Below are positions 1-64,000 of a stretch of 64,000 nt of DNA, in pieces. The translations under genes and the position numbers were made by a program. Positions within the stretch are counted from its first letter, which is position 1, and every line of letters starts with the position of its first letter. The stretch lies in contig NZ_LSGQ01000001.1 in NCBI RefSeq assembly GCF_001675285.1, positions 62,001 through 126,000 of the forward strand, in the 5' to 3' direction. The notes below the pieces were generated by a model. It had not been told where the DNA came from and searched no databases. It saw only the letters and a list, made by a program, of their open reading frames with translations. The stretch is from Elizabethkingia miricola (lineage in GTDB: Bacteria > Bacteroidota > Bacteroidia > Flavobacteriales > Weeksellaceae).

Positions 1-427
1 TCTGAAAACCTATGCTCAGGAGCTTCAGGGAAAAATTATTATTGATGTTTCTAATCCTATTGCTCCTGATGAGAATGGTGGATTCAAAAAGATTATCAGT
101 GAAAACGAATCTGCCGGAAAAAATCTTTCGGCGCTATTACCCCCCAATACAATTCTGATAAAAGCATTTGGCACACTAGCAGCTGCAACATTAACAAATG
201 CGGCATTCAATACACCTGAAAGAAAAGTTCTCTTTTATGCTTCTGACAATATTAAGTCTAATAAAGTTGTAGAAGAACTTATTACAGCAAGTGGATTTGT
301 TCCATTCCATATCGGAGGAATTGATCAGTCCATTCGCATTGAGGTATTTGGAGATCTTCACGAATTTGGAGCGCTTGGAAAAACCGTTACATTGGATGAA
401 GCCAGACAAATAGTAATCAATTCATAA
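1..427 (+). CDS. NADP-dependent oxidoreductase (F420-reductase-like), 3' part
   Basis: Open from the window edge, frame starting at base 2, to a TAA at 425-427; the N-terminal dinucleotide-binding loop lies outside. The visible part has the pattern IIIDVSNPI followed by a variable loop and KAFGT, typical of the NADPH-dependent F420 reductase/NADP oxidoreductase fold (PF03807), then a C-terminal segment ending in an FGDLHEFG stretch. These are cytosolic Rossmann enzymes that reduce or oxidise small substrates with NADP; the substrate cannot be told from here. The DUF4440 lipoprotein starts 15 bases downstream on the same strand, so the two may be co-transcribed. Family fairly sure, function open. 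Confidence 0.7.
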   Translation, partial: LKTYAQELQGKIIIDVSNPIAPDENGGFKKIISENESAGKNLSALLPPNTILIKAFGTLAAATLTNAAFNTPERKVLFYASDNIKSNKVVEELITASGFVPFHIGGIDQSIRIEVFGDLHEFGALGKTVTLDEARQIVINS

Positions 428-441
428 TCAATACATCCAAT

Positions 442-924
442 ATGAGAATCTTAGTAATAGCAATTCTGTTATTATCAGCTCAGTCATGTCAGAATAAAAC
501 AGAAATGCAGAGCACCAATCAAAATCAAATCAAAATGGAAAACTCAGCAGAAAAAGCATCAATTGAGAACGTTTTATATACTTATGGAGATGCTTTAAAT
601 ACAGCCGATGTAAGTAAGGTATTACATGTATATACACAGGACGGAGTATTTATGCCTACTACCCTTCCTACCGCTACAGGAACGGAGCAATTGAAAGAAT
701 CATACAGCAATATTTTTAAAACCATACGGTTAAATGTAAAGTTTAATATTGAAGAGGTTCTTGTAAATGGAGATATAGCATTTGCCAGAACATCTTCAAA
801 GGGAAATGTCATTATAAATGCAACCGATCAATCCATGCCTGAAGAAAACAGAGAGTTTTTCTTATTAAAAAAGGAAAATGGAAAATGGAAAATATTCAGA
901 TATATGTTTAATAAATCTGAATAG
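442..924 (+). CDS. DUF4440/SnoaL-like lipoprotein
   Basis: 160 residues. The N-terminus is a lipoprotein signal (hydrophobic stretch then SAQSC, cysteine 16 as the lipidated residue), so the product is probably exported and membrane anchored. From about residue 38 it follows the cystatin-like NTF2/SnoaL fold of DUF4440: an early helix with YGDALNTAD, then DGVFMP, then alternating strands ending in NGKWKIFRY. Proteins of this group are often annotated as SgcJ/EcaC family, but no catalytic function is established for most. No catalytic motif can be named here. A bidirectional terminator follows. Confidence 0.7.
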   Translation: MRILVIAILLLSAQSCQNKTEMQSTNQNQIKMENSAEKASIENVLYTYGDALNTADVSKVLHVYTQDGVFMPTTLPTATGTEQLKESYSNIFKTIRLNVKFNIEEVLVNGDIAFARTSSKGNVIINATDQSMPEENREFFLLKKENGKWKIFRYMFNKSE

Positions 925-938
925 GTCATACGATTAAT

Positions 939-973
939 AAAAAAGCCCTCAACTAAAAAGTAAGGGCTTTTTT
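939..973. terminator. Bidirectional intrinsic terminator
   Basis: Inverted repeat with arms AAAAAAGCCCT (939-949) and AGGGCTTTTTT (963-973). Runs of A on the left and T on the right let it serve both the DUF4440 gene and the convergent chitinase gene, which ends at 975. Confidence 0.8.
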
Positions 974-974
974 A

Positions 975-2069
975 TTAAAATTCAATAGCGTCTAATAATC
1001 CATCTTTTGGTGCATCACTGGCTAGTTCCCAGAACATAATACCACCCAGACGTTGCTTTTTGATATAATCAGTTTTTATCTTAATCGATTTCTTGTTATC
1101 ACCGGTAGCAAAAAGCTTTTTCTCTGCATTGAACCAATAAGGCACCGATGCTGTCGAATCCCAATAAGCCACAAAGCCATCGGATTCCATAGTATCTTTA
1201 TTATTTTTATAATCTTTTCCACTTACAAACTTAGCCGCTTTAAACAAGCCATTATCACTGGTATCTTCTACCTGAAAATAGCGGGTATAGAAAGGCACAC
1301 CAACAACAACTTTACTTAAAGGAAATTTATATTTTCTGAAAAAATCTACAGCTCTGTCTATAGACTCGTCCTGAGATCTGTTAGAATATAATGCAGACTG
1401 ATGCCCTGTTTCAGTAGAATAACCATGCACAAGATCGTAGCTCATAAGATTCACGAAATCCAAGTATGGATTAACTTTCTGCCATTCAATAGATTTCTCA
1501 AAGAAATCACCAAATCCTCCGGCTGCAAATGTAATCAGTTTAGTCTTGCCCAATTCTTTACGTAACTGTATAACAAGATCCGTAAAGTTTGGCTTATCCT
1601 GATCCTGGTATAAATGCTCTGGCGGTCCTTTTATTGCAGGATATTCCCAGTCTAAATCGATTCCGTCCAGTTTAAAGTGATCGATAAATGCCTTTGTTGA
1701 CTTTGCGAATTCTATTCTTTTGTTCTTATCCGAGAATGTTGCAGAACAGGTAAAACATCCTGTCCACCCTCCTAAAGCGATCATTGTTTTTAGTTTGGGA
1801 TGCTTTTTCTTTAATTCGGCAAAGGTTTTTAGCATCACAGTGTCTTTTTTCTTGTTGATACTAATCTTTCCTTCATTATCCAAATGGGCAAATCCGTAAA
1901 TAAGGTGGGTAACTTTCTTAAGGTCATACTGCATTAAAGAAGTACTATCCGAAGAAATATAAGCCACTACCTTATATTGTTTTTGCTGCCCAAAAGCTAT
2001 ATTCAAACTGAATGTAAGAAACAGGAAAAAGGCTATTTTCCTAAAAGAAATTGTAAAGTTGTTATTCAT
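975..2069 (-). CDS. Secreted glycoside hydrolase family 18 chitinase
   Basis: 364 residues with a signal peptide ending near FGQQ (about residue 28). The GH18 TIM barrel is clear: the ALGGWTG strand (98-104) matches the SxGG motif and DGIDLDWE (135-142) is the DxxDxDxE catalytic motif with E142 as proton donor. Later barrel strands FVNLMSYDL and the C-terminal GGIMFWEL are also typical. It should cut beta-1,4-GlcNAc polymers outside the cytoplasm; an endo-N-acetylglucosaminidase-like activity within GH18 is an alternative. No separate chitin-binding module is visible. A weak -7 match (TATCTTTA, 2094 to 2087 on the minus strand) lies upstream. Monocistronic. Confidence 0.88.
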   Translation of the reverse strand: MNNNFTISFRKIAFFLFLTFSLNIAFGQQKQYKVVAYISSDSTSLMQYDLKKVTHLIYGFAHLDNEGKISINKKKDTVMLKTFAELKKKHPKLKTMIALGGWTGCFTCSATFSDKNKRIEFAKSTKAFIDHFKLDGIDLDWEYPAIKGPPEHLYQDQDKPNFTDLVIQLRKELGKTKLITFAAGGFGDFFEKSIEWQKVNPYLDFVNLMSYDLVHGYSTETGHQSALYSNRSQDESIDRAVDFFRKYKFPLSKVVVGVPFYTRYFQVEDTSDNGLFKAAKFVSGKDYKNNKDTMESDGFVAYWDSTASVPYWFNAEKKLFATGDNKKSIKIKTDYIKKQRLGGIMFWELASDAPKDGLLDAIEF

Positions 2070-2170
2070 AATTTTAGTTTTCCAGACTAAAGATAATGAA
2101 TTTAAACAAAACGGGATAAAATCAAAAAAATCACAGCCTTATCAAAGTTTAAAACCTGGCATAGCTTTTT

Positions 2171-2312
2171 AGAGCCTGTTTAAATTTTGATCAAAAAAAA
2201 TATTAGACTTCGACAGGCTCAGCCTGACACTCCTAAAAGGAAGCTATTTTGGACAGGCAATATCACTCTGAGCCTGTCGAAGAGTATTAACAATAAAATT
2301 TAAACAGGCTCT
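2171..2312. repeat. Nested palindromic intergenic repeat (MITE/REP-like)
   Basis: About 142 bases with two nested perfect inverted repeats. The outer arms are 18 bases (AGAGCCTGTTTAAATTTT at 2171-2188 and its complement at 2295-2312). The inner arms are 15 bases (CTTCGACAGGCTCAG at 2208-2222 and its complement at 2268-2282). It codes for nothing and fills most of the 343-base gap between chitinase and the next gene. From memory, the TCGACAGGCTCAG arm recurs between genes in many Bacteroidota genomes; only one copy is in this window. The remaining gap (2313-2412) shows nothing I can name. Confidence 0.8.
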
Positions 2313-2412
2313 TATATCAGATCCATACTTCTTTTGATCTTTTTGTAGCTACATTAGCAGGGGTAGATTATTTTCACAATAATTTTCCGATGATCAATCT
2401 ACTCTGCAGCAC

Positions 2413-2889
2413 TTATAATTCCCATATAGAAACGGCAACTGTATACTCCGCTAAATTACTGTTGCTATCTACTGTATAACGACCTGTTTTTGGATCCGTT
2501 CCGGACTTCATCTTACCCGACATTTTCACATCAAGTTCATATAGAGATCCGTTCTCACCTTCTTGTTTTCTTATGACACCGCTGCCTCCATGTTCGGTCT
2601 CATAATGCCCCATAAAAGGAACTAGTTTCGGCATTTTGTATTTTTCTCGCAAAAGTTTTTCAATCCTTGCATGATCTTTACCCGCTACGCTATAGTAGGC
2701 AGTTGTCATAAGCTGAGAAAGTTCCTTAGGTTCCTCGCATCTTTCAAATTTAAGACCCTTTATAGGTTCTGCATAAGCTTTTAGTAGATCACACTCAAAC
2801 GGAGCTTTTGTTAAATCCTTTTGCTGGCCGCTAAAAGCCAAAGGAAGCAATAAGCCCAGTAACATTAAATAATAGCTCTTGTATTTCAT
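2413..2889 (-). CDS. Secreted protein of unknown function
   Basis: 158 residues. The N-terminus is a Sec signal peptide (MKYKSYYLMLLGLLLPLAFS then GQQ). The mature part has two cysteines (FECDLL and FERCEEP) that could form a disulfide in the periplasm, then a basic helical segment and a beta-rich tail. I do not recognise the family. It is preceded by an AT-rich leader and transcribed alone, the next gene on this strand ending 43 bases upstream of its start. Confidence 0.6.
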   Translation of the reverse strand: MKYKSYYLMLLGLLLPLAFSGQQKDLTKAPFECDLLKAYAEPIKGLKFERCEEPKELSQLMTTAYYSVAGKDHARIEKLLREKYKMPKLVPFMGHYETEHGGSGVIRKQEGENGSLYELDVKMSGKMKSGTDPKTGRYTVDSNSNLAEYTVAVSIWEL

Positions 2890-2932
2890 CTTTATTTGGA
2901 TTTTATACCGATTATATATTTATATCTGAAAA

Positions 2933-3994
2933 TTAAAACTTACCATTTTCCTGAATAAATCCGAACCTGTTATTACCTTCGTTTTTAATAATCTCTATTT
3001 CCTGTGTTATCACCTCTTCAAGTGAAGAAGCTACTACATTTCTTGTCCAGCCTTCATTCTGTAACTCGATAATCTGTCCGAAATTTCCTTTCTCACTTGG
3101 ATCTGTATCAATTAGCAGGTAATCACCATTTCGTCCCTCCGCAAAAGGAATCCATTTTGGATTTGCATAGTTAACAGCTTTTACTTTATCAGAATATCCT
3201 TCCCTCATTTCCGCACCCAATACTTCATCGTCGTTTAAGTCCTGTATCTCTTCCCATTCATCTATAATCTTTTCGAACGGCAACAAGTCATAGCTCCAAC
3301 CATTTACACTAAAGCTAAAAGCTGAAGTTACAGCATTCCATCTTACATTATGTACTTTATAGAAATTCAACAGAACCCCGGGTAACGGTACCTCCAATTG
3401 TACTTCTGTTTCATGCATTTGCCCGGCGGTAATACCGTGAGTGAGATTATAATAAGCATTGTCTTCATCTACATATTCTTTGATGACAGCAATCCATTTA
3501 CTCCATAGTACAGCCAAATCTTCGAATCCTGCATCCAGTGGCAGTGATTCCAAAGTCTTTGCCTCTCCTTTTGTATAGGCTTCTATAGATACTGTATTAA
3601 ATACTCCGTCTTCTATGTCCAGCCATAAACTATGGTTATTAAAAACAAATGCTCCGTTTGGATCATCATCCCACAATTTTATACGCTTATCTTTATTATT
3701 GATATAATATTCTTTTATATCTGTCCCATTGAGTAAGAGTTCTCCTATAAAAACCTTTTCAGGGGAATGCTCATAATCTTCTGCCTCGAAGACTACATCA
3801 ACAGTCTCGGCCAAATTCCCTTCCTTAGAATACGCTTTTAGCCCCAATTCCGACCAGGTATAAACAGTATTATACTCTCCGGCAAAAACGCGGGCTTCGC
3901 CCAGGATATTTTCCAGTTCATTTATAGGCAGCGGAAGAGCGATGGAATTTCCGTTAATATCAAAACTATCAGCTGTGAAACAAATTCTGGTCAT
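2933..3994 (-). CDS. SMI1/KNR4 (SUKH) family protein
   Basis: 353 residues, no signal peptide, strongly acidic. The C-terminal half (about 195-345) carries the SMI1/KNR4 signature: LLNFYKVHNV near its start, then NPKWIPFAEGRNGDYLLID and GQIIEL. The N-terminal 190 residues are a separate beta-rich domain that I cannot name (LLNGTDIKEYY, WLDIEDGVF). SUKH proteins often act as immunity proteins to polymorphic toxins, but many stand alone; no toxin gene is next to this one, so an immunity role is only a possibility. Cytosolic. Confidence 0.65.
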   Translation of the reverse strand: MTRICFTADSFDINGNSIALPLPINELENILGEARVFAGEYNTVYTWSELGLKAYSKEGNLAETVDVVFEAEDYEHSPEKVFIGELLLNGTDIKEYYINNKDKRIKLWDDDPNGAFVFNNHSLWLDIEDGVFNTVSIEAYTKGEAKTLESLPLDAGFEDLAVLWSKWIAVIKEYVDEDNAYYNLTHGITAGQMHETEVQLEVPLPGVLLNFYKVHNVRWNAVTSAFSFSVNGWSYDLLPFEKIIDEWEEIQDLNDDEVLGAEMREGYSDKVKAVNYANPKWIPFAEGRNGDYLLIDTDPSEKGNFGQIIELQNEGWTRNVVASSLEEVITQEIEIIKNEGNNRFGFIQENGKF

Positions 3995-4028
3995 ATATAC
4001 TCTTTTTAGCGAATATAATCATTTAAAC

Positions 4029-4057
4029 ACAAAAAAGCACCGCAACAGCGGTGCTTT
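4029..4057 (-). terminator. Intrinsic terminator of rny
   Basis: Inverted repeat AAAGCACCGC (4034-4043) / GCGGTGCTTT (4048-4057); read on the minus strand it ends in a run of six U. It lies just after the rny stop codon. Confidence 0.8.
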
Positions 4058-4089
4058 ATATTTATTATTTAACTGAATAGCTCAGTCTG

Positions 4090-5661
4090 TTATCTTGCGA
4101 TATTTACAGCTCTTGTTTCACGGATTACCGTTACTTTTACCTGTCCAGGATATGTTAACTCATTCTGAATTTTCTCGGAGATATCATAGGAAAGCTGTGC
4201 TGCTACGTCGTCGTTCACTTTACCACTCTCTACCATTACACGAAGTTCTCTACCAGCCTGAATTGCAAATGCACTGGATACCCCGTCGAAGCTTAATGCT
4301 GCAGCTTCAAGGTCTTTAAGTCTCTGCATGTAAGATTCCAGTACCTGTCTTCTTGCACCAGGTCTTGCACCTGAGATAGCATCGGCAACCTGAATAATCG
4401 GAGATAATAAAGAAGTCATCTCGATTTCATCGTGGTGAGCCCCAATTGCATTAATAACCTCCGGATTTTCACCGAACTTCTCTGCCCACTGCATTCCTAA
4501 AAGTGCGTGTGGAAGCTCAGATTCCTGTTCAGGAACTTTACCTATATCGTGTAATAAACCTGCTCTCTTAGCCAGTTTTACATTTAATCCTAACTCTGCA
4601 GCCATTGTAGCAGCAATATTTGCTACTTCTCTGGAGTGTTGTAATAAGTTTTGTCCATATGAAGAACGGTACTTCATTCTACCTACAATCTTAACCAATT
4701 CCGGGTGAAGACCGTGGATTCCTAAATCTAAGATTGTTCTCTTACCTACTTCAATAATCTCCTCTTCGATCTGTTTCGTTGTTTTATTTACAACTTCTTC
4801 AATTCTTGCCGGGTGAATACGTCCGTCGGTTACTAAGCGGTGTAAAGATAATCTTGCAATTTCTCTTCTTACCGGATCAAAACATGAAAGCAAAATAGCT
4901 TCCGGAGTATCGTCTACAATAATCTCTACCCCTGTAGCAGCTTCCAAAGCTCTGATGTTACGCCCTTCACGGCCGATAATTCTACCTTTAATTTCATCGG
5001 ATTCGATGTTGAATACAGACACAGAGTTCTCAATTGCCTGCTCTGTACCGATTCTCTGAATAGTCTGAATAACAATTTTACGAGCTTCGTTTTTCGCATT
5101 CAGTTTTGCTTCATCCATTACATTGGTAACAAAAGCCTGTGCTTTGGATTTAGCCTCTCCTTTCATTGCTTCTACCAATTCAGCCTTAGCTTCATCAGCA
5201 GAATATCCTGAAATCTTTTGTAATAGTTCAACTTTCTGAGCAGTGGCAGTAGCCAGTTCCTGCTGGCGGATCTCCATTTGCTCAATTTTCTTTTCAAGAT
5301 CCTGATTCTGACGGGTAAGATCTTTCTCTAATTTCCCGACTTTAGAAAGCTCATCATTAAGCTTATTTTCTTTGTCCTTTGTTCTTTTTTCAGCCTCCTG
5401 CATTTTCTTTTCACGCTGCTGAATATTGCTGTCATGCTCGGCTTTTAGTTCAAGAAACTTTTCTTTAGCTTGTACATTTTTTTCCTTCTTTATACTTTCT
5501 GCTTGTACATTTGCCTTTTCTACAAGGTTTTCTGCACTTTTTTTGGCGTCTTCAATAATAAATCGGGCTTTGGAGTTTAGCGAACTTTTCGATAGTAAAA
5601 AGCCAACCAGTGCTCCTATAACGAGGCATAAAATGCCGACAATGATGATAGTGGTTGTCAT
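4090..5661 (-). CDS. rny: Ribonuclease Y
   Basis: 523 residues, the usual length. Domain order is textbook: a single N-terminal membrane helix (about 4-23), a long charged coiled coil (about 30-150), a KH domain with the GREG loop at 230-233, and an HD domain with the metal-binding His-Asp pair at 371-372 in [10 protein letters not shown]. RNase Y is a membrane-tethered endoribonuclease that starts mRNA decay. The gene follows zapA and the 6S RNA on the same strand. No -7 element is evident directly upstream, so it may be expressed by read-through from the zapA promoter or from a site inside the 6S region. Confidence 0.96.
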
Positions 5662-5717
5662 ATATATAGTTTAATTTTCTTTTTTTATTTCCTTTTTTGT
5701 TTCTGTTTTTACACCAT

Positions 5718-5889
5718 AAAAAAAGCCCACATCAGCTCTATTGATTAGAGTAAACTCCGAATCTACACGATTTGAGCTGATTTTTACTGTCTGTAATCCG
5801 GATAAATCCGGCACGCCATTCAGTAAACATTCGCTCGGCAAATTGTTTGCGTTGAGTTTACCTGCTTGTGTTAGAACTAATGTAGGCAG
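5718..5889 (-). ncRNA. ssrS: 6S RNA (6S-Flavo type)
   Basis: About 170 nt on the minus strand between zapA and rny. The 5' segment GCCUACAUUAGUUCU (from 5887) pairs over 15 positions, allowing G-U, with AGAGCUGAUGUGGGC (ending at 5725), giving the long closing stem. The middle is a largely unpaired bubble flanked by smaller helices, and a run of U (5724 to 5718) follows the closing stem as a terminator. That shape, which mimics an open promoter, together with the zapA neighbourhood, identifies 6S RNA, which binds the housekeeping RNA polymerase. No covariance search was run. Confidence 0.8.
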
Positions 5890-5906
5890 TCGTTAAAAGA
5901 CGAATA

Positions 5907-6200
5907 TTATAATTCCTCTAATTCGTTTTGCAATAAATTATTCAAATGAATTAACTTTTCATTTGAAATGCTTATATTCTTTTCGTCGTTAAGTTTATTA
6001 ATCTCTGCATTGGTACCCAGTCTCAAGGCACACATTGCTAAAGCATCCTGTTTATCATTAACGGCGAAATTCGCTTCAAATTCCTTTATCATATCCTCTA
6101 TCTGTTTCCCTACCTTACGCAGTGTTTCTTCCTCAGCTGCGGGAACGTTCAACGGATAGTTTCTTCCGGCTATATTGATGGTTATTCTTCTAAAATCCAT
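5907..6200 (-). CDS. zapA: Cell division protein ZapA
   Basis: 97 residues from the ATG at 6200. An upstream in-frame extension to 6233 would run into the preceding gene and is not used. The start MDFRRITINIAGRNYPL is the ZapA N-terminal strand pair, followed by EEETLRKVGKQIEDMI and a C-terminal helix that would form the tetrameric coiled coil. ZapA bundles FtsZ filaments at midcell. Its ATG overlaps the stop of the upstream coiled-coil gene (TAATG), so translation is probably coupled. The pairing of zapA with 6S RNA is also seen in other bacteria. Confidence 0.85.
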   Translation of the reverse strand: MDFRRITINIAGRNYPLNVPAAEEETLRKVGKQIEDMIKEFEANFAVNDKQDALAMCALRLGTNAEINKLNDEKNISISNEKLIHLNNLLQNELEEL

Positions 6201-6502
6201 TATATGCCCGTGTTTTGAAGTTGTGCTATACAAGAATCTATCTCTTTTACCAACCTGTTGATGTGGTTTTTCATCAATCGGTTATGTTCCGGATTACCTG
6301 ATATAGCAGACATTAATTTTATTCTTCTCTGTTCTTCCTGTAATTCTTCATTTTTGCTGCTTTCATCTTCATATTTCGTCCTCAGCTTTTCATATTTATC
6401 CGAAAGCTCTGCATATTTTTCTGAAAGATTCTTATAATTAGCTGTTAACCTAAGAATCTTTTTCTCCAGTGATACAAAATTGCTTTCTAAATCCTTCAGC
6501 AT
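6200..6502 (-). CDS. Small coiled-coil protein upstream of zapA
   Basis: 100 residues, no signal peptide. Residues 1-60 form a continuous heptad-like coiled coil rich in Glu, Lys, Leu and Tyr, followed by a short polar segment (GNPEHNRLMKNHI) and a terminal helix. The 1-base overlap with zapA (TAATG) argues for a shared function in division. It resembles ZapB only in being a short coiled coil; I see no sequence motif that would prove homology. A good promoter lies 30 bases upstream, so this gene heads the operon. Confidence 0.7.
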   Translation of the reverse strand: MLKDLESNFVSLEKKILRLTANYKNLSEKYAELSDKYEKLRTKYEDESSKNEELQEEQRRIKLMSAISGNPEHNRLMKNHINRLVKEIDSCIAQLQNTGI

Positions 6503-6531
6503 TTTCGAAGTTTATAATTCTAACCTAAAAG

Positions 6532-6539
6532 CAAAAGTA
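6532..6539 (-). promoter_or_regulatory. -7 element of the coiled-coil/zapA operon
   Basis: TACTTTTG on the minus strand matches the Bacteroidota TAnnTTTG box, about 30 bases before the ATG. No convincing -33 TTG is present. Confidence 0.5.
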
Positions 6540-6627
6540 ACAAATTAATTTAACATTTGTTAATGTTTGCTCCAATTTTATTTTATCAGCCTATCGCCCC
6601 AATAGACAAAGCTGATCTGTTTATTTT

Positions 6628-7353
6628 TTACTTTGTTGCTTTATAAATAGTTGCGATTCCGAAAGTCAGTTTTTTATATTCAACTTTAGAAAATCCTAAA
6701 TTCAGCAATATATTTTTCATCTTCTCACCATAAGGGAATGCATTTACAGAATCCGGCAGATAAGTATATGCGCGGCTGTCTTTAGAAATCAGCTTTCCGA
6801 TATTTGGCAGAATATTTTTGAAATAAAACATGTAAAACGGCCCTAAGAAACCTTCAACTTTGGAAAATTCCAAAATAAATACGTTTCCGTTTGTTTTTAC
6901 AACTCTTTTCATTTCAGCAAGCCCTTTTTCAAGATTTTCGAAGTTTCTTACGCCAAATGCAGCTGTAATCGCATCGAACTCATTATCCTTGAAGGGCATA
7001 TGCTCTGCATCTCCTTTTATCATCTGGATTTTGTCCTGAAGGCCTGCTTTTTTCACTTTCTCCACCCCAACATTCAGCATTTGCTGAGACAGGTCATATC
7101 CAACAACATCAGCACCTGTTCCTTTTTGTATGGTCAATGCCAGATCTCCTGTACCTGTTGCTACATCCAGAATCCTGTTTGGGCTGTCAATTTTAAGCCA
7201 CTTTACCAGCTTGTTTCTCCATGTAACATCTATTTTCATGGACAAAACGTGGTTAAGCAAATCATATTTAGGGGCAATGTTATCAAACATTTCCTCTACC
7301 TGATTTTTCTTACTTTGTTCTGAATTATATGGGGTTATTGTATTATGTTCCAA
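6628..7353 (-). CDS. menG: Demethylmenaquinone methyltransferase
   Basis: 241 residues. A class I SAM methyltransferase of the UbiE/MenG type: ILDVATGTGDLAL is the SAM loop, VVGYDLSQQML the acidic loop, and FGVRNF with FILEFSKV are UbiE signatures. It methylates demethylmenaquinone in the last step of menaquinone synthesis; Flavobacteriia use menaquinone only, so menG is a better name than ubiE. It follows the 189-residue membrane protein gene after 10 bases and should share its promoter at 7953-7960. Confidence 0.92.
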   Translation of the reverse strand: MEHNTITPYNSEQSKKNQVEEMFDNIAPKYDLLNHVLSMKIDVTWRNKLVKWLKIDSPNRILDVATGTGDLALTIQKGTGADVVGYDLSQQMLNVGVEKVKKAGLQDKIQMIKGDAEHMPFKDNEFDAITAAFGVRNFENLEKGLAEMKRVVKTNGNVFILEFSKVEGFLGPFYMFYFKNILPNIGKLISKDSRAYTYLPDSVNAFPYGEKMKNILLNLGFSKVEYKKLTFGIATIYKATK

Positions 7354-7363
7354 AATATTGTTT

Positions 7364-7933
7364 TTATTCGTTATAATAATCTTTGTAGTAGTTTAAGAAG
7401 TCCTGCTTTCTGAATATTTTTGTTCTGGATTCTACCTTCTGAATATTCTTAATCACTTTATCATATTCTTCATTGATGTTGTAGTAGAAATCTTCAGTAT
7501 ACAGTTTGTTTATCTTCTTAGCATCGGTAAAAAGAGTTTCTCCGTCTACAACAATATTATGTTTTGCCCGAAGCGAATCTTTATTCAGATTGTATCCGTA
7601 GTACTGTCTGTTTACATAATAATCCTTGTGAGCAATATTCAGTAAACCACGCAGCTTGTTTACAGTAAAAGCAGAATCATAAAGCATTTTTTTATTCTTA
7701 TCAAATACTTTTATGTTATTCTGACCTTTATTAAGGTCTACTGTCACATACTGTCCGGAAGCAATAATATTCTCTTCCCCGTTATTCACTTTAAAGTAAA
7801 AAGTATCAGGAGTGGGATTGTCTACCAGGTAATGGTTTTCTTTTTTTAAATAGATATAGTAAACAGCAAAAGCCACGACCGCAGCCAACACTGAAAAAAT
7901 AAGGCCTTTCGCCGATGCACCAAGCTTCTTCAT
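7364..7933 (-). CDS. Membrane-anchored protein of unknown function
   Basis: 189 residues. One membrane helix near the N-terminus (about residues 10-27, GLIFSVLAAVVAFAVYYIYL) with a short basic N-terminus, so the rest should lie outside the cytoplasm. The outer part is rich in Tyr, Asn and Lys and has no cysteines or motif that I know. It starts the operon that continues into menG, but nothing links it to quinone chemistry apart from that position. Confidence 0.6.
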   Translation of the reverse strand: MKKLGASAKGLIFSVLAAVVAFAVYYIYLKKENHYLVDNPTPDTFYFKVNNGEENIIASGQYVTVDLNKGQNNIKVFDKNKKMLYDSAFTVNKLRGLLNIAHKDYYVNRQYYGYNLNKDSLRAKHNIVVDGETLFTDAKKINKLYTEDFYYNINEEYDKVIKNIQKVESRTKIFRKQDFLNYYKDYYNE

Positions 7934-7952
7934 ACGTCAAAAATAAGCTCTG

Positions 7953-7960
7953 CAAAGTTA
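7953..7960 (-). promoter_or_regulatory. -7 element for the membrane protein/menG operon
   Basis: TAACTTTG on the minus strand, 19 bases before the ATG at 7933. It is divergent from the KAS III promoter 40 bases away. Confidence 0.5.
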
Positions 7961-7999
7961 ATAATAATTTTGTTTTCACTATTATATATATTTAATTCT

Positions 8000-8007
8000 T
8001 ACCTTTG
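8000..8007 (+). promoter_or_regulatory. -7 element for the KAS III-like gene
   Basis: TACCTTTG matches TAnnTTTG and lies 39 bases before the ATG at 8047, in an AT-rich stretch. The -33 box is not clear. Confidence 0.5.
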
Positions 8008-8046
8008 CCAACTATTAATAATTTACTTTTTATATATTAAAAACTG

Positions 8047-9111
8047 ATGCTTAAAAGTGTAATCACCGGTTCCGGTCACTACCTTCCTGAAAGAGTAATT
8101 GACGGATCATACTTTAATGACGCTGTTTTCTATGATGAAAATGGTAATAAGATTGAAAAATCTAATGAGGAGATTGTAAAAAAGTTTGTTGAGATTACGG
8201 AGATTGAAAGACGCCGTTATGTTACAGATGACCTTTTAAACAGTGATATTGGTGCTAAAGCAGCCCAACAAGCTATTGAAGAAGCAGGAATAGATCCGGA
8301 AACTATAGATTATGTTATTGCGGCAAGTAACTTTGGTGAAGTTACACAGAACGGACTGGCTAACTTTATGCCTTCAGTTTCTGCAAGAATAAAAAGTAAA
8401 CTGGGGATTAAAAACCGCAAATGTGTTAATTACGATATGATCTTTGGCTGCCCGGGATGGGTAGAAGGAATGATCCTTGCCAACGATCTTATTCAGGCTA
8501 AAAGAGCAAAAACTATTCTGGTTGTAGGTACAGAAACCTTAAGCCGTGTAGTAGATATATATGACAGAGACAGATTAATCTTTGCTGATGGAGCGGGAGC
8601 TGTTATTCTGCAGGCTAAAGAAAATACTGAAGAAGGATTTATCACTTCCAGTACGATTTGTGATAACGATGCAGAGCTGGATTACCTTAGCAATGGTTGT
8701 TCTCTGAATCCGGAAGTAGGACCAGAAAGACTATTCATCCGTATGCGTGGTCGTAAAATTTACGAATATGCATTGAAAAATGTTCCGGATGCTATAAAAG
8801 ACACTATCAGTCAGGCTGGATTAGACATCGATGATATCGACAAAATCCTTATCCACCAGGCGAATGCTAAAATGGATCACGCTATTATCCACAGACTATT
8901 CAAACTTTACGGTAAAGAATACAGAGAAGAGATTGCTCCGATGACTATTCAGGAATTTGGTAACTCTTCAGTAGCGACTGTGCCTACGATGTATGATCTG
9001 ATTAAAAAAGACAAAATGCAGGGGCATTCTTTCAAGAAGGGTGGTTATGTTGCCATGGCTTCAGTAGGTGCCGGCATGAACATCAATTGCCTCATCTATA
9101 AAAACGAATGA
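8047..9111 (+). CDS. 3-oxoacyl-ACP synthase III family protein
   Basis: 354 residues, thiolase fold. The KAS III triad is present: C135 (in FGCPGW), H270 (in LIHQAN) and N306 (in FGNSS). Housekeeping FabH is about 330 residues; this one is longer and has insertions after residue 30, which suggests a paralogue working on a particular acyl chain, for example in branched or secondary lipid synthesis. Its TGA overlaps the ATG of the phosphoesterase downstream (ATGA), so the two are coupled. Whether it is the main fatty acid initiator cannot be told; fabF is 40 kb away. Confidence 0.8.
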   Translation: MLKSVITGSGHYLPERVIDGSYFNDAVFYDENGNKIEKSNEEIVKKFVEITEIERRRYVTDDLLNSDIGAKAAQQAIEEAGIDPETIDYVIAASNFGEVTQNGLANFMPSVSARIKSKLGIKNRKCVNYDMIFGCPGWVEGMILANDLIQAKRAKTILVVGTETLSRVVDIYDRDRLIFADGAGAVILQAKENTEEGFITSSTICDNDAELDYLSNGCSLNPEVGPERLFIRMRGRKIYEYALKNVPDAIKDTISQAGLDIDDIDKILIHQANAKMDHAIIHRLFKLYGKEYREEIAPMTIQEFGNSSVATVPTMYDLIKKDKMQGHSFKKGGYVAMASVGAGMNINCLIYKNE

Positions 9112-10316
9112 TTCAAAAAATCTTCCCTTATGTTTTCGGAATAATCCTGATATTAGAATTATATGTATATCAGGCCATAAAAAACATAACTAAGAATAAA
9201 AAAATAAGATTAACATATTGGGTAATAACAGTACTGCTATACGGTATTATTATTACTCTTATGCTTACTTTCGAAAAGGGATCCAGAGACCAGACCAAAG
9301 TACATTGGCTTGCCGCTCTGTTTACCATGTTTCTGGTACCGAAAGTATTAATTGCTGTTATTCTGCTTCTAGGTGATATTTTTCGTGTTGCAGAATACAC
9401 TTTACAGCGTTTTACAAAACCTGCAAAAACTTTCCCTGAAAGACGAAAATTCTTAAGCCTGACAGCATTAGGATTGGGAGCAGCACTCTCCTATTCTTTC
9501 TTCGACGGAATGGTATGGGGTAAGTACAGATATTTTGTAAGAAACATTAAGGTAAAAATCCCTAACCTACCTAAAAGCTTTAAAGGTTATAAAGTCCTTC
9601 AAATCTCCGATGTACACAGCGGAAGCTTTTCCGATCCTGCTAAATTGCAGCATGCAATAGATATGATTAATGAGCAAAATGCTGATCTTATCTTGTTTAC
9701 AGGAGATATGGTAAATGCTTATGCCGAAGAGTTTGTTCCTTTTGTAAAACTTTTCTCCACTATAAGATCTAAGGACGGAAAACTGGCAGTTCTTGGCAAT
9801 CATGATTATGGTGGTTATGGAACTTGGAAAAGTCAGGCAGAACACGATCAAAACATTCCAAAACTTATAGAACTTGAAAAACAGGCTGGTTTCGATATGC
9901 TTCGTAACGAGTTTAGAATTATTGAGAAAAACGGAGAAAAACTTTATATCGTAGGTGTTGAAAACTGGGGTCTTCCTCCATTCCCACAATATGGAGATCT
10001 GGACAAAGCAACACAGGGAATACCTGCAGATGCAGCCAAGATTCTAATGTCTCACGATCCTACTCACTTTGACGAGATTGTAAAAAAACACCCGTCTAAT
10101 ATTCATTTGACTTTATCCGGACATACGCACGGTATGCAGTTTGGATTAGACTTAAAGAACATTAAATGGTCTCCGGTACAATATAAATATCCTAAATGGG
10201 CAGATTTATATGAATCGATGGGTAAATACCTTTATGTTAACCGTGGATTTGGTGTTATTGGATATCCGGGAAGAGTCGGCGTAAAACCAGAAATCACAGT
10301 ATTTGAATTAAGCTAA
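9108..10316 (+). CDS. Membrane-bound calcineurin-like metallophosphoesterase
   Basis: 402 residues. About three membrane helices in the first 100 residues, a possible fourth near 115-133, then the phosphoesterase domain with all metal motifs: D168-V-H170, GDMVNA, GNHDYG, a later MSHDP and GHTHGMQ. This is the YkuE/YaeI type of arrangement; some relatives act on UDP-diacylglucosamine or other phospho-lipids, but the substrate here is unknown. The 4-base overlap with the KAS III-like gene suggests that the pair works on the same lipid pathway. A strong terminator follows. Confidence 0.85.
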   Translation: MIQKIFPYVFGIILILELYVYQAIKNITKNKKIRLTYWVITVLLYGIIITLMLTFEKGSRDQTKVHWLAALFTMFLVPKVLIAVILLLGDIFRVAEYTLQRFTKPAKTFPERRKFLSLTALGLGAALSYSFFDGMVWGKYRYFVRNIKVKIPNLPKSFKGYKVLQISDVHSGSFSDPAKLQHAIDMINEQNADLILFTGDMVNAYAEEFVPFVKLFSTIRSKDGKLAVLGNHDYGGYGTWKSQAEHDQNIPKLIELEKQAGFDMLRNEFRIIEKNGEKLYIVGVENWGLPPFPQYGDLDKATQGIPADAAKILMSHDPTHFDEIVKKHPSNIHLTLSGHTHGMQFGLDLKNIKWSPVQYKYPKWADLYESMGKYLYVNRGFGVIGYPGRVGVKPEITVFELS

Positions 10317-10334
10317 TATGCTTTACTAATATAC

Positions 10335-10366
10335 AGTCACACTATTTTTATAGTGTGACTTTTTTA
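10335..10366 (+). terminator. Intrinsic terminator after the phosphoesterase gene
   Basis: AGTCACACTA (10335-10344) / TAGTGTGACT (10351-10360) with a six-base loop, followed by T5. Confidence 0.85.
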
Positions 10367-10374
10367 TAAAAACT

Positions 10375-11130
10375 TCAGAAAAAATACTCTCTAAGAGTTG
10401 CTGTAGCGAAATCGTTCTCATTAATCCATTTCAGAAATTCAGAGAACTTATGATACATTTTATCTCCCAAATTATATTTTCGGTAGAAGGCCAACCCGTA
10501 GTCGGGTGATGTTACATTCATAAACTGCCATGGATAATAGTACAATAAGGTATACTCATCCTGATTTACTGTTTCCAGTACCATTCCTTCATAATAGCGC
10601 AATGGTAAAAACTGAAAAGAAAAATCGCTAAATGGCAATCTTGTCATTGGAGATTGTGAAACCGGAAGATACATAATATCGTCCTTTACATACTGAGTTG
10701 TTTTCCGGGTTATCTTTTTGAGATATTGAGATATATCCCGTGGTTCAAAACTGGCATCATACACATAATCCAGTTTTTTAAGATCATCGGCAGAAACATC
10801 ACAATGGGGAGCATATCGAATTCCGAATATCTTCTTACCGGACACCTCTTCCAATATCTTTTTAGATTCTGCCAACTGATCTATATTTTCTTCGGTATAC
10901 CAATGGGCTATTCCAAAATTTTTAGCGACGATGCTTTTAACAAACTCCGGATTTCGCTCTGCAAAATGGCTTTCGATAAAGAAAGTAGCCTGTATTTCGG
11001 CGTTTTCCAAAATACGAAGAAGGCTCTGCGTTCCCTTAATACTAATCTCATCCAGTTCTTTCATTGAAAAAAGTCCCTGCTTTTCAGTAGGGACTTGAAA
11101 ACTTCGAAGATTGAATGTTAATAATATCAT
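10375..11130 (-). CDS. Polysaccharide deacetylase-like protein
   Basis: 251 residues, no signal peptide. The layout follows the NodB-type barrel: an initial strand ILLTFNLRSF, a long helix with QSLLRILENAEIQATFFIESHFAERNP in which the ATFFI strand is typical, GIAHWYTEE where an H is kept, and RYAPHC in place of the usual RPP. The first motif (normally TFDD) reads TFNLRS, so the metal site is altered and deacetylase activity is doubtful. It begins directly after the stop of the upstream SDR gene (adjacent codons), so the two are one operon. Family probable, activity uncertain. Confidence 0.65.
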   Translation of the reverse strand: MILLTFNLRSFQVPTEKQGLFSMKELDEISIKGTQSLLRILENAEIQATFFIESHFAERNPEFVKSIVAKNFGIAHWYTEENIDQLAESKKILEEVSGKKIFGIRYAPHCDVSADDLKKLDYVYDASFEPRDISQYLKKITRKTTQYVKDDIMYLPVSQSPMTRLPFSDFSFQFLPLRYYEGMVLETVNQDEYTLLYYYPWQFMNVTSPDYGLAFYRKYNLGDKMYHKFSEFLKWINENDFATATLREYFF

Positions 11131-12099
11131 TTAGGCTTTAGCCAACTTCTTTTTTAAATTCTCTAACATGTCTTTGGTCATAGAGGTAATATCGAAATCA
11201 TATTTCAGCCCCCAGTCCTTCTTAGCTACAGTATCATCTATGCTTGCAGGCCAGCTGTCTGCAATAGCCTGACGGAAATCAGGTTCGTAGCTTATTTCAA
11301 ATGTAGGCATTTCATTTTTAATTTCTGCCGCCAATTCTGCCGGAGTAAAAGACATACCGCCAAGGTTGTAAGATGTTCTTACTGACAATTGCTCGGCAGG
11401 AGCATCCATTAGCTTTAATGTTGCATTGATTGCATCGTCCATATACAGCATTGGCATTGCTGTATCTTCTTTTATAAAGCTGGTGTATTTACCATCTTCA
11501 ATAGCCTTATAGAAAATTTCAACAGCGTAATCCGTTGTTCCACCACCTGCAGGTGCTTTCCATGAAATAAGTCCGGGATAGCGGATACTTCTAACATCTA
11601 CATCATATTTATTGTGGTAATATTCACACCATTTCTCTCCTGCCAGTTTAGAAATCCCATATACCGTAGAAGGATTTAATGGTACTTCCTGCCCTACATC
11701 TATTTTAGGAATTTCACGTCCGAATACAGCAATACTACTCGGCCAGAAAAGTTTATTGATTTTCTTATCTTTTGCCATTTCCAGGAAGTGAATTAACGGA
11801 TCTACGTTAATTCTCCATGCTAGTGGCGGGTTCTTCTCTGAAGTTCCGGATAAAAGAGATGCTAAATGGTATACCGTTGTAATTTTGTTTTCTGTTACAA
11901 ATGTTTCGATAGATGCAGAATCAGTCACATCCATTTTGACATAAGTACCTGCTGCAGAATCGACGGCTTTACTTTCATCTTCCAGCCCAAGCCCGAATAT
12001 GTTTTCTCTTCCGTATATTGCTGCTAAGCGAATGCATAATTCAGTACCTATCTGGCCTAATGCGCCAGTAATCAAAATTCTTTCCGTGTGTGACTCCAT
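11131..12099 (-). CDS. NAD-dependent epimerase/dehydratase, L-threonine 3-dehydrogenase-like
   Basis: 322 residues, extended SDR fold. ILITGALGQIGTEL (about 8-21) is the NAD loop, WPSSIAVFG holds the catalytic Ser region and VYGISKLAGE the YxxxK pair. The later RYPGLISWKAPAGGGTTDYA segment is what I associate with the GalE-like L-threonine dehydrogenase of Flavobacteriia, which oxidises threonine to 2-amino-3-ketobutyrate. A sugar epimerase is the alternative. First gene of an operon with the deacetylase-like gene; its promoter (TAAATTTG) sits back to back with that of ggt. Confidence 0.8.
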   Translation of the reverse strand: MESHTERILITGALGQIGTELCIRLAAIYGRENIFGLGLEDESKAVDSAAGTYVKMDVTDSASIETFVTENKITTVYHLASLLSGTSEKNPPLAWRINVDPLIHFLEMAKDKKINKLFWPSSIAVFGREIPKIDVGQEVPLNPSTVYGISKLAGEKWCEYYHNKYDVDVRSIRYPGLISWKAPAGGGTTDYAVEIFYKAIEDGKYTSFIKEDTAMPMLYMDDAINATLKLMDAPAEQLSVRTSYNLGGMSFTPAELAAEIKNEMPTFEISYEPDFRQAIADSWPASIDDTVAKKDWGLKYDFDITSMTKDMLENLKKKLAKA

Positions 12100-12126
12100 A
12101 ATTATTGTTTCAATATTTTAAAGAAG

Positions 12127-12134
12127 CAAATTTA
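12127..12134 (-). promoter_or_regulatory. -7 element of the SDR operon
   Basis: TAAATTTG on the minus strand, 27 bases before the ATG at 12099. Confidence 0.5.
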
Positions 12135-12175
12135 ATTATTATCTAAAACATAATAAAGAATCTGACAGGTTTATT

Positions 12176-12183
12176 TATTTTTG
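12176..12183 (+). promoter_or_regulatory. -7 element of ggt
   Basis: TATTTTTG, 18 bases before the ATG at 12202; divergent from the SDR promoter. Confidence 0.5.
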
Positions 12184-12201
12184 TAGACACAAATTGATCT
12201 T

Positions 12202-13899
12202 ATGAGAAAATTACTCTTTACTATTGGGATTATTTCAACTACTTCTACCCTTTTATTTGCTCAGTACACTGACGTAAGAGTGGTAAAAGAAGTGAAAGTA
12301 AAAAATAAAGGCGTCGTTGTATCAGCACATCCGCTTGCCAGCGAAGCAGGTACATTGGTAATGAATGAAGGCGGAAATGCATTTGATGCTTCAATTGCGA
12401 CTCAATATGCTCTTGCGGTAGTATATCCTCAGGCAGGAAATATTGGTGGTGGCGGATTTATGGTTGCTACAACTGCAGACGGAAAAAAACTGTCGTTAGA
12501 CTACCGTGAAACAGCTCCGGCAAAGGCTCATAAAGATATGTATATCGATAAAAAAGGAAATGCCAATACAGATCTTAGCCAATATGGATGGCTTGCTGTC
12601 GGCGTTCCGGGTTCTGTGGCGGGGTTATACGAAATGCATAAATATGCAAAGCTTCCTATGGAAAAGCTGATTCAGCCTGCTATTGATCTTGCTGAAAAAG
12701 GATTTGCTGTTACCCAGGCTGAAGCCAACCTATTAAACTCTACAAAGAAAAACTTCCTGAATAATAACAAAAACGCTACTGTTTTTGTAAAGGATACCGA
12801 TTGGAAAGAAGGAGATATCCTTGTACAAAAAGATCTGGCAGAAACCTTAAGAAGAATCCAGAAAGAAGGATTAAAAGGCTTTTATGAAGGAAAAACAGCC
12901 GATCTTATTGTTGCTGAAATGAAAAGAGGTAACGGAATCATTACTCATAATGACCTGAAAAATTATAAAGTAAAATCCAGAACACCCATTACTTTCGATT
13001 ATAAAGGAAATGAAGTTGTTACAATGCCTTTGCCTTCCAGCGGCGGAATTTTGCTGGCACAAATGCTCACTATGACAGATTTTGTAGGATTAAAGGATAA
13101 GCAAATAAATTCTCCGGAAGCAGTGCAGCTAATGGTAGAAGCTGAAAGACGTGCCTATGCAGACAGAGCAGAATACATGGGAGATCCCGATTTTATTCAG
13201 GATAAAACTGCGATGCTGATCAGTACGGATTACCTGAAGAAAAGATTTGCCAACTATAATCCCAATCTTGCTACACCAAGCAAAGATGTGGGTAAAATCA
13301 TCAATCCCGGAAAAGAAAGTACACAAACCACACACATCAGTATTCTGGATAAAGAAGGAAATGCGGTTTCTGTGACCACAACCCTGAACGGTTACTACGG
13401 AAGCAAAACAGTTGTAAGCGGCGCTGGTTTCTTTTTAAATAATGAGATGGATGATTTCTCCGTAAAACCTGGAGTTCCGAATATGTATGGAGCTGTAGGC
13501 GGTGAGGCCAATTCGATTGCACCTAACAAAAGAATGCTAAGCTCAATGGTTCCTACCATTGTGCTAAAAGATAAGAAACCATATATTGTAGTCGGGACAC
13601 CGGGTGGTACAACAATTCCAACTTCTGTATTTCAGGCTATTGTGGATGTTATTGACTTTGGAGCCAATACAAACATTGCTGTTAATGCACCAAAATTCCA
13701 CCACCAGTGGTTACCGGAAACAGTAGCTGTGGAAAAAGGCTTTCCGGAATATACCATCAAAGAGCTGGAAAAGAAAAATTACAAATTTGAAAGACGTGAT
13801 AAAATCGGCCGTGTAGAAATGATCGTCGTAGATCCTAACGGTAACTACCATGCTGTGGCCGATGGACGTGGAGATGACTCTGTTTCTATGGAGAAATAA
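12202..13899 (+). CDS. ggt: Gamma-glutamyltransferase
   Basis: 565 residues with a signal peptide (cleavage near LLFAQ, residue 20), so periplasmic or secreted. The large-subunit start GVVVSAHPLASEAG and the EGGNAFDA segment are family marks. The autoprocessing site is T376 in QTTHIS, which becomes the N-terminal nucleophile of the small subunit, and GYYGSKTV plus MLSSMVPTI and TPGGTTIP follow in the expected order. It cleaves glutathione and other gamma-glutamyl compounds. Own promoter and a strong terminator, so transcribed alone. Confidence 0.95.
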   Translation: MRKLLFTIGIISTTSTLLFAQYTDVRVVKEVKVKNKGVVVSAHPLASEAGTLVMNEGGNAFDASIATQYALAVVYPQAGNIGGGGFMVATTADGKKLSLDYRETAPAKAHKDMYIDKKGNANTDLSQYGWLAVGVPGSVAGLYEMHKYAKLPMEKLIQPAIDLAEKGFAVTQAEANLLNSTKKNFLNNNKNATVFVKDTDWKEGDILVQKDLAETLRRIQKEGLKGFYEGKTADLIVAEMKRGNGIITHNDLKNYKVKSRTPITFDYKGNEVVTMPLPSSGGILLAQMLTMTDFVGLKDKQINSPEAVQLMVEAERRAYADRAEYMGDPDFIQDKTAMLISTDYLKKRFANYNPNLATPSKDVGKIINPGKESTQTTHISILDKEGNAVSVTTTLNGYYGSKTVVSGAGFFLNNEMDDFSVKPGVPNMYGAVGGEANSIAPNKRMLSSMVPTIVLKDKKPYIVVGTPGGTTIPTSVFQAIVDVIDFGANTNIAVNAPKFHHQWLPETVAVEKGFPEYTIKELEKKNYKFERRDKIGRVEMIVVDPNGNYHAVADGRGDDSVSMEK

Positions 13900-13923
13900 A
13901 CCCAACTATGCATAAATTTTTAC

Positions 13924-13960
13924 AAACTGTTGCTTAACTTTTATAAGCAACAGTTTTTTT
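13924..13960 (+). terminator. Intrinsic terminator of ggt
   Basis: AAACTGTTGCTT (13924-13935) / AAGCAACAGTTT (13945-13956), nine-base loop, T7 tail. Confidence 0.85.
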
Positions 13961-14030
13961 ATGCCTTTATCTATCGGTGTTATTTATAATATTAAGCCAT
14001 TTTTAAGCCTATATCAGGAATTTTATTGAG

Positions 14031-14038
14031 TAAATTTG
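14031..14038 (+). promoter_or_regulatory. -7 element with the ATG 4 bases downstream
   Basis: TAAATTTG ends at 14038 and the ATG of the fatty acid hydroxylase gene is at 14043. With the usual spacing the transcript would begin at or next to the start codon. Confidence 0.55.
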
Positions 14039-14042
14039 CAGG

Positions 14043-15014
14043 ATGATTGATTGGAATAATTTGTTTACTGAAAACGGACAAGGTGTAGTTTACACCTGGG
14101 CTGCCCCGATTCACCTTACAGTGATATTGGGAGAAATGATTTACAGCCACTTCAATAAAGAAAAACTTTATGAAACAAAGGACACTATTACCAATGTTTA
14201 TTTAGCTCTTTTAAACTACGGGCTGGATCTTTTGATGAAGGCCTTTGCAATGGGAGTAATGTTCTTCTTCTATCATTACCGTCTTTTCACATGGGAGGAA
14301 AATGCATGGTACTGGATCGCGGTATTCCTGCTGCAGGATTTCGCTTATTATGTTCTGCATCTTGTAGACCACAAATCCCGTGTATTCTGGGCTGTACATA
14401 TTACCCATCACAATTCGGAATTATTCAATATTTCCACAGGATTCAGATCTTCGGTTTTCGAACCCTTGTACCGCTATATGTTCTTTTCACCATTAGCCTT
14501 CTTAGGATTCAATCCTTGGCATATTATGGTGGTATATGCTATAGTACAGGTATACGGAACATGGGTACATACCAAAACAATTAAAAATATGGGTATATTA
14601 GAATATATTCTGGTAACTCCTTCCCACCACCGTGTACACCACGCTTGCAACATCCGCTATCTGGATAAAAACATGGGTATGATGCTTATTGTATGGGATA
14701 AATTATTCGGGACATTTGAAAAAGAAGATCCGGAGCTTCCAGTAAAATACGGAATCTATCCTAAGGCAAAAGACCGTGGTCCTATTAATGTTGTATTTTA
14801 TGAATGGAAAAAACTGGCCCGTGATCTGACTCAGCCTAATCTTAGTATGATGGATAGATTCAGGTATATTTTCTATTCTCCGGGATGGCGACATGACGGC
14901 ACTGGTAAGACAGTAAAGGACTACCAGCGTGCGGAACTAAAACGCAGACAAAGAAAAGCTGCAGAGATGGCAGCTAAGAATGCCGAAAATGAAGCAATAA
15001 AAAAAGTAAGTTAA
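14043..15014 (+). CDS. Sterol desaturase/fatty acid hydroxylase family membrane protein
   Basis: 323 residues with several membrane helices in the first 160. The di-iron histidine clusters are present: HLVDH, HITHHN, and HHRVHH followed by CNIRYLDKN. This is the fatty acid hydroxylase superfamily (PF04116), whose members insert oxygen into or desaturate lipids; the substrate could be a fatty acid, carotenoid or ether lipid and cannot be settled from sequence. The C-terminus is a charged helix rich in Arg, Lys and Ala. Probably leaderless; followed by a strong terminator. Confidence 0.85.
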   Translation: MIDWNNLFTENGQGVVYTWAAPIHLTVILGEMIYSHFNKEKLYETKDTITNVYLALLNYGLDLLMKAFAMGVMFFFYHYRLFTWEENAWYWIAVFLLQDFAYYVLHLVDHKSRVFWAVHITHHNSELFNISTGFRSSVFEPLYRYMFFSPLAFLGFNPWHIMVVYAIVQVYGTWVHTKTIKNMGILEYILVTPSHHRVHHACNIRYLDKNMGMMLIVWDKLFGTFEKEDPELPVKYGIYPKAKDRGPINVVFYEWKKLARDLTQPNLSMMDRFRYIFYSPGWRHDGTGKTVKDYQRAELKRRQRKAAEMAAKNAENEAIKKVS

Positions 15015-15027
15015 TTTAATTATTATA

Positions 15028-15065
15028 GCAAAGACCAGAATTTCATTCTGGTCTTTGCATTTTAT
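15028..15065 (+). terminator. Intrinsic terminator of the hydroxylase gene
   Basis: GCAAAGACCAGAAT (15028-15041) / ATTCTGGTCTTTGC (15045-15058), a 14-bp perfect stem with a three-base loop, then ATTTTA. Confidence 0.8.
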
Positions 15066-15259
15066 ACCTCTCCATTATTTTTAAATTAAAATTAATAATA
15101 ATTATTTTTTAATATTTATTTTACATTATCTCATTTAGATATTATAATGCATGAAACTTAATTCACACAATACACATTACCTACTGTATATCTGTAATTT
15201 AATTAAAAACATCCAATCATAAACCCTGATTTAAACAAGTATAAAAACCCTTATTCAGG
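15066..15259. other. AT-rich gene-free stretch
   Basis: Part of a 358-base gap. No ORF, RNA fold or repeat that I can support. The features of this gap lie at its ends: the terminator before it and the palindrome and promoter of ecotin after it. Confidence 0.5.
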
Positions 15260-15278
15260 AGTTTATTCAGAATAAACT
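15260..15278. promoter_or_regulatory. 19-bp palindrome, possible operator upstream of ecotin
   Basis: AGTTTATTC-A-GAATAAACT is a perfect palindrome around one base, 14 bases before the presumed -33 TTTG. TTATTCAG also occurs as a direct repeat just before it (15251-15258). A repressor or activator site is a guess from position and symmetry. Confidence 0.35.
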
Positions 15279-15292
15279 TTTAATATTAACTC

Positions 15293-15322
15293 TTTGTAAA
15301 AAAAGGAATATTATAATTTTTG
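15293..15322 (+). promoter_or_regulatory. Probable ecotin promoter
   Basis: TTTG at 15293-15296, 17 bases, then TAATTTTTG at 15314-15322; close to the Bacteroidota TTTG-N19-TAnnTTTG pattern with one extra base in the -7 box. The leader would be about 45 bases. Confidence 0.4.
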
Positions 15323-15372
15323 GTACGCAAATTGTCTATACCAATACAATTAAAATAATCCCAAATTTTACG

Positions 15373-15873
15373 ATGATGAAAAAAACAATTTTTGCGAGCG
15401 CTTTTTTAGGACTAAGTTTAATGTCAGTTTCGTTAATGGCACAAACAACTTATAAAGTTGATTTAGCACCATTCCCAAAACCGGAAAAAGGACAAAAGCA
15501 AGTTGTTATTGAGGTTCCACATTCTCAAAACGATGGAAACAAGAAGATTGAAATTTTTGTTGGAAAAACCATGGAAACAGATGGCTGCAACAAAACCTTC
15601 CTAAGCGGAGAGTTTAAAAGCAGTGAACTGAAAGGATGGGGATACGATTACCTTACTTTTACAACCAACGGTAGCACACCATCTACATTAATGGCTTGCC
15701 CGGGAGCAAAACCAAAAATGGAGTTTGTAATGTCCGGAGGATATCTTACAAGATACAACGGAAGAATGCCTATCGTTCTTTATATCCCTGAAGGATATGA
15801 GGCTAAATACAAAATTTACGAAGCTAGTCCTGAGCTATACAGTGCTCCGGAAATTATGGAAAAGAAAAAATAA
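15373..15873 (+). CDS. eco: Ecotin, periplasmic serine protease inhibitor
   Basis: 166 residues with a signal peptide (cleavage near SLMAQ, residue 24). The ecotin core is complete: APFPKPEKG, then C72 in DGCNKTF, GWGYDY, and the reactive loop STPSTLMACPG with C109. Aligning with E. coli ecotin, whose loop reads STMMAC, puts Leu106 at P1 and Met107 at P1'; C72-C109 is the expected disulfide. Ecotin dimers block trypsin-fold proteases, including host elastase and complement enzymes. Transcribed alone with a perfect 15-bp terminator stem. A second ATG one codon in could also be the start. Confidence 0.93.
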   Translation: MMKKTIFASAFLGLSLMSVSLMAQTTYKVDLAPFPKPEKGQKQVVIEVPHSQNDGNKKIEIFVGKTMETDGCNKTFLSGEFKSSELKGWGYDYLTFTTNGSTPSTLMACPGAKPKMEFVMSGGYLTRYNGRMPIVLYIPEGYEAKYKIYEASPELYSAPEIMEKKK

Positions 15874-15890
15874 GTATCTTTTCTCTACTA

Positions 15891-15924
15891 AAATAAAAGT
15901 TTCCCAAGGGAAACTTTTATTTTT
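15891..15924 (+). terminator. Intrinsic terminator of ecotin
   Basis: AAATAAAAGTTTCCC (15891-15905) / GGGAAACTTTTATTT (15908-15922), 15-bp perfect stem with a two-base gap, T-rich tail. Confidence 0.8.
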
Positions 15925-15928
15925 GGTA

Positions 15929-15936
15929 TAAATTTG
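15929..15936 (+). promoter_or_regulatory. -7 element 7 bases before the SMR ATG
   Basis: TAAATTTG ends at 15936; the ATG is at 15944. Leaderless or nearly leaderless transcription is expected. Confidence 0.5.
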
Positions 15937-15943
15937 AACCACG

Positions 15944-16276
15944 ATGAAGCACTATATTTATCTTTTTATCGCTATTATATTTGAAGCAGTTGCTACTTCT
16001 ACCCTCAAAAGTTCTGAACAATTCACCAAACTTATTCCCAGTATTATTACCATTTTAGGTTATGCCGGCGCATTTTACTTCCTGAGCCTTTCATTAAAGC
16101 AAATACCTGTGGGAATTGCCTATGCATTATGGTCGGCCGTAGGAATTATTCTTATTACTGCTGTAGGAGCTTTGGTTTACAAGCAAATTCCTGATCTTCC
16201 AGCGATTATAGGCTTTATCTTTATTATTACCGGTGTTGTTATCATTAATCTGTTTTCTAAAATGCCTTCTCATTAA
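15944..16276 (+). CDS. Small multidrug resistance (SMR) transporter
   Basis: 110 residues with four membrane helices. E14 in IIFEAVAT is the proton- and substrate-binding glutamate of EmrE-type proteins, and ALWSAVGI contains the conserved Trp of helix 3. These dimers exchange protons for cationic drugs, quaternary ammonium compounds or guanidinium. Length and motif order match the QacE/EmrE branch; which ligand it moves cannot be told. It lies alone between the ecotin terminator and a repeat-rich gap. Confidence 0.88.
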   Translation: MKHYIYLFIAIIFEAVATSTLKSSEQFTKLIPSIITILGYAGAFYFLSLSLKQIPVGIAYALWSAVGIILITAVGALVYKQIPDLPAIIGFIFIITGVVIINLFSKMPSH

Positions 16277-16295
16277 AGACTAAATTCAGTTTACT

Positions 16296-16412
16296 AAACC
16301 CAAAAAGACGGCTAAAATTTATTCTAAAAACTCTCAGCTTTATTAGAATGAATCTATTTTTTGAAATCCTTAGATTACCTTTTTTATTTCTTTTGCGGTT
16401 TATAGAATAAAT
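16296..16412. repeat. Degenerate copy of the 46.9-kb intergenic repeat
   Basis: Starts with AAACCCAAAA, contains TTTTTTGAAATCCT and ends with TTTCTTTTGCGGTTTAT. The same blocks occur in the same order at 46911-47000 (AACCCAAAA, TTTTTGAGATCT, TTTCTTTTGCGGTTAA). The left inverted arm is lost in this copy. Confidence 0.4.
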
Positions 16413-16436
16413 CCTCAGTAAAAAACTCTAAATAAA

Positions 16437-16469
16437 AAACATCATAGGTTTCGAAAACCTATGATGTTT
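16437..16469. repeat. Palindrome with GGTTT/AAACC centre
   Basis: AAACATCATAGGTTT (16437-16451) / AAACCTATGATGTTT (16455-16469), 15-bp perfect arms around CGA. It lies between convergent genes and could also end transcription, though no strong T-run follows. Related in design to the palindromes at 21775 and 56303. Confidence 0.55.
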
Positions 16470-16520
16470 GTATATTAACAATCCCTGATATCAGGAGCTT
16501 ATTTTTATATCAAATATCTG

Positions 16521-18500
16521 TTACAATAAAGATTCATCTACAATATTTGGTAATGTCACTTTTAGCAAAGGTTCTTCTTCCATAGCTCGTTTTATGGCAA
16601 ATATCGCCTCCTCATTTCTGCCCCACGATCTTCTGGCAATACCATTATTTACATCCCAATGCAACATAGATTTCAGACGTTGCTCTGCCTCGGAAGTACC
16701 ATCCAATAACATTCCGAATCCGCCATTGATTACTTCTCCCCAGCCTACTCCACCTCCATTGTGAATAGAAACCCATGTAGCACCACGGAAACTATCTCCA
16801 ATTACATTATGAATAGCCATATCAGCTGTAAATCGGGAACCATCATAAATATTTGAAGTTTCACGGAAAGGTGAATCTGTTCCGGATACATCATGGTGGT
16901 CTCTTCCTAACACAACAGGCCCTATCTCTCCATTTGCAATTGCATCATTAAATGCCTTGGCAATTTTAGTACGCCCTTCTGCATCTGCATAAAGGATACG
17001 TGCCTGAGAACCTACAACTAATTTGTTTTCCTGAGCTCCTTTTATCCATGTAATATTATCCTGCATCTGCTGCTGAATTTCTTTTGGAGAATTTTTCATA
17101 ATCTCCTCCAGTACTTTACATGCTATATTATCTGTTTTCTGAAGATCCTCTGGTTTTCCGGAAGTACAAACCCAACGGAACGGCCCGAATCCATAATCGA
17201 AACACATTGGTCCCATAATATCCTGTACATAAGATGGATATTTAAAATCGATTCCGTTTTCTGCCATCACATCCGCACCAGCACGAGAAGCTTCCAAAAG
17301 GAAAGCATTACCATAATCAAAGAAATAAGTTCCTTTTGCTGTATGCTTATTAACTGCTGCTGCATGGCGGCGCAGTGTTTCCTGTACCTTTTCTTTGAAC
17401 AATTCTGGCTCTTCAGCCATCATTCTGTTGGCATCTTCAAATGAAATTCCTGCAGGATAATAACCACCCGCCCATGGATTATGAAGAGATGTCTGATCCG
17501 AGCCCAAGTCTACATAAACATCTTCCTGATCAAACTTCTCCCAGACATCTACGATATTACCATCATAGGCAATAGAAACAACTTCTTTATTCTCTTTGGC
17601 TTTCTTAACTCTTACTACCAGTTCATCCAGATCTGAGATTACTTCGTCTACCCAGCCCTGCTCATGTCTTTTATAGGTTGCAGCCGGGTTTACTTCTGCC
17701 GTAACTGATACCACTCCGGCAATATTTCCGGCTTTAGGCTGAGCGCCACTCATCCCGCCAAGCCCTGCAGTTACAAATAACTTACCGGCAGTTCCCTGAT
17801 CATCTATTTTTCTGGAACCATTCAGTACAGTAATTGTTGTACCGTGTACAATTCCCTGCGGACCTATATACATATAGCTTCCTGCTGTCATTTGTCCATA
17901 TTGTGTAACCCCCAATGCATTAAATTTCTCCCAGTCATCCGGTTTAGAATAATTAGGAATCATCATTCCGTTTGTTACCACAACTCTTGGAGCATTTTTA
18001 TGAGAAGGGAATAATCCCATCGGGTGTCCCGAATACATAACCAATGTTTGTTCATCTGTCATTTCGGACAGATACTTCATCGTTAACAGATATTGTGCCC
18101 AGTTCTGGAAAACAGCACCGTTTCCTCCATAAGTAATCAGCTCATGTGGATGCTGTGCTACAGCTTTATCAAGATTATTCTGGATCATTAACTGAATTGC
18201 CTTTGCCTGCTGCGAATTTCCCGGATAGTCTTCTATCGGGCGTGCAAACATTTCGTAATCCGGACGAAGACGGTGCATATAGATACGTCCGTATTTTTCC
18301 AGTTCTTCTTTAAATTCCGGAATTAATGCAGCATGATACTGAGCATCGAAATAACGCAATGCATTTTTCAGTGCCAGTTTCTTTTCATCTTCAGATAATA
18401 TTTCTTTACGCTTAGGTGCATGACTTACTGTAGTATCGTATGCTTTCGGATTTGGTAAAATCGCAGGAATGCCCTGTTGGATTTGTTCTTTAAAAGTCAT
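16521..18500 (-). CDS. hutU: Urocanate hydratase
   Basis: 659 residues from the ATG at 18500; ten further in-frame codons upstream begin with TTG and are not used. It matches the long Bacteroidota type rather than the 556-residue proteobacterial one. Visible marks are TYGGNGAVFQNW, GLGGMSGAQPKAGNIAG for NAD+ binding and FRWVCTSGKP with the conserved cysteine near the active site. It hydrates urocanate to imidazolone propionate in histidine breakdown. No hutH, hutI or hutG is next to it, so the pathway genes are scattered or outside the window. It is 33 kb from the histidine synthesis operon. Confidence 0.95.
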   Translation of the reverse strand: MTFKEQIQQGIPAILPNPKAYDTTVSHAPKRKEILSEDEKKLALKNALRYFDAQYHAALIPEFKEELEKYGRIYMHRLRPDYEMFARPIEDYPGNSQQAKAIQLMIQNNLDKAVAQHPHELITYGGNGAVFQNWAQYLLTMKYLSEMTDEQTLVMYSGHPMGLFPSHKNAPRVVVTNGMMIPNYSKPDDWEKFNALGVTQYGQMTAGSYMYIGPQGIVHGTTITVLNGSRKIDDQGTAGKLFVTAGLGGMSGAQPKAGNIAGVVSVTAEVNPAATYKRHEQGWVDEVISDLDELVVRVKKAKENKEVVSIAYDGNIVDVWEKFDQEDVYVDLGSDQTSLHNPWAGGYYPAGISFEDANRMMAEEPELFKEKVQETLRRHAAAVNKHTAKGTYFFDYGNAFLLEASRAGADVMAENGIDFKYPSYVQDIMGPMCFDYGFGPFRWVCTSGKPEDLQKTDNIACKVLEEIMKNSPKEIQQQMQDNITWIKGAQENKLVVGSQARILYADAEGRTKIAKAFNDAIANGEIGPVVLGRDHHDVSGTDSPFRETSNIYDGSRFTADMAIHNVIGDSFRGATWVSIHNGGGVGWGEVINGGFGMLLDGTSEAEQRLKSMLHWDVNNGIARRSWGRNEEAIFAIKRAMEEEPLLKVTLPNIVDESLL

Positions 18501-18749
18501 TGAATATTCAAAATTTAAAGTTGCTTTCAACTTGGTTTAAAAACCTAAATATATTCAAAATGAAAAATATGAAACAAATAATCCCGGTATATCTTTCACC
18601 AAACTTACATTCCCAACTATGAAATGAAATAATTATCTCTAAAAAGCGAGCTTATTTATATAAAATTTGCTTCAAAAAAGAGTACACCAAAACACCTTTA
18701 CACAGGAGCTTTATACATCAAACCCTCTGCATAAAGGCCATTTTTTTCT

Positions 18750-18780
18750 TGCAAAAAAGATAAAAATTCAGTACTTTTAT
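18750..18780 (+). promoter_or_regulatory. Promoter of the small lipoprotein gene
   Basis: TTG at 18750-18752, 20 bases, then TACTTTTA at 18773-18780 (one base off TAnnTTTG), 15 bases before the ATG. The rest of the 295-base gap from 18501 shows nothing I can name. Confidence 0.4.
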
Positions 18781-18795
18781 TGAAATTTTTTACAA

Positions 18796-19227
18796 ATGAA
18801 GAAAGTACTTTTTGGAATTGCCGCTCTAGCTATTATTGTCGCTGCCTGTAACAGTAAAAAAGAAAAATCCGAAACTGAAACACTTACAAAAAATGATTCT
18901 GTAACTGTGGAGAAAAAGGATAGTACTGCAGTAAACACAAAAATAGATATAGACAACGACGGTTCATTATACATTTCTTCAGATGGCCAATACCACTTCC
19001 GTATCATTTCTAAACAGGATGATAGTAAGCCTGCAAAAATTCTTTTGCGCAACGATATCAGTGGTAGAATCTACGATATGGAAAGAGTAATCAGTGCAAG
19101 TGGCGAAAAATATCAGGATGCAGATGGCAACTATTTCTGGTTAAAAGGAGATGACTTTAGTTTTGGTAAGGCCGATAAAGTTGTTGCTGAAGGATCTATC
19201 GCTGGAAAACCTAAGGAAGAGCACTAA
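18796..19227 (+). CDS. Small lipoprotein of unknown function
   Basis: 143 residues. Lipoprotein signal with IIVAAC, cysteine 18, followed by a Lys/Glu/Thr/Ser-rich linker of about 35 residues and a compact domain (YISSDGQYHFRII, then LLRNDISGRIYDMERV and GNYFWLKGDDFSF) that looks like repeated beta strands. No known family recognised. The linker is typical of surface or periplasm-facing lipoproteins that need reach. Single gene; the cobalamin riboswitch for the next gene begins 55 bases after its stop. Confidence 0.65.
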   Translation: MKKVLFGIAALAIIVAACNSKKEKSETETLTKNDSVTVEKKDSTAVNTKIDIDNDGSLYISSDGQYHFRIISKQDDSKPAKILLRNDISGRIYDMERVISASGEKYQDADGNYFWLKGDDFSFGKADKVVAEGSIAGKPKEEH

Positions 19228-19271
19228 AATTATATATTCGTAAAATACTTCCGTTTTTATTTTAATATCCT

Positions 19272-19279
19272 TATTTTTG
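19272..19279 (+). promoter_or_regulatory. -7 element in front of the cobalamin riboswitch
   Basis: TATTTTTG, putting the transcript start at about 19285, right at the first helix of the riboswitch. Confidence 0.5.
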
Positions 19280-19282
19280 CAT

Positions 19283-19400
19283 TCGAATTTTCGAAAAGGT
19301 GAATCGTGTGTAATTCACGAACTGTCGCGCAACTGTATATGTCCTTTGACATGAGTCAGATCCCTGAAAATTCGGTAAATACTTTCGCGGTTTGAAGTAG
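19283..19400 (+). promoter_or_regulatory. Cobalamin (B12) riboswitch
   Basis: Core blocks in order: GAATTTTC (19285-19292) pairing with GAAAATTC (19366-19373) as the outer helix; AAAGGTGAATC; a GTGAAT/ATTCAC stem; AACTGTCGCGCAACTGTAT, the signature junction strand; an ATGTC-CTTT-GACAT hairpin; and GAGTCAGATCCCTG, the B12-box strand in a shortened form. A further hairpin TACTT/AAGTA at 19379-19399 could supply the kissing-loop partner. It lies in the leader of the thioesterase gene. Effector class (adenosyl- or aquocobalamin) cannot be told by eye. Confidence 0.8.
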
Positions 19401-19409
19401 AAAAATGCT

Positions 19410-19437
19410 CCTAAATTTTTTCTTTTAGGTTTATTTT
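19410..19437 (+). promoter_or_regulatory. Possible expression platform of the riboswitch
   Basis: CCTAAA and TTTAGG flank a T-rich loop and are followed by TTTATTTT. It could act as a weak terminator hairpin between the aptamer and the gene; translational control is the alternative. Confidence 0.3.
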
Positions 19438-19474
19438 CCTGTTCAACTTATATAATTTAATTTAAAATTTAATT

Positions 19475-19858
19475 ATGAATTTAGAAGAAAAAATTCAGAA
19501 TTCGGAAACGCATGTCTTTAAAGTAGTGTTTCCAAAGATTACTAATCACCACAATACAATGTTCGGGGGGACGGTTATGGAGATGATGGATGAAGTTGCC
19601 TTTATGACTGCTACACGTTTTAGCAGAAAAAGAATTGTAACAGTAAGTAGTGATAAAATTGACTTTAAAAAGCCAATTCCTTCAGGTACTCTTGTAGAAC
19701 TTATCGGTTCTATAAAACATGTAGGAAATACCAGTGTAAAAGTACATGTGGATATCTTCACAGAAAAAATGTATCAGGAAGGTCGTGATCTGGCTGTATC
19801 TGGAGAATTTACTTTGGTTTCTGTAGATGAAGAAGGTAAACCTGTAAGCATTAAATAA
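19475..19858 (+). CDS. Acyl-CoA thioesterase, hotdog fold
   Basis: 127 residues, cytosolic. The hotdog signature is clear: NHHNTMFGGTVMEMMDEVAFMTA is the first helix and its catalytic loop, in which the Asp of MDE is the expected general base, followed by the sheet strands VTVSSDKIDF and VKVHVDIFTE. It resembles the YciA/Acot group that hydrolyses short to long acyl-CoA. It is the only gene after a cobalamin riboswitch, which is unusual for this family. No gene on the same strand follows. Substrate unknown; an acyl-CoA that builds up when B12 is short is an attractive inference. Confidence 0.85.
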   Translation: MNLEEKIQNSETHVFKVVFPKITNHHNTMFGGTVMEMMDEVAFMTATRFSRKRIVTVSSDKIDFKKPIPSGTLVELIGSIKHVGNTSVKVHVDIFTEKMYQEGRDLAVSGEFTLVSVDEEGKPVSIK

Positions 19859-19865
19859 AATTATA

Positions 19866-19985
19866 CCATTAGAAGTACAAAGTCAGTGTGTATGTTCAAT
19901 ACCCTACTTCGTACTTCTAATTTAAGTTAAACCAGTTAATCGCTGAATTGTTTATTTCACAATTCTAACTTCTAACTTCGTATTT
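19866..19985. repeat. Intergenic cluster of CTTCTAACTTCGTACTTC-like words
   Basis: ATTAGAAGTAC (19869-19879) is inverted at 19911-19921, and further TTCTAACTTCTAACTTCGTA words follow to 19985. Similar words occur at 52185-52215 and 56345-56375. Looks like a family of short dispersed repeats without coding capacity. Confidence 0.45.
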
Positions 19986-20633
19986 CTATTTATTCGTATT
20001 GTTCAGCATCGGAACGAACTTATAAAGCCCAAATTCTTCTTTCTCAAAAGAAGTTTCTCCTACTTTTCTGAAACGTGTGAGAATCTGCTCATCTCCTTCT
20101 CCTAAAGGAATAACCATTAATCCACCAATTTTCAGCTGCTTTAATAGCTCAATAGGCAAAACCGCCGCTCCACAGGTCACTAAAATCTTATCAAACGGTG
20201 CAAAGGTCGGTAAGCCTGCAAAGCCATCACCGAAACTTTGGAACTTGGGTCTAAGTCCTATTTCCCGTAACTTTCTTTCTGAAAAATCATATAGGTCTTT
20301 TTGCCTTTCAATAGTGTACACAAAGGCTTTCATTTCAATCAAAACAGCAGTCTGATAACCACTGCCAGTGCCTATCTCCAAAACTTTTTCCTGCTCCTTT
20401 ACTCTTAAAAGCTGTGTCTGTTCTGCTACAGTCGACGGATGAGATATAGTCTGGTCTGCAGCAATAGGGAAAGCTCTGTCTTCATAAGCATAATCTTCAA
20501 AAATACTTTCCAAAAAGAGATGACGGGGTATTTTGTTTATTGCCTGAAGAACGTTTTGATCCGAAATTCCTTTCGACATCAAATAATTCACCAGGTGTCT
20601 TCTTTTCCCCTTATGCACAAAACTGTCTCTCAT
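19986..20633 (-). CDS. pcm: Protein-L-isoaspartate O-methyltransferase
   Basis: 215 residues, the normal size. SAM-dependent fold with DQTISHPSTVAEQT (the PCMT pre-motif), VLEIGTGSGYQTAVL (motif I), VYTIERQ (motif post I) and FDKILVTCGA (motif II). It methylates isoaspartyl residues so that aged proteins can be repaired. The ATG lies 4 bases after a TATTTTTG box, so the mRNA should be leaderless. Single gene, convergent with the thioesterase gene. Confidence 0.95.
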   Translation of the reverse strand: MRDSFVHKGKRRHLVNYLMSKGISDQNVLQAINKIPRHLFLESIFEDYAYEDRAFPIAADQTISHPSTVAEQTQLLRVKEQEKVLEIGTGSGYQTAVLIEMKAFVYTIERQKDLYDFSERKLREIGLRPKFQSFGDGFAGLPTFAPFDKILVTCGAAVLPIELLKQLKIGGLMVIPLGEGDEQILTRFRKVGETSFEKEEFGLYKFVPMLNNTNK

Positions 20634-20637
20634 ACGG

Positions 20638-20645
20638 CAAAAATA
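20638..20645 (-). promoter_or_regulatory. -7 element 4 bases before the pcm ATG
   Basis: TATTTTTG on the minus strand, followed by CCGT and the ATG at 20633. Confidence 0.55.
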
Positions 20646-20806
20646 GGGAAAATACTTATTAGTTTACCTTTATTGGTTGATAGTTTACACCTAATATTAT
20701 CACGCATATATGTTATAGATGGAATACGACTTTACACATCAATACCTTACAACTTATAACTCATAATTCCTGGGTGTTTATTATCTTTACGAAAATTTAA
20801 AATTAC

Positions 20807-21769
20807 ATGTTAAAAGCGGGATTAGTAGGTGCCGGCCACTTAGGGAAAATTCATTTGAGACTTCTGAATCAATCTGAAAAATATGAATTGGTAGGCTTTT
20901 ACGACAGTGATGCTGAAAACGGAAAGAAATTAGAGCAGGAATTTGGTTATAAATACTACAACGATCTGGACCAGCTGTTAAGTGAAATTCAGGTTCTGGA
21001 TATTGTAACACCTACCCTCTTCCATTACGAATACGCAAAAAAAGCAATAGAGAAAGGAATTCATTTCTTCATTGAAAAGCCGGTTACTCAAACGCTGGAA
21101 CAGGCAGAAGAATTGATTCGTCTTTGTGAGGAAAAAAATATAAAAGTGCAGGTAGGCCACGTTGAACGTTACAACCCTGCTTATATCGCTACGAAGAGTT
21201 ACCTGAGCAATCCTCAGTTTATTGAAATCCACCGTCTGGCCGAGTTTAATCCTCGTGGGACAGATGTATCCGTAGTATTGGATTTAATGATCCACGATCT
21301 GGATATACTACTGAGTATTGTGAAATCACCTGTAAAACACCTCCATGCAAGTGGTGTATCGGTTGTAAGTAAGACGCCGGATATTACCAATGCCCGTATA
21401 GAGTTTGAAAACGGTTGTGTAGCAAATCTTACAACCAGTCGTATTTCTATGAAAGCAATGCGTAAAAGCAGATTCTTTCAGAAAGATGCCTATATTTCCA
21501 TAGATTTTCTTGAGAAAAAAGCAGAGGTTATCCGTATGCAGGCAGCTCCGGAAACTCCATCTGATTTCGATATGATTATTGAGAATGCTGAAGGTGAAAA
21601 GAACCAGATTGTATTTGAATATCCAAATATTCAGCCGAACAATGCTATTCTGGATGAATTGGAAAGCTTCGCTCAGGCTATAGAAGAAAATACGCCTATT
21701 GAAGTAAGCTTAAATGACGGAACCGAAGCATTGAAAGTAGCACTGAAAATAATGGAGCTTATTAAATAG
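20807..21769 (+). CDS. Gfo/Idh/MocA family oxidoreductase
   Basis: 320 residues. N-terminal Rossmann domain with AGLVGAGHLGKIHLRLL (first 20 residues) and the EKP motif (FFIEKPVTQTLEQAEELI, about residue 88) that holds the catalytic lysine; the C-terminal half is the alpha/beta dimer domain with VLDLMIHDLDILLSI. Members oxidise or reduce sugars and cyclitols with NAD(P); the short length and the VGHVERYNPAY segment are common in uncharacterised Bacteroidota homologues, so substrate is unknown. Single gene with a weak TATCTTTA box upstream. Confidence 0.85.
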   Translation: MLKAGLVGAGHLGKIHLRLLNQSEKYELVGFYDSDAENGKKLEQEFGYKYYNDLDQLLSEIQVLDIVTPTLFHYEYAKKAIEKGIHFFIEKPVTQTLEQAEELIRLCEEKNIKVQVGHVERYNPAYIATKSYLSNPQFIEIHRLAEFNPRGTDVSVVLDLMIHDLDILLSIVKSPVKHLHASGVSVVSKTPDITNARIEFENGCVANLTTSRISMKAMRKSRFFQKDAYISIDFLEKKAEVIRMQAAPETPSDFDMIIENAEGEKNQIVFEYPNIQPNNAILDELESFAQAIEENTPIEVSLNDGTEALKVALKIMELIK

Positions 21770-21774
21770 TATTT

Positions 21775-21806
21775 AACCTTGTAGGATTTTGAAACCTACA
21801 GGGTTT
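21775..21806. repeat. Imperfect palindrome between two genes
   Basis: AACCTTGTAGGATTTT (21775-21790) faces GAAACCTACAGGGTTT (21791-21806), with a few mismatches. It overlaps a TTG at 21789 that is in frame with the next gene, which is one reason for rejecting that start. Confidence 0.5.
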
Positions 21807-21821
21807 ATAAATAATTTCGGT

Positions 21822-22568
21822 ATGGCTTTAAAATCATTACTGCTGTTTTGTATATCAATTATAAGTCTTTCTTGTATTAAACAAAGGACTAATCAGTATG
21901 AGATTGATTGTAATTATGAAACGAAACTTGCAAAAAATGATTTTAAATATCAAAAATATATCTATACAAACTTCATGGGTTTTGGATTTGGTATCAATGC
22001 CGAAAAGGAATTTTCGGATTTACTGAAGGAAAATAAAATCAGATATGAGACTGCTACAGAGTCGTGTGTTGTATACGAAAATACACAATTTGAAAGATGT
22101 TATCCCAAAGAGATGAACCGGTTACTGGAAAACAAATATGGGAAGTCTTTTTTTGACTCATTAAAAGTATTGGGGATAAAACAATTTGTATTAAAAAACA
22201 AGGATTCAATTTTTTCATTTGAGGTGTGTGATCTGACTTCAAGAACAACCAAAACAAATGATGATAGTGAACAGTTTGACAGACTTCAAAAAGATTATTT
22301 TACCAGTTTCAGATATCCTAAGAGCTATGTTAAAAGAAAAGGTGATGAAAGCCATTCTAATACAACAACGCATTTTGTAATCATGAAAGATGGTACTGCA
22401 AAAGATTTTAATACAGAATCATCTCTTGTTAATACTAAAAATAATATATTCGAAAAATCATTTAACAAAAGTGTAGAAACCTATGTAAAGAGCCTCAACT
22501 GGAAACCAGCTTTAATAAAAGGTATACCGGTAAATTCTTATATGAATGTTACTATATTTTATGATTAA
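21822..22568 (+). CDS. Lipoprotein of unknown function
   Basis: 248 residues from the ATG at 21822. The in-frame TTG at 21789 lies inside a palindrome and would put eleven polar residues before the signal, so it is not used. From the ATG the lipoprotein signal is clean (MALKSLLLFCISIISLSC, lipobox SLSC). The mature part ends with TYVKSLNWKPALIKGIPVNSYMNV, which resembles the C-terminal strand pattern of TonB-like domains (a helix followed by W-P-A and G-V-V strands), but I would not go further. The beta-lactamase gene starts 25 bases downstream and may be co-transcribed. Confidence 0.65.
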   Translation: MALKSLLLFCISIISLSCIKQRTNQYEIDCNYETKLAKNDFKYQKYIYTNFMGFGFGINAEKEFSDLLKENKIRYETATESCVVYENTQFERCYPKEMNRLLENKYGKSFFDSLKVLGIKQFVLKNKDSIFSFEVCDLTSRTTKTNDDSEQFDRLQKDYFTSFRYPKSYVKRKGDESHSNTTTHFVIMKDGTAKDFNTESSLVNTKNNIFEKSFNKSVETYVKSLNWKPALIKGIPVNSYMNVTIFYD

Positions 22569-22592
22569 ATTCAAAGACATAAATTAGTTGAA

Positions 22593-23480
22593 ATGAAAAA
22601 AATTATACTTCTGTTTCTTTTGACAGGTCAGTTTGTACTTGCTCAGCATACGTCCATACTAAATGATATAAATGCTGTTACCAAAGACAAGAAAGCCACA
22701 GTAGCCGTGTCTGTTTTGGGAATAGAAAATGAATTTCAGTTTAGTAACACCAATGGTAATTTGAAAATGCCGATGCTGAGTGTTTTTAAATTCCATATTG
22801 CATTAGCAGTTCTTAATCAGGTGGACAAAGGAAATCTTACCTTGGATCAGAAAATACTGATTAAAAAATCAGATCTATTAGAAAATACATGGTCACCACT
22901 TCGTGAGAAATATCCGAATGGAAACGTAGAAATTCCTTTAAGTGAAATTATTACTTATACCGTAGCCCAAAGCGACAACAATGGCTGCGATATCCTTCTA
23001 AGACTAATTGGAGGAACCAAAACAGTACAAAAACTGATGGATGTGAATGGGGTGAAAAATTTCCAGATAAAATACAATGAGGAAGAAATGCATAAAAATG
23101 ATATAAAAGCTCTTTATGCAAATTATACGACCACAGCATCCATGGTAAAAACCCTGAAAGCTTTTTATAAAGGAATGTTTTTATCAAAAAGATCCACAAT
23201 TTTTTTAATGGATATTATGACTAAAACCAATACCGGGATGACAAAGCTTCCGGGATTACTTCCAAAAGTGAAGATGGCCAGAAAAACAGGTTCTTCCGGT
23301 AAAATGAAAAACGGATTAACTGTTGCTGAGAACGATTCAGGAATTGTAACTTTAGCGAATGGTAAACATTATGCAATTGCAGTATTTGTGAAGGACTCTA
23401 TGGAAAGTGAGGAAGTCAATTGTGGAATGATTGCCCAAATCTCGAAAATTGTCTGGGATACTCTAAATAAAAAAAAATAA
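22593..23480 (+). CDS. blaCME: Class A beta-lactamase, CME type
   Basis: 295 residues with a signal peptide (cleavage near FVLAQ, residue 18). All class A active-site elements are present: S63-V-F-K66 (SxxK, Ambler 70-73), S127-D-N129 (Ambler 130-132), E165 and N169 in EMHKN (Ambler 166/170) and K231-T-G233 (Ambler 234-236). The long loop with ENTWSPLREKYPNG is typical of the PER/CME/CfxA branch found in Bacteroidota. I recognise it from memory as CME, the chromosomal extended-spectrum enzyme of Elizabethkingia; the allele cannot be assigned. No mobile element flanks it. Confidence 0.88.
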   Translation: MKKIILLFLLTGQFVLAQHTSILNDINAVTKDKKATVAVSVLGIENEFQFSNTNGNLKMPMLSVFKFHIALAVLNQVDKGNLTLDQKILIKKSDLLENTWSPLREKYPNGNVEIPLSEIITYTVAQSDNNGCDILLRLIGGTKTVQKLMDVNGVKNFQIKYNEEEMHKNDIKALYANYTTTASMVKTLKAFYKGMFLSKRSTIFLMDIMTKTNTGMTKLPGLLPKVKMARKTGSSGKMKNGLTVAENDSGIVTLANGKHYAIAVFVKDSMESEEVNCGMIAQISKIVWDTLNKKK

Positions 23481-23536
23481 ACCCTAATAATAAAACCGAA
23501 AGGTTCGTAAATTCTTTAATCAAAAAATAAAAAATT

Positions 23537-24430
23537 ATGAACAAGAATATTGTAGTAATTGGCGCGGGAACTATGGGTAACGGAATTGCTCATACTTTTG
23601 CCCAGACTGGATTTAAAGTAAATTTAGTTGATGTTTCACAAGAAGCACTGGACAGAGGTATTAAAACTATTACCACCAATCTGGACAGAATTATTGCTAA
23701 AGGAAATCTTACAGAAGAAGAGAAAGCCAATACACTGGCAAATATCTCTACTTTTACAGCTTTGGAAGATGCTGTTAAAAATGCCGATCTTATTGTAGAA
23801 GCTGCTACAGAAAATATAGACTTAAAGCTTAAAATATTCCAGCAAATGGATGCAGCAGCTCCGGCAGACTGTATCTTAGCAACCAATACATCCTCTATTT
23901 CCATTACGAAAATTGCTTCAGTAACTTCAAGACCTGAAAAAGTGATTGGTATGCATTTTATGAATCCGGTTCCTATTATGAAACTTGTAGAAATTATAAA
24001 AGGTTACTCTACTTCCAAGGAAACTTTCAGTGCTATCTATGAAATGAGCAAAACACTGGGCAAAGTACCTGTAGAGGTAAATGATTATCCTGGTTTTGTA
24101 GCGAACAGAATATTAATGCCGATGATTAATGAAGCTATTTATTCATTATACGAAGGTGTTGCCGGAGTAGAAGAAATAGATACTGTAATGAAACTTGGAA
24201 TGGCTCATCCAATGGGACCATTACAATTGGCAGACTTTATCGGGCTGGATGTTTGCCTTTCTATCATGAATGTATTGTATGACGGCTTCAAAAATCCTAA
24301 ATATGCGCCTTGTCCGCTTTTAGTTAATATGGTAACAGCTAAAAAGTTAGGTGTAAAATCAGGAGAGGGCTTCTACGATTATAGTGAGAGTAAGAAAGCT
24401 GAAAAAATTTCCAAACAATTTGCAAAGTAA
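23537..24430 (+). CDS. 3-hydroxybutyryl-CoA (3-hydroxyacyl-CoA) dehydrogenase
   Basis: 297 residues. NAD-binding start IVVIGAGTMGNGIAHTFAQTG and the active-site HFMNPVPIMKLVEII segment (catalytic His, Asn) are those of short-chain 3-hydroxyacyl-CoA dehydrogenases (Hbd/PaaH). The C-terminal domain has NDYPGFVANRILMPMINEA and ends in KSGEGFYDYS. It converts 3-hydroxyacyl-CoA to 3-oxoacyl-CoA with NAD in fatty acid, butyrate or phenylacetate breakdown. It is a stand-alone enzyme without fused crotonase. Separate promoter likely; 57 bases after blaCME. Confidence 0.93.
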   Translation: MNKNIVVIGAGTMGNGIAHTFAQTGFKVNLVDVSQEALDRGIKTITTNLDRIIAKGNLTEEEKANTLANISTFTALEDAVKNADLIVEAATENIDLKLKIFQQMDAAAPADCILATNTSSISITKIASVTSRPEKVIGMHFMNPVPIMKLVEIIKGYSTSKETFSAIYEMSKTLGKVPVEVNDYPGFVANRILMPMINEAIYSLYEGVAGVEEIDTVMKLGMAHPMGPLQLADFIGLDVCLSIMNVLYDGFKNPKYAPCPLLVNMVTAKKLGVKSGEGFYDYSESKKAEKISKQFAK

Positions 24431-24456
24431 ACGAGGAAAGCCGAAAAAATTTTCCC

Positions 24457-24464
24457 TATCTTTG
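24457..24464 (+). promoter_or_regulatory. -7 element of the acidic protein gene
   Basis: TATCTTTG, 20 bases before the ATG at 24485. Confidence 0.5.
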
Positions 24465-24484
24465 AAATATCAAATATTAAAGAA

Positions 24485-24724
24485 ATGAAATTACCTAAGT
24501 TTTTATTAGCCGACAATTCAGACTTTCCAGAGGATCTTTTTGTAGTTCATACTGAGTATCCACGTTTTATCCTAAATGTTGAGGAGGAAGAAGTAGAATG
24601 GTTAGACGATTTAGAAGGTGATGATGAAGAGCAGGTAGCAGAAGAAGCTACTAAAGTTGTAGAAGAAGCTTTCAAATGGTGTGATGCTGAGTTGGAAAAG
24701 TATGACGACGAAGACGAAGCTTAA
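24485..24724 (+). CDS. Small highly acidic protein of unknown function
   Basis: 79 residues, no signal peptide. The first half (FLLADNSDFPEDLFVVHTEYPRFI) is a well-formed strand-rich motif; the second half is an extremely acidic helix (DDLEGDDEEQVAEEATKVVEEAF, then DAELEKYDDEDEA) with one cysteine. Own promoter and a strong terminator show that it is a real, independent gene. I recall such proteins as common hypotheticals in Flavobacteriia, without a known role. Confidence 0.7.
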   Translation: MKLPKFLLADNSDFPEDLFVVHTEYPRFILNVEEEEVEWLDDLEGDDEEQVAEEATKVVEEAFKWCDAELEKYDDEDEA

Positions 24725-24743
24725 TTGTAAAATCTAAAAAAAT

Positions 24744-24772
24744 AAATCCGCTCTTACGAGCGGATTTTTTAT
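24744..24772. terminator. Bidirectional intrinsic terminator
   Basis: AAATCCGCTC (24744-24753) / GAGCGGATTT (24758-24767), T6 on the right and an A-rich left side; it serves this gene and the convergent META-domain gene. Confidence 0.85.
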
Positions 24773-24773
24773 T

Positions 24774-25208
24774 TTAGTTTGCTTTCTGAAATTTCATTAA
24801 GAGTATATTTCCTTTATAAAGCTCCAGAGTATTTTTTACAACAACATACTTGTCGGCAGACTCCAGTATTTTAATAAAGTTCCCCTCTATCTTCATATCC
24901 ATACTAGGACAGGCCATTCTGGTAGAACCAATTTGTTTTATAGAGAAATCTCCTTGTTTAGACTGGATTATAATATCCTGACTGAAGATTTTATTACAAC
25001 CTGCATTTCCGCTCATTCCTTTTTCAGGATCAAAGCTTATATAAGGCTTTGCATTGGTCTGAAGATTATCCATAACCTCCCAACGGGTATTGGATAATGT
25101 AGGCTGCTGTGTTCCGATCTTAGAAACATTTCCCAAATTAGCAGTGGAAGTACAGGATGATACTGCAGCTAAAATTCCTATTGAGGCTATATAAAAAAGC
25201 TTTTTCAT
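24774..25208 (-). CDS. META domain (HslJ-like) lipoprotein
   Basis: 144 residues. Lipoprotein signal with AAVSSC, cysteine 19. The META domain follows: NTRWEVMDN, then YISFDPEKGMSGNAGCNKIF and the late IGSTRMACPSMDMKIEGNF. In E. coli HslJ this domain gives resistance to novobiocin and is induced by heat; function elsewhere is mostly unknown. Outer membrane or periplasmic location is expected. Single gene, sharing the terminator with its neighbour. Confidence 0.85.
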   Translation of the reverse strand: MKKLFYIASIGILAAVSSCTSTANLGNVSKIGTQQPTLSNTRWEVMDNLQTNAKPYISFDPEKGMSGNAGCNKIFSQDIIIQSKQGDFSIKQIGSTRMACPSMDMKIEGNFIKILESADKYVVVKNTLELYKGNILLMKFQKAN

Positions 25209-25347
25209 ATGTAAATTTTTATCTTTTAGTCTGTATCCAATACAGTAATCTTTAATCTCTTGAAAAAGATCACTGCATTAGTCCAGATTTCATAATTATA
25301 ATCCTTTAGCAGATTGTAAAAATACTATTTTTTTAACAACTGAATTT

Positions 25348-27747
25348 TTATGAACGTAGCTCAGCGTTAAATTCTTTCTGATACTTCTTGATCAGCTTAT
25401 TCATAATATTTGTAATCTCAGCTTCTTCTAACGTCTTCTCTGTATTCAATAATTCAAAGCTTAAAGCATAAGACTTCTTACCTTCAGGAAGATTTTTACC
25501 TTCGTATACATCAAATAACTGAATCTTCTTAAGATTAGAAGAAATATCATTAGATGCCTGAAGCAGATCGTTATAAGAAACAGTTTTATCTACTAATAAC
25601 GCTAAATCTCTTCTTATCTTATTAAACTTCGGAATATCCACGAATTTAAAGTTAGCCGTGCTTCTTAAAGCCTGACAAGTCTCCAGTTCTATTTCTGCAT
25701 AATAAGCAGGTTGAGAAAGATCTGCATCTTTTAATAAAGCTTTGCTTACAACACCTATTCTGGCAATAGTTTTACCTTCAGCTACAATTTCTAAAGCATC
25801 TGAGAAACGTGCATCTTCTAAAGCTTTTTCGGTAGTATTCAGTCCTAATTTATCCAGCAATAACTGAACATAGCCTTTCAGGATGAAAAAGTCCGTCGGA
25901 GACTTACTCAGAATCCAGTTTTCAGGATTATTATTACCGGAAACAAGAATTGCCAGTTGCTTGCGCTCTTCAAATTTTTCTTTTTTGAAGTAGATTTTTC
26001 CAAGCTCGAAGAATTTAATATCCTGGTTCTTACGCTTGATATTGTAATCAGCATTCTGCAATAATCCTTCTAATAAAGACTGGCGCATGGTGCTAAGTTC
26101 ATTACTCAAAGGATTTAGTAAGGTAACAGCATCAGCTTTCTCTTCTTTAAGAGAAGTCAGAGAGTTATTCATTACTTCATTGAAGCCATTAGACTGTAAC
26201 ATTCTCGCCCAGAAATTTTCCAGAGAATCCTGATCATCTAATGTTAAACGAACCGGTGTAAATGCTATTTTCTCCTGAGAGCTTACTTTGTTATATCCGT
26301 AAACACGAAGGATTTCTTCTATAACATCAATTTCTCTGGTTACATCGGCTCTATAAGGTGGAACAGAAATTTCCAATCCATCTTTAATCTCATTCAGAAC
26401 TAATATGTCAAGAGATTTCAGGATTTCTTTTATTGTTTCTCTGTGAATCTTAATCCCCAGAATCTGATCTACTTTGGAGTATCTAAGGATAACAGGAAAA
26501 TAATCTACTTTCTTAGGAAAAGATTCAAGGATTTCTCCTTTTAGTTTTCCACCGGCAATTTCCTGAATCATCTCTACTGCTTTCAATAAAGCATCTTTAG
26601 TAATATTAGGATCTACACCTCTTTCGAAACGGAAAGAAGCATCCGTATTCAGGCCATGTGCTTTAGCAGCTTTACGTACCGCTACAGGGTTAAAATATGC
26701 GCTTTCTAAGAACACAGAAGTTGTTCCTTCTGAAACTCCTGAATTTTCACCACCAAAAACACCGGCAATACACATTGGTGTATTATTTCCGTCTTTGATC
26801 ATAATTTCGGTACCATTCAGGCTACGCTCCGTACCATCCAGAGTTTTGAATTTCGTTCCTTCAGCAGCAACCCCTACTTTCACCACATGTCCATTGATCT
26901 TTGTAGCATCAAAAGCATGTAAAGGCTGTCCGTAAGAATGTAAAATATAGTTGGTAATATCTACAACATTATTAATAGGTCCAAGGCCAATAGCTTTCAG
27001 ACGGTTTTTCAACCACTCCGGAGATTCTTCAACTTTAATATCTTCGATAACAGCACCTAAATAACGAGGTGTTAATTCTGTATCTTCAACTTCAAGTTTG
27101 AAATCGTGGCTTCCTTCTCCGTTAATTACAGGAGCCTGGAGCTTGTTGAACGTGGATTTTAGTTTATTCAGAGATAAATAAGCCTGAAGATCTCTTGCAA
27201 CACCATAATGCGACATAGCATCTGTTCTGTTTGGTGTAAGTCCGATTTCATAAACTTCATCCTGCTCTACCTTAATATAATCGGATAAAGGCTTTCCAAT
27301 TTCATAATCTTCCGGCAACACCATAATTCCGGCATGGCTTTCTCCAAGACCTAATTCGTCTTCAGCACAAAGCATTCCTTCAGACACCTCTCCTCTAAGT
27401 TTAGATTTAGCAATTTTAAAGGAATCACCGTTATTCAGATGAATTGTAGTACCTATTGTAGCCACAGCTACTTTTTGTTCTGCAGCAACATTGGGTGCAC
27501 CACAAACGATATGTAAAGGTGTTCCGGTATTAATGTCTACAGTAGTTACTTTCAGTTTATCTGCATTAGGATGCTGCTCACAAGTAAGCACTTTTCCAAC
27601 CACTACTCCATTAAGACTACCTTTCACAGATTCATAAGGATCTATTCCTTCTACTTCCAGACCTAAATCTGTAAGAATTATTCCAAGCTTTTCAGCTGAC
27701 AAATCTGTTTCAAGGTGAGTTCTAAGCCACTTATCAGAAATTTTCAT
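25348..27747 (-). CDS. pheT: Phenylalanyl-tRNA synthetase beta subunit
   Basis: 799 residues, the standard length. Order of domains: the EMAP-like tRNA-binding domain (VVVGKVLTCEQHPNADKLKV, about 47-66), the B3/B4 editing region (ITNYILHSYGQPLHAFDA, FGGENSGVSE), the B5 domain and catalytic-like core, and the C-terminal ferredoxin-type anticodon-binding domain (KFNKIRRDLALLVD). It pairs with PheS, which is not in this window, so pheS and pheT are separated here. A TAAATTTG promoter lies 64 bases upstream. Confidence 0.97.
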   Translation of the reverse strand: MKISDKWLRTHLETDLSAEKLGIILTDLGLEVEGIDPYESVKGSLNGVVVGKVLTCEQHPNADKLKVTTVDINTGTPLHIVCGAPNVAAEQKVAVATIGTTIHLNNGDSFKIAKSKLRGEVSEGMLCAEDELGLGESHAGIMVLPEDYEIGKPLSDYIKVEQDEVYEIGLTPNRTDAMSHYGVARDLQAYLSLNKLKSTFNKLQAPVINGEGSHDFKLEVEDTELTPRYLGAVIEDIKVEESPEWLKNRLKAIGLGPINNVVDITNYILHSYGQPLHAFDATKINGHVVKVGVAAEGTKFKTLDGTERSLNGTEIMIKDGNNTPMCIAGVFGGENSGVSEGTTSVFLESAYFNPVAVRKAAKAHGLNTDASFRFERGVDPNITKDALLKAVEMIQEIAGGKLKGEILESFPKKVDYFPVILRYSKVDQILGIKIHRETIKEILKSLDILVLNEIKDGLEISVPPYRADVTREIDVIEEILRVYGYNKVSSQEKIAFTPVRLTLDDQDSLENFWARMLQSNGFNEVMNNSLTSLKEEKADAVTLLNPLSNELSTMRQSLLEGLLQNADYNIKRKNQDIKFFELGKIYFKKEKFEERKQLAILVSGNNNPENWILSKSPTDFFILKGYVQLLLDKLGLNTTEKALEDARFSDALEIVAEGKTIARIGVVSKALLKDADLSQPAYYAEIELETCQALRSTANFKFVDIPKFNKIRRDLALLVDKTVSYNDLLQASNDISSNLKKIQLFDVYEGKNLPEGKKSYALSFELLNTEKTLEEAEITNIMNKLIKKYQKEFNAELRS

Positions 27748-27810
27748 GTATTATTTTCTTATTATTTAGCTGCTGTATGCACACAGCTTTTATTACAAAA
27801 TTTTGAACTG

Positions 27811-27818
27811 CAAATTTA
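27811..27818 (-). promoter_or_regulatory. -7 element of pheT
   Basis: TAAATTTG on the minus strand. The leader of about 57 bases holds a small hairpin (GCTGTGTGCATACAGC, complement of 27775-27790), with no Phe-rich leader peptide visible. Confidence 0.5.
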
Positions 27819-27821
27819 ATA

Positions 27822-27889
27822 AAAGAAAAAGCTTCATCCTGCATCTGATCCGATATTTTATATCCAATCAAATAAAGATGAAGCTTTTT
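27822..27889 (-). terminator. Long-loop terminator of dnaN
   Basis: AAAAAGCTTCATC (27826-27838) / GATGAAGCTTTTT (27877-27889), 13-bp perfect stem with a 38-base loop; on the minus strand it runs into a U-rich stretch. Confidence 0.65.
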
Positions 27890-27907
27890 GTCTATATTAA
27901 AATAAAA

Positions 27908-29038
27908 TTATAGGCCAATTACAGGCATCGAAAGCATAAGGATACTCTCATTTTCTTCAAGACCGTCTACCGGTTCTATAATTCCCGGACGGTTTGGCTG
28001 TGACATCTTCATCGTAATATCATCTGATCCTAAAACAGAAAGCATTTCTGTTAAAAACTTAGAGCTGAATCCGATATTAATATCTTCTCCGTTATACTCA
28101 CATGGAATCTGCATATCTGCTTTGTTTGCATATTCAGTATCCTCTGCGTGAAGGTGAAGTAAATTTCCTGAAAGCTTGAATCTTACCTGATTAGTCGATT
28201 TGTTGGAGAAGATAGATGCTCTTCTGATAGAACTTAGTAATAAGTTTCTGTTAATCGTTAATACATTAGGATTCTCTTTCGGGATAACAGCTGTATAGTT
28301 AGGATATTTACCATCGATAAGACGGCAGATCCAGATATTATCCTGGAAGCTGAACTTAGCCATATTTTCATTGAATTCAATAAGAACTTCATCGTCTGTA
28401 TTAGACAGGATGTTCTTGATAATAGCCAAAGGTTTCTTCGGCATAATGAATTCAATATTATCAACATTCATTACATCTTTTCTGTTGTATACTACCAAAC
28501 GGTGAGAGTCTGTAGATACAAAGTTAACTTCGTTCTCGTTAAACTGGAACAAAACACCTGTCATTACAGGTCTTAGTGAGTCGTTACTTGTTGCAAACAG
28601 AGTGTTAACCAATGCTTCTGACAAAATTCCAGCCTGAATTTTCACGCTTTTAGAAGCATCAAATTCTGGTAACTCAGGATAATCCTCAGCATTGTCCAAT
28701 GCTACGAAGTAATTATCCTTCTCATCCAAAATCTCAAGAAGACTGCCAATTCCGTTTTCAGACTCTTTTTCTACAAAAGTAAGAGGCTGATCTCCGAATG
28801 ATTTAATTACATCCAGAAACATTTTAGCCGGAACAGCCATTCTACCGTTGTCTTCAGACTTTACAGGAATAGAAGTTATTAAAGTTGTTTCTCCGTCGGA
28901 AGCGGTAATTTTTAGATTGTCATTTTCCAGTTCAAAAAGAAAATTCTCTAAAATCGGTCTTGACTGGGAACCAGAAATTACTCCGCTTACCGTCTGCAAG
29001 GCTTTTTGTAACTCGCCGCTGGCAACAATAAATTTCAT
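27908..29038 (-). CDS. dnaN: DNA polymerase III sliding clamp (beta subunit)
   Basis: 376 residues, three repeated clamp domains. Typical marks are the start MKFIVASGELQKALQTVSGVI, the NDSLRPVMTGVLFQF segment in the second domain and the C-terminal YMP-like tail LSMPVIGL. It forms the ring that holds polymerase III on DNA. It is not next to dnaA or recF here, as is usual in Bacteroidota. A TATCTTTG promoter 22 bases upstream and terminators on both sides make it monocistronic. Confidence 0.96.
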   Translation of the reverse strand: MKFIVASGELQKALQTVSGVISGSQSRPILENFLFELENDNLKITASDGETTLITSIPVKSEDNGRMAVPAKMFLDVIKSFGDQPLTFVEKESENGIGSLLEILDEKDNYFVALDNAEDYPELPEFDASKSVKIQAGILSEALVNTLFATSNDSLRPVMTGVLFQFNENEVNFVSTDSHRLVVYNRKDVMNVDNIEFIMPKKPLAIIKNILSNTDDEVLIEFNENMAKFSFQDNIWICRLIDGKYPNYTAVIPKENPNVLTINRNLLLSSIRRASIFSNKSTNQVRFKLSGNLLHLHAEDTEYANKADMQIPCEYNGEDINIGFSSKFLTEMLSVLGSDDITMKMSQPNRPGIIEPVDGLEENESILMLSMPVIGL

Positions 29039-29059
29039 AAAATAATTTTATAACGCAGA

Positions 29060-29067
29060 CAAAGATA
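29060..29067 (-). promoter_or_regulatory. -7 element of dnaN
   Basis: TATCTTTG on the minus strand, 21 bases before the ATG at 29038. Confidence 0.55.
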
Positions 29068-29081
29068 ATGATTCTCCATAC

Positions 29082-29118
29082 AAAAAGGAAACTAAATGAT
29101 GATTTAGTTTCCTTTTTT
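29082..29118 (-). terminator. Terminator of the DUF2490 gene
   Basis: AAAAGGAAACTAAAT (29083-29097) / ATTTAGTTTCCTTTT (29102-29116), 15-bp stem with a GATG loop. It separates this gene from dnaN. Confidence 0.8.
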
Positions 29119-29140
29119 CTTGTATTTTTTTGCACATTCT

Positions 29141-29860
29141 CTAATCCGCTACAGGAATGATTACTCTGGCATGATCATCATCGCTGTGATCAATAGTGAA
29201 ATTAAGCGCCATGTAGAGAAAATGTAAATTTTTGTTTCCGTTCGGTGAAAATTCCCTCTGCCACATATACCCCATTGAAGTACTCACCGATTTATTGAAT
29301 TTATATCCAAATCCTGTAAACAATCTGTTTCTTTTGAGGAAATCAGATTTCGGTCCAACAAATAACTCTTCAAATGCATTAACAAAAAAAGTATTGGCCT
29401 GCATCTTTGGATTGTTAATTGGCATCGTAGCGCTCAGACGATATCTGAATCTGTTATCAGTTGTATTTTCTCCGGTTTGCGACATGTGGAAAAACCGCTG
29501 TTCAGCACGCCCTCTATGGTCAATATTTACACGGCCGATATTATGACTATAAGTATACTGTAACCATAACCTTAGTTCCTCCTGAGAAATCTTCTGTTCT
29601 TTATAAGTTCCGTAACGTCCTATTCCGACAAAAGCCTGGTTATCGCGGTTGATATTATATCCTACACCTCCTTTAGTTTCGTAATAATCAATATTGGTAT
29701 AATCCTCAATTGATCTGGTCTGAAATTCCGTATAAGCCATCCATTTTTTTGAAAACTTATAAGTAATTGATAACATATTGAAAGAAGAAATATGCTCTTT
29801 ATTCTGAGCTTTCCCTATAACTGCCAAAGTAAGCAGTATAAACACAAAATGTTTTTTCAT
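29141..29860 (-). CDS. DUF2490 outer membrane barrel protein
   Basis: 239 residues with a signal peptide (cleavage near IGKAQ, residue 19). The mature part is a run of amphipathic strands with many aromatic residues (KKWMAYTEFQTRSIED, LRLWLQYTYSHN, HRGRAEQRFF, FRYRLSATMPIN) and matches DUF2490, a family of predicted outer-membrane barrels in Bacteroidota. The AEQRFF motif is the part I associate with the family. Function unknown. It lies downstream of the TonB receptor gene by about 100 bases and may be co-expressed. Confidence 0.8.
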   Translation of the reverse strand: MKKHFVFILLTLAVIGKAQNKEHISSFNMLSITYKFSKKWMAYTEFQTRSIEDYTNIDYYETKGGVGYNINRDNQAFVGIGRYGTYKEQKISQEELRLWLQYTYSHNIGRVNIDHRGRAEQRFFHMSQTGENTTDNRFRYRLSATMPINNPKMQANTFFVNAFEELFVGPKSDFLKRNRLFTGFGYKFNKSVSTSMGYMWQREFSPNGNKNLHFLYMALNFTIDHSDDDHARVIIPVAD

Positions 29861-29962
29861 TCGTATAACCGGAATTAATGACCTTTTTACTCTAATTTAT
29901 TTTATCAAACGGAACACTCTGTACATGAAATATTCCATTCGGCAAAAGTAATAAAAAAGAAC

Positions 29963-31765
29963 CTAGAATTTACCTTTAAAATTAAAGCCTAGTTGAAACC
30001 ATCTTCCCGGCATTGGTACCAGGCTTGCACCTGTATATTTTGCATTGGTAATATTATTAATTAACAGGAAAACATCTACATCTTTGGTACTAAATGTAAG
30101 TTTCTCATCCAAAAGATTATAACTTCCTAATGTTACACGCTGGTTGTATTGATAAATAAGCTCATTTGTAAACCTCCAGTATCCCAGTGTAAGCTTTGCA
30201 TTAAACTGATGTTTCAGATTTTCCAAAGCATAACGCGAGTTCTCGCCTTTATCATTATTTTTAGCTTTGCTGTCCAGATAAGTATAGCCTATAGATATGT
30301 TTTTCACGAAACTATTGAAACCTTGTGAAGCCTCCACCTCTAGCCCTTTCGTTTTTACATCAGAAATATTTTCTGCAACCCAAATACTGTTAGCATTTGC
30401 TCTTGTCCAGTCGATCGCATTTTTAGAATCCCTTCCGAATACACTGGTTTTGAATAAAAACTTTTGTCTGCTGAAACGGTAACCAATTTCGTATGAAAGT
30501 GCATTTTCAGGTTTCAGATCAGCATTCCCCTGCTCTGTTTTACTTTGATAATACAGATCTGTATAGGTTGGCACACGGTGTACTTTGGCTACATTACCAT
30601 ATACCTTGTTTTGTTTATCTATATCAAAACCTACATCTACTCCCGGATAAAAGAAATTCCCAGTACCTGTATAATTTACCCAGCTTGCCCCCGGAATTAT
30701 ACTCAAGCGGTTATTGATAAAAGAAGAATGGTGTTCCACCAGTACCTGAGTAACAAAACGTCCACGAGCGCCCAGATTATTACTTCTTAGATCTTCCTGA
30801 TGCATTTCTGCACCAATACCGGTAACCCCAAGAGACGATTTATAACTTATATTCAGTTCTCCACCATAGTTATTGCCAATATGCATATTGCGGTAGATTT
30901 CAGGCTTATTTCTTACAAAGAGATACATATCCTGTGCCCTACGCCAATATAAATTGGCATTTACACCCCAATTTCCAAATTTCTGATTATAAATTGCACT
31001 TACCAGAGATGTTTGTGTTTCTTCATACTGATCTTTGGCTGCCGGAGACGAATAAAAACCATTAGCTCCAAACTTTTTTTCTACAAAACCAGCCTGAAAT
31101 TTAATGCTTCCGTCTTTTATTTTCATCTGGTTCTGATACCAGAAATTTTTAATTTTATAATCGGTATTATAGCGGTACCCTGCAGATTCGGTGTTATTCA
31201 CCTGCAGAAAATTCCCAAACTTCTCATTACCAAAATCGGCTGCAGCTCCAAGTGACCATGTTTTATAATCACCTCCTGTTGCAGAAACTCTGTACTCGTC
31301 CTTACCGGAAGCTTTTGTAATAATATTAATGACACCTGCATAGGCATTTTGCCCAAATCTACGGGCAGCAGGTCCTTTTATAATTTCTATTCTTTCAACA
31401 GATGCTAAACTGAACGGTACATTCATCATATTATGCCCAGTTTGGGCATCACTCATCCGGATACCATTAACTAGCATAAGTACCTGCTCAAAAGAACTAC
31501 CTCTGATACTAACATCTGCCTGAGTATCTGCCATACCCCGTCTTCTGACATCTACCCCTGTATAGTAAGCTAAAAGATCTTCAATAGATTGCGCAGGAGC
31601 TTTCTCAATCTGCTCTTTGGTAATAATCTCAATATTTTCACTTACTTTTTTGTACGAGAGTGATAAGAATTTCCCGTCTATCACTACCTCATCAATCGCT
31701 TTTTCCTGAGCCATAATACCGACAGCAGGAATCAACACAATAGCACTTAGTAATAGTTTCTTCAT
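29963..31765 (-). CDS. TonB-dependent outer membrane receptor, BtuB-like size
   Basis: 600 residues with a signal peptide (cleavage near GIMAQ). The plug domain spans about 40-150 (SIEDLLAYYTGVDVRRRG, DVSIRGSSFEQVLMLVNGIR, VERIEIIKGPAARRFGQNAYAG), followed by a 22-strand barrel ending in an aromatic residue. Length and plug resemble the vitamin B12/siderophore receptors of the BtuB group, but no B12 riboswitch lies in its leader, so the substrate is open. No SusD partner follows, which argues against a polysaccharide system. Confidence 0.85.
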   Translation of the reverse strand: MKKLLLSAIVLIPAVGIMAQEKAIDEVVIDGKFLSLSYKKVSENIEIITKEQIEKAPAQSIEDLLAYYTGVDVRRRGMADTQADVSIRGSSFEQVLMLVNGIRMSDAQTGHNMMNVPFSLASVERIEIIKGPAARRFGQNAYAGVINIITKASGKDEYRVSATGGDYKTWSLGAAADFGNEKFGNFLQVNNTESAGYRYNTDYKIKNFWYQNQMKIKDGSIKFQAGFVEKKFGANGFYSSPAAKDQYEETQTSLVSAIYNQKFGNWGVNANLYWRRAQDMYLFVRNKPEIYRNMHIGNNYGGELNISYKSSLGVTGIGAEMHQEDLRSNNLGARGRFVTQVLVEHHSSFINNRLSIIPGASWVNYTGTGNFFYPGVDVGFDIDKQNKVYGNVAKVHRVPTYTDLYYQSKTEQGNADLKPENALSYEIGYRFSRQKFLFKTSVFGRDSKNAIDWTRANANSIWVAENISDVKTKGLEVEASQGFNSFVKNISIGYTYLDSKAKNNDKGENSRYALENLKHQFNAKLTLGYWRFTNELIYQYNQRVTLGSYNLLDEKLTFSTKDVDVFLLINNITNAKYTGASLVPMPGRWFQLGFNFKGKF

Positions 31766-31788
31766 TATAACAGTAATTTTTAAGTCGG

Positions 31789-31796
31789 CAAATGTA
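31789..31796 (-). promoter_or_regulatory. -7 element of the TonB receptor gene
   Basis: TACATTTG on the minus strand, 23 bases before the ATG, giving a short leader. The divergent 265-base gap otherwise holds only the uvrA promoter and some short ATCCGGAT-type palindromes. Confidence 0.5.
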
Positions 31797-32006
31797 CTCG
31801 ACTCTCATCTAAATATGCGGATCCGGATTTTATGATAGATGCTAGTCCGGTTAGTTTTTACTAGATTACCATTGGTTTTTCCGCTTTTTACACCGCTTAC
31901 CTGTATAAGACTTCCGTTTTATATTGGATATCCCTTCATCATATAATTTAGCATCTTTTATGATTTACAATTCCAATATCTACTTCCTATTAGGCTTTAA
32001 TTTTTG

Positions 32007-32014
32007 TAATTTTG
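32007..32014 (+). promoter_or_regulatory. -7 element of uvrA
   Basis: TAATTTTG, 16 bases before the ATG at 32031. Confidence 0.5.
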
Positions 32015-32030
32015 CAACCTTATAATTATT

Positions 32031-34823
32031 ATGGCACACCAGGACAATATAGATATTAAAAAAGAGATTTTTGTTAAAAACGCTCATCTCAATAATCTAA
32101 AACATATTGATGTTTCCATCCCGAAAAATAAGCTTACCGTAATCACGGGAGTTTCCGGTAGTGGTAAATCTTCCTTAGCCTTCGACACTATTTACGCTGA
32201 AGGCCAAAGACGTTATGTAGAAAGCTTAAGTTCCTATGCCCGACAGTTTCTCGGGAAGCTGGAAAAACCAAAGATAGACGATATTAAAGGACTTGCTCCT
32301 TCAATCGCTATTCAGCAAAAGGTAATCTCCTCTAACCCTCGTTCTACAGTAGGGACAACTACAGAGATATACGATTATCTTAAATTATTATTTGCTCGTG
32401 TTGGACGCACCTACTCTCCTGTATCCGGAGAAGAGGTAAGAAAAGACAGCGTTACCGATGTCATAGACTTTATTAAAGCTCAGAAAAAAGCACCTACACT
32501 TATTTTACGCGCTCCATGGCATTATGAAACCGAAAATTTCGCTGAACAGCTTAAGACTCTAAAATTACAAGGTTTTACAAGACTTGAAATCGGCGGAAAT
32601 GTTGCCAGCATTGAGGATCTGGAAAGCTTTGGGTTTGAACCTGAAGCAGGAACTGAAATATTTCTGGTTATCGACCGTTTTAAATATGAAGATGATGAAA
32701 CTTTCCTGCAGCGTCTTGCAGACTCTATACAAATGGCATTTTATGAAGGTAAAGGCTATTGTTCTATCAAAAATGCTGACAACGAAAAAATAAGAGAATT
32801 TTCAAACAAATTCGAACTGGACGATATTGTCTTTAATGAACCCAATATTCATTTTTTCAGCTTCAACAATCCTTATGGTGCATGCCCTACCTGTGAAGGT
32901 TACGGAAAAATAATAGGCATAGATGAAGATCTTGTGGTTCCCAATAAAAACCTTTCGGTTTATGAAGATGCCGTAGCACCTTGGCGTGGCGAAACCATGA
33001 AAGAATGGAAAGCAGCTTTTATAAAAAAGGTAGCTAAGGATTTTCCAATACATAAACCGTATTTTCAGCTTACCAAAGAGCAGCGTCAGTTTTTATGGCG
33101 TGGTGATAAATCGGCAAATTTCCCTGGTGTAGACAATTTCTTTAAAATGCTTGAAGAAAATCTTTACAAAATCCAGTACCGTGTAATGCTTTCCCGCTAC
33201 AGAGGAAAAACAACATGTCCAACATGTGAAGGATTACGCTTAAGAGAAGAAAGCTCCTGGGTGAAAATTGATGGTCATAATATCCAGTCTATGGTTGAAT
33301 TACCATTAGACGAATTATTACCACTTATTCAAAGCCTGAATTTAAACGAGCACGATGCCGCTATTGCCAAAAGATTGGTATACGAAATTGTTTCGCGTTT
33401 AGAATTTTTAGTAAAAGTAGGTTTAGGCTACCTTACCCTTAACCGTAATTCGAATACTCTGTCCGGTGGGGAAAGTCAGCGTATTAATCTGGCAACCTCT
33501 TTAGGAAGCAGTTTAGTCGGGTCTATTTATATTCTGGATGAACCGAGTATCGGACTTCACTCCCGCGATACCGAAAATCTTATAGAAGTATTAAAAAATC
33601 TCCGTGATTTAGGGAATACCGTTATTGTGGTAGAACATGATGAAGACGTAATGCGTGCTGCAGATCATATCATAGATATAGGTCCGGAAGCAGGTTATTT
33701 AGGTGGTGAAGTAGTATTTAGTGGTGACTTTGAAGAAATAAAAAAAGCAAATACACTGACTTCTGATTATCTAAATGGTGTTGAAGAAATCGCTGTGCCA
33801 AAGCACAGAAGAAAACCAAAGGAATTTATCCATATAAAAGGAGCCAGAGAAAACAATCTTAAAAATGTTGATGTAGATATCCCATTAGAAAGCTTAGTTG
33901 TAGTAACAGGTGTTTCGGGAAGTGGAAAATCTACATTAATGAAAGATGTTCTGGCGCAGGCCGTTCAGATAGAACTGGAGTTAGGAGGTAAAAAAGCGGA
34001 TTTTGATTCGATAACATTCCCGAAAAAGCTGATTCAGAATATCGAAATGATTGACCAGAATCCAATCGGAAAATCATCCCGTTCCAATCCTGTGACTTAT
34101 CTGAAAGCTTACGATGATATACGTGATCTTTTTGCTAAACAGAAAATGTCCAAACATATGGGACTGAAAGCAAAACATTTCTCTTTCAATGTGGATGGTG
34201 GCCGTTGTGACGAATGTAAAGGTGAAGGTGTAATTACGGTTTCCATGCAGTTTATGGCAGATATAGAATTACAATGTGAAACCTGCCATGGAACCCGTTT
34301 TAAAGACGAAATTCTGGATGTAAAATTCGACGAAAAGAATATCTCGGACATTCTCAATCTTACGGTAAACGAAGCTTTAGATTTCTTCAGAGACAATCAC
34401 CAGGATAAAATTGTTCAGAAACTAAAACCACTTCAGGATGTAGGATTAGGCTATCTTCAGTTAGGTCAGTCCTCTTCTACTCTTTCCGGAGGTGAGGCAC
34501 AAAGGGTAAAATTGGCATCTTTCCTTGTGAAGGGCACAAGTCACGACAAGACTTTATTTATATTCGATGAGCCATCCACAGGTCTCCATTTCCATGATAT
34601 CAACAAGTTAATGATTTCGTTACAAGCATTGGTTAATCTTGGCCATTCTGTTATTGTTATCGAGCATCAGCCGGATATTATTAAATGTGCAGACTATATT
34701 ATCGATATTGGTCCGGAAGCAGGTAAATATGGTGGTGAAATTGTATTTGCAGGAACTCCTGAAGAACTGATAAAAAACAAAACCTCACATACCGCAAGGT
34801 TTATTGAGGAGAAACTAAAATAA
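32031..34823 (+). CDS. uvrA: Excinuclease ABC subunit A
   Basis: 930 residues, the usual size. Two ABC ATPase modules, each with Walker A (GVSGSGKSS with K46; GVSGSGKST near 633), signature ([18 protein letters not shown]) and Walker B ([22 protein letters not shown]). The zinc-binding CPTC/CPTC and CDEC/CETC cysteine pairs lie between them. UvrA finds DNA damage and loads UvrB in nucleotide excision repair. Monocistronic, with a good terminator. A UvrA paralogue without damage function is excluded by the full set of motifs. Confidence 0.97.
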
Positions 34824-34826
34824 ATA

Positions 34827-34856
34827 GAAAAGCCTGCATCTGCAGGCTTTTCTTAT
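34827..34856 (+). terminator. Intrinsic terminator of uvrA
   Basis: GAAAAGCCTGCA (34827-34838) / TGCAGGCTTTTC (34841-34852) with a very short loop and a T-rich tail. Confidence 0.8.
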
Positions 34857-34861
34857 TTGTC

Positions 34862-34911
34862 TGTCCCGTCCTGAAAAAAGTTGACTAATAAATGTCAACC
34901 TATTTTAGGAC
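34862..34911. repeat. Palindromic element resembling an insertion-sequence end
   Basis: TGTCCCGTCCTGAAAAAAG begins the element, and GTCCTGAAAAAAGTTGAC (34868-34885) faces GTCAACCTATTTTAGGAC (34894-34911), 15 of 18 positions paired. The TGT start and the AAAAAGTTGAC block recall terminal repeats of IS3/IS150-type elements, from memory. No transposase is near, so a relic or a MITE is the most that can be said. Confidence 0.35.
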
Positions 34912-34929
34912 TAGTCAGTCTAATAGCTA

Positions 34930-35580
34930 TTATTTAAACTTATAACCTAATCCTATCTGAAAGAAGCTGTTACGCATCTTATATCCGTCAACATTTACTT
35001 TACTAATATTTGCTACCCCAAAATTATATCTGGAATCAACAAACAAACCATTATCAAACTGATATTCAAGTCCCAAATAAGGCGCAAAATTAAACGTCTT
35101 CAAAAGATCATCTGCTGATACATTCACAGAAGTACCATACTGCGTAAGATCATTCTTTATATCTTTACTTACATAGAATGCAAAATTAAAACCACCATTA
35201 ACCGTAAAATTATTGGTTACAAAATATTTAGCTCCAATAGGAACTACAATTGTTGAAAGGTTTGTCTTTTGTTTTACATTCCCTACATAAACATTTTGTC
35301 CATTTACATTTTGAGTTCCATAATTAATTTCATCACGCCCCCCCAAATCAGCATATAAGATTTCTCCTTGTAATCCCCATTGATTATCAATTCTATATTC
35401 TACTAATCCTCCAACATAAAAAGAAGATTTAGGATCTCCGGAATTAGACATATTATTGTACTTTTCTTTTATAGTAGAAAGTACATAACCTCCTTTAATT
35501 CCAAACTTAACTTTCGAATTTTGTGCATTTGCAGCAAATCCTAATAGTGCAAATGCACCAATTAATAAATTTTTCTTCAT
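34930..35580 (-). CDS. PorT-like outer membrane beta-barrel protein
   Basis: 216 residues. Signal peptide MKKNLLIGAFALLGFAANAQ, then an eight-strand-type barrel (KFGIKGGYVLSTIK, SSFYVGGLVEYRI, WGLQGEILYADLG, FTVNGGFNFAFYV, FAPYLGLEYQF) ending in FFQIGLGYKFK, with a terminal aromatic-type strand as needed for outer-membrane insertion. This is the outer membrane beta-barrel/PorT class (PF13568). Function unknown. It starts the barrel array on the minus strand side nearest uvrA, and its signal peptide is almost that of its neighbours although its barrel is different. Confidence 0.8.
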   Translation of the reverse strand: MKKNLLIGAFALLGFAANAQNSKVKFGIKGGYVLSTIKEKYNNMSNSGDPKSSFYVGGLVEYRIDNQWGLQGEILYADLGGRDEINYGTQNVNGQNVYVGNVKQKTNLSTIVVPIGAKYFVTNNFTVNGGFNFAFYVSKDIKNDLTQYGTSVNVSADDLLKTFNFAPYLGLEYQFDNGLFVDSRYNFGVANISKVNVDGYKMRNSFFQIGLGYKFK

Positions 35581-35595
35581 ATTATAGTATTAATT

Positions 35596-36114
35596 TTATT
35601 TAAATGTATAGGCATATCCAAGATTTACAGAACCAATTGTAGTTCCTTCTTTACTCATTCCTTTGTAAGAGATATAGAATTCATTACTTTTTGACTGATA
35701 GCCTAATTTTGGTTGAAAATAAAAAGCACCTGTTGTTCCGTCTTGACCAACAACAAAAAAAGCATAACCTAAATCAGCACCAATAAAAACATTAGATTCA
35801 AAGTTATACTTTGCTGTTGCTGCTACAGGAATAATACCTATATCATCAGGTCTAAGTGTAATTTGTCTCCCAAGAAAATTTCTTGTAATACTTTTAACAA
35901 AATAGTGGGAATATCCTGTGGTAAATCCAGCTTTAAAGTTTGTATCAATATTAAATAGGTAAGCCATATCTACACCGATATTAAAGGTTGCTACATCTGC
36001 TAAATTGCCCGTTGGAACTCCTATATGAGTTCCTAATTTAAAGTTACCTTTAGTTTGTGCATTCGCTACAAATCCTAATAATGCAAATACACCAATCAAT
36101 AAATTTTTCTTCAT
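35596..36114 (-). CDS. Small outer membrane beta-barrel protein
   Basis: 172 residues. Signal peptide MKKNLLIGVFALLGFVANAQ, then a barrel that is a distant paralogue of the two proteins at 37976 and 38619: shared words are KLGTHIGVPTGNLADV, VFIGADLGYAFF, FYFQPKLGY and SVNLGYAYTFK. The gene at 34930 starts 15 bases after its stop, so they form one transcript. The region upstream (ATTTCACCG, then CGAAGATATAAAA) is nearly the same as that before the gene at 37976, which suggests common control. Confidence 0.78.
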   Translation of the reverse strand: MKKNLLIGVFALLGFVANAQTKGNFKLGTHIGVPTGNLADVATFNIGVDMAYLFNIDTNFKAGFTTGYSHYFVKSITRNFLGRQITLRPDDIGIIPVAATAKYNFESNVFIGADLGYAFFVVGQDGTTGAFYFQPKLGYQSKSNEFYISYKGMSKEGTTIGSVNLGYAYTFK

Positions 36115-36203
36115 AATTGTTTAAATTATTATTTCACCGCGCGAAGATATAAAATATAATTAATCCTTTTATGATACTTTGTAATTTAGAATCCTTCTTT
36201 AGT

Positions 36204-36235
36204 TAAACAAAAATCCTCCGCTTTTCAGCGGAGGA
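36204..36235 (-). terminator. Terminator of the 530-residue lipoprotein gene
   Basis: TCCTCCGCT (36214-36222) / AGCGGAGGA (36227-36235), with an A-rich stretch on the left that becomes the U-run on the minus strand. Confidence 0.75.
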
Positions 36236-36246
36236 CTGATCTAAAA

Positions 36247-37839
36247 TTATTGTACTCTTTTTGGTTCGACCGTAATAGTGAAAAAACCAGAATCATATTT
36301 CCTTCTTATGTATTGTGAATTATTCAACCCAATTATTGTATTATCTCCAAAATTAACTATAACATCTCGCAATTTATCATTTCCTAAATTCGTAACAACT
36401 GTATATTCAGTGGAATTTGCAACCTCTGCGCTCGCTCCAAATTTAAGTCCAATTTTATTCATCAAACCTTCAGTTGGATCAATACTGAAATTTGCCGCAA
36501 ATTTACTTTGATGAACAATTTTATCTGTTGTCGTTTGACTAGGATCTACTTCCTCAATACTAATTTTGATACTTGAAGAATAATCTTCAAGACTCCAGTT
36601 CAATAATGGTATATTTAGGGCAACTTCTATAGGAGTAGCTTCTTTTACTTTCCACATATAAGTACGCATTGAGGGAGGAAATGGAGGAGGTAATGGTATT
36701 AGTGTCTTTTCATAAAATAAATTAAATAATTGTGATGGTCTGAGAGTGAAACCCTTTTCTATAATTGATCCAACACCATTCTTACCATTTACCAAAGCTA
36801 TAATACTAAATTCAAAGTTCCCTTCTGTCCAAAAACCAGAACTATCAGGAATATTCCCAGAATTAAGTTCTATATGATCTGTATTAAGTTTCGGATCATC
36901 TTGATCAGCAATCTTTGAATAATCACTTGCTTTATTTAATGTAAAAGAAGTTATATACTCCATAAAGTCATAACTAAATTTACCACGGGTATTACTTGGA
37001 GCTATATTATAATAGATATAGTCTCTCTGCCATCCATCTGTATTTTTATAAATTTCATATGCTTGTTGTATTTTAGGATCTACAACCAAGTCATTCCTTG
37101 TAGTCATTGTTCTTACAGAAGCTGATTTTTGAATTCCATTGGATTTATTTCCATTAAATGCATCATCCAAGAATTCAAAATTATATGAACTTCCCTTCAG
37201 TAAATTATCTTGATGAATTATTGATGACTTAGTATCTATAGAAGCCATGGTTTTGTTTTTAACCGAGTCACCAAGACTAACTACCTTAACTCTTTCATTT
37301 TCTTTGACAACTACAATAGGAAATGAGGGGATATATTTTGCCTCTAAGAGAAATTCACTTCCATTTTCAGTTACAATAGGAATATCTTTAGTAGTATTTA
37401 ATGTATAAGCAACTAAAGGAATTTCTGTTTTCACATCCCATTTTTCCGCTGAAAAACTGTCCATAGGCAACTCAGGAACGAAAATAGTAAGGGTAGGATA
37501 CAACCTTTCCAAAGCTTCCAAATTCTCTTTTTTAGTATATTGCTCTGCAATAATATTTTTAAAGGTTTTTCCTCCTATCAGTTGATCTTTGACCATTTGA
37601 TAAAGTACATCATAATCATTATCAAACTCTTTAAGGGCTTCTTTTTTAATAAAGTCTCTTAAATCAGCATTAACAGCTAATGCTTTAGCCAATGCTATCG
37701 AGAATTCCTGTTTGTAAACAGATTTTACATCAAGTAAATTTTGCTGAGCCTGTAATTGAGCATCTCGGTTAGATAAAGACTCTTCGCGACAAGCTATAAT
37801 GCTGGAAAACAAAATAGCAGATAATAGAATTTTTTTCAT
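36247..37839 (-). CDS. Large lipoprotein of unknown function
   Basis: 530 residues. Lipoprotein signal with SSIIAC, cysteine 17. Residues 20-130 are helical and charged (VYKQEFSIALAKALAVNADLRDFIKKEAL); from about 140 on the protein is strand-rich, with LFNLFYEKTLIPLPPPFPPSM in the middle and a C-terminal part ending in YIRRKYDSGFFTITVEPKRVQ. I recognise no family. It sits between barrel genes with its own terminator. A cell-surface or periplasmic role fits the context, nothing more can be said. Confidence 0.65.
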   Translation of the reverse strand: MKKILLSAILFSSIIACREESLSNRDAQLQAQQNLLDVKSVYKQEFSIALAKALAVNADLRDFIKKEALKEFDNDYDVLYQMVKDQLIGGKTFKNIIAEQYTKKENLEALERLYPTLTIFVPELPMDSFSAEKWDVKTEIPLVAYTLNTTKDIPIVTENGSEFLLEAKYIPSFPIVVVKENERVKVVSLGDSVKNKTMASIDTKSSIIHQDNLLKGSSYNFEFLDDAFNGNKSNGIQKSASVRTMTTRNDLVVDPKIQQAYEIYKNTDGWQRDYIYYNIAPSNTRGKFSYDFMEYITSFTLNKASDYSKIADQDDPKLNTDHIELNSGNIPDSSGFWTEGNFEFSIIALVNGKNGVGSIIEKGFTLRPSQLFNLFYEKTLIPLPPPFPPSMRTYMWKVKEATPIEVALNIPLLNWSLEDYSSSIKISIEEVDPSQTTTDKIVHQSKFAANFSIDPTEGLMNKIGLKFGASAEVANSTEYTVVTNLGNDKLRDVIVNFGDNTIIGLNNSQYIRRKYDSGFFTITVEPKRVQ

Positions 37840-37920
37840 AAAAAATATTTATAATTTGATAAAACCAAATATAAATTTTATTTAAATCACTTTAATGTGA
37901 TAAATTATGATTTTTGTCAT

Positions 37921-37955
37921 TAAAAAATAACCCTCCGCTTTTCAGCGGAGGGTTA
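37921..37955 (-). terminator. Terminator of the barrel gene at 37976
   Basis: TAACCCTCCGCT (37928-37939) / AGCGGAGGGTTA (37944-37955), A-run on the left. Confidence 0.8.
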
Positions 37956-37975
37956 ATACTATATTAAAGTATAAT

Positions 37976-38470
37976 TTACTTCAGCTTAAAATTAAATCCT
38001 AAATTAACAGAGCCTAAAGTATTACTATCCTTACTAACTCCTTTATATCCTAAATAAAGTTCCCAATTAGACTGTTGATATCCAACTTTTGGCTGATAGT
38101 AAAAACCACCACCTGATGCATATTTTCCGGTAAGGAACCCATATCCAAGATCAGCACCAATAAAGAAATTAGGACTTATTGAATATTGTGCAGATGCTGC
38201 CAAAGGGATATAACCTGCATCAGCTCCACCCCAATCTTTTATTTCAGACTTAGCAAAAAAGTGTTGGTAACCTGTTGCAATACCTAAATCAAAGTTTTCC
38301 GCCAATCTCCATTGATAAGCAGCATCTACTCCCATTGTAAAACTAGTTACATCTGAAGCATCACCTACAGGGATACCTACGTTAGCTCCAATTTTGAATT
38401 GTCCAGTAATTTGTGCACTTGCAGCAAATCCTAATAGTGCAAATGCACCCAGCAATAATGTTTTTTTCAT
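37976..38470 (-). CDS. Small outer membrane beta-barrel protein (paralogue pair, copy 1)
   Basis: 164 residues. Signal peptide MKKTLLLGAFALLGFAASAQ. The mature barrel is close to that of the next gene over its whole length (shared: DAAYQWRLAENFDLGIATGY, FFIGADLGYGFLTGK, GGGFYYQPKVGYQQS). Eight strands are plausible and the last residues GFNFKLK end the barrel. Many Asp, Gly and Tyr residues, no cysteines. Function unknown. Own leader (ATTTCACCG and CGAAGATATAAAA blocks shared with 36114) and own terminator. Confidence 0.78.
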   Translation of the reverse strand: MKKTLLLGAFALLGFAASAQITGQFKIGANVGIPVGDASDVTSFTMGVDAAYQWRLAENFDLGIATGYQHFFAKSEIKDWGGADAGYIPLAASAQYSISPNFFIGADLGYGFLTGKYASGGGFYYQPKVGYQQSNWELYLGYKGVSKDSNTLGSVNLGFNFKLK

Positions 38471-38569
38471 AATAGTTTAGAATTTTATTTCACCGTACGA
38501 AGATATAAAAATATTTTAAAAGTTAGGATATCTTAATATTCCGTCATCACTGCGTACTATGATATAAAG

Positions 38570-38600
38570 CAAAAACCTCCGTTTTCAACGGAGGTTTTAT
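38570..38600 (-). terminator. Terminator of the barrel gene at 38619
   Basis: AAAACCTCCGTT (38572-38583) / AACGGAGGTTTT (38587-38598). Confidence 0.8.
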
Positions 38601-38618
38601 TATAGTAAATTGTTTTAC

Positions 38619-39095
38619 TTATCTGAATTTAAAGTTAAATCCTAGGTTAACAGAACTAATACTTCCATTGTCAGAAACTCCTTTATATCCTAAATACAGT
38701 TCCCAATCAGATTGTTGATAACCAACTTTTGGCTGGTAGTAAAATCCTCCGCCTGATGATCCTTTACCTGTAAGAAATCCATAACCAAGATCTGCTCCGA
38801 TAAAGAATTTAGGATCTATAGAATATTGTGCGGAGGCTGCTAATGGAATAAATCCACCATCAGACCAACCACTCTTACCAAAAAAATGCTGATAACCTGT
38901 TGCAATACCTAAGTCAAAGTTTTCCGCTAGTCTCCACTGATAAGCTGCGTCCAATCCCATAGTAAAACTGGATACATTGGATACATCACCAACAGGGATA
39001 CCAATATTAGCTCCAATTTTCAATTGTCCGGTAGTTTGTGCGCTTGCAGCAAACCCTAAAAGTGCAAAAGCACCTAACAATAATGATTTTTTCAT
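38619..39095 (-). CDS. Small outer membrane beta-barrel protein (paralogue pair, copy 2)
   Basis: 158 residues from the ATG at 39095; a longer reading from 39125 would put ten residues before a complete signal peptide (MKKSLLLGAFALLGFAASAQ) and is not used. The barrel is a recent duplicate of the copy at 37976: most positions agree, and the main difference is a loop after YQHFF, shorter here (GKSGWSDGG). Upstream sequence is not like that of copy 1, so the two may be expressed differently. Confidence 0.78.
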   Translation of the reverse strand: MKKSLLLGAFALLGFAASAQTTGQLKIGANIGIPVGDVSNVSSFTMGLDAAYQWRLAENFDLGIATGYQHFFGKSGWSDGGFIPLAASAQYSIDPKFFIGADLGYGFLTGKGSSGGGFYYQPKVGYQQSDWELYLGYKGVSDNGSISSVNLGFNFKFR

Positions 39096-39157
39096 AATAT
39101 TAATTTTATAACTGTAGGCTATCAATTACAAATACTATGCTAAAATATGTTAAAATT

Positions 39158-40117
39158 TTATTTTTCCTGCATTCTACCTTCTTCACTGGTATAAGCCTGA
39201 ATAATTTTTCTCACCACCGGGTGTCTTACCACATCTTCATCAGTAAGATGTATAAAGCCTATTTCTTCAATATTTTTAAGAATAAACATCGCTTCTTTTA
39301 ATCCGGATTGTTGATTTTTAGGTAAGTCTATCTGGCTAGGGTCTCCTGTAATAATAAACTTAGCATTCATCCCCATACGGGTAAGGAACATTTTCATCTG
39401 AGAATGTGTTGTGTTCTGCGCTTCATCTAAAATTACAAAAGCATCATCCAGTGTTCGCCCGCGCATAAAAGCCAAAGGAGCAATTTCTATTACCTTTTTC
39501 TCGATATAACCTTCCAGCTTTTCAAAAGGAATCATATCCCTTAAAGCATCATATAAAGGCTGCATGTATGGATCAAGCTTCTCTTTCATATCCCCGGGAA
39601 GAAAGCCCAGGCTCTCACCTGCTTCTACTGCCGGACGTGTTAAAATAATACGTTTAACTTCTTTATCTCTGAGAGCTCTTACTGCCAAAGCCACACTTGT
39701 ATAGGTCTTACCAGTTCCGGCAGGCCCTATAGCAAAGACCATATCCTTTTTCTCGGAAACCTTAACCAGTTTTTTAAGATTTGTCGTTTTGGCTTTAATA
39801 ATTTTTCCGCCAACGCCTTTTAGCAAAATATCACTATCAAAAACCAGTTGCTTTTCATTTTCATCCTTTATTTTCAGGATGCTTTCAACATCTTTTAGTT
39901 CTATACTGTTATTATTTGAGATAAAAGAAACAATGTCGTCTAATTTTTCCTGCAAAACTTTTAAAGCTTCGTTATTGCCCATAGCAAAGATAAAATTGTC
40001 TCTTCCGGTAATTTTTAATGTTGGGAATGAGGACTTAATCAGATTGAAAAACTGATTCTGCACCCCATAAAACTGCTTGGTATCTATATCCTTCAGTTCA
40101 TAATTTAATTCATACAT
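39158..40117 (-). CDS. PhoH family ATPase
   Basis: 319 residues from the ATG at 40117. The in-frame TTG at 40150 lies inside the -7 box and is not used. The C-terminal PhoH domain has Walker A in AIGPAGTGKTYTSV, Walker B in FVILDEAQNTTHSQ and the sensor ITGDPSQIDLP. The N-terminal 100 residues hold a small KH-like segment. PhoH-like (YbeZ) proteins bind RNA and nucleotides and are linked to ribosome and RNA processing. It does not neighbour ybeY here. Divergent from the SAM-hydrolase gene. Confidence 0.92.
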   Translation of the reverse strand: MYELNYELKDIDTKQFYGVQNQFFNLIKSSFPTLKITGRDNFIFAMGNNEALKVLQEKLDDIVSFISNNNSIELKDVESILKIKDENEKQLVFDSDILLKGVGGKIIKAKTTNLKKLVKVSEKKDMVFAIGPAGTGKTYTSVALAVRALRDKEVKRIILTRPAVEAGESLGFLPGDMKEKLDPYMQPLYDALRDMIPFEKLEGYIEKKVIEIAPLAFMRGRTLDDAFVILDEAQNTTHSQMKMFLTRMGMNAKFIITGDPSQIDLPKNQQSGLKEAMFILKNIEEIGFIHLTDEDVVRHPVVRKIIQAYTSEEGRMQEK

Positions 40118-40147
40118 CCAATACTTGTTTTTACGTGTGTAACTAAA

Positions 40148-40155
40148 CAAATATA
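40148..40155 (-). promoter_or_regulatory. -7 element of the PhoH gene
   Basis: TATATTTG on the minus strand, 30 bases before the ATG at 40117. Confidence 0.5.
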
Positions 40156-40217
40156 ACGATTCCGAAAAAAATACAGATAAAAGAATTGTTAATTTATCAG
40201 GACTGCTCTGTATTTTC

Positions 40218-40225
40218 TATCTTTG
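40218..40225 (+). promoter_or_regulatory. -7 element 6 bases before the ATG at 40232
   Basis: TATCTTTG; the transcript would begin at or just before the start codon. The TTG at 40223, in frame with the gene, is part of this box. Confidence 0.55.
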
Positions 40226-40231
40226 CAGTAT

Positions 40232-41059
40232 ATGCCGATTATTACACTAACTTCTGATTACGGAACACTCGATTACCGGGTTGCTGCTATTAAGGGTAGT
40301 ATATACAATGAACTGGCGACTATAAACATAGTCGACATTACTCATCAAATACAGGCATATAACCTTCAGCAGACGGCTTACATCATCAGAAGCTCTTACA
40401 GATATTATCCTAAAGGGACAATACACATCATTAGTGTGGATTCTTTTTACCATAAAGACCGGAAGAATATTATCGCCAAAGTAGATGATCATTATTTCAT
40501 TTGTGCAGATAATGGTTTGCTAAGTTTGATGTTCTTCGACATTAATCCGGATGATATCTATGAAATTAAATTAGGAAACCGTTTCGATGATCAGGTAAGT
40601 TTTACCTCAACAGATATTTTCGTTCCTGTTGCTGCACATTTGGCTAAAGGCGGAATACCGGAAGTTGTTGGTAAAAAAACGAATAAAATAAAAGAAAACT
40701 CTTTCCCAAGAGCGATTCTGAATGAGGCTGAAGGTATTATCGTAGGAGAAATTATGTATATTGATAATTTTGGAAATGCCATTTCCAACATCAGCAAGAA
40801 TTTCTTCAACAATACTTTAAAGTCTTATGATAGCTTTGAATTAAAGTTCAGGAACTTTGTCATGTCAAAAGTAAATAACCATTACACCGATGTGGTAGAT
40901 GACTGGAAAAACGAACCCCAGTATCATGGAAGCGTTTCTGCTATATTTAATGAAAGTGACCTTTTGGAAGTTGCTATTTATAAAGGCAGCAGCATAAATG
41001 GTGCTTCCAGTCTTTTAGGACTTAGTGTAGGCGAACGTATTTTTATAGAGTTCAGCTAA
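40232..41059 (+). CDS. SAM hydrolase / SAM hydroxide adenosyltransferase (DUF62) family
   Basis: 275 residues from the ATG at 40232. The start MPIITLTSDYGTLDYRVAA carries the Asp of the SAM pocket, followed by VDITHQIQAYN, IHIISVDSFY and the C-terminal domain with YIDNFGNAISNI. The family includes the fluorinase but in most bacteria splits S-adenosylmethionine to adenosine and methionine with water. Cytosolic trimer in known cases. The gene is followed at 40 bases by hemJ and may share its transcript. Confidence 0.88.
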   Translation: MPIITLTSDYGTLDYRVAAIKGSIYNELATINIVDITHQIQAYNLQQTAYIIRSSYRYYPKGTIHIISVDSFYHKDRKNIIAKVDDHYFICADNGLLSLMFFDINPDDIYEIKLGNRFDDQVSFTSTDIFVPVAAHLAKGGIPEVVGKKTNKIKENSFPRAILNEAEGIIVGEIMYIDNFGNAISNISKNFFNNTLKSYDSFELKFRNFVMSKVNNHYTDVVDDWKNEPQYHGSVSAIFNESDLLEVAIYKGSSINGASSLLGLSVGERIFIEFS

Positions 41060-41099
41060 GTGTTTGTATTATTTATAACCATTAATTTATTATTCTAAA

Positions 41100-41645
41100 A
41101 TGGCCTACCTCATTATTAAAGCATTACACATTATCTTCATGGTAAGTTATTTCGCGGGGCTTTTCTATACTGTACGACTATTTGTCTATTATAAAGATAC
41201 CGACGCATTCGATAATCCTAAAAAAGATGTCCTGCGTGAACAATATTCCTTTATGGCCAGTAGGTTATGGAATATTATTACAGTACCCGGAGGTACATTG
41301 ATGCTTATTTTTGGCATTACCATGATCTGCATGAACCCTGCTTTACTTAAAATGCCATGGTTTCACCTAAAGCTTACAGCTTTGATAGGTCTGGCTATTT
41401 ACCATTACTGGTGTTGGAAAAAGGTAATTCAGCTGAAAAATCTTAATAAGGCAACTTTACCTTCCAAAAACCTTGCGTTAAGACAAGCAAATGAGATTGC
41501 GACATTTATTCTCTTTTTTGTAGTATTTACTGTTATTCTGAAATATGCGCTATTGGAATACTGGTGGCAGCTAGCTTTAGGATTTGTAGGACTTGTTATT
41601 TTTATTACTTTAGTGGTTAAGTTGGTTAACCGCAAAAGAAAGTAA
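41100..41645 (+). CDS. hemJ: Protoporphyrinogen IX oxidase HemJ
   Basis: 181 residues with five predicted membrane helices. The first helix KALHIIFMVSYFAGLFYTVRLFVY holds the conserved His, and a later FHLKLTALIGLAIYHYWCWK holds the conserved Lys and His of the UPF0093/HemJ family, which binds heme b and oxidises protoporphyrinogen IX. Many annotations call it a CopD family protein. Only 3 bases separate it from the methyltransferase gene downstream, so they are co-transcribed. Confidence 0.78.
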   Translation: MAYLIIKALHIIFMVSYFAGLFYTVRLFVYYKDTDAFDNPKKDVLREQYSFMASRLWNIITVPGGTLMLIFGITMICMNPALLKMPWFHLKLTALIGLAIYHYWCWKKVIQLKNLNKATLPSKNLALRQANEIATFILFFVVFTVILKYALLEYWWQLALGFVGLVIFITLVVKLVNRKRK

Positions 41646-41648
41646 TAA

Positions 41649-42452
41649 ATGAATCCTGAAGAACATTATATAGACGTTAATAAAGAATCCTGGAACAATA
41701 GAGTCGACACCCATTTCGATTCTGAATTTTATGATGTAGAAAGCTTCCTGAAAGGAAATACTTCGCTCAATAGTATAGAGCTGGCATTGCTTGGAGATAT
41801 CACCGGAAAAAAAGTTTTGCACCTGCAATGTCACTTTGGACAGGACAGCATTTCTCTTTCACGTATGGGTGCCGAAGTCACAGGAATTGATCTATCTGAC
41901 AAGGCAATTGAAAAAGCAAAAGAATTGGCTCTACAGGCAGGAACTGATACAAAATTTGTATGCAGCGATGTATATAGCCTTCCAAATGTTTTAAATGAAA
42001 AATTTGATATTGTATTTACCAGTTACGGGACTATAGGCTGGCTCCCTGATTTGGATAAATGGGCTGCAGTTATCAGTCATTTTCTAAAACCCGGCGGACA
42101 ATTTGTTTTCGCTGAATTTCATCCGGTTGTCTGGATGTTTGATGATGACTTTAAAGGTATCGGCTACAATTATTTCAAAAGTGATGCTATTGTAGAAACC
42201 AATACAGGTACTTATGCCGAGAAAGATGCAGACGTGGTACTTCATACAGTTTCATGGAATCATAGTTTATCCGAAGTTTTCACAAGTCTAATCAATCAGA
42301 AAATGCAAATTACAGCATTTAATGAATTCGATTACTCACCTTACAACTGCTTCAGACATACAGAAGAATTTGAACCAAAAAAATTCAGGATAAAACATCT
42401 GGGAAATAATATTCCTATGGTGTATTCACTTTTAGCCCAAAAAGCAGAATAA
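41649..42452 (+). CDS. Class I SAM-dependent methyltransferase
   Basis: 267 residues. SAM-binding strand VLHLQCHFGQDSISLSRMG (where a GxGxG loop would be, an HFGQ variant), VTGIDLSDKAIEKAKELA and FDIVFTSYGTIGWLPDL. This variant loop is common among small-molecule methyltransferases. Substrate unknown. It begins 3 bases after hemJ and ends 33 bases before the first serine hydrolase gene; a link to heme synthesis is not supported by the sequence. Confidence 0.85.
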   Translation: MNPEEHYIDVNKESWNNRVDTHFDSEFYDVESFLKGNTSLNSIELALLGDITGKKVLHLQCHFGQDSISLSRMGAEVTGIDLSDKAIEKAKELALQAGTDTKFVCSDVYSLPNVLNEKFDIVFTSYGTIGWLPDLDKWAAVISHFLKPGGQFVFAEFHPVVWMFDDDFKGIGYNYFKSDAIVETNTGTYAEKDADVVLHTVSWNHSLSEVFTSLINQKMQITAFNEFDYSPYNCFRHTEEFEPKKFRIKHLGNNIPMVYSLLAQKAE

Positions 42453-42485
42453 GAACCTGACACTAATAACCACAAGGATTACACA

Positions 42486-43568
42486 ATGAAAAAACTATTA
42501 TCCTTTTCATTCCTGTCATTAATTTTAAATCTTTCTGCACAAAAGAGTTTAGAAAAATCTGCCGACAGCATTATGAAAGTTCATCATATTCCGGAAATGG
42601 CTTATGCAGTTGTAACACCAGATAAAATACTGGTACAAAAAACAATTGGCCACCACCGAATTGAACAGATTCATGAAAAGCCAAATGCCAATATCAACGA
42701 TTTTTTTCATTTAGGATCCAATACAAAGGCTATTACAGGCTTCATTGCTGGTTATTTAACCGAACAGAATAAAATCAAATGGGATACAAAGTTTTTCGAT
42801 CTGTTCCCTGAATTAAAAGACAAAAGCAATCCTAAATACCTGAATATTACACTTAGCCAACTTCTGGAACACAAAGCCGGAATTCAACCATTCACATCCG
42901 GAGCTGAATATCAGAAGCTCCCAGTATTTAAAGGTAACAAATCTGAAAAAAGGCAGGCATTCGCTCAATATGTTCTAACATTCCCTCCTATAGAAAATGA
43001 TAAACCATACAATTATTCCAATGCCGGTTATAGCGTAGCAGCATTTATGCTGGAAAAAGTAAGCGGAAAAACATGGGAACAATTGGTTCAGGATGTTTTA
43101 AAGGACAAATTAAAACTACAATATACACTAGGCTGGCCAAACAGAACCGACATCAATCAACCATGGGGACATTGGGAAGATCCGCAGTTGGTGAGTGTAG
43201 CGCCAGAAACTAAATATGACCTGAGTATGGCTGAACCGGCAGGAGATATCAGCATGAATATTATCAATTATTCAAAATACATTCAGTTCAATTTACAGGG
43301 ATTGGCGGGAAAGGATAGCTTTTTGAAATCAAAAACCTATCAGTATTTATTCAATTCATCCGACCATTATAGTATTGGCTGGGGAAATAGTGTTCTAAAT
43401 AATATAAAATATTCAGAACATGCTGGTTCCGACGGAACTTTCTTTGCGTATACACTTATCAACCAGTCAGAACCTAAAGCCTATATTATTTTAATTAATA
43501 ATGCCAGCGAGCAAGCTCAGAATGGTTTATTTAATTTTTTGGAACTTCTTAGAAAGCAATATCCTTAA
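42486..43568 (+). CDS. Serine hydrolase of the class C beta-lactamase fold
   Basis: 360 residues with a signal peptide (cleavage near LNLSAQ). Active-site set of the PBP/class C fold: SNTK in LGSNTKAITGF (SxxK), YSN in YNYSNAGY (YxN) and HAG in EHAGSDG (KTG-like box). Such proteins are peptidases, esterases or beta-lactamases; the HxG instead of KTG favours a peptidase or esterase over a true AmpC. It is followed at 14 bases by a second member of the family. Confidence 0.82.
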   Translation: MKKLLSFSFLSLILNLSAQKSLEKSADSIMKVHHIPEMAYAVVTPDKILVQKTIGHHRIEQIHEKPNANINDFFHLGSNTKAITGFIAGYLTEQNKIKWDTKFFDLFPELKDKSNPKYLNITLSQLLEHKAGIQPFTSGAEYQKLPVFKGNKSEKRQAFAQYVLTFPPIENDKPYNYSNAGYSVAAFMLEKVSGKTWEQLVQDVLKDKLKLQYTLGWPNRTDINQPWGHWEDPQLVSVAPETKYDLSMAEPAGDISMNIINYSKYIQFNLQGLAGKDSFLKSKTYQYLFNSSDHYSIGWGNSVLNNIKYSEHAGSDGTFFAYTLINQSEPKAYIILINNASEQAQNGLFNFLELLRKQYP

Positions 43569-43582
43569 TAACACCAAATATT

Positions 43583-44896
43583 ATGTACAAAACGTTATTC
43601 ACTTCCGTATTACTAAGTGTTTCATCAGTTTTATTATCACAAAGTTTTAATAAGGAAAAACTGGACACTTATTTCAGCACATTAGAGAAGAATAATAAAT
43701 TCTCCGGCTCTGTCGCTATTACACAAGACAACAAGCTTATTTATACACGTTCGGTTGGTTATTCTGATATAGAAAATAAAATTCAGAATTCAGATAAGAC
43801 AAAATACCGTATTGGGTCTATTTCTAAAACGTTCACAGCTGTTCTGATCTTAAAAAGTTTTGAAGAAGGAAAATTAAAACCAGATGATAAACTCAGTTTA
43901 TTTTTTCCGCAGATCAAAAATGCAGACCAGATAACAATTTCACAACTCTTACAACACCGTAGTGGCATCCATAATATTACCAACGACAATTCTTACATGG
44001 ACTATTATCAGGAGCCACAGAGTGAAGCTAAATTGTTAGATATCATCACTAAAGCAGGTAGCGATTTTCAACCAGACAGTAAGTATTCCTATAGCAACTC
44101 AGGATATATTCTTCTTACCTATATCCTAGAAAAAGTAAACAAAAAATCCTATGCTGAACTATTAAAAGAAAAAATTACGAAGCCTTTAGGTTTAAACAGT
44201 ACCTATGTAGGAAAGAAGATAAATTCCCAAAACAATGAAGCATATTCCTATTCTCCTGGCAATAAAAAATCAGCCGAAACAGATATGTCCATACCAATTG
44301 GCGCAGGTGCCGTCGTTTCTAACCCTACTGAAATAGTTAAATTTAGTAATGCATTATTCAACGGAAAATTATTAAATAAAGAAAGTCTGGAAAAAATGAT
44401 TACTATAAGAGATGGATATGGATACGGCCTATTTACTACTCAGTTCAATGATTTAAAAGGATTTGGACATGCAGGAGGTATTGATGATTTTTCTTCGCTT
44501 TTTGCACACTATAATGTAGGAAACGTAAGTTTTGCACTGGATTCCAATGTATCTGATGGATATGGAAATAATTTAATTGCCAAAGCTCTTTTAAGTGCTG
44601 TTTATAATAAGCCTTATGATATTCCCGAATTTAAGACTTATCAGGCAGATGTAAATGATTTTGCAAAATATATCGGAACATATGCATCACCAACCTTTCC
44701 TTTAAAAATAGCAATTACAACAGATAACACGTCTTTGAAAGCCCAGGCAACAGGACAATCTGAATTTACGCTAACACCTACTGATAAAAACAAATTCGAG
44801 TTTTCACAGGCCGGTATTAAAATGGAATTTTATCCGGATAAAAAACAATTCCGATTGTTACAAAATGGCTTGGATATTCTCTTTACTAAAGAATAG
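43583..44896 (+). CDS. Serine hydrolase of the class C beta-lactamase fold, second copy
   Basis: 437 residues with a signal peptide (cleavage near VLLSQ). SISK in RIGSISKTFTAVL, YSN in YSYSNSGY, and HAG in GHAGGIDDF form the active site. The C-terminal 100 residues (from about 350, YIGTYASPTFPLKIAI) are an extra lipocalin-like strand domain common in secreted members. Same transcript as the copy before it; the two share the fold but little direct sequence, so the duplication is old or they came together by chance. Confidence 0.82.
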   Translation: MYKTLFTSVLLSVSSVLLSQSFNKEKLDTYFSTLEKNNKFSGSVAITQDNKLIYTRSVGYSDIENKIQNSDKTKYRIGSISKTFTAVLILKSFEEGKLKPDDKLSLFFPQIKNADQITISQLLQHRSGIHNITNDNSYMDYYQEPQSEAKLLDIITKAGSDFQPDSKYSYSNSGYILLTYILEKVNKKSYAELLKEKITKPLGLNSTYVGKKINSQNNEAYSYSPGNKKSAETDMSIPIGAGAVVSNPTEIVKFSNALFNGKLLNKESLEKMITIRDGYGYGLFTTQFNDLKGFGHAGGIDDFSSLFAHYNVGNVSFALDSNVSDGYGNNLIAKALLSAVYNKPYDIPEFKTYQADVNDFAKYIGTYASPTFPLKIAITTDNTSLKAQATGQSEFTLTPTDKNKFEFSQAGIKMEFYPDKKQFRLLQNGLDILFTKE

Positions 44897-44905
44897 AATG
44901 CCTAT

Positions 44906-44944
44906 AATTTTCATTCCCTTCATATTGTAAAGGGAATGAAAATT
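44906..44944. terminator. Inverted repeat between convergent genes
   Basis: AATTTTCATTCCCTT (44906-44920) / AAGGGAATGAAAATT (44930-44944), 15-bp perfect stem with a nine-base loop; it probably ends both transcripts. Confidence 0.65.
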
Positions 44945-44956
44945 TATTAATACTTA

Positions 44957-45478
44957 TTACTTTAACTGTCCCAAAACATCTGTAAAGCTTTTTTCTCTAT
45001 TTTCCGGAGAAAAAAGCTTTTTCTTTACCTCATCCAAATTTAGTTTCTTCAAATAAACAGGCAATACATATTTTCGGATCATCTTTTCAATTTTATTCCA
45101 GTCATCCATATTTACTTTATGGTCGAGTAATGCCATTACTCTTTTTACATCATAATACTCGGGAAGTTTTTTATATTTTTCAATAATTACGATCCAGTCA
45201 CCATAAGTAAATAAACGATCCTCTCTTTTCTGAAGTTCAAGCGCCTTTAATTTCATCATATCAAAATTAAGCAGTACCGGTATTGTTGGATCTATCTCTA
45301 TACACTTTCCTATTCTGCTATAATCCTTTGGAAATTCTTCAATTGCTTCATCTTCTATTAGTTTACAAAAACGTGGTATTTCCCCACGCAGAGAATCGCA
45401 ATACTTCTGCTGTCCTTTTACAGAGATAACAGCAATCATAACAAATAAAAACAAGCCAAATCTTGAACATCTCTTCAT
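44957..45478 (-). CDS. Secreted helical protein of unknown function
   Basis: 173 residues with a signal peptide (MKRCSRFGLFLFVMIAVISVKGQQ, cleavage near residue 22). The mature protein has three cysteines (KYCDSL, RFCKLI, GKCIEI) and a long helical C-terminus rich in Lys and Leu. No family recognised. The ATG is four bases after a TATATTTG box, so the transcript should be leaderless. Confidence 0.62.
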   Translation of the reverse strand: MKRCSRFGLFLFVMIAVISVKGQQKYCDSLRGEIPRFCKLIEDEAIEEFPKDYSRIGKCIEIDPTIPVLLNFDMMKLKALELQKREDRLFTYGDWIVIIEKYKKLPEYYDVKRVMALLDHKVNMDDWNKIEKMIRKYVLPVYLKKLNLDEVKKKLFSPENREKSFTDVLGQLK

Positions 45479-45482
45479 AAGA

Positions 45483-45490
45483 CAAATATA
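45483..45490 (-). promoter_or_regulatory. -7 element 4 bases before the ATG at 45478
   Basis: TATATTTG on the minus strand, then TCTT and the ATG. Confidence 0.55.
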
Positions 45491-45589
45491 CTATTGATTT
45501 TCATTTAATAGAAAATAGCTATCATCCTCTTCTATATATAAACCCTGCACATCTTATCCTACATCAATTCATTCGCTTTTCTGTCATTA

Positions 45590-45597
45590 TATCTTTG
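45590..45597 (+). promoter_or_regulatory. -7 element of the pirin cluster
   Basis: TATCTTTG; an in-frame TTG at 45595 belongs to this box and is not a start. Confidence 0.5.
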
Positions 45598-45618
45598 TAC
45601 TACAAAATGAGAGTTATT

Positions 45619-45969
45619 ATGAAAACTTTAGAAATGCTTTTGGTTACAAACCAACAAACCGATTTTAACCAGTTCAGTAATTGGAAAATCACTTCAGCAG
45701 AAAACATAGAAGCTGCTATCGAAAAAATTCAGAGCATTGATTTTGACCTCATTGCTGTGGAAAACAATTTTGATCAGGATTTAACAGCTAAATTACAAAA
45801 GATTGCTAATCTGCAGCAGAGTGATGTTCCTGTATTTTTCTTTTCATCCGTAACTGATATTATTGATAAAAGTAATCAGACTGCTGAAGAATTAAAAATA
45901 CAAAAACAACAGAACTACTCTTTTACTGATAACATGTTTGCCAGCCATCCTTTGTATTGCAATAACTAA
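45619..45969 (+). CDS. Small receiver-like protein at the head of the pirin cluster
   Basis: 116 residues from the ATG at 45619; the ATG at 45607 (four more residues) is also possible. The pattern of strands and helices, EMLLVTNQQTDF, then AIEKIQSIDFDLIAVENNF and VPVFFFSSVTDI, follows a response-regulator receiver fold, but the acidic pair at the first strand and the phosphorylatable Asp are missing (the site after FDLI reads AVE). If it is a receiver relative it cannot be phosphorylated in the normal way. No output domain. It precedes the first pirin gene by 51 bases. Confidence 0.55.
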   Translation: MKTLEMLLVTNQQTDFNQFSNWKITSAENIEAAIEKIQSIDFDLIAVENNFDQDLTAKLQKIANLQQSDVPVFFFSSVTDIIDKSNQTAEELKIQKQQNYSFTDNMFASHPLYCNN

Positions 45970-46020
45970 ACTAACTGTCAGTAAAATTAACTTACAATCA
46001 CAATCTATAAATCAGACATC

Positions 46021-46896
46021 ATGAACACTAAAAAAATAGAAGCAGTAATAGCACCACAAGGAACTCATTTCGTAGGAGACGGATTCCGTGTACATAACTT
46101 TATCCCTGGCATATCAGGTCTTAGCATGCAGCGTATGAGCCCATTTATTATGCTGGATTATAATTCCAAATTTGTATTTCCGCCAAGTGAACATTTAAAA
46201 GGTGTTGGCGTGCATCCACACAAAGGTTTCGAAACCGTTACCATAGCCTACAAAGGCCGTGTTGCTCACCATGACAGCAGTGGCGGTGGCGGAGTAATTG
46301 GTGAAGGCGATGTACAATGGATGACTGCTGCTTCCGGAGTTTTGCACAAAGAATACCATGAAGAAAGCTTTAACCGTACTGGTGGTGAATTCCAAATGGT
46401 ACAATTGTGGGTAAACCTTCCTGCTAAAGATAAAAAAGCTGATCCCAAATATCAGGCTATCACCAATGCAGATATGACAAAAGTCGATCTTCCTGATCAC
46501 TCCGGAAGTATTGAAATTATTGCAGGAAATTACAATGAACACAAAGGTCCTGCTTTTACGTTTACTCCGGTAAACTTAATGAATGCGAAATTAAACGCAG
46601 GTGGAAAAGCAAGTTTCAGCTTTCCTGCAAATTACAATACCGCAGCATTGGTTATTGAAGGAAATGTGAAAGTAAACGGAGTCGATGTACCAACCGATAA
46701 TTTTGTACTTTTTGAAAACAATGGTGAAGAATTTACTGTTGAAGCAACAGAAGATGCAATTGTTCTTATTATGAGCGGAGAACCAATCAATGAGCCTATT
46801 TTTGCTCATGGTCCGTTTGTAATGAATACCCGTGAAGAAATTATTCAGGCTTTTGATGATTTTAACAGAGGAAAATTCGGAACTTTACAAGACTAA
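46021..46896 (+). CDS. Pirin family protein 1
   Basis: 291 residues, bicupin. The N-terminal cupin has the metal ligands in GVHPHKGFETVTIAY, then HHD in VAHHDSSGGGG, and the characteristic WMTAASGVLHKEYHEE. The C-terminal cupin (from about 180) lacks the ligands, as usual. Pirins bind iron; some cleave quercetin, others interact with transcription or metabolic enzymes. A second pirin gene lies 470 bases downstream in the same cluster. Cytosolic. Confidence 0.9.
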   Translation: MNTKKIEAVIAPQGTHFVGDGFRVHNFIPGISGLSMQRMSPFIMLDYNSKFVFPPSEHLKGVGVHPHKGFETVTIAYKGRVAHHDSSGGGGVIGEGDVQWMTAASGVLHKEYHEESFNRTGGEFQMVQLWVNLPAKDKKADPKYQAITNADMTKVDLPDHSGSIEIIAGNYNEHKGPAFTFTPVNLMNAKLNAGGKASFSFPANYNTAALVIEGNVKVNGVDVPTDNFVLFENNGEEFTVEATEDAIVLIMSGEPINEPIFAHGPFVMNTREEIIQAFDDFNRGKFGTLQD

Positions 46897-46910
46897 TATT
46901 TTATAACAAC

Positions 46911-46991
46911 CCAAAAGAAACAAAAGGATAAGGATGATGCTTTTCTGCTTTTTGAGATCTACTTTTTCCTTAAAAAACTTTTGTTTCTTTT
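46911..46991. repeat. Inverted-repeat intergenic element
   Basis: AAAAGAAACAAAAG (46913-46926) is the perfect complement of CTTTTGTTTCTTTT (46978-46991), 51 bases apart. The element fills the gap between the first pirin and the acetyltransferase. A degenerate partner without the left arm lies at 16296-16412. Confidence 0.55.
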
Positions 46992-47046
46992 GCGGTTAAA
47001 ATACAGTATTAAATCAATATCATTAAACATCTCTAAAACAAATAAT

Positions 47047-47349
47047 ATGAAACCAGAATTTGAAAACATCCCATTGGTAAAAGCACCACAGCAATATGAA
47101 ATTGAAATAGACGGCAGTAAAGCCTTTATTACTTACAGGGAAAGCAGCAGCACTATTACTCTTCTTCATACCGAAGTAGAACCTACATTACAGGGAATGG
47201 GTGCATCTACAGCTATAATTGAGAAAACTCTAGCAGCAATAGAAGAAAGTGGTAAAAAGCTTAATCCACTATGTCCATTGGTTGTCGCCTATATCAAAAG
47301 GCATCCGGAATGGAAAAGAATTGTAGCCGATAATGTAACCTCTTTATAA
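47047..47349 (+). CDS. GNAT-like N-acetyltransferase, YidJ/YjdJ type
   Basis: 100 residues from the ATG at 47047. An extension to 46981 would cover the right arm of the repeat and begin with TTG-like codons, so it is not used. The short form has TLLHTEVEPTLQGMGASTAIIEKTL, where QGMG is the acetyl-CoA loop, and the CPLVVAYIKRHPEW motif with its Cys, Tyr and Trp, typical of the Acetyltransf_CG group (PF14542). Substrate unknown. It lies between the two pirins, 18 bases before the second. Confidence 0.85.
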   Translation: MKPEFENIPLVKAPQQYEIEIDGSKAFITYRESSSTITLLHTEVEPTLQGMGASTAIIEKTLAAIEESGKKLNPLCPLVVAYIKRHPEWKRIVADNVTSL

Positions 47350-47367
47350 AAAATAAAACAAACAAAT

Positions 47368-48252
47368 ATGTCAAATATAGGAATCATCATCCCGGAAAGG
47401 GCAGCAGATATTGGTAACTTTATGGTAGGAAGACTGCTTCCTTTTATTGAGAAAAGATCAGTAGGACCATTCGTTTTCATCGATCATATGGGGCCGGCAG
47501 ACTTAAAAGATTATCAGAATCTGGATGTACCACCGCATCCGCATATTGGACTTTCTACGCTAACTTACTTATTTGAGGGTTCTATTTTCCATCGCGACAG
47601 CATAGGTTCTGCAATAGAAATTCAACCTGGTGCCGTTAACTGGATGACGGCAGGAAAAGGTGTTACACACTCAGAAAGAACCCCTGAATATCTTCGCCAT
47701 ACTGACAAAAGATTACATGGGTTGCAAATCTGGGTTGCTCTTCCAAAACATCTTGAGGGTAGTGAACCTAGTTTCCATCATACAGAAGCAGCTGATATAC
47801 CAGCATGGGAAACAGATGGTGTACATTACAAACTAATCGCTGGTGAAGCTTTTGGTAAAACATCACCTGTACCTGTACACAGCAAATTATATTTCATAGA
47901 AATTAAAACCGGAGATAAACCAGCTAAAATAAGCATAGGAAATGATCTTTATGGTGAAAGCGCATTGTACATTCTGGAAGGCAATATCAAAAGTGAAGGC
48001 AATACTTACGAGCCAAAATTCATTTTAATTGCAAAAGATGCAAAATTATGTGAATTCGAAATGGATGCTAATACCACTGTTTATATTTTTGGAGGAGAAC
48101 CTTTTCCTGAAGAAAGATATATCCACTGGAACTTCGTAAACTCTGATAAACAAGTGATTGAACAAGCGAAACATGACTGGAAGGATCAGAAATTCCCAAA
48201 AGTTCCGGGAGAAACAGAATTTGTTCCTTTACCTGCAACATCTTTAAAATAA
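47368..48252 (+). CDS. Pirin family protein 2
   Basis: 294 residues, bicupin. Metal ligands in PPHPHIGLSTLTYLFEG and the pirin motif WMTAGKGVTHSERTPE; VFIDHMGPADL near residue 35 is the usual N-terminal strand. It differs clearly from pirin 1, whose loop is glycine-rich, so they are not a recent duplication. Last gene of the cluster that begins with the receiver-like protein. Confidence 0.9.
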   Translation: MSNIGIIIPERAADIGNFMVGRLLPFIEKRSVGPFVFIDHMGPADLKDYQNLDVPPHPHIGLSTLTYLFEGSIFHRDSIGSAIEIQPGAVNWMTAGKGVTHSERTPEYLRHTDKRLHGLQIWVALPKHLEGSEPSFHHTEAADIPAWETDGVHYKLIAGEAFGKTSPVPVHSKLYFIEIKTGDKPAKISIGNDLYGESALYILEGNIKSEGNTYEPKFILIAKDAKLCEFEMDANTTVYIFGGEPFPEERYIHWNFVNSDKQVIEQAKHDWKDQKFPKVPGETEFVPLPATSLK

Positions 48253-48315
48253 TATTTTGTAAAGCTTTTTTATCGCAATATATATTATCTATAGCATAAT
48301 TTATGCTTCTTGCCG

Positions 48316-48323
48316 TATATTTG
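48316..48323 (+). promoter_or_regulatory. -7 element of fabF
   Basis: TATATTTG, 44 bases before the ATG at 48368. Confidence 0.5.
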
Positions 48324-48367
48324 CATTTCGTTTTTTTAGAAGCCAGATTTATTATATAAAGTTTACA

Positions 48368-49606
48368 ATGAAAAGAGTTGTTGTTACAGGATTAGGAACT
48401 ATAAATCCTTTAGGAAATAACGTTGAAGAATTCTGGAGTAATATTACCGCCGGAAAAAGTGCAGGAAATAAAGTAACACATTTTGATTCTACCCGTTTCA
48501 GAACTCAGGTAGCATGCGAAGTAAAAGATTTTGACCCGCTAAAATATTTAGATAAAAATGAGATCAAACGTAGTGATCTCTTTACACAATATGCGTTATA
48601 CAGTGCCGCTCAGGCAATGGAAGATGCCAATTTCGACTTAACCAAAATGGATCCGTTTGACTTCGGTGTCATCTGGGGAACCGGACAGGGCGGAATGCAG
48701 ACATTCGAAAATGAAGTTGAAAATTATATAGAAGGAGAGAAAAACCCACGTTTCAATCCTTTCTTTATTCCAAAATTATTGGTAAATATGGCTTCAGGCC
48801 TTATTTCTATGAAATTTGGATTACAAGGAATCAACTACACTCCTGTGTCCGCATGTGCTACAGGAAACAGTGCTATTATGGATGCTTTTAACTACATCCG
48901 TATTGGTAAAGCAAAAGCTTTTATCACCGGAGGATCAGAAGCAGGAATTACGCCAGCTTCTTTCGGAGGCTTTGCAGCGCTAAAAGCAATGACTGCCCGA
49001 AATGATGACCCACAAACTGCCAGCAGGCCTTTTGATAAAGACCGTGATGGTTTTGTAATGGGAGAAGGTGGTGCTGCTTTGATATTAGAAGAATATGAGC
49101 ATGCAAAGGCAAGAGGTGCAAAAATATATGCTGAGGTAGTAGGTGCTGCGATGACTGCAGATGCTTATCATATTACCTCTCCACATCCACAAGGTTTAGG
49201 AGCTTCTAAATCTATGCAATTGGCATTGGAAGAAGCAGGAGTAAAACCTGAGGAACTTGACTATCTGAACCTTCACGCAACATCTACTCCAATTGGTGAT
49301 ATTGCAGAAGTGAATGCTGTAAAAACAGTATTCGGAGAATCAAAAAACCTTCATGTAAGCTCTACAAAATCCATGACAGGACACCTTCTTGGGGCTGCAG
49401 GAGCTATTGAAGCTATTATTTCGATTAAAGCAATTAATGATAATATTGTTCCACCTACAATCAATATGACAGAACCGGATCCTGAGATTCCGGAAGAAAT
49501 ACAGATTGTATTTAACGAATCATTACACAAAGAAGTGAAAACAGCGATGAGTAATGCATTTGGTTTCGGAGGACATAACAGTACAGTAGTATTTAAAGAG
49601 CTTTAA
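48368..49606 (+). CDS. fabF: 3-oxoacyl-ACP synthase II
   Basis: 412 residues, full KAS II length. The catalytic Cys163 lies in SACATGNSA, and the two histidines in LHATSTPIGD and in TGHLLGAAGA; the C-terminal SNAFGFGGHNS loop is typical. The second motif reads LHATS where most FabF have NHGTS/AHGTS, a mild departure. It elongates fatty acids by condensing acyl and malonyl-ACP. No acpP or fabG is adjacent. Because of that and of the LHATS variant a specialised KAS II paralogue is possible. Confidence 0.88.
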   Translation: MKRVVVTGLGTINPLGNNVEEFWSNITAGKSAGNKVTHFDSTRFRTQVACEVKDFDPLKYLDKNEIKRSDLFTQYALYSAAQAMEDANFDLTKMDPFDFGVIWGTGQGGMQTFENEVENYIEGEKNPRFNPFFIPKLLVNMASGLISMKFGLQGINYTPVSACATGNSAIMDAFNYIRIGKAKAFITGGSEAGITPASFGGFAALKAMTARNDDPQTASRPFDKDRDGFVMGEGGAALILEEYEHAKARGAKIYAEVVGAAMTADAYHITSPHPQGLGASKSMQLALEEAGVKPEELDYLNLHATSTPIGDIAEVNAVKTVFGESKNLHVSSTKSMTGHLLGAAGAIEAIISIKAINDNIVPPTINMTEPDPEIPEEIQIVFNESLHKEVKTAMSNAFGFGGHNSTVVFKEL

Positions 49607-49624
49607 TAAAAGCTCTTTTTTTAT
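49595..49624 (+). terminator. Terminator overlapping the fabF stop codon
   Basis: AAAGAGCTTT (49595-49604) / AAAGCTCTTT (49609-49618), T7 tail. The left arm contains the last codons of fabF. Confidence 0.75.
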
Positions 49625-49683
49625 TATTAAATTTGAGAGAAAGAGACATTTAACAAAACAACACAAGAGTAATCTAAAACACG

Positions 49684-51093
49684 ATGAATGCTCAGAATAA
49701 AGATTTAAACAATACTTATAAATTTCTGCCATGGATAGCTGCTCTGGCAATTTTTATGCAGTCACTGGACGGAACCATTCTTAATACCGCGCTACCCTCC
49801 ATTGCGCAAGACATGAACCGTTCTCCCCTTACCATGCAGTCCATTATCATTTCTTATGTCTTAATTCTTGCGCTGCTAATACCTCTTAGTGGTTGGCTAT
49901 CGGATAGATTTGGTTCCAAAAAGATATTTATATGGGCTGTCGGAATATTCACTGTAGGTTCATTACTCTGTGCCCTCTCCACCAATTTAGGTTTTCTCAT
50001 ACTCTCCCGAATTATTCAGGCGATTGGAGGCTCCATGATGGTTCCGGTTTCCCGTCTGGCCATCTTATATACTTATTCCAAGGACAAACTATTGGGGGTT
50101 ATTAATTTTATTACAATTCCCGGACTGGTAGGCCCTATTATCGGTCCTACATTAGGTGGCTGGCTCGTGGATGTTGCCAGCTGGCACTGGAATTTCCTGA
50201 TCAATATCCCTATCGGAATTGCCGGAATACTCTTCGCCCGAAAATATATGCCTGATTATGTAAATAAAGGCAAGAAATTCGATCTTACCGGAATGCTCCT
50301 GTTTAGTGGCTCTCTCCTACTCCTGACAATTGCTATAGAGCTTGGCTCCGAAAAAGTGATCAATGGCTGGTGGCTTATTTTGGTATTTGCTGCAGGTATT
50401 CTTTTAATGAATTTATATTACCGCCATTTCAAAAAAGTAGATAACCCTCTCATAGATCTTAATCTGATAAAAATAAGAACATTAAGAATTGGTGTTTTTG
50501 GAAACCTTCTTACCCGGCTAGGAATTGGCGGAATGCCGCTGCTTTTACCTCTTCTATTTCAGGTTGGATTTAAACATACAGCCATTATATCGGGGATGAT
50601 GCTTATACCATCAGCTATTACAACTATTATGGTAAAACCGTGGGTTGTTCCTATTGTAAAAAAGCTTGGGTATAAAAAAACATTGATTATCAATACCATT
50701 CTCATTGCTATTATTATTTCATTATTTGCTGTACCGGATCAGAATACACCATTGCCATTACTGATTCCACTCTTGGTTATATACGGTGCCGTAAACTCTA
50801 TTCAGCTTGCAACGATGAATACACTTTCCTTATCAGATCTGGATAATAAAAATGCCAGTAATGGCAATAGCCTCCTGATGGTCATGCAGCAATTATCCAT
50901 GAGTCTGGGAATATCAGTTGGCGCTTACCTTCTGAATAAATATGGTGACCTGCCGTGGGTAGATCATACAAATTCTATAACCGTATTCCGCTATACTTTC
51001 CTTACCATGGGCGTATTAACAGCATTAGCCAGCCTTATATTCTTTCGCCTAAAAAGCTCCGATGGCGATAGTTTGACTGGTGTAAAGCATTAA
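49684..51093 (+). CDS. MFS multidrug exporter, DHA2/MdtD-like
   Basis: 469 residues, about 14 membrane helices. The helix 1 motif LDGTILNTALPSIAQDMNRS and GWLSDRFGSKK between helices 2 and 3 (motif A), then VPVSRLAILYTY, are those of drug:proton antiporters of the DHA2 group. Length and N-terminus are closest to MdtD/HsrA types. No periplasmic adaptor or outer-membrane channel gene is beside it, so it likely works alone. It precedes the his promoter by 25 bases with no clear terminator, so read-through into the his leader is possible. Confidence 0.85.
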   Translation: MNAQNKDLNNTYKFLPWIAALAIFMQSLDGTILNTALPSIAQDMNRSPLTMQSIIISYVLILALLIPLSGWLSDRFGSKKIFIWAVGIFTVGSLLCALSTNLGFLILSRIIQAIGGSMMVPVSRLAILYTYSKDKLLGVINFITIPGLVGPIIGPTLGGWLVDVASWHWNFLINIPIGIAGILFARKYMPDYVNKGKKFDLTGMLLFSGSLLLLTIAIELGSEKVINGWWLILVFAAGILLMNLYYRHFKKVDNPLIDLNLIKIRTLRIGVFGNLLTRLGIGGMPLLLPLLFQVGFKHTAIISGMMLIPSAITTIMVKPWVVPIVKKLGYKKTLIINTILIAIIISLFAVPDQNTPLPLLIPLLVIYGAVNSIQLATMNTLSLSDLDNKNASNGNSLLMVMQQLSMSLGISVGAYLLNKYGDLPWVDHTNSITVFRYTFLTMGVLTALASLIFFRLKSSDGDSLTGVKH

Positions 51094-51116
51094 TTAAAAA
51101 AAATTATCTAAAATAT

Positions 51117-51146
51117 TTTGCAGTTCAAAAATAAGTTATAGATTTG
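51117..51146 (+). promoter_or_regulatory. Promoter of the histidine operon
   Basis: TTTG at 51117-51120, 18 bases, TAGATTTG at 51139-51146; the best complete Bacteroidota promoter in the window. Transcription should start near 51152, giving a 170-base leader up to hisG. Confidence 0.7.
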
Positions 51147-51165
51147 CATAGTAGAAAAACAAAAA

Positions 51166-51225
51166 ATGAAATTCAACGCTGTACATCATCACCATCATCA
51201 TTCTTGCAACAGGCGAGTTGATTAG
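51166..51225 (+). CDS. hisL: his operon leader peptide
   Basis: 19 codons, MKFNAVHHHHHHSCNRRVD, stop TAG at 51223. Six consecutive His codons (CAT CAT CAC CAT CAT CAT, 51184-51201) after a promoter and before a terminator hairpin are the sign of translational attenuation. The peptide itself need not have a role; ribosome stalling at the His codons when charged tRNA-His is scarce is what matters. It is too short for standard gene finders. Confidence 0.92.
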   Translation: MKFNAVHHHHHHSCNRRVD

Positions 51226-51286
51226 TTGTGTGTACACCTAAGATATATAAAACCCGTCTGAGTAGTCATGACGGGTTTTTATTTTT
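51208..51286 (+). promoter_or_regulatory. Histidine attenuator (antiterminator and terminator)
   Basis: Terminator: AAAACCCGTC (51249-51258) / GACGGGTTTT (51270-51279), followed by T-rich sequence. A competing pairing, 8 of 9 positions with one G-U, joins AGGCGAGTT (51211-51219) to AACCCGTCT (51251-51259). A ribosome stalled on the His codons leaves 51211-51219 free for this antiterminator; one that reaches the stop at 51223 covers it and lets the terminator form. Hand-folded only. Confidence 0.8.
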
Positions 51287-51324
51287 CTGCATTGCTGCTC
51301 GGATCCAAACATCAAAAATTAGAC

Positions 51325-52179
51325 ATGAATCTGAAAATTGCAATCCAGAAAAAAGGACGACTTAGCGAAACTTCACTTAAACTGCTTGAAGAATGTGGCA
51401 TCAATATTTCCAACGGAAGCAGAATCCTAAAGGCCACAGCAAAAAATTTCCCAATCGAAATCTTATTTCTCCGTGACGACGATATCCCTCAATATGTAGA
51501 ACAGGGAGTTGTAGACATAGGTATACTTGGTGAAAACGAGGTACTGGAAAAAGATAAAAATATAGATATTATTTCCAGACTGGGTTTTGCAGCCTGCAAT
51601 CTTTGTCTGGCTATTCCTAAAGATGAAGAATACAGCGGAATCAGCTATTTCGAAGACAAAAAAATTGCTACTTCATATCCTAAAATCCTGACTAAATTCT
51701 TTCAAGAACAAAACATCAATGTACAGATTGAAGAAATTGGCGGCAGTGTGGAAATAGCACCAAGCATAGGGCTGGCCAATGCAATATTCGATATTGTAAG
51801 TACAGGTTCTACCCTACTGACGAACGGATTAAAGCAAGTAGAAACAGTAATGAAAAGTGAGGCTGTTCTGGTAGCAGGCAAAAATCTTCCGGAAGCACAG
51901 CAAAAAATTCTCGACCGTTTATCATTCAGAATAAAAGCCGTTCAGAACTCTGCAGAAAACAAATATATTCTACTGAATGCTCCCAATGATAAACTACAGG
52001 AAATCATAGATGTTTTACCCGGAATGAAAGCACCTACTGTACTCCCATTAGCCACAGCGGGCTGGTCCTCGGTACACTCTGTAATTAAAGAAGATACATT
52101 CTGGGAGATTATAGAACAGTTGAAAGACCTTGGTGCAGAAGGCATTTTGGTATTGGAAATTGAAAAGATGATACTCTGA
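51325..52179 (+). CDS. hisG: ATP phosphoribosyltransferase, long form
   Basis: 284 residues from the ATG at 51325. An in-frame ATG at 51268 lies inside the attenuator hairpin and is rejected. Start NLKIAIQKKGRLSETSLKLL, then the PRPP loop region with DIVSTGSTLLTNGLK; the C-terminal 80 residues form the ACT-like regulatory domain that binds histidine (APTVLPLATAGWSSVHSVI), so this is the long, self-contained type that needs no HisZ. It makes the first step of histidine synthesis and should be feedback-inhibited. Confidence 0.96.
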   Translation: MNLKIAIQKKGRLSETSLKLLEECGINISNGSRILKATAKNFPIEILFLRDDDIPQYVEQGVVDIGILGENEVLEKDKNIDIISRLGFAACNLCLAIPKDEEYSGISYFEDKKIATSYPKILTKFFQEQNINVQIEEIGGSVEIAPSIGLANAIFDIVSTGSTLLTNGLKQVETVMKSEAVLVAGKNLPEAQQKILDRLSFRIKAVQNSAENKYILLNAPNDKLQEIIDVLPGMKAPTVLPLATAGWSSVHSVIKEDTFWEIIEQLKDLGAEGILVLEIEKMIL

Positions 52180-52276
52180 TAAAGTACGAAGTTAGAAGTA
52201 CAAAATACGAAGTATAAAATTCACTAATTCACCTATTGACACATTGATATTATAAAATCAGATAACTATACCCCTC

Positions 52277-53578
52277 ATGCAAACCTACATAAATCCACCA
52301 CTTTCCGAATGGAAAAATCTTATTCAGCGTCCTGTACAAAAGGCAGAAGACTTACAAAATATTGTATTGACTGTTTTTGAAGATATAAAAAATCAAAAGG
52401 ATAAGGCTCTTATTGATTATACTAAAAAATTCGATAAAGCAAATCTTACTGATATCAGAGTTTCATCTGATGAAATAAACGCTACAATAACGTCAGTTTC
52501 TGAAGAACTTAGACAAGCAATTCAAATGGCAGCCTCAAATATTGAGAAATTTCACGCTTCACAAAAAGAAAGTAAAAATATTATAGAAACTGCTGAAGGG
52601 GTAAATTGCTGGCGGGAGGCAAGACCAATTGAAAACGTAGGGATCTATATTCCCGGAGGAAGTGCTCCCCTGTTTTCAACTGTTCTTATGTTGGGAATAC
52701 CAGCCCAGTTGGCAGGGTGTAAAAACATTACTTTATGTACCCCTCCCGATAAAAATGGTAATATTGATCCGGCTATACTCTATACAGCTAATCTTATCGG
52801 GATAAAAAATATTTATAAGGCTGGTGGTATACAGGCTATAGGAGCAATGACTTTTGGTACCGAAACTATTGAAAAAGCAGATAAAATATTTGGTCCCGGA
52901 AACCAATATGTAACTGCAGCAAAACAAATTGCTCAAAACTTTGGCGTTGCAATAGATATGCCTGCCGGTCCAAGCGAAGTTCTGGTAATAGCCGATACTA
53001 CTGCTAACCCTGAATTTGTGGCTGCAGATTTACTTTCACAAGCAGAACACGGCGCCGATTCGCAGGTAATATTACTGACGACCGATGAAAATATTCTTCA
53101 GAAAACGCTGACGCAGATAGAGAGCCAGCTTACTCAATTGCCACGAAAGTCGATAGCATCTCAGGCTCTTCTGCAGAGTCGGGGCATCGTTTTAGGCAGT
53201 ATTGAAGAATGTATAGCATTTTCAAACCTCTATGCACCGGAACACTTAATTCTGGCTATTGAAAATACTGAAAATTATACTGATAAGATTACCTCTGCAG
53301 GATCTGTATTTCTGGGCAACTTCTCGTGCGAAAGTGCCGGTGATTATGCATCAGGAACTAACCATACTCTACCCACCAACGGATATGCCCGAAATTACAG
53401 TGGTGTATCTCTTGATAGTTTTGTTAAAAAAATTACATTTCAAAAAGTTACCGAAAAAGGGATTCAAAATATCGGACCAGGTATTGAAAAGATGGCCGAA
53501 GCAGAAGAGCTTTTTGCACATAAAAATGCTGTCTCTGTTCGCCTGAAATCGCTTAATTCCCAAAACAACACACTATAA
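52277..53578 (+). CDS. hisD: Histidinol dehydrogenase
   Basis: 433 residues, usual length. NAD and zinc motifs: KIFGPGNQYVTAAKQIA, MPAGPSEVLVIAD, SQAEHGADSQVILLT (Gln and His zinc ligands) and GTNHTLPT. It oxidises histidinol to histidine in two steps at the end of the pathway. Starts 97 bases after hisG, a gap that contains AAGTACGAAGTTAGAAGT repeat words. hisC begins 3 bases after its stop. Confidence 0.96.
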   Translation: MQTYINPPLSEWKNLIQRPVQKAEDLQNIVLTVFEDIKNQKDKALIDYTKKFDKANLTDIRVSSDEINATITSVSEELRQAIQMAASNIEKFHASQKESKNIIETAEGVNCWREARPIENVGIYIPGGSAPLFSTVLMLGIPAQLAGCKNITLCTPPDKNGNIDPAILYTANLIGIKNIYKAGGIQAIGAMTFGTETIEKADKIFGPGNQYVTAAKQIAQNFGVAIDMPAGPSEVLVIADTTANPEFVAADLLSQAEHGADSQVILLTTDENILQKTLTQIESQLTQLPRKSIASQALLQSRGIVLGSIEECIAFSNLYAPEHLILAIENTENYTDKITSAGSVFLGNFSCESAGDYASGTNHTLPTNGYARNYSGVSLDSFVKKITFQKVTEKGIQNIGPGIEKMAEAEELFAHKNAVSVRLKSLNSQNNTL

Positions 53579-53581
53579 AAG

Positions 53582-54616
53582 ATGAAAAATTTTAATTTAG
53601 AAAATCTGGTTCGTCCCAACATCCTGAAATTAAAACCTTATTCTTCTGCCAGAGATGAATACAAAGGAAGTACAGGTGTATTTCTGGATGCCAACGAAAA
53701 CCCTTTCGGTACTCTCAATCGCTACCCCGACCCTTATCAGAAGGAAGTAAAAGAAAAGTTAAGTGCTTTAAAAAGCATTCCTGTAACACAAATATTTTTG
53801 GGTAACGGTAGTGATGAAGTCATAGATCTGGTGTTCAGAATTTTCTGTACACCAGGCCGTGACAAAGCTTTAGTATTTACACCTACTTATGGGATGTATG
53901 AAGTTTCAGCAAATATTAACGATACTGAACTTTTGCAACTGCCTCTTAACAGCGATTTTCAAATTGATAAAGAATCTATTCTCCCCTTTCTGACAGATGA
54001 AAATCTAAAACTTATTTTTATATGTTCTCCTAACAATCCTACAGGTAACAGCATAGAAAATGTAGATTTCATTCTGGAAAATTTCAACGGAATTGCATTC
54101 GTGGACGAAGCTTACATTGACTTTAGCGCTCAAAAGAGTTGGGCCGAAAAACTAAGCCAATATCCAAATCTTATCATTAGCCAGACTTTCAGCAAAGCCC
54201 GTGGATTGGCAGCTGTACGTGTTGGCATTGCTTACAGTTCCCCAGAGATTATTGCATTATTCAATAAAACAAAACCTCCGTACAACGTAAGCCAGCTTAA
54301 TCAGGAAGCTGCTTTAATAGCCTTGTTAGATGATAAAAGGTACCAATCTGAAATAAAAACTATTCTCGGAGAAAAAGAACGCCTGGAGAAAGAACTTCTT
54401 CAATTATCGGTTATCAAAAAAATCTATCCGTCTGATGCCAATTTTATTTTAGTTGAAGTGAATGATGCTGATGGAATTTACAATAATTTAGTTCAGCAAA
54501 AAATTATTACCAGAAACCGAAATAGTGTAATAGCCAGTTGCATAAGAATTACCATAGGAACAACAGAAGAAAATAACCAGCTGATTGCAGCCTTAAAAGC
54601 TTATAAAATTAGCTAA
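53582..54616 (+). CDS. hisC: Histidinol-phosphate aminotransferase
   Basis: 344 residues, fold type I PLP enzyme. LDANENPFG is the HisC start motif, SPNNPTGNS binds the cofactor region, and SQTFSKARGLAAVRVG holds the Schiff-base Lys (SKARG). It transfers an amino group from glutamate to imidazole acetol phosphate. The next his gene, hisB, is 540 bases away because of an inserted cassette. Confidence 0.96.
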   Translation: MKNFNLENLVRPNILKLKPYSSARDEYKGSTGVFLDANENPFGTLNRYPDPYQKEVKEKLSALKSIPVTQIFLGNGSDEVIDLVFRIFCTPGRDKALVFTPTYGMYEVSANINDTELLQLPLNSDFQIDKESILPFLTDENLKLIFICSPNNPTGNSIENVDFILENFNGIAFVDEAYIDFSAQKSWAEKLSQYPNLIISQTFSKARGLAAVRVGIAYSSPEIIALFNKTKPPYNVSQLNQEAALIALLDDKRYQSEIKTILGEKERLEKELLQLSVIKKIYPSDANFILVEVNDADGIYNNLVQQKIITRNRNSVIASCIRITIGTTEENNQLIAALKAYKIS

Positions 54617-54637
54617 GTGTAATAAAGTGTCAAGGTA

Positions 54638-55150
54638 TAAGGCTTTTAGTTATAAGGATAATTAAAATAGAGAATAGTTAAATTTAAAAACTGATCATAA
54701 ATTAAAACCTTTAGAATTAAAATATTATAACCAAAAACACACAAAATTATGAACACATTTCAAAATCTTATTGTATGGCAAAAATCACATGAATTGGTAT
54801 TAAAAATCTATGAAGCCACTAAAAATTTTCCTAAAGAAGAAATATATGGAATTACCAATCAAATAAGAAGAGCATCCTACTCTATTCCAGCAAATATAGC
54901 AGAGGGCAGAAAGAAGAAAACCCAAAAACATAAAATAAGTTTTCTTTCCCATTCGGAAGGCTCATTGGAAGAAGTAAAATATTTTTTAATTCTCTCGAAA
55001 GACCTTCGATATATTAGTAATGAAATATTTTTACAATTATTTAATTGTGCTGAGGAAATCGGAAAACTTATCAGTGGATATGAAAAATTTTTAAAGCAAA
55101 ACAATAAACCCAACCCCTTATAACTAATAATCTTATAACTTATAGCCTTA
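54638..55150. mobile_element. Inverted-repeat-flanked cassette with a four-helix-bundle gene
   Basis: TAAGGCTTTTAGTTATAAG (54638-54656) and CTTATAACTTATAGCCTTA (55132-55150) are inverted copies, 17 of 19 positions. They frame a 513-base stretch with a single gene (54749-55123). The right end lies 6 bases before the hisB ATG. This is the layout of the intervening-sequence (IVS) element found in 23S rRNA genes, here in a protein-coding operon. No transposase is present, so the way of moving is unknown. Confidence 0.55.
54749..55123 (+). CDS. Four-helix-bundle protein (23S rRNA IVS/S23 type)
   Basis: 124 residues, cytosolic, strongly basic at its ends. FQNLIVWQKSHELVLKIYE, then FPKEEIYGITNQIRRASYSIPANIAEG and a third segment around FLSHSEGSLEEVKYFLIL are the marks of the family PF05635, named after proteins encoded in 23S intervening sequences and related to the Avd subunit of diversity-generating retroelements. 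No reverse transcriptase is near, so this is not a DGR. Function unknown. It interrupts the his operon between hisC and hisB. Confidence 0.9.
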   Translation: MNTFQNLIVWQKSHELVLKIYEATKNFPKEEIYGITNQIRRASYSIPANIAEGRKKKTQKHKISFLSHSEGSLEEVKYFLILSKDLRYISNEIFLQLFNCAEEIGKLISGYEKFLKQNNKPNPL

Positions 55151-55156
55151 GAAAAA

Positions 55157-56290
55157 ATGAAAAAAGTCCTATTTATAGACCGTGACGGAACTTTGGTGTT
55201 AGAACCGGAAGATTATCAGGTAGACAGCTTTACCAAATTAGAATTCTACCCAGAAGTATTTCAATATCTTTCAAAAATTGCAAAGGAACTCGATTATGAA
55301 TTGGTAATGGTAACTAACCAGGACGGATTAGGTACTGATGTTCACCCTGAAGAAAACTTCTGGCCGGTACACCAGTTTATTATTAAAGCGCTTGAAAATG
55401 AAGACATTTATTTTTCTGAAGTACTTATTGATAAAACCTTTCCTTCTGAAAATGCTCCTACCCGAAAGCCTAATACCGGGTTACTTACCCGTTATATCAA
55501 TAATCCTGAATACGATTTACAAAACTCATATGTAATCGGGGATAGAATCACGGATGTAAAGCTGGCAAAAAACTTAGATTCAAAGGGGATTTTTATTGCT
55601 AATGATGAAAATCTTGGAGCTGAAGAAATATCAAAAGAAGAAAGCCTTGAACAATATATTGCTCTAAAAACAACTTCATGGAAAGCTATCTACGAATTCC
55701 TGAAGCTGGAATCCCGTACAGCCTCGGTTGAAAGAAATACAAATGAAACAAAAATTAAAATTAAGCTAAATCTGGATGGTACCGGAAAATCCAATATACA
55801 AACAGGACTTGGATTCTTTGACCATATGCTGGATCAGATTGCCCGCCACGGACAAATGGATTTAGACATAAAAGTCAGTGGTGATCTGGAAGTAGATGAG
55901 CACCATACTATAGAAGATACCGCTATTGCATTAGGTGAAGTATTTTCTACAGCTTTGGGTAATAAATTAGGAATCGAACGTTATGGCTTTACCCTGCCTA
56001 TGGACGACTGCCTGGCACAGGTAGCTATAGATTTTGGAGGAAGAAACTGGCTGGTATGGGATGCTGATTTTAAAAGAGAAAAAATAGGAGAAATGCCTAC
56101 AGAAATGTTTTATCATTTCTTCAAATCTTTTACCGACGGAGCTAGAGCCAATCTAAACATTCAATCGGAAGGACAAAATGAGCACCACAAAATAGAAGCT
56201 ATTTTTAAAGCTTTTGCTAAAGCTATAAAATCTGCTGTAAAACGTGATCCAGAAAAAATGATACTTCCCTCTACCAAAGGAATGTTATAA
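55157..56290 (+). CDS. hisB: Bifunctional histidinol-phosphatase/imidazoleglycerol-phosphate dehydratase
   Basis: 377 residues, fusion of two enzymes. N-terminal HAD phosphatase: FIDRDGTLV (D8, D10) and [14 protein letters not shown]-terminal IGPD from about 180: [32 protein letters not shown] and a second histidine cluster in [15 protein letters not shown], all manganese ligands. The fused form is known from gamma-proteobacteria and Bacteroidota. It makes steps 7 and 9 of the pathway. Confidence 0.96.
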
Positions 56291-56302
56291 AATTAGGAGT
56301 AA

Positions 56303-56333
56303 GCCTTGTCAAGGTTTAAAACCTTGACAAGGC
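56303..56333. repeat. Palindrome between hisB and hisH
   Basis: GCCTTGTCAAGGTTT (56303-56317) / AAACCTTGACAAGGC (56319-56333), 15-bp perfect arms with a one-base centre. Same GGTTT/AAACC core as the palindromes at 16437 and 21775. Lying inside an operon it might attenuate or stabilise the mRNA. It is followed by GTACTTCTAACTT repeat words. Confidence 0.6.
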
Positions 56334-56389
56334 TCATTAATCGACATTCGTACTTCTAACTTTTAACTTTATAATTCTAAATTAAAAAC

Positions 56390-56968
56390 ATGATTGCTAT
56401 TGTTAAATATAATGCCGGTAATGTAAAATCTGTCTATAACGCAGTAACCCGATTGGGTTATGACGCAGTGATTACAGACGATCCTGAGCTTCTGAAAAAT
56501 GCAGATAAAGTAATCTTTCCCGGGGTTGGGGAAGCCAGCTCGGCTATGAAGTATTTACAGGAAAGAGGACTGGATAAAATTATCATTAACCTGAAACAGC
56601 CTGTATTGGGAATATGCCTTGGTCAGCAACTGCTTTGCAGATATTCTGAAGAAGGCAGTGTAGATTGTTTGGGTATATTCGATGCCGGAGTCCGAAAATT
56701 TCCTGCTGAGGATATTGTCCCGCACATGGGCTGGAATACACTTACTGATCTGAATAGTACTATTTTCAATAGTATTGGAGAGAGTGAAGATGTTTACTAT
56801 GTACACGGCTATTATTGTGAACTTTCAGAAGATACAGCTGCTGTTACAAACTATATTTTGCCCTTTTCTGCGTCATTTCAGAAAGAAAATTTCTATGCGA
56901 CCCAATTTCACCCTGAAAAATCGGCATCAACAGGCGAAAAAATACTAAAGAATTTTCTAAGTTTATAA
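56390..56968 (+). CDS. hisH: Imidazole glycerol phosphate synthase glutaminase subunit
   Basis: 192 residues, class I glutamine amidotransferase. Nucleophile C76 in GICLGQQLLC, and the His-Glu pair in FHPEKSAS near the C-terminus. It hands ammonia to HisF, whose gene lies 4.7 kb downstream after two unrelated genes. The protease gene starts 15 bases after its stop. Confidence 0.95.
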   Translation: MIAIVKYNAGNVKSVYNAVTRLGYDAVITDDPELLKNADKVIFPGVGEASSAMKYLQERGLDKIIINLKQPVLGICLGQQLLCRYSEEGSVDCLGIFDAGVRKFPAEDIVPHMGWNTLTDLNSTIFNSIGESEDVYYVHGYYCELSEDTAAVTNYILPFSASFQKENFYATQFHPEKSASTGEKILKNFLSL

Positions 56969-56983
56969 AAAAATTAACTGTAT

Positions 56984-59900
56984 ATGAAAAAACTTTATGT
57001 TTCACTATTAACTGCCTTTACAATTCTTCAGGTTTCGGCACAGGATAAATCCTACTTTTTATCAAGCCCTTCGCTGAGTCCGGATGGGAAAACTGCTTAT
57101 TTTGCCTATGACGGAGATATATGGAAAGTAGATTCTAATGGTGGGAATGCATCGAGAATAACAGCCCTTGAGGGAGAAGAAATCAATCCACGTGTATCCC
57201 CGGATGGAAAATGGCTCGCATTCAGCTCCAATCAATATGGAAATTATGATGTCTATCTAATGCCGGTTGAGGGTGGAACTATAAAGCAATTAACCTTTCA
57301 CACAGGAAAAGATGAAGTAGAAAACTGGGGATGGGACAGTAAAACTATTTATTTTACTTCAAGCAGAAATAATAATTTCGGAAGCTTTAAAACGACTATA
57401 GAAGGGAAAACTCCACAAAAGCTTTTCAACAACTATTTTAATAATACTAATGGACTGGCAGAAACTCCTGCGGGGGAATATCTGTTTACAAGTTCTATGG
57501 AAAGTGCAAATCAGACTTACCGCAAACGTTACAAAGGAGAAAACAATCCCGATATTCTGGGCTATAATCCGAAGGCCAATACTTTTAAACAATACACCAA
57601 TTACGAAGGAAAAGATTTCAATCCAAGTGTAGATAAAAATGGTATTATTTATTTTATTTCAGACGAAAATAATAACGAATACAATCTTTATAAAATAGAG
57701 AATGGCAAAAAAACAGCATTAACACAATTTGATACTTCTATCAAAAAACCTTTTGTTGCAGCAAACGGATCTAAAGTAATCTTTGAAAAAGACTATCAGC
57801 TTTACATATATGATGTAGCTTCAAAAAACACAAAACTGCTGAATGCCAGTCTGAATACGAATAAGACACTGGAAAAAGAGCAGAACTTTAGTGTGGACAA
57901 TACTATTTCCTATTACGATGTATCACCAGACGGTAAAAAAATGGCTTTTGTAAGCCGTGGAGTACTGTTTGTTTCAGATGTTGAAGGAAAATTCACACAA
58001 CAGGTTTCTGACGGTAAAGAACGTGTAATGGAAGTAAAATGGTTAAAAGATAACCGTACATTACTTTTCAGTCAGACCGATAAAGGCTATCAGAACTGGT
58101 TCACAATTTCTGCAGACGGGAAAGGACAACTAAAACAATTAACACACGATGCCCGCAATAACCGCAGTATCACACTTAATAATGATCTTTCAAAAGCTGT
58201 TTATTTGAGTGGCCGTGATGAAGTCAGATTATTGGATTTAAAAACCTTTACTTCCAATACTATTGTAAAAGATGAGATTTGGGCATTCCAAAATTCAAGA
58301 CCATCTTTTTCACCGAATAATGAATATGTATTATTCTCTGCAAAAAGAAATTTTGAACTGGACATCTTTGTCTACAACATTAAGAAAGGCCAAACTATAA
58401 ACCTTACCAATACCGGAGTCTCCGAGGAAGATCCTTATTGGTCTCCAAATGGGAAATATATCTACTTTGCAAGTGACAGAACCAACCCATCCTACCCTTT
58501 AGGTATGCAAAAATCCAATATTTACCGTATGGCTCTGGACTGGTTCGACGAACCTTATAAGTCTGAAAAGTTTGATAAACTATTTACAGAGGAAGCAAAA
58601 GAAACTAAACCTGCAGACACTGCAAAGGATACAAAAAACAGTAAGGATAAAAAGTCTAAAGAAACTAAAAAAGAAGAAGTTACTGACAAAAAAGAAGAGA
58701 AAGAGCCCGTAATTAAGGAATTAAAAGTTAACCCAGAATATGCTCTGGAAAGAATTGAACTGGTAACTGACAGATATGGATATCAGGAAGATCCAACAGT
58801 TTTTGCTGATGATAAAAAAGAAATTCTGTTGTATAATTCCAATCAGGACAACGGAAAAAGGCAACTTTATAAAAAGGTTTTCACTGATTTCGAACCTGCA
58901 AAATCCGAGAAGGTATTTGATAAAGCAGCCTATTATATCACAAAAAATAATAAAAATCTTTTTGCGCTAATAGAGGGCAATATTTATAAAATGTCTTTAG
59001 CGGCTTTAAAACCTGAAAAAGTAAACATCCAGTATACCTTCAATAAAGACCTGGCTTCCGAATTTACCCAGATGTATGATGAAACCTGGACAGGCGTTGA
59101 AGAGAACTTCTATGATGAGAAATTCCACGGCATTAACTGGAAAGCCAAAAAGGAGCAATATGCTAAGTATGTTCCGTATGTAAACAACAGAAATGATCTG
59201 AGAATTTTGCTGAACGATCTTTTGGGAGAACTAAACTCCTCACATACCGGATTCTCTTCAGTCGGAAAAGAAGAAACCAAACAACTAAACTACTTTACAA
59301 ACGAAACAGGAATTATCTTCAAGAAAGATCAGCCTTATACAGTAGAAAGTATTGTACGGAAATCGCCGGCATTTCTGTCCGGAGTGGACATTAAGCCGGG
59401 AGATCAGTTAGTAACTGTAAATGGCAAAAATATCGATACCCGTGAAAACCGTGAGTCTTATTTTGCTACTCCTAAAAAATTGGATGAATTAGTTCTTATT
59501 TTCAACCGTGGTGGAAAAAATATCACAACAAAAGTACACCCTGTTTCGAATATGGAGCTAAAAGGCTTGCTTTATGATGACTGGATTTTCACCAACCGTC
59601 AGCGTGTTAACCAGCTTAGTAACAATCGTATTGCTTATTCGTACATGAAAAATATGTCTACAGATGAGCTGGATCGCTTCCTACTGGATATGGTAGAACA
59701 GGAGAACAGAAAAGATGCTGTCATTCTCGATTTGCGATATAACACAGGTGGAAATGTTCATGATAAAGTACTAAACTTCTTATCACAGAAACCTTACCTG
59801 CAGTGGAAATACCGGGAAGGAAAAATGACAACACAGCCAAACTTTGCTCCTTCCGGGAAGCCTATAGTAGTGTTAATTAATGAAAGTTCTTTAAGTGATG

Positions 59901-60181
59901 CAGAGATGACAGCAGCAGGATTTAAAGCCTTGAAACTTGGAAAAATTATAGGACAGGATACTTACCGATGGATCATCTTTACTTCAGGAAAAGGTCTTGT
60001 AGACGGATCTTCTTACAGACTACCTTCCTGGGGAACTTATACACTGGACGGACAGAATCTGGAAAAGACTGGTGTAAAACCAGACATTTATATTAAAAAC
60101 ACCTTTATGGACCGACTACAGGGGAATGATCCACAACTGGACCGGGCCATTCAGGAAATATTAAAAGATTTAAAAAAATAA
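56984..60181 (+). CDS. Tricorn-like S41 family protease, secreted
   Basis: 1065 residues with a signal peptide (cleavage near LQVSAQ). Domain order: PD40/WD40-like beta-propeller repeats over about 25-520 ([26 protein letters not shown], then [12 protein letters not shown]); a charged linker near 545-575 rich in Lys and Glu; a tricorn C1-like helical domain (about 690-770); a PDZ domain (about 775-860); and an S41 catalytic domain with LDLRYNTGG and the nucleophile S971 in SLSDAEM. Tricorn is a large peptidase that degrades short peptides. Its stop is one base from hisA. Confidence 0.9.
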
Positions 60182-60182
60182 A

Positions 60183-60899
60183 ATGCGAATAATCCCGGCT
60201 ATAGATATTATTGAAGGAAAATGTGTACGCCTGTCACAGGGAGATTATGACACCAAGAAAATTTATAATGAAAATCCTCTGGAAGTAGGCAAAGAGTTTG
60301 AAGACTATGGAATCCGTTATCTGCATCTTGTGGATCTGGATGGTGCAAAATCCAAACAGATTATCAACTACAGAACACTGGAAGAATTAGCTTCAAAGAC
60401 TTCATTACAGATTGATTTTGGTGGTGGTATCAAGTCTCAAAAAGATATTGACATTGCCTTTGAATGCGGTGCCAAGCAAATTACTGGTGGAAGTATAGCT
60501 GTACAGGAGCCTGAAATTTTCACTAAATGGATTGAGGTTTATGGGTCAGAGAAAATAATTTTGGGGGCTGACTGTAAAAACCGAAAAATTGCTACCCATG
60601 GCTGGCTGGAATCCTCAGAACTGGATGTTATAGATTTTATCCGGGATTATAAGCAAAAAGGTATTTCTTACGTTATATGTACAGATATTGCAAAAGACGG
60701 TATGCTGGAAGGAACCTCCAATGAGTTGTATAAAGAAATACTGACGAACACTGCTGTAAAACTTATTGCTTCCGGTGGAGTTTCCAATATAGAAGATCTG
60801 CATCTTCTTAAAGAAATAGGTTGTGAGGGGGCTATTCTCGGAAAAGCCATTTATGAGGGAAGAATAAAACTAAAAGAACTTCGTGAATTAATTTCATAA
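60183..60899 (+). CDS. hisA: Phosphoribosylformimino-5-aminoimidazole carboxamide ribotide isomerase
   Basis: 238 residues, TIM barrel. [13 protein letters not shown] holds the first catalytic Asp, IDFGGGIKS a phosphate-binding loop, and [15 protein letters not shown] the second Asp; [11 protein letters not shown] closes the phosphate site. It performs the Amadori isomerisation before HisF. Stop to start distance from the protease gene is one base, so both are on one mRNA. Confidence 0.96.
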
Positions 60900-60919
60900 A
60901 TGAAGTATTGCAAATTTTA

Positions 60920-61585
60920 ATGAAACGGATGAAATATTTAAAACTGATAGGTATACTGCTGTTGTTTTCAGTAAAGCTAAAAGCTCAAACGGATGCCATT
61001 AATATTATTCAGAGACCAATAGAATTCAATCAGGAGCGTATTGACCTTAGTCTCGACTATATGCGCACCCATTATGGTATCGTACAGAAAACGCCAACAA
61101 TAAATCCTTTAATGATTGTACTTCATTATACGGAAGTTGGTACGTTGGAGCATAATATCCGGTATTTCAACAATACTTACCTCAACGGACGTAAAAACCT
61201 GTCTCGCGAAAGTGCACTGAATGTCTCTTCACAATTCATTATTGATCGTGATGGTAGTATTTACCAGTTAATGCCACCTACTCAGTTTGCAAGACATACC
61301 ATAGGACTTAACTATTGTGCTATAGGTATTGAGAATATCGGGGGCAGTAAACAGCCTCTAACAGAAGCACAGGTAGAAGCTAATGCAAAGCTGATCCGCT
61401 ACCTTACCAAAAAATACGCTATACAGTATCTTATTGGTCATTCTGAATATGGCATATTCCGGAATTCATCTCTATGGAAAGAGAAGAACCCGAATTATTT
61501 TACCGAAAAATATGATCCCGGAGCCAGTTTTATGCAAAAAGTAAGAGCCAAGATCCAGGATCTTCATTTGAAAAGTACCCCGTAA
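60920..61585 (+). CDS. N-acetylmuramoyl-L-alanine amidase (Amidase_2)
   Basis: 221 residues from the ATG at 60920; a second ATG at 60929 is equally good, and both give a signal peptide (YLKLIGILLLFSVKLKAQ). The zinc-amidase fold is seen in MIVLHYTEVGTLEHNI (first His), FARHTIGLNYCAIGIEN and YLIGHSEYGIF (third His). Such enzymes cut the bond between muramic acid and the peptide in cell wall. Its role in a histidine operon is not obvious; the gap to hisA is about 20 bases and to hisF 63 bases. Confidence 0.88.
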   Translation: MKRMKYLKLIGILLLFSVKLKAQTDAINIIQRPIEFNQERIDLSLDYMRTHYGIVQKTPTINPLMIVLHYTEVGTLEHNIRYFNNTYLNGRKNLSRESALNVSSQFIIDRDGSIYQLMPPTQFARHTIGLNYCAIGIENIGGSKQPLTEAQVEANAKLIRYLTKKYAIQYLIGHSEYGIFRNSSLWKEKNPNYFTEKYDPGASFMQKVRAKIQDLHLKSTP

Positions 61586-61648
61586 TAAAGGATTATAAAT
61601 ATTTAATAATCTGAGAAAAAGTAATAACATAAAGAGCTAACCAAAAAC

Positions 61649-62407
61649 ATGCTAAAAAAGAGAATCATACCCTGCCTGGATATAAAAGACGGAAGAACCG
61701 TAAAGGGCATTAACTTCGAGGGATTACGCGATGCCGGTGATCCGGTAGTATTGGCTCAGAAATATGTAGAAGAAGGAGCAGATGAACTTGTATTTCTGGA
61801 TATTTCTGCTACGCAGGAAAAGCGTAAAACATTGGCTGATTTAGTCGAGAGGATTGCGCAGGAGATTAATATTCCGTTTACTGTAGGTGGCGGTATCAAC
61901 TCCGTAGAAGATGCAGCAACTATTATAAAAGCAGGTGCCGATAAAATTTCCATAAACTCTTCAGCAGTTAAGAATCCGCAGCTGATCAGTGATCTCGCAG
62001 CTCGTTTTGGCAGTCAGTGTGTTGTTGTCGCCATAGATACCAAAAGTATGAATGGTACAGAAAAAGTATTTGTAAACGGTGGAAAAATAGAAACGGAGCT
62101 TGAAACCTTAATCTGGGCAAAAGAAGCTGAAAAATTGGGTGCAGGAGAAATCCTGTTAACGTCTATGAATGCTGATGGCACAAAAAATGGATTCGCACTG
62201 GATATAACACAACAGATTGCCCAGCTAGTCAATATTCCTGTAATTGCATCCGGAGGAGCCGGTAAAATGGAAGACTTTAAAGAAGTTTTTGAAAAGACTA
62301 AAGCCAGTGGTGCTTTAGCAGCGAGTATATTCCATTTTGGAGAAGTACCAATTCCACAACTTAAACAATATCTAACTCAACAAAACATTCCGGTAAGATG
62401 GAAATAG
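61649..62407 (+). CDS. hisF: Imidazole glycerol phosphate synthase cyclase subunit
   Basis: 252 residues, TIM barrel. [19 protein letters not shown] includes the first catalytic Asp, [12 protein letters not shown] a phosphate loop, and [15 protein letters not shown] the second Asp; [11 protein letters not shown] is the last phosphate loop. Works with HisH. The last ten bases overlap the start of hisIE. Confidence 0.96.
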
Positions 62408-62985
62408 ATTTTAATAAAAACAAAGATGGTTTAGTTCCGGTTATTATCCAGAACTATCTGACCGAGCAGGTTCTTATGCTGGGTTATATGAATCCTGAAG
62501 CTTATAATAAAACCAAAGAAGAAGGAAAAGTCACCTTCTTTTCCCGCTCAAAAAACAGGTTATGGACAAAAGGAGAAACTTCCGGGAATTTTCTGGAAGT
62601 GAAAGAAATCTTATTGGATTGTGATCAGGATACTTTACTTATAAAAGTAAAGCCTAATGGCCCAACATGCCATACTGGTAGTGTATCATGTTTTGGGAGT
62701 CAGTCCCGAAAAGGATTTTTATACGAATTGCAACATGTAATTTCGGATAGAATAGATAACAATATTGAAAATTCTTATACCAATCAACTATACAAAAGGG
62801 GGATTAATAAAGTAGCTCAAAAAGTTGGTGAAGAAGCCGTGGAGGTCGTAATTGAAGCTAAAGACAATAACGACGATTTATTTAAAAATGAGTCAGCAGA
62901 TCTCCTCTATCACTATCTTATTCTATTAAAAGCCAAAGGTTTTACTCTGGAAGATATAGAAGCTGTCTTACGCGAAAGACATTAA
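62398..62985 (+). CDS. hisIE: Bifunctional phosphoribosyl-AMP cyclohydrolase/phosphoribosyl-ATP pyrophosphatase
   Basis: 195 residues. The N-terminal PRA-CH domain has [20 protein letters not shown] and the zinc site CDQDT plus CHTGSVSCF; the C-terminal PRA-PH domain has [18 protein letters not shown] and [13 protein letters not shown]. It carries out steps 2 and 3 of the pathway. Overlap of 10 bases with hisF, last gene of the operon, with a terminator right behind. Confidence 0.96.
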
Positions 62986-62992
62986 ATTTATA

Positions 62993-63023
62993 AAATAGCC
63001 GGAAGTAATATCCGGCTATTTTT
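62993..63023. terminator. Terminator of the his operon
   Basis: AAATAGCCGGA (62993-63003) / TCCGGCTATTT (63011-63021), T-run on the right. The convergent acetyltransferase gene ends in it, so it probably works both ways. Confidence 0.82.
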
Positions 63024-63552
63024 ATGTTATTGTTTTCTCCATTTTATAATTAGTCAGCTCAACTCCTTCAAGATATACTTTTTGTTCTTTTAATATTTCA
63101 AAACCAATTTTTTGAAAAAATGGTTTAGCCGTTATACTAACATCTGCCATTAACAGAGATTGTTTTTCTAACAGCGCTTTTTCTTCAATAGCTTTATATA
63201 GTCTTTTAGCAATTCCCTGATGCTGATAATCTGCATGGATATACAAGTAATCAATATAATATCCATCTTTTAAAGATATAAAGCCTGTAATCTCACCATC
63301 GTATTCAGCAACAAGTATATATTGCCCCAATAGATTGTCATTCCAATGCGGCGTATTTTCTATTCCCGATATCCATACTTCTATCTGATCTTGATTATAG
63401 TCCCTACTACATACAGCAGCTATAGTATCTGCACACATACGCTGAATAGTACTTAAATCATTTTTTTCAGCTACTCTTATCTCTATTTCCAATATCTTAT
63501 GTCTTTCTTTAAAAATCTTCCCATCCACCATTTTGAGGATCATATTTGGCAA
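63022..63552 (-). CDS. GNAT family N-acetyltransferase
   Basis: At most 176 residues. The GNAT fold begins at about residue 22 (IEIRVAEKNDLSTIQRMC) and has DYLYIHADYQHQGIAKRLYKAIEE with the acetyl-CoA loop QHQGIA, and KPFFQKIGFEILKE near the end. The first 20 residues overlap the end of the upstream gene by 44 bases; an ATG at 63531 would shorten this to 23 bases and is as likely. Substrate unknown. Confidence 0.8.
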   Translation of the reverse strand: MPNMILKMVDGKIFKERHKILEIEIRVAEKNDLSTIQRMCADTIAAVCSRDYNQDQIEVWISGIENTPHWNDNLLGQYILVAEYDGEITGFISLKDGYYIDYLYIHADYQHQGIAKRLYKAIEEKALLEKQSLLMADVSITAKPFFQKIGFEILKEQKVYLEGVELTNYKMEKTIT

Positions 63553-63868
63553 ACTCTTCTGTATCTGTAAATTCAGAAGCCGTCATACCTGCTTCAAAAA
63601 TAGCATCCTGATTCCAGCCGGCGGTAAAATATAACCCTCTGTTCGTAAGCAATGCTCCTACTTCATGCTTATTATTTCTATATTCCAAGCCATGTTCATT
63701 CTTTTGAATTAATCTATAACCATAACTTTCCAGTCTCTTTCTTAACTTATTAACCTGCTCTTCTGTAAAAGCTTCCAGATTCTCTTCATGGTCGAAAAAA
63801 TTCTCATCCTTTGATTGTTGCTCCCGTTCTTTGGTTTCAATCTTGAATAACTGAATATCGTAGCTCAT
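63509..63868 (-). CDS. Small cytosolic protein of unknown function
   Basis: 119 residues, no signal peptide, acidic. MSYDIQLFKIETKEREQQ and the later KLRKRLESYGYRLIQ and VGALLTNRGLYFTAGW segments are regular alternations of strands and helices; the C-terminus is EFAKYDPQNGGWEDF. I do not recognise the family. Overlaps the acetyltransferase gene, so the two are translated from one mRNA. The 130 bases upstream contain a 12-base tandem duplication (TTTTTTGATATA, 63879-63902) and no clear promoter box. Confidence 0.6.
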   Translation of the reverse strand: MSYDIQLFKIETKEREQQSKDENFFDHEENLEAFTEEQVNKLRKRLESYGYRLIQKNEHGLEYRNNKHEVGALLTNRGLYFTAGWNQDAIFEAGMTASEFTDTEEFAKYDPQNGGWEDF

Positions 63869-64000
63869 ATCCGTTTAATTTTTTGATATATTTTTTGATA
63901 TACTCTAAACAATACGAAGTCACAAAGTTTTCATCTAACGATAAAAGTTAGCAACAAAAAATCAAATATTTTCCCTTTGTGCCTTATTATTATACGTTAT

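Follow-up and report, generated by a model that had tools for sequence, protein, structure and literature searches.

In the window (the whole 64,000-nucleotide stretch of Elizabethkingia miricola DNA analyzed here), the element that stands before hisG is almost certainly a ribosome-mediated His attenuator, as judged from sequence comparison, and we somewhat favor the view that it carries a second, translational layer. The five helices from which this proposal is built, named for the segments that they join (1:2, 2:3, 3:4, 3:5 and 5:6), each find support in comparison with related genomes. At the center of the proposal lies a start-codon mimic, which we regard as an evenly balanced possibility for the Bacteroidia his attenuator: the terminator loop resembles the start of hisG, both would compete for one anti-start segment, and one strand would thus set termination and then the translation of leaked transcripts. 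His attenuators are best known from Proteobacteria, and a His leader precedes hisG in most of the examined genomes of one Bacteroidota class. If the proposal is true, such a leader controls translation without a Shine-Dalgarno sequence, a copy of the start codon serving to titrate the anti-start strand, and this would add a principle of regulation in a phylum that abounds in the gut and in many waters.

Organization of the locus

The region that separates an MFS transporter gene from hisG contains, read along the forward strand, a promoter, a short A-rich stretch, a 19-codon open reading frame (ORF), a hairpin, a T-rich tract and 38 bases. The preliminary description of the interval 51117–51324 had called the promoter complete and had read a 19-codon peptide with six consecutive His codons, and both readings were borne out. 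The promoter (51117–51146) consists of a −33-like TTTG at 51117–51120 and the −7 box TAGATTTG at 51139–51146, which is of the Bacteroidota TAnnTTTG type. Among the 191 leaders found in related genomes (see below), TAnnTTTG occurs within 60 nt 5′ of the leader ATG in 160, against 6.5 expected from mononucleotide shuffles, and since it ends a median of 18.5 nt before the ATG in these 160, the leader 5′ UTR should be short. A generic sigma70 and terminator scan returned neither the promoter at 51117–51146 nor the terminator at 51249–51279; its rules (TTGACA/TATAAT; terminator loops of 3–8 bases without a bulge), the wrong consensus for Bacteroidota, probably explain both misses.

The leader peptide ORF MKFNAVHHHHHHSCNRRVD spans 51166–51225 and ends in a TAG stop codon at 51223–51225. 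By codon reading, its six His codons, the proposed stall site, occupy 51184–51201, and this is the sole run of at least five CAY codons in the 4.29-Mb genome. The hisG gene (51325–52179, forward strand, Pfam-supported) starts at the ATG at 51325, in agreement with its relatives (consensus MSKLKIA.. versus MNLKIA..), encodes a HisG with 99% identity to the one in a named Elizabethkingia occulta record, which likewise places the window in or very close to Elizabethkingia, and is the first gene of an operon that reads hisG-D-C-(IVP)-B-H-(S41)-A-(amidase)-F-IE (51325–62985, forward strand), in which hisG, IVP, hisB, hisH and S41 are supported by Pfam and the remaining names come from ORF reading. 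Three genes stand among the his genes: one for a 23S rRNA-intervening-sequence protein (Pfam 23S_rRNA_IVP; 54749–55123) inserted between hisC and hisB, one for a tricorn-like S41 peptidase (Pfam; 56984–60181) between hisH and hisA, and, between hisA and hisF, one that by ORF reading probably encodes an amidase (60908–61585).

The claim that the leader must be initiated by a mode other than Shine-Dalgarno pairing holds, in that the 3′ tail of the genome's 16S rRNA, GGAACATCTCATTTT, is without CCUCC; the mode itself is ordinary for the class, not special. Elizabethkingia is named among the genera without CCUCCU (PMC6107228), an alternative UCUCA core is reported for Chryseobacteria and relatives (PMC9976891), and in the same source initiation in the class is said to depend, in place of Shine-Dalgarno pairing, on adenines upstream of the start and on little structure at it (PMC9976891). 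The leaders examined here have an A-rich upstream region.

Distribution of His leaders

We gathered the regions upstream of hisG from related genomes, 225 distinct genomes of Bacteroidia in all, and set aside 16 of them, which form one family with 0.6-Mb genomes and without a leader, to leave 209. A leader was scored where the roughly 330 nt 5′ of hisG contain a short ORF in which nine residues include three or more His; 191 of the 209 genomes have one, and in 177 a terminator follows it. The same search on the antisense strand gave a His leader in 6/209, and upstream of ilvD, pheA and trpE in 1/60. The 209 genomes fall into 36 families. One or more leaders occur in 31 of them, and in 28 of them a leader is accompanied by a terminator; leaders are absent from the nine genomes examined in five families (f17, f38, f52, f55 and f71). 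A set of 80 named loci, nine of which repeat earlier loci, gave a leader in 72 and a terminator in 70. Setting the leader start at the last ATG cut some leaders short, those of genus g9 among them (MHHHHH..), and the base-composition count restored such leaders where an ATG stands 15 nt upstream. Terminators were called with a contiguous-stem finder; an earlier finder had taken the 1:2 or the 3:5 hairpin in loci L015, L019 and L155, among others. The family genomes with a HisG match numbered 97; seven were left out (G047, G068, G074, G081, G111, G115 and G135), as were ten 0.6-Mb genomes (f15), G162 (split), G227 (weak match), G315 and G278 (split). The hisG gene is split into two parts separated by about 1.7 kb in G081 (C1:786933–789518), and into two overlapping parts, with one internal stop, in G068 (C1:366633–367471).

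In family f49, each of the seven genomes examined (L195, L198, L200, L201, L210, L225 and L226) carries a His leader ahead of hisG, and none has a recognized intrinsic terminator; in several the His-codon hairpin reaches across the leader stop codon, and the f49 attenuator is possibly Rho-dependent or purely translational. Five leaders from families f28, f16 and f58 (L074, L087, L077, L085 and L199) end in ..HHSS*; in these the stop codon is flanked by the two halves of a palindrome, the last codons TTCCTC and a GAGGAA after the stop, and a recognized terminator is lacking in all but one.

The attenuator core

The 141-nt leader RNA has an unusually stable fold (z −3.92; none of 200 shuffles as good), the best form of which combines a helix over the His codons (1:2) with the terminator (3:4). 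Helix 1:2 (51180–51236), which the preliminary description had overlooked, pairs 51180–51192 with 51225–51236 in this fold and encloses segment 2; its z lies below −1.5 in 45/64 genera and its own pairing exceeds swapped pairing in 48/64. Its role would be to hold the antiterminator strand when no ribosome opens the helix.

Segment 2, the antiterminator strand (51204–51219), pairs with 51251–51265 according to covariation and the swap test, around a core of CAGGCG (51210–51215) with CGTCTG (51255–51260). The antiterminator pairing of 51211–51219 with 51251–51259 given earlier thus exists, its real extent being slightly longer. Segments 3 and 4 form the intrinsic terminator hairpin at 51249–51279, directly followed by a T-rich tract (51280–51286), and the terminator placed there by the preliminary description is upheld by the fold and by the covariation of 3:4. 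Antiterminator and terminator are mutually exclusive, segment 3 being common to both. Segment 2 also lies where it had been said that a stalled ribosome would leave it free, between the His run and the leader stop (51223): taking the generally known size of the ribosome footprint, a ribosome at the leader stop would cover segment 2, which would stay exposed with a stall at the first His codons.

An alignment of the leader across related genomes, the check that had been proposed, has both terminator and antiterminator covarying. We chose 64 leaders for this alignment (A1) and kept 59, dropping L031, L033, L168 and L180, which have another type of terminator, and L167, a near-copy. Helix 2:3 is paired in 83.3% of cells with a covariation score of 0.230 and helix 3:4 in 90.1% with a score of 0.278, and for both helices the paired cells and the score are higher than in every shuffle and every slid version; the further pair types of 2:3 (10) show no excess, being matched by 303/500 shuffles. 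With one locus per genus, the 2:3 pairing of a leader exceeds that with a segment swapped in from another genus in 60/64 genera. The swap and rank tests for 2:3 and for 3:5 used the 177 of 191 leaders with a recognized terminator. Ribosome-mediated His attenuation is therefore the best reading, as had been suggested, because the His run, 2:3, 3:4 and the position 5′ of hisG are conserved and the helices covary. The features described for 51117–51324 were confirmed; besides helix 1:2, the description had missed segment 5, which lies inside the interval.

Segment 5 and its pairing with segment 3

Segment 5 (GCTGCTCGGAT, 51294–51304) follows the terminator within the hisG 5′ UTR, 20 nt 5′ of the hisG ATG, and has either segment 3 or the hisG start region as its partner. 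It is the complement of the tip of the terminator 5′ arm together with the loop, that is, of the part of segment 3 at 51256–51266 (GTCTGAGTAGT), and the window duplex of GCTGCTCGGAT with GTCTGAGTAGT comprises eleven pairs at −15.9 kcal/mol. Several lines of comparison make it very likely that 3:5 is a real RNA pairing. It ranks within the best 3 of 60 shuffles in 78/89 loci of family f1 and 19/27 of family f3, and exceeds swapped pairing in 105/116 f1 and f3 loci together, in 32/37 genera on the Flavobacteriales side (one locus per genus) and in 37 of 45 named loci of the same terminator type, none of them identical to earlier loci. Outside the Flavobacteriales side the own pairing exceeds the swapped one in only 10/27 genera. 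The 3:5 pairing is found among named records that include some titled Bacteroidales, so segment 5 follows the CCGTYTGA terminator type and not one order. Among the leaders of other terminator type that were dropped from the alignment, L180 shows a clear 3:5 close to the start, and L031, L033 and L168 do not.

In the alignment, 3:5 is paired in 92.6% of cells. Its covariation score of 0.311 is the top one among 3:5, 2:3, 3:4 and 5:6, the four helices tested, and its slid controls do not exceed 0.073; its double-change pairs (7) are matched by 27/500 shuffles. Loop and partner change together (GAGTAAA/TTTACTC, GAGTACA/TGTACTC, GAGCA/TGCTC, GAACA/TGTTC, GAGTTTT/AAAACTC). Among 97 loci of this terminator type, which are those that could be placed from 101 and some of which repeat a genome, at least nine of ten pairs form in 76 (11.2 expected from shuffles) and all ten in 58 (0.9 expected). 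The gap from segment 5 to the hisG ATG is 14–20 nt in 64 of the 76. On a HisG tree of 76 paired loci, whose rows had been pre-chosen for pairing, 62 rows have three Watson-Crick pairs at the loop triple, and among these the triple changed at least four times; one arm base changed five times among 75 rows. Repeats in the tree and gap loci are three of L031–L060, which repeat genomes of L001–L030, and nine named loci that match earlier ones. The thought that 2:3 alone accounts for the conservation of the loop was dropped: in L006 and similar relatives 3:5 also takes in loop bases that are unpaired in 2:3, the end of the loop having no partner except in 3:5.

Segment 5 and the hisG start

The second partner of segment 5 would be segment 6, the hisG start region (51325–51334), of which 51326–51327 and 51329–51334 pair with 51306–51307 and 51299–51304, respectively. 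We consider it likely, from the comparisons that follow, that this 5:6 pairing is real. Among 127 hisG starts, 59 read ATGAGTAAA, like the terminator loop, and taking the majority within each genus a start of the form ATGAGY or ATGAAC is found in 20/23 genera with segment 5 and 2/11 without it. In the 59 aligned leaders 5:6 scores 0.195, and 88.5% of its cells are paired; its variety of pairs shows no excess over shuffles (184/500 reach it in double-change pairs and 258/500 in further pair types). The own pairing exceeds that with swapped starts in 21/24 genera. In the genus of the window the hisG start has drifted to ATGAATCTG, and 5:6 has shifted so that it joins UCGGAU to AUCUGA and takes in two bases of the AUG; the register is shifted in the window because hisG starts with ATGAATCTG. 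In the more distant congener L005 both strands of 5:6 differ, yet they pair in the fold. Genera g29, g64, g77 and g17 have 3:5 present and 5:6 weak.

The codons of hisG itself lean toward the pairing. With the protein held fixed, hisG codons 2–5 of 24 genera give a 5:6 sum of −178.4 against −99.5 (sd 9.8) for synonymous draws, and 34 named loci, all distinct from earlier ones, give −235.8 against −175.0 (sd 12.7), these sums overstating independence in that the genera share ancestry; individually, 25 of the 34 loci are better than the draws and nine show no such preference.

These results bear on the simplest alternative, a plain transcription attenuator in which segments 1–4 work the way they do in enteric his operons, segment 5 being a by-product without regulatory effect on translation. 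Segments 1–4 are widely present and covary, as it would have them; segment 5 is absent or in the minority in 11/34 genera, and it was sought in vain in the leaders of other operons of the same family, 24 for trpE (mean z −0.10; rank within 3 of 60 in 3/24) and five for ilvD. A mere by-product would nevertheless fit poorly with the highest covariation score among the four helices, with a mostly fixed distance from the AUG and with a hisG codon choice biased toward pairing with segment 5, and we consider this alternative unlikely.

Predicted effect on the hisG start

Predicted accessibility of the hisG start is 0.36 where segment 5 is present (n = 106) and 0.54 where it is not (n = 21), with 0.66 for trpE (n = 25), 0.61 for ilvD (n = 13) and 0.48 for pheA (n = 19). 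In the window the hisG AUG, at 0.46, is ordinary among eight window genes (0.27–0.90), and the post-terminator fold that would mask the start is only moderately unusual (z −1.69; 12/200 shuffles as good). When segment 5 is blocked, the predicted AUG accessibility goes from 0.39 to 0.59 on average, rising in 15/24 genera, staying nearly unchanged in eight and falling in one. As the predicted accessibility rises on blocking segment 5 and the class needs unstructured starts, the start is most likely concealed by 5:6 and released by 3:5, and we lean toward 3:5 as the ON state and 5:6 as the OFF state.

Energies were computed at equilibrium in 24 genera, each helix being forced in turn. Segment 3 takes part in 2:3, 3:4 and 3:5. 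Most genera show the energy order that the proposal calls for: 3:4 lies below 3:5 in 21/24, with the reverse in three, which speaks against a locking of segment 3 there, and 3:5 lies below 2:3 in 19/24, with 2:3 not above 3:5 in five, which speaks against a hand-over. In the window 3:5 is better than 2:3 by only 1.2 kcal/mol, which is within model error. Given the order 3:4 below 3:5 below 2:3, a formed terminator should keep segment 3, and the antiterminator can pass it to segment 5.

The proposed mechanism and its alternatives

The stalling of ribosomes at the His codons, the order of exchange and the ON/OFF sense are inferred. In the first layer, scarce His-tRNA would stall the leader ribosome, which would open 1:2 and free segment 2; segment 2 would then pair with segment 3, 3:4 would not form and RNA polymerase would enter the his operon. 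Once at the stop, the ribosome would cover segment 2, and in the absence of a ribosome 1:2 would hold it; in both cases 3:4 would form and transcription would end. The second layer would be confined to RNA that extends beyond the terminator. There, 5:6 would hide the AUG from ribosomes that need an unstructured start instead of a Shine-Dalgarno sequence, and 3:5 in place of 5:6 would free it. In antiterminated RNA segment 3 would pass from 2:3 to 3:5 and hisG would be translated, and where transcription leaks through a terminator that has formed, segment 3 of the RNA would stay locked in 3:4, leaving segment 5 to mask the start and silence the leak. A persistent 2:3 would count against this proposal, as it would leave segment 5 free to mask hisG in starvation, which is the wrong sense.

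That last case is the starting point of a reading with the opposite sign, in which 3:5 is the OFF state, its helix end about 17 nt 5′ of the AUG blocking the landing of the ribosome, and starvation keeps 2:3 with hisG open. With a persistent 2:3 this sense would suit the physiology, and 3:5 does end near the initiation region. The greater stability of 3:4 over 3:5 and of 3:5 over 2:3 in most of the 24 genera implies, however, that 3:5 is not the structure of leaky RNA, and both the covariation of 5:6 and the codon bias would be left unexplained, so we hold this reading to be quite improbable.

Action in trans is less probable again. The loop of the terminated leader RNA would here pair with segment 5 of the his mRNA and alter its translation or stability; the complementarity is identical in cis and in trans, terminated RNA would abound when histidine is plentiful, and the trp attenuator RNA rnTrpL is a precedent for a terminated leader that acts in trans. 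Against this, 7 of the 11 segment-3 bases of 3:5 are already paired in the terminator fold of the window, and cis pairing should win through proximity. That the repeated TGAGTAAA/TTTACTCA motifs, near-identical in three copies in one leader (loop, segment 5 and hisG start), are DNA or RNA binding sites of a regulator protein is hardly credible, as compensating changes and G-U pairs accompany the variation of the motif from lineage to lineage, and the pairing reaches into the terminator arm.

Comparison with known systems

The attenuator proposed here resembles the enteric his attenuator (hisL), in which a His-codon leader peptide and alternative antiterminator and terminator structures precede hisG, as at this locus. 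It departs from hisL in that the leader is without a Shine-Dalgarno sequence and in its extra segment paired with the hisG start region. The window leader scores 23.2 bits (E 0.27) against the Rfam hisL family RF00514, below the cut-off of 49, and neither the region upstream of hisG in the window nor those of 11 related loci gave an Rfam match at the gathering level. Sub-cut-off hits (His_leader, Thr_leader and others) were set aside; the best, a snoRNA on the opposite strand with E 0.014, lies far below its cut-off and was taken as chance. No T-box was among the Rfam matches of the window (E up to 1) or among gathering-level hits in the 11 loci.

Within the phylum, a transcriptome study of Flavobacterium psychrophilum proposed attenuation by leader peptides for amino-acid operons and noted a 5′ element of hisG that is conserved in Flavobacteriaceae and has no Rfam hit (PMC9723704). 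Going by the available part of that account, its element is very probably the same as the one described here, and neither segment 5 nor a link to the hisG start is named in that part (PMC9723704). In the open-licence literature we found no description of segment 5 and, from 2020 on, no work joining leader peptide, attenuation and Bacteroidota.

The Bacteroid-trp motif RF01692 is reported as a cis-regulatory candidate in Bacteroidetes (PMC2864571). It differs from the His element in that the amino acid there is Trp, and segment 5 is absent from the trpE leaders tested. At 26 trpE loci of the family (L296–L321) the leader carries WWW in 21, each with a terminator, WW in three and WCW in one, and one locus has no leader under the criteria applied; the leader of the genome studied here (L308) is of the WWW type, MKFNTNNTNWWWLSKSMSDLDASSMYYN. 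Terminators also stand before ilvD in some family genomes, the present one included (L265, L262 and L273), and the ilvD leaders of L262 and L273 are rich in Ile, Val and Leu.

Two systems of Bacillus subtilis have two tiers, as proposed here. The trp leader under TRAP joins attenuation to a structure that blocks initiation at the first gene, as the present leader would; as far as the available text goes, it differs in sensing tryptophan through a protein and in masking a Shine-Dalgarno sequence, not a start codon (PMC12288461). The tlrB (yxjB) leader shares with the present one a leader peptide and a terminator, and has the ribosome stall and the hairpin silencing readthrough RNA that are proposed here; there the stall is induced by a drug, no overlapping antiterminator is identified in the part of the report available, and again a Shine-Dalgarno sequence is masked (PMC6851288). 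Measured against these systems, the attenuator before hisG appears to be known in kind, and nearly so at hisG itself, and the segment 5 that would mask the hisG start appears to be its new part.
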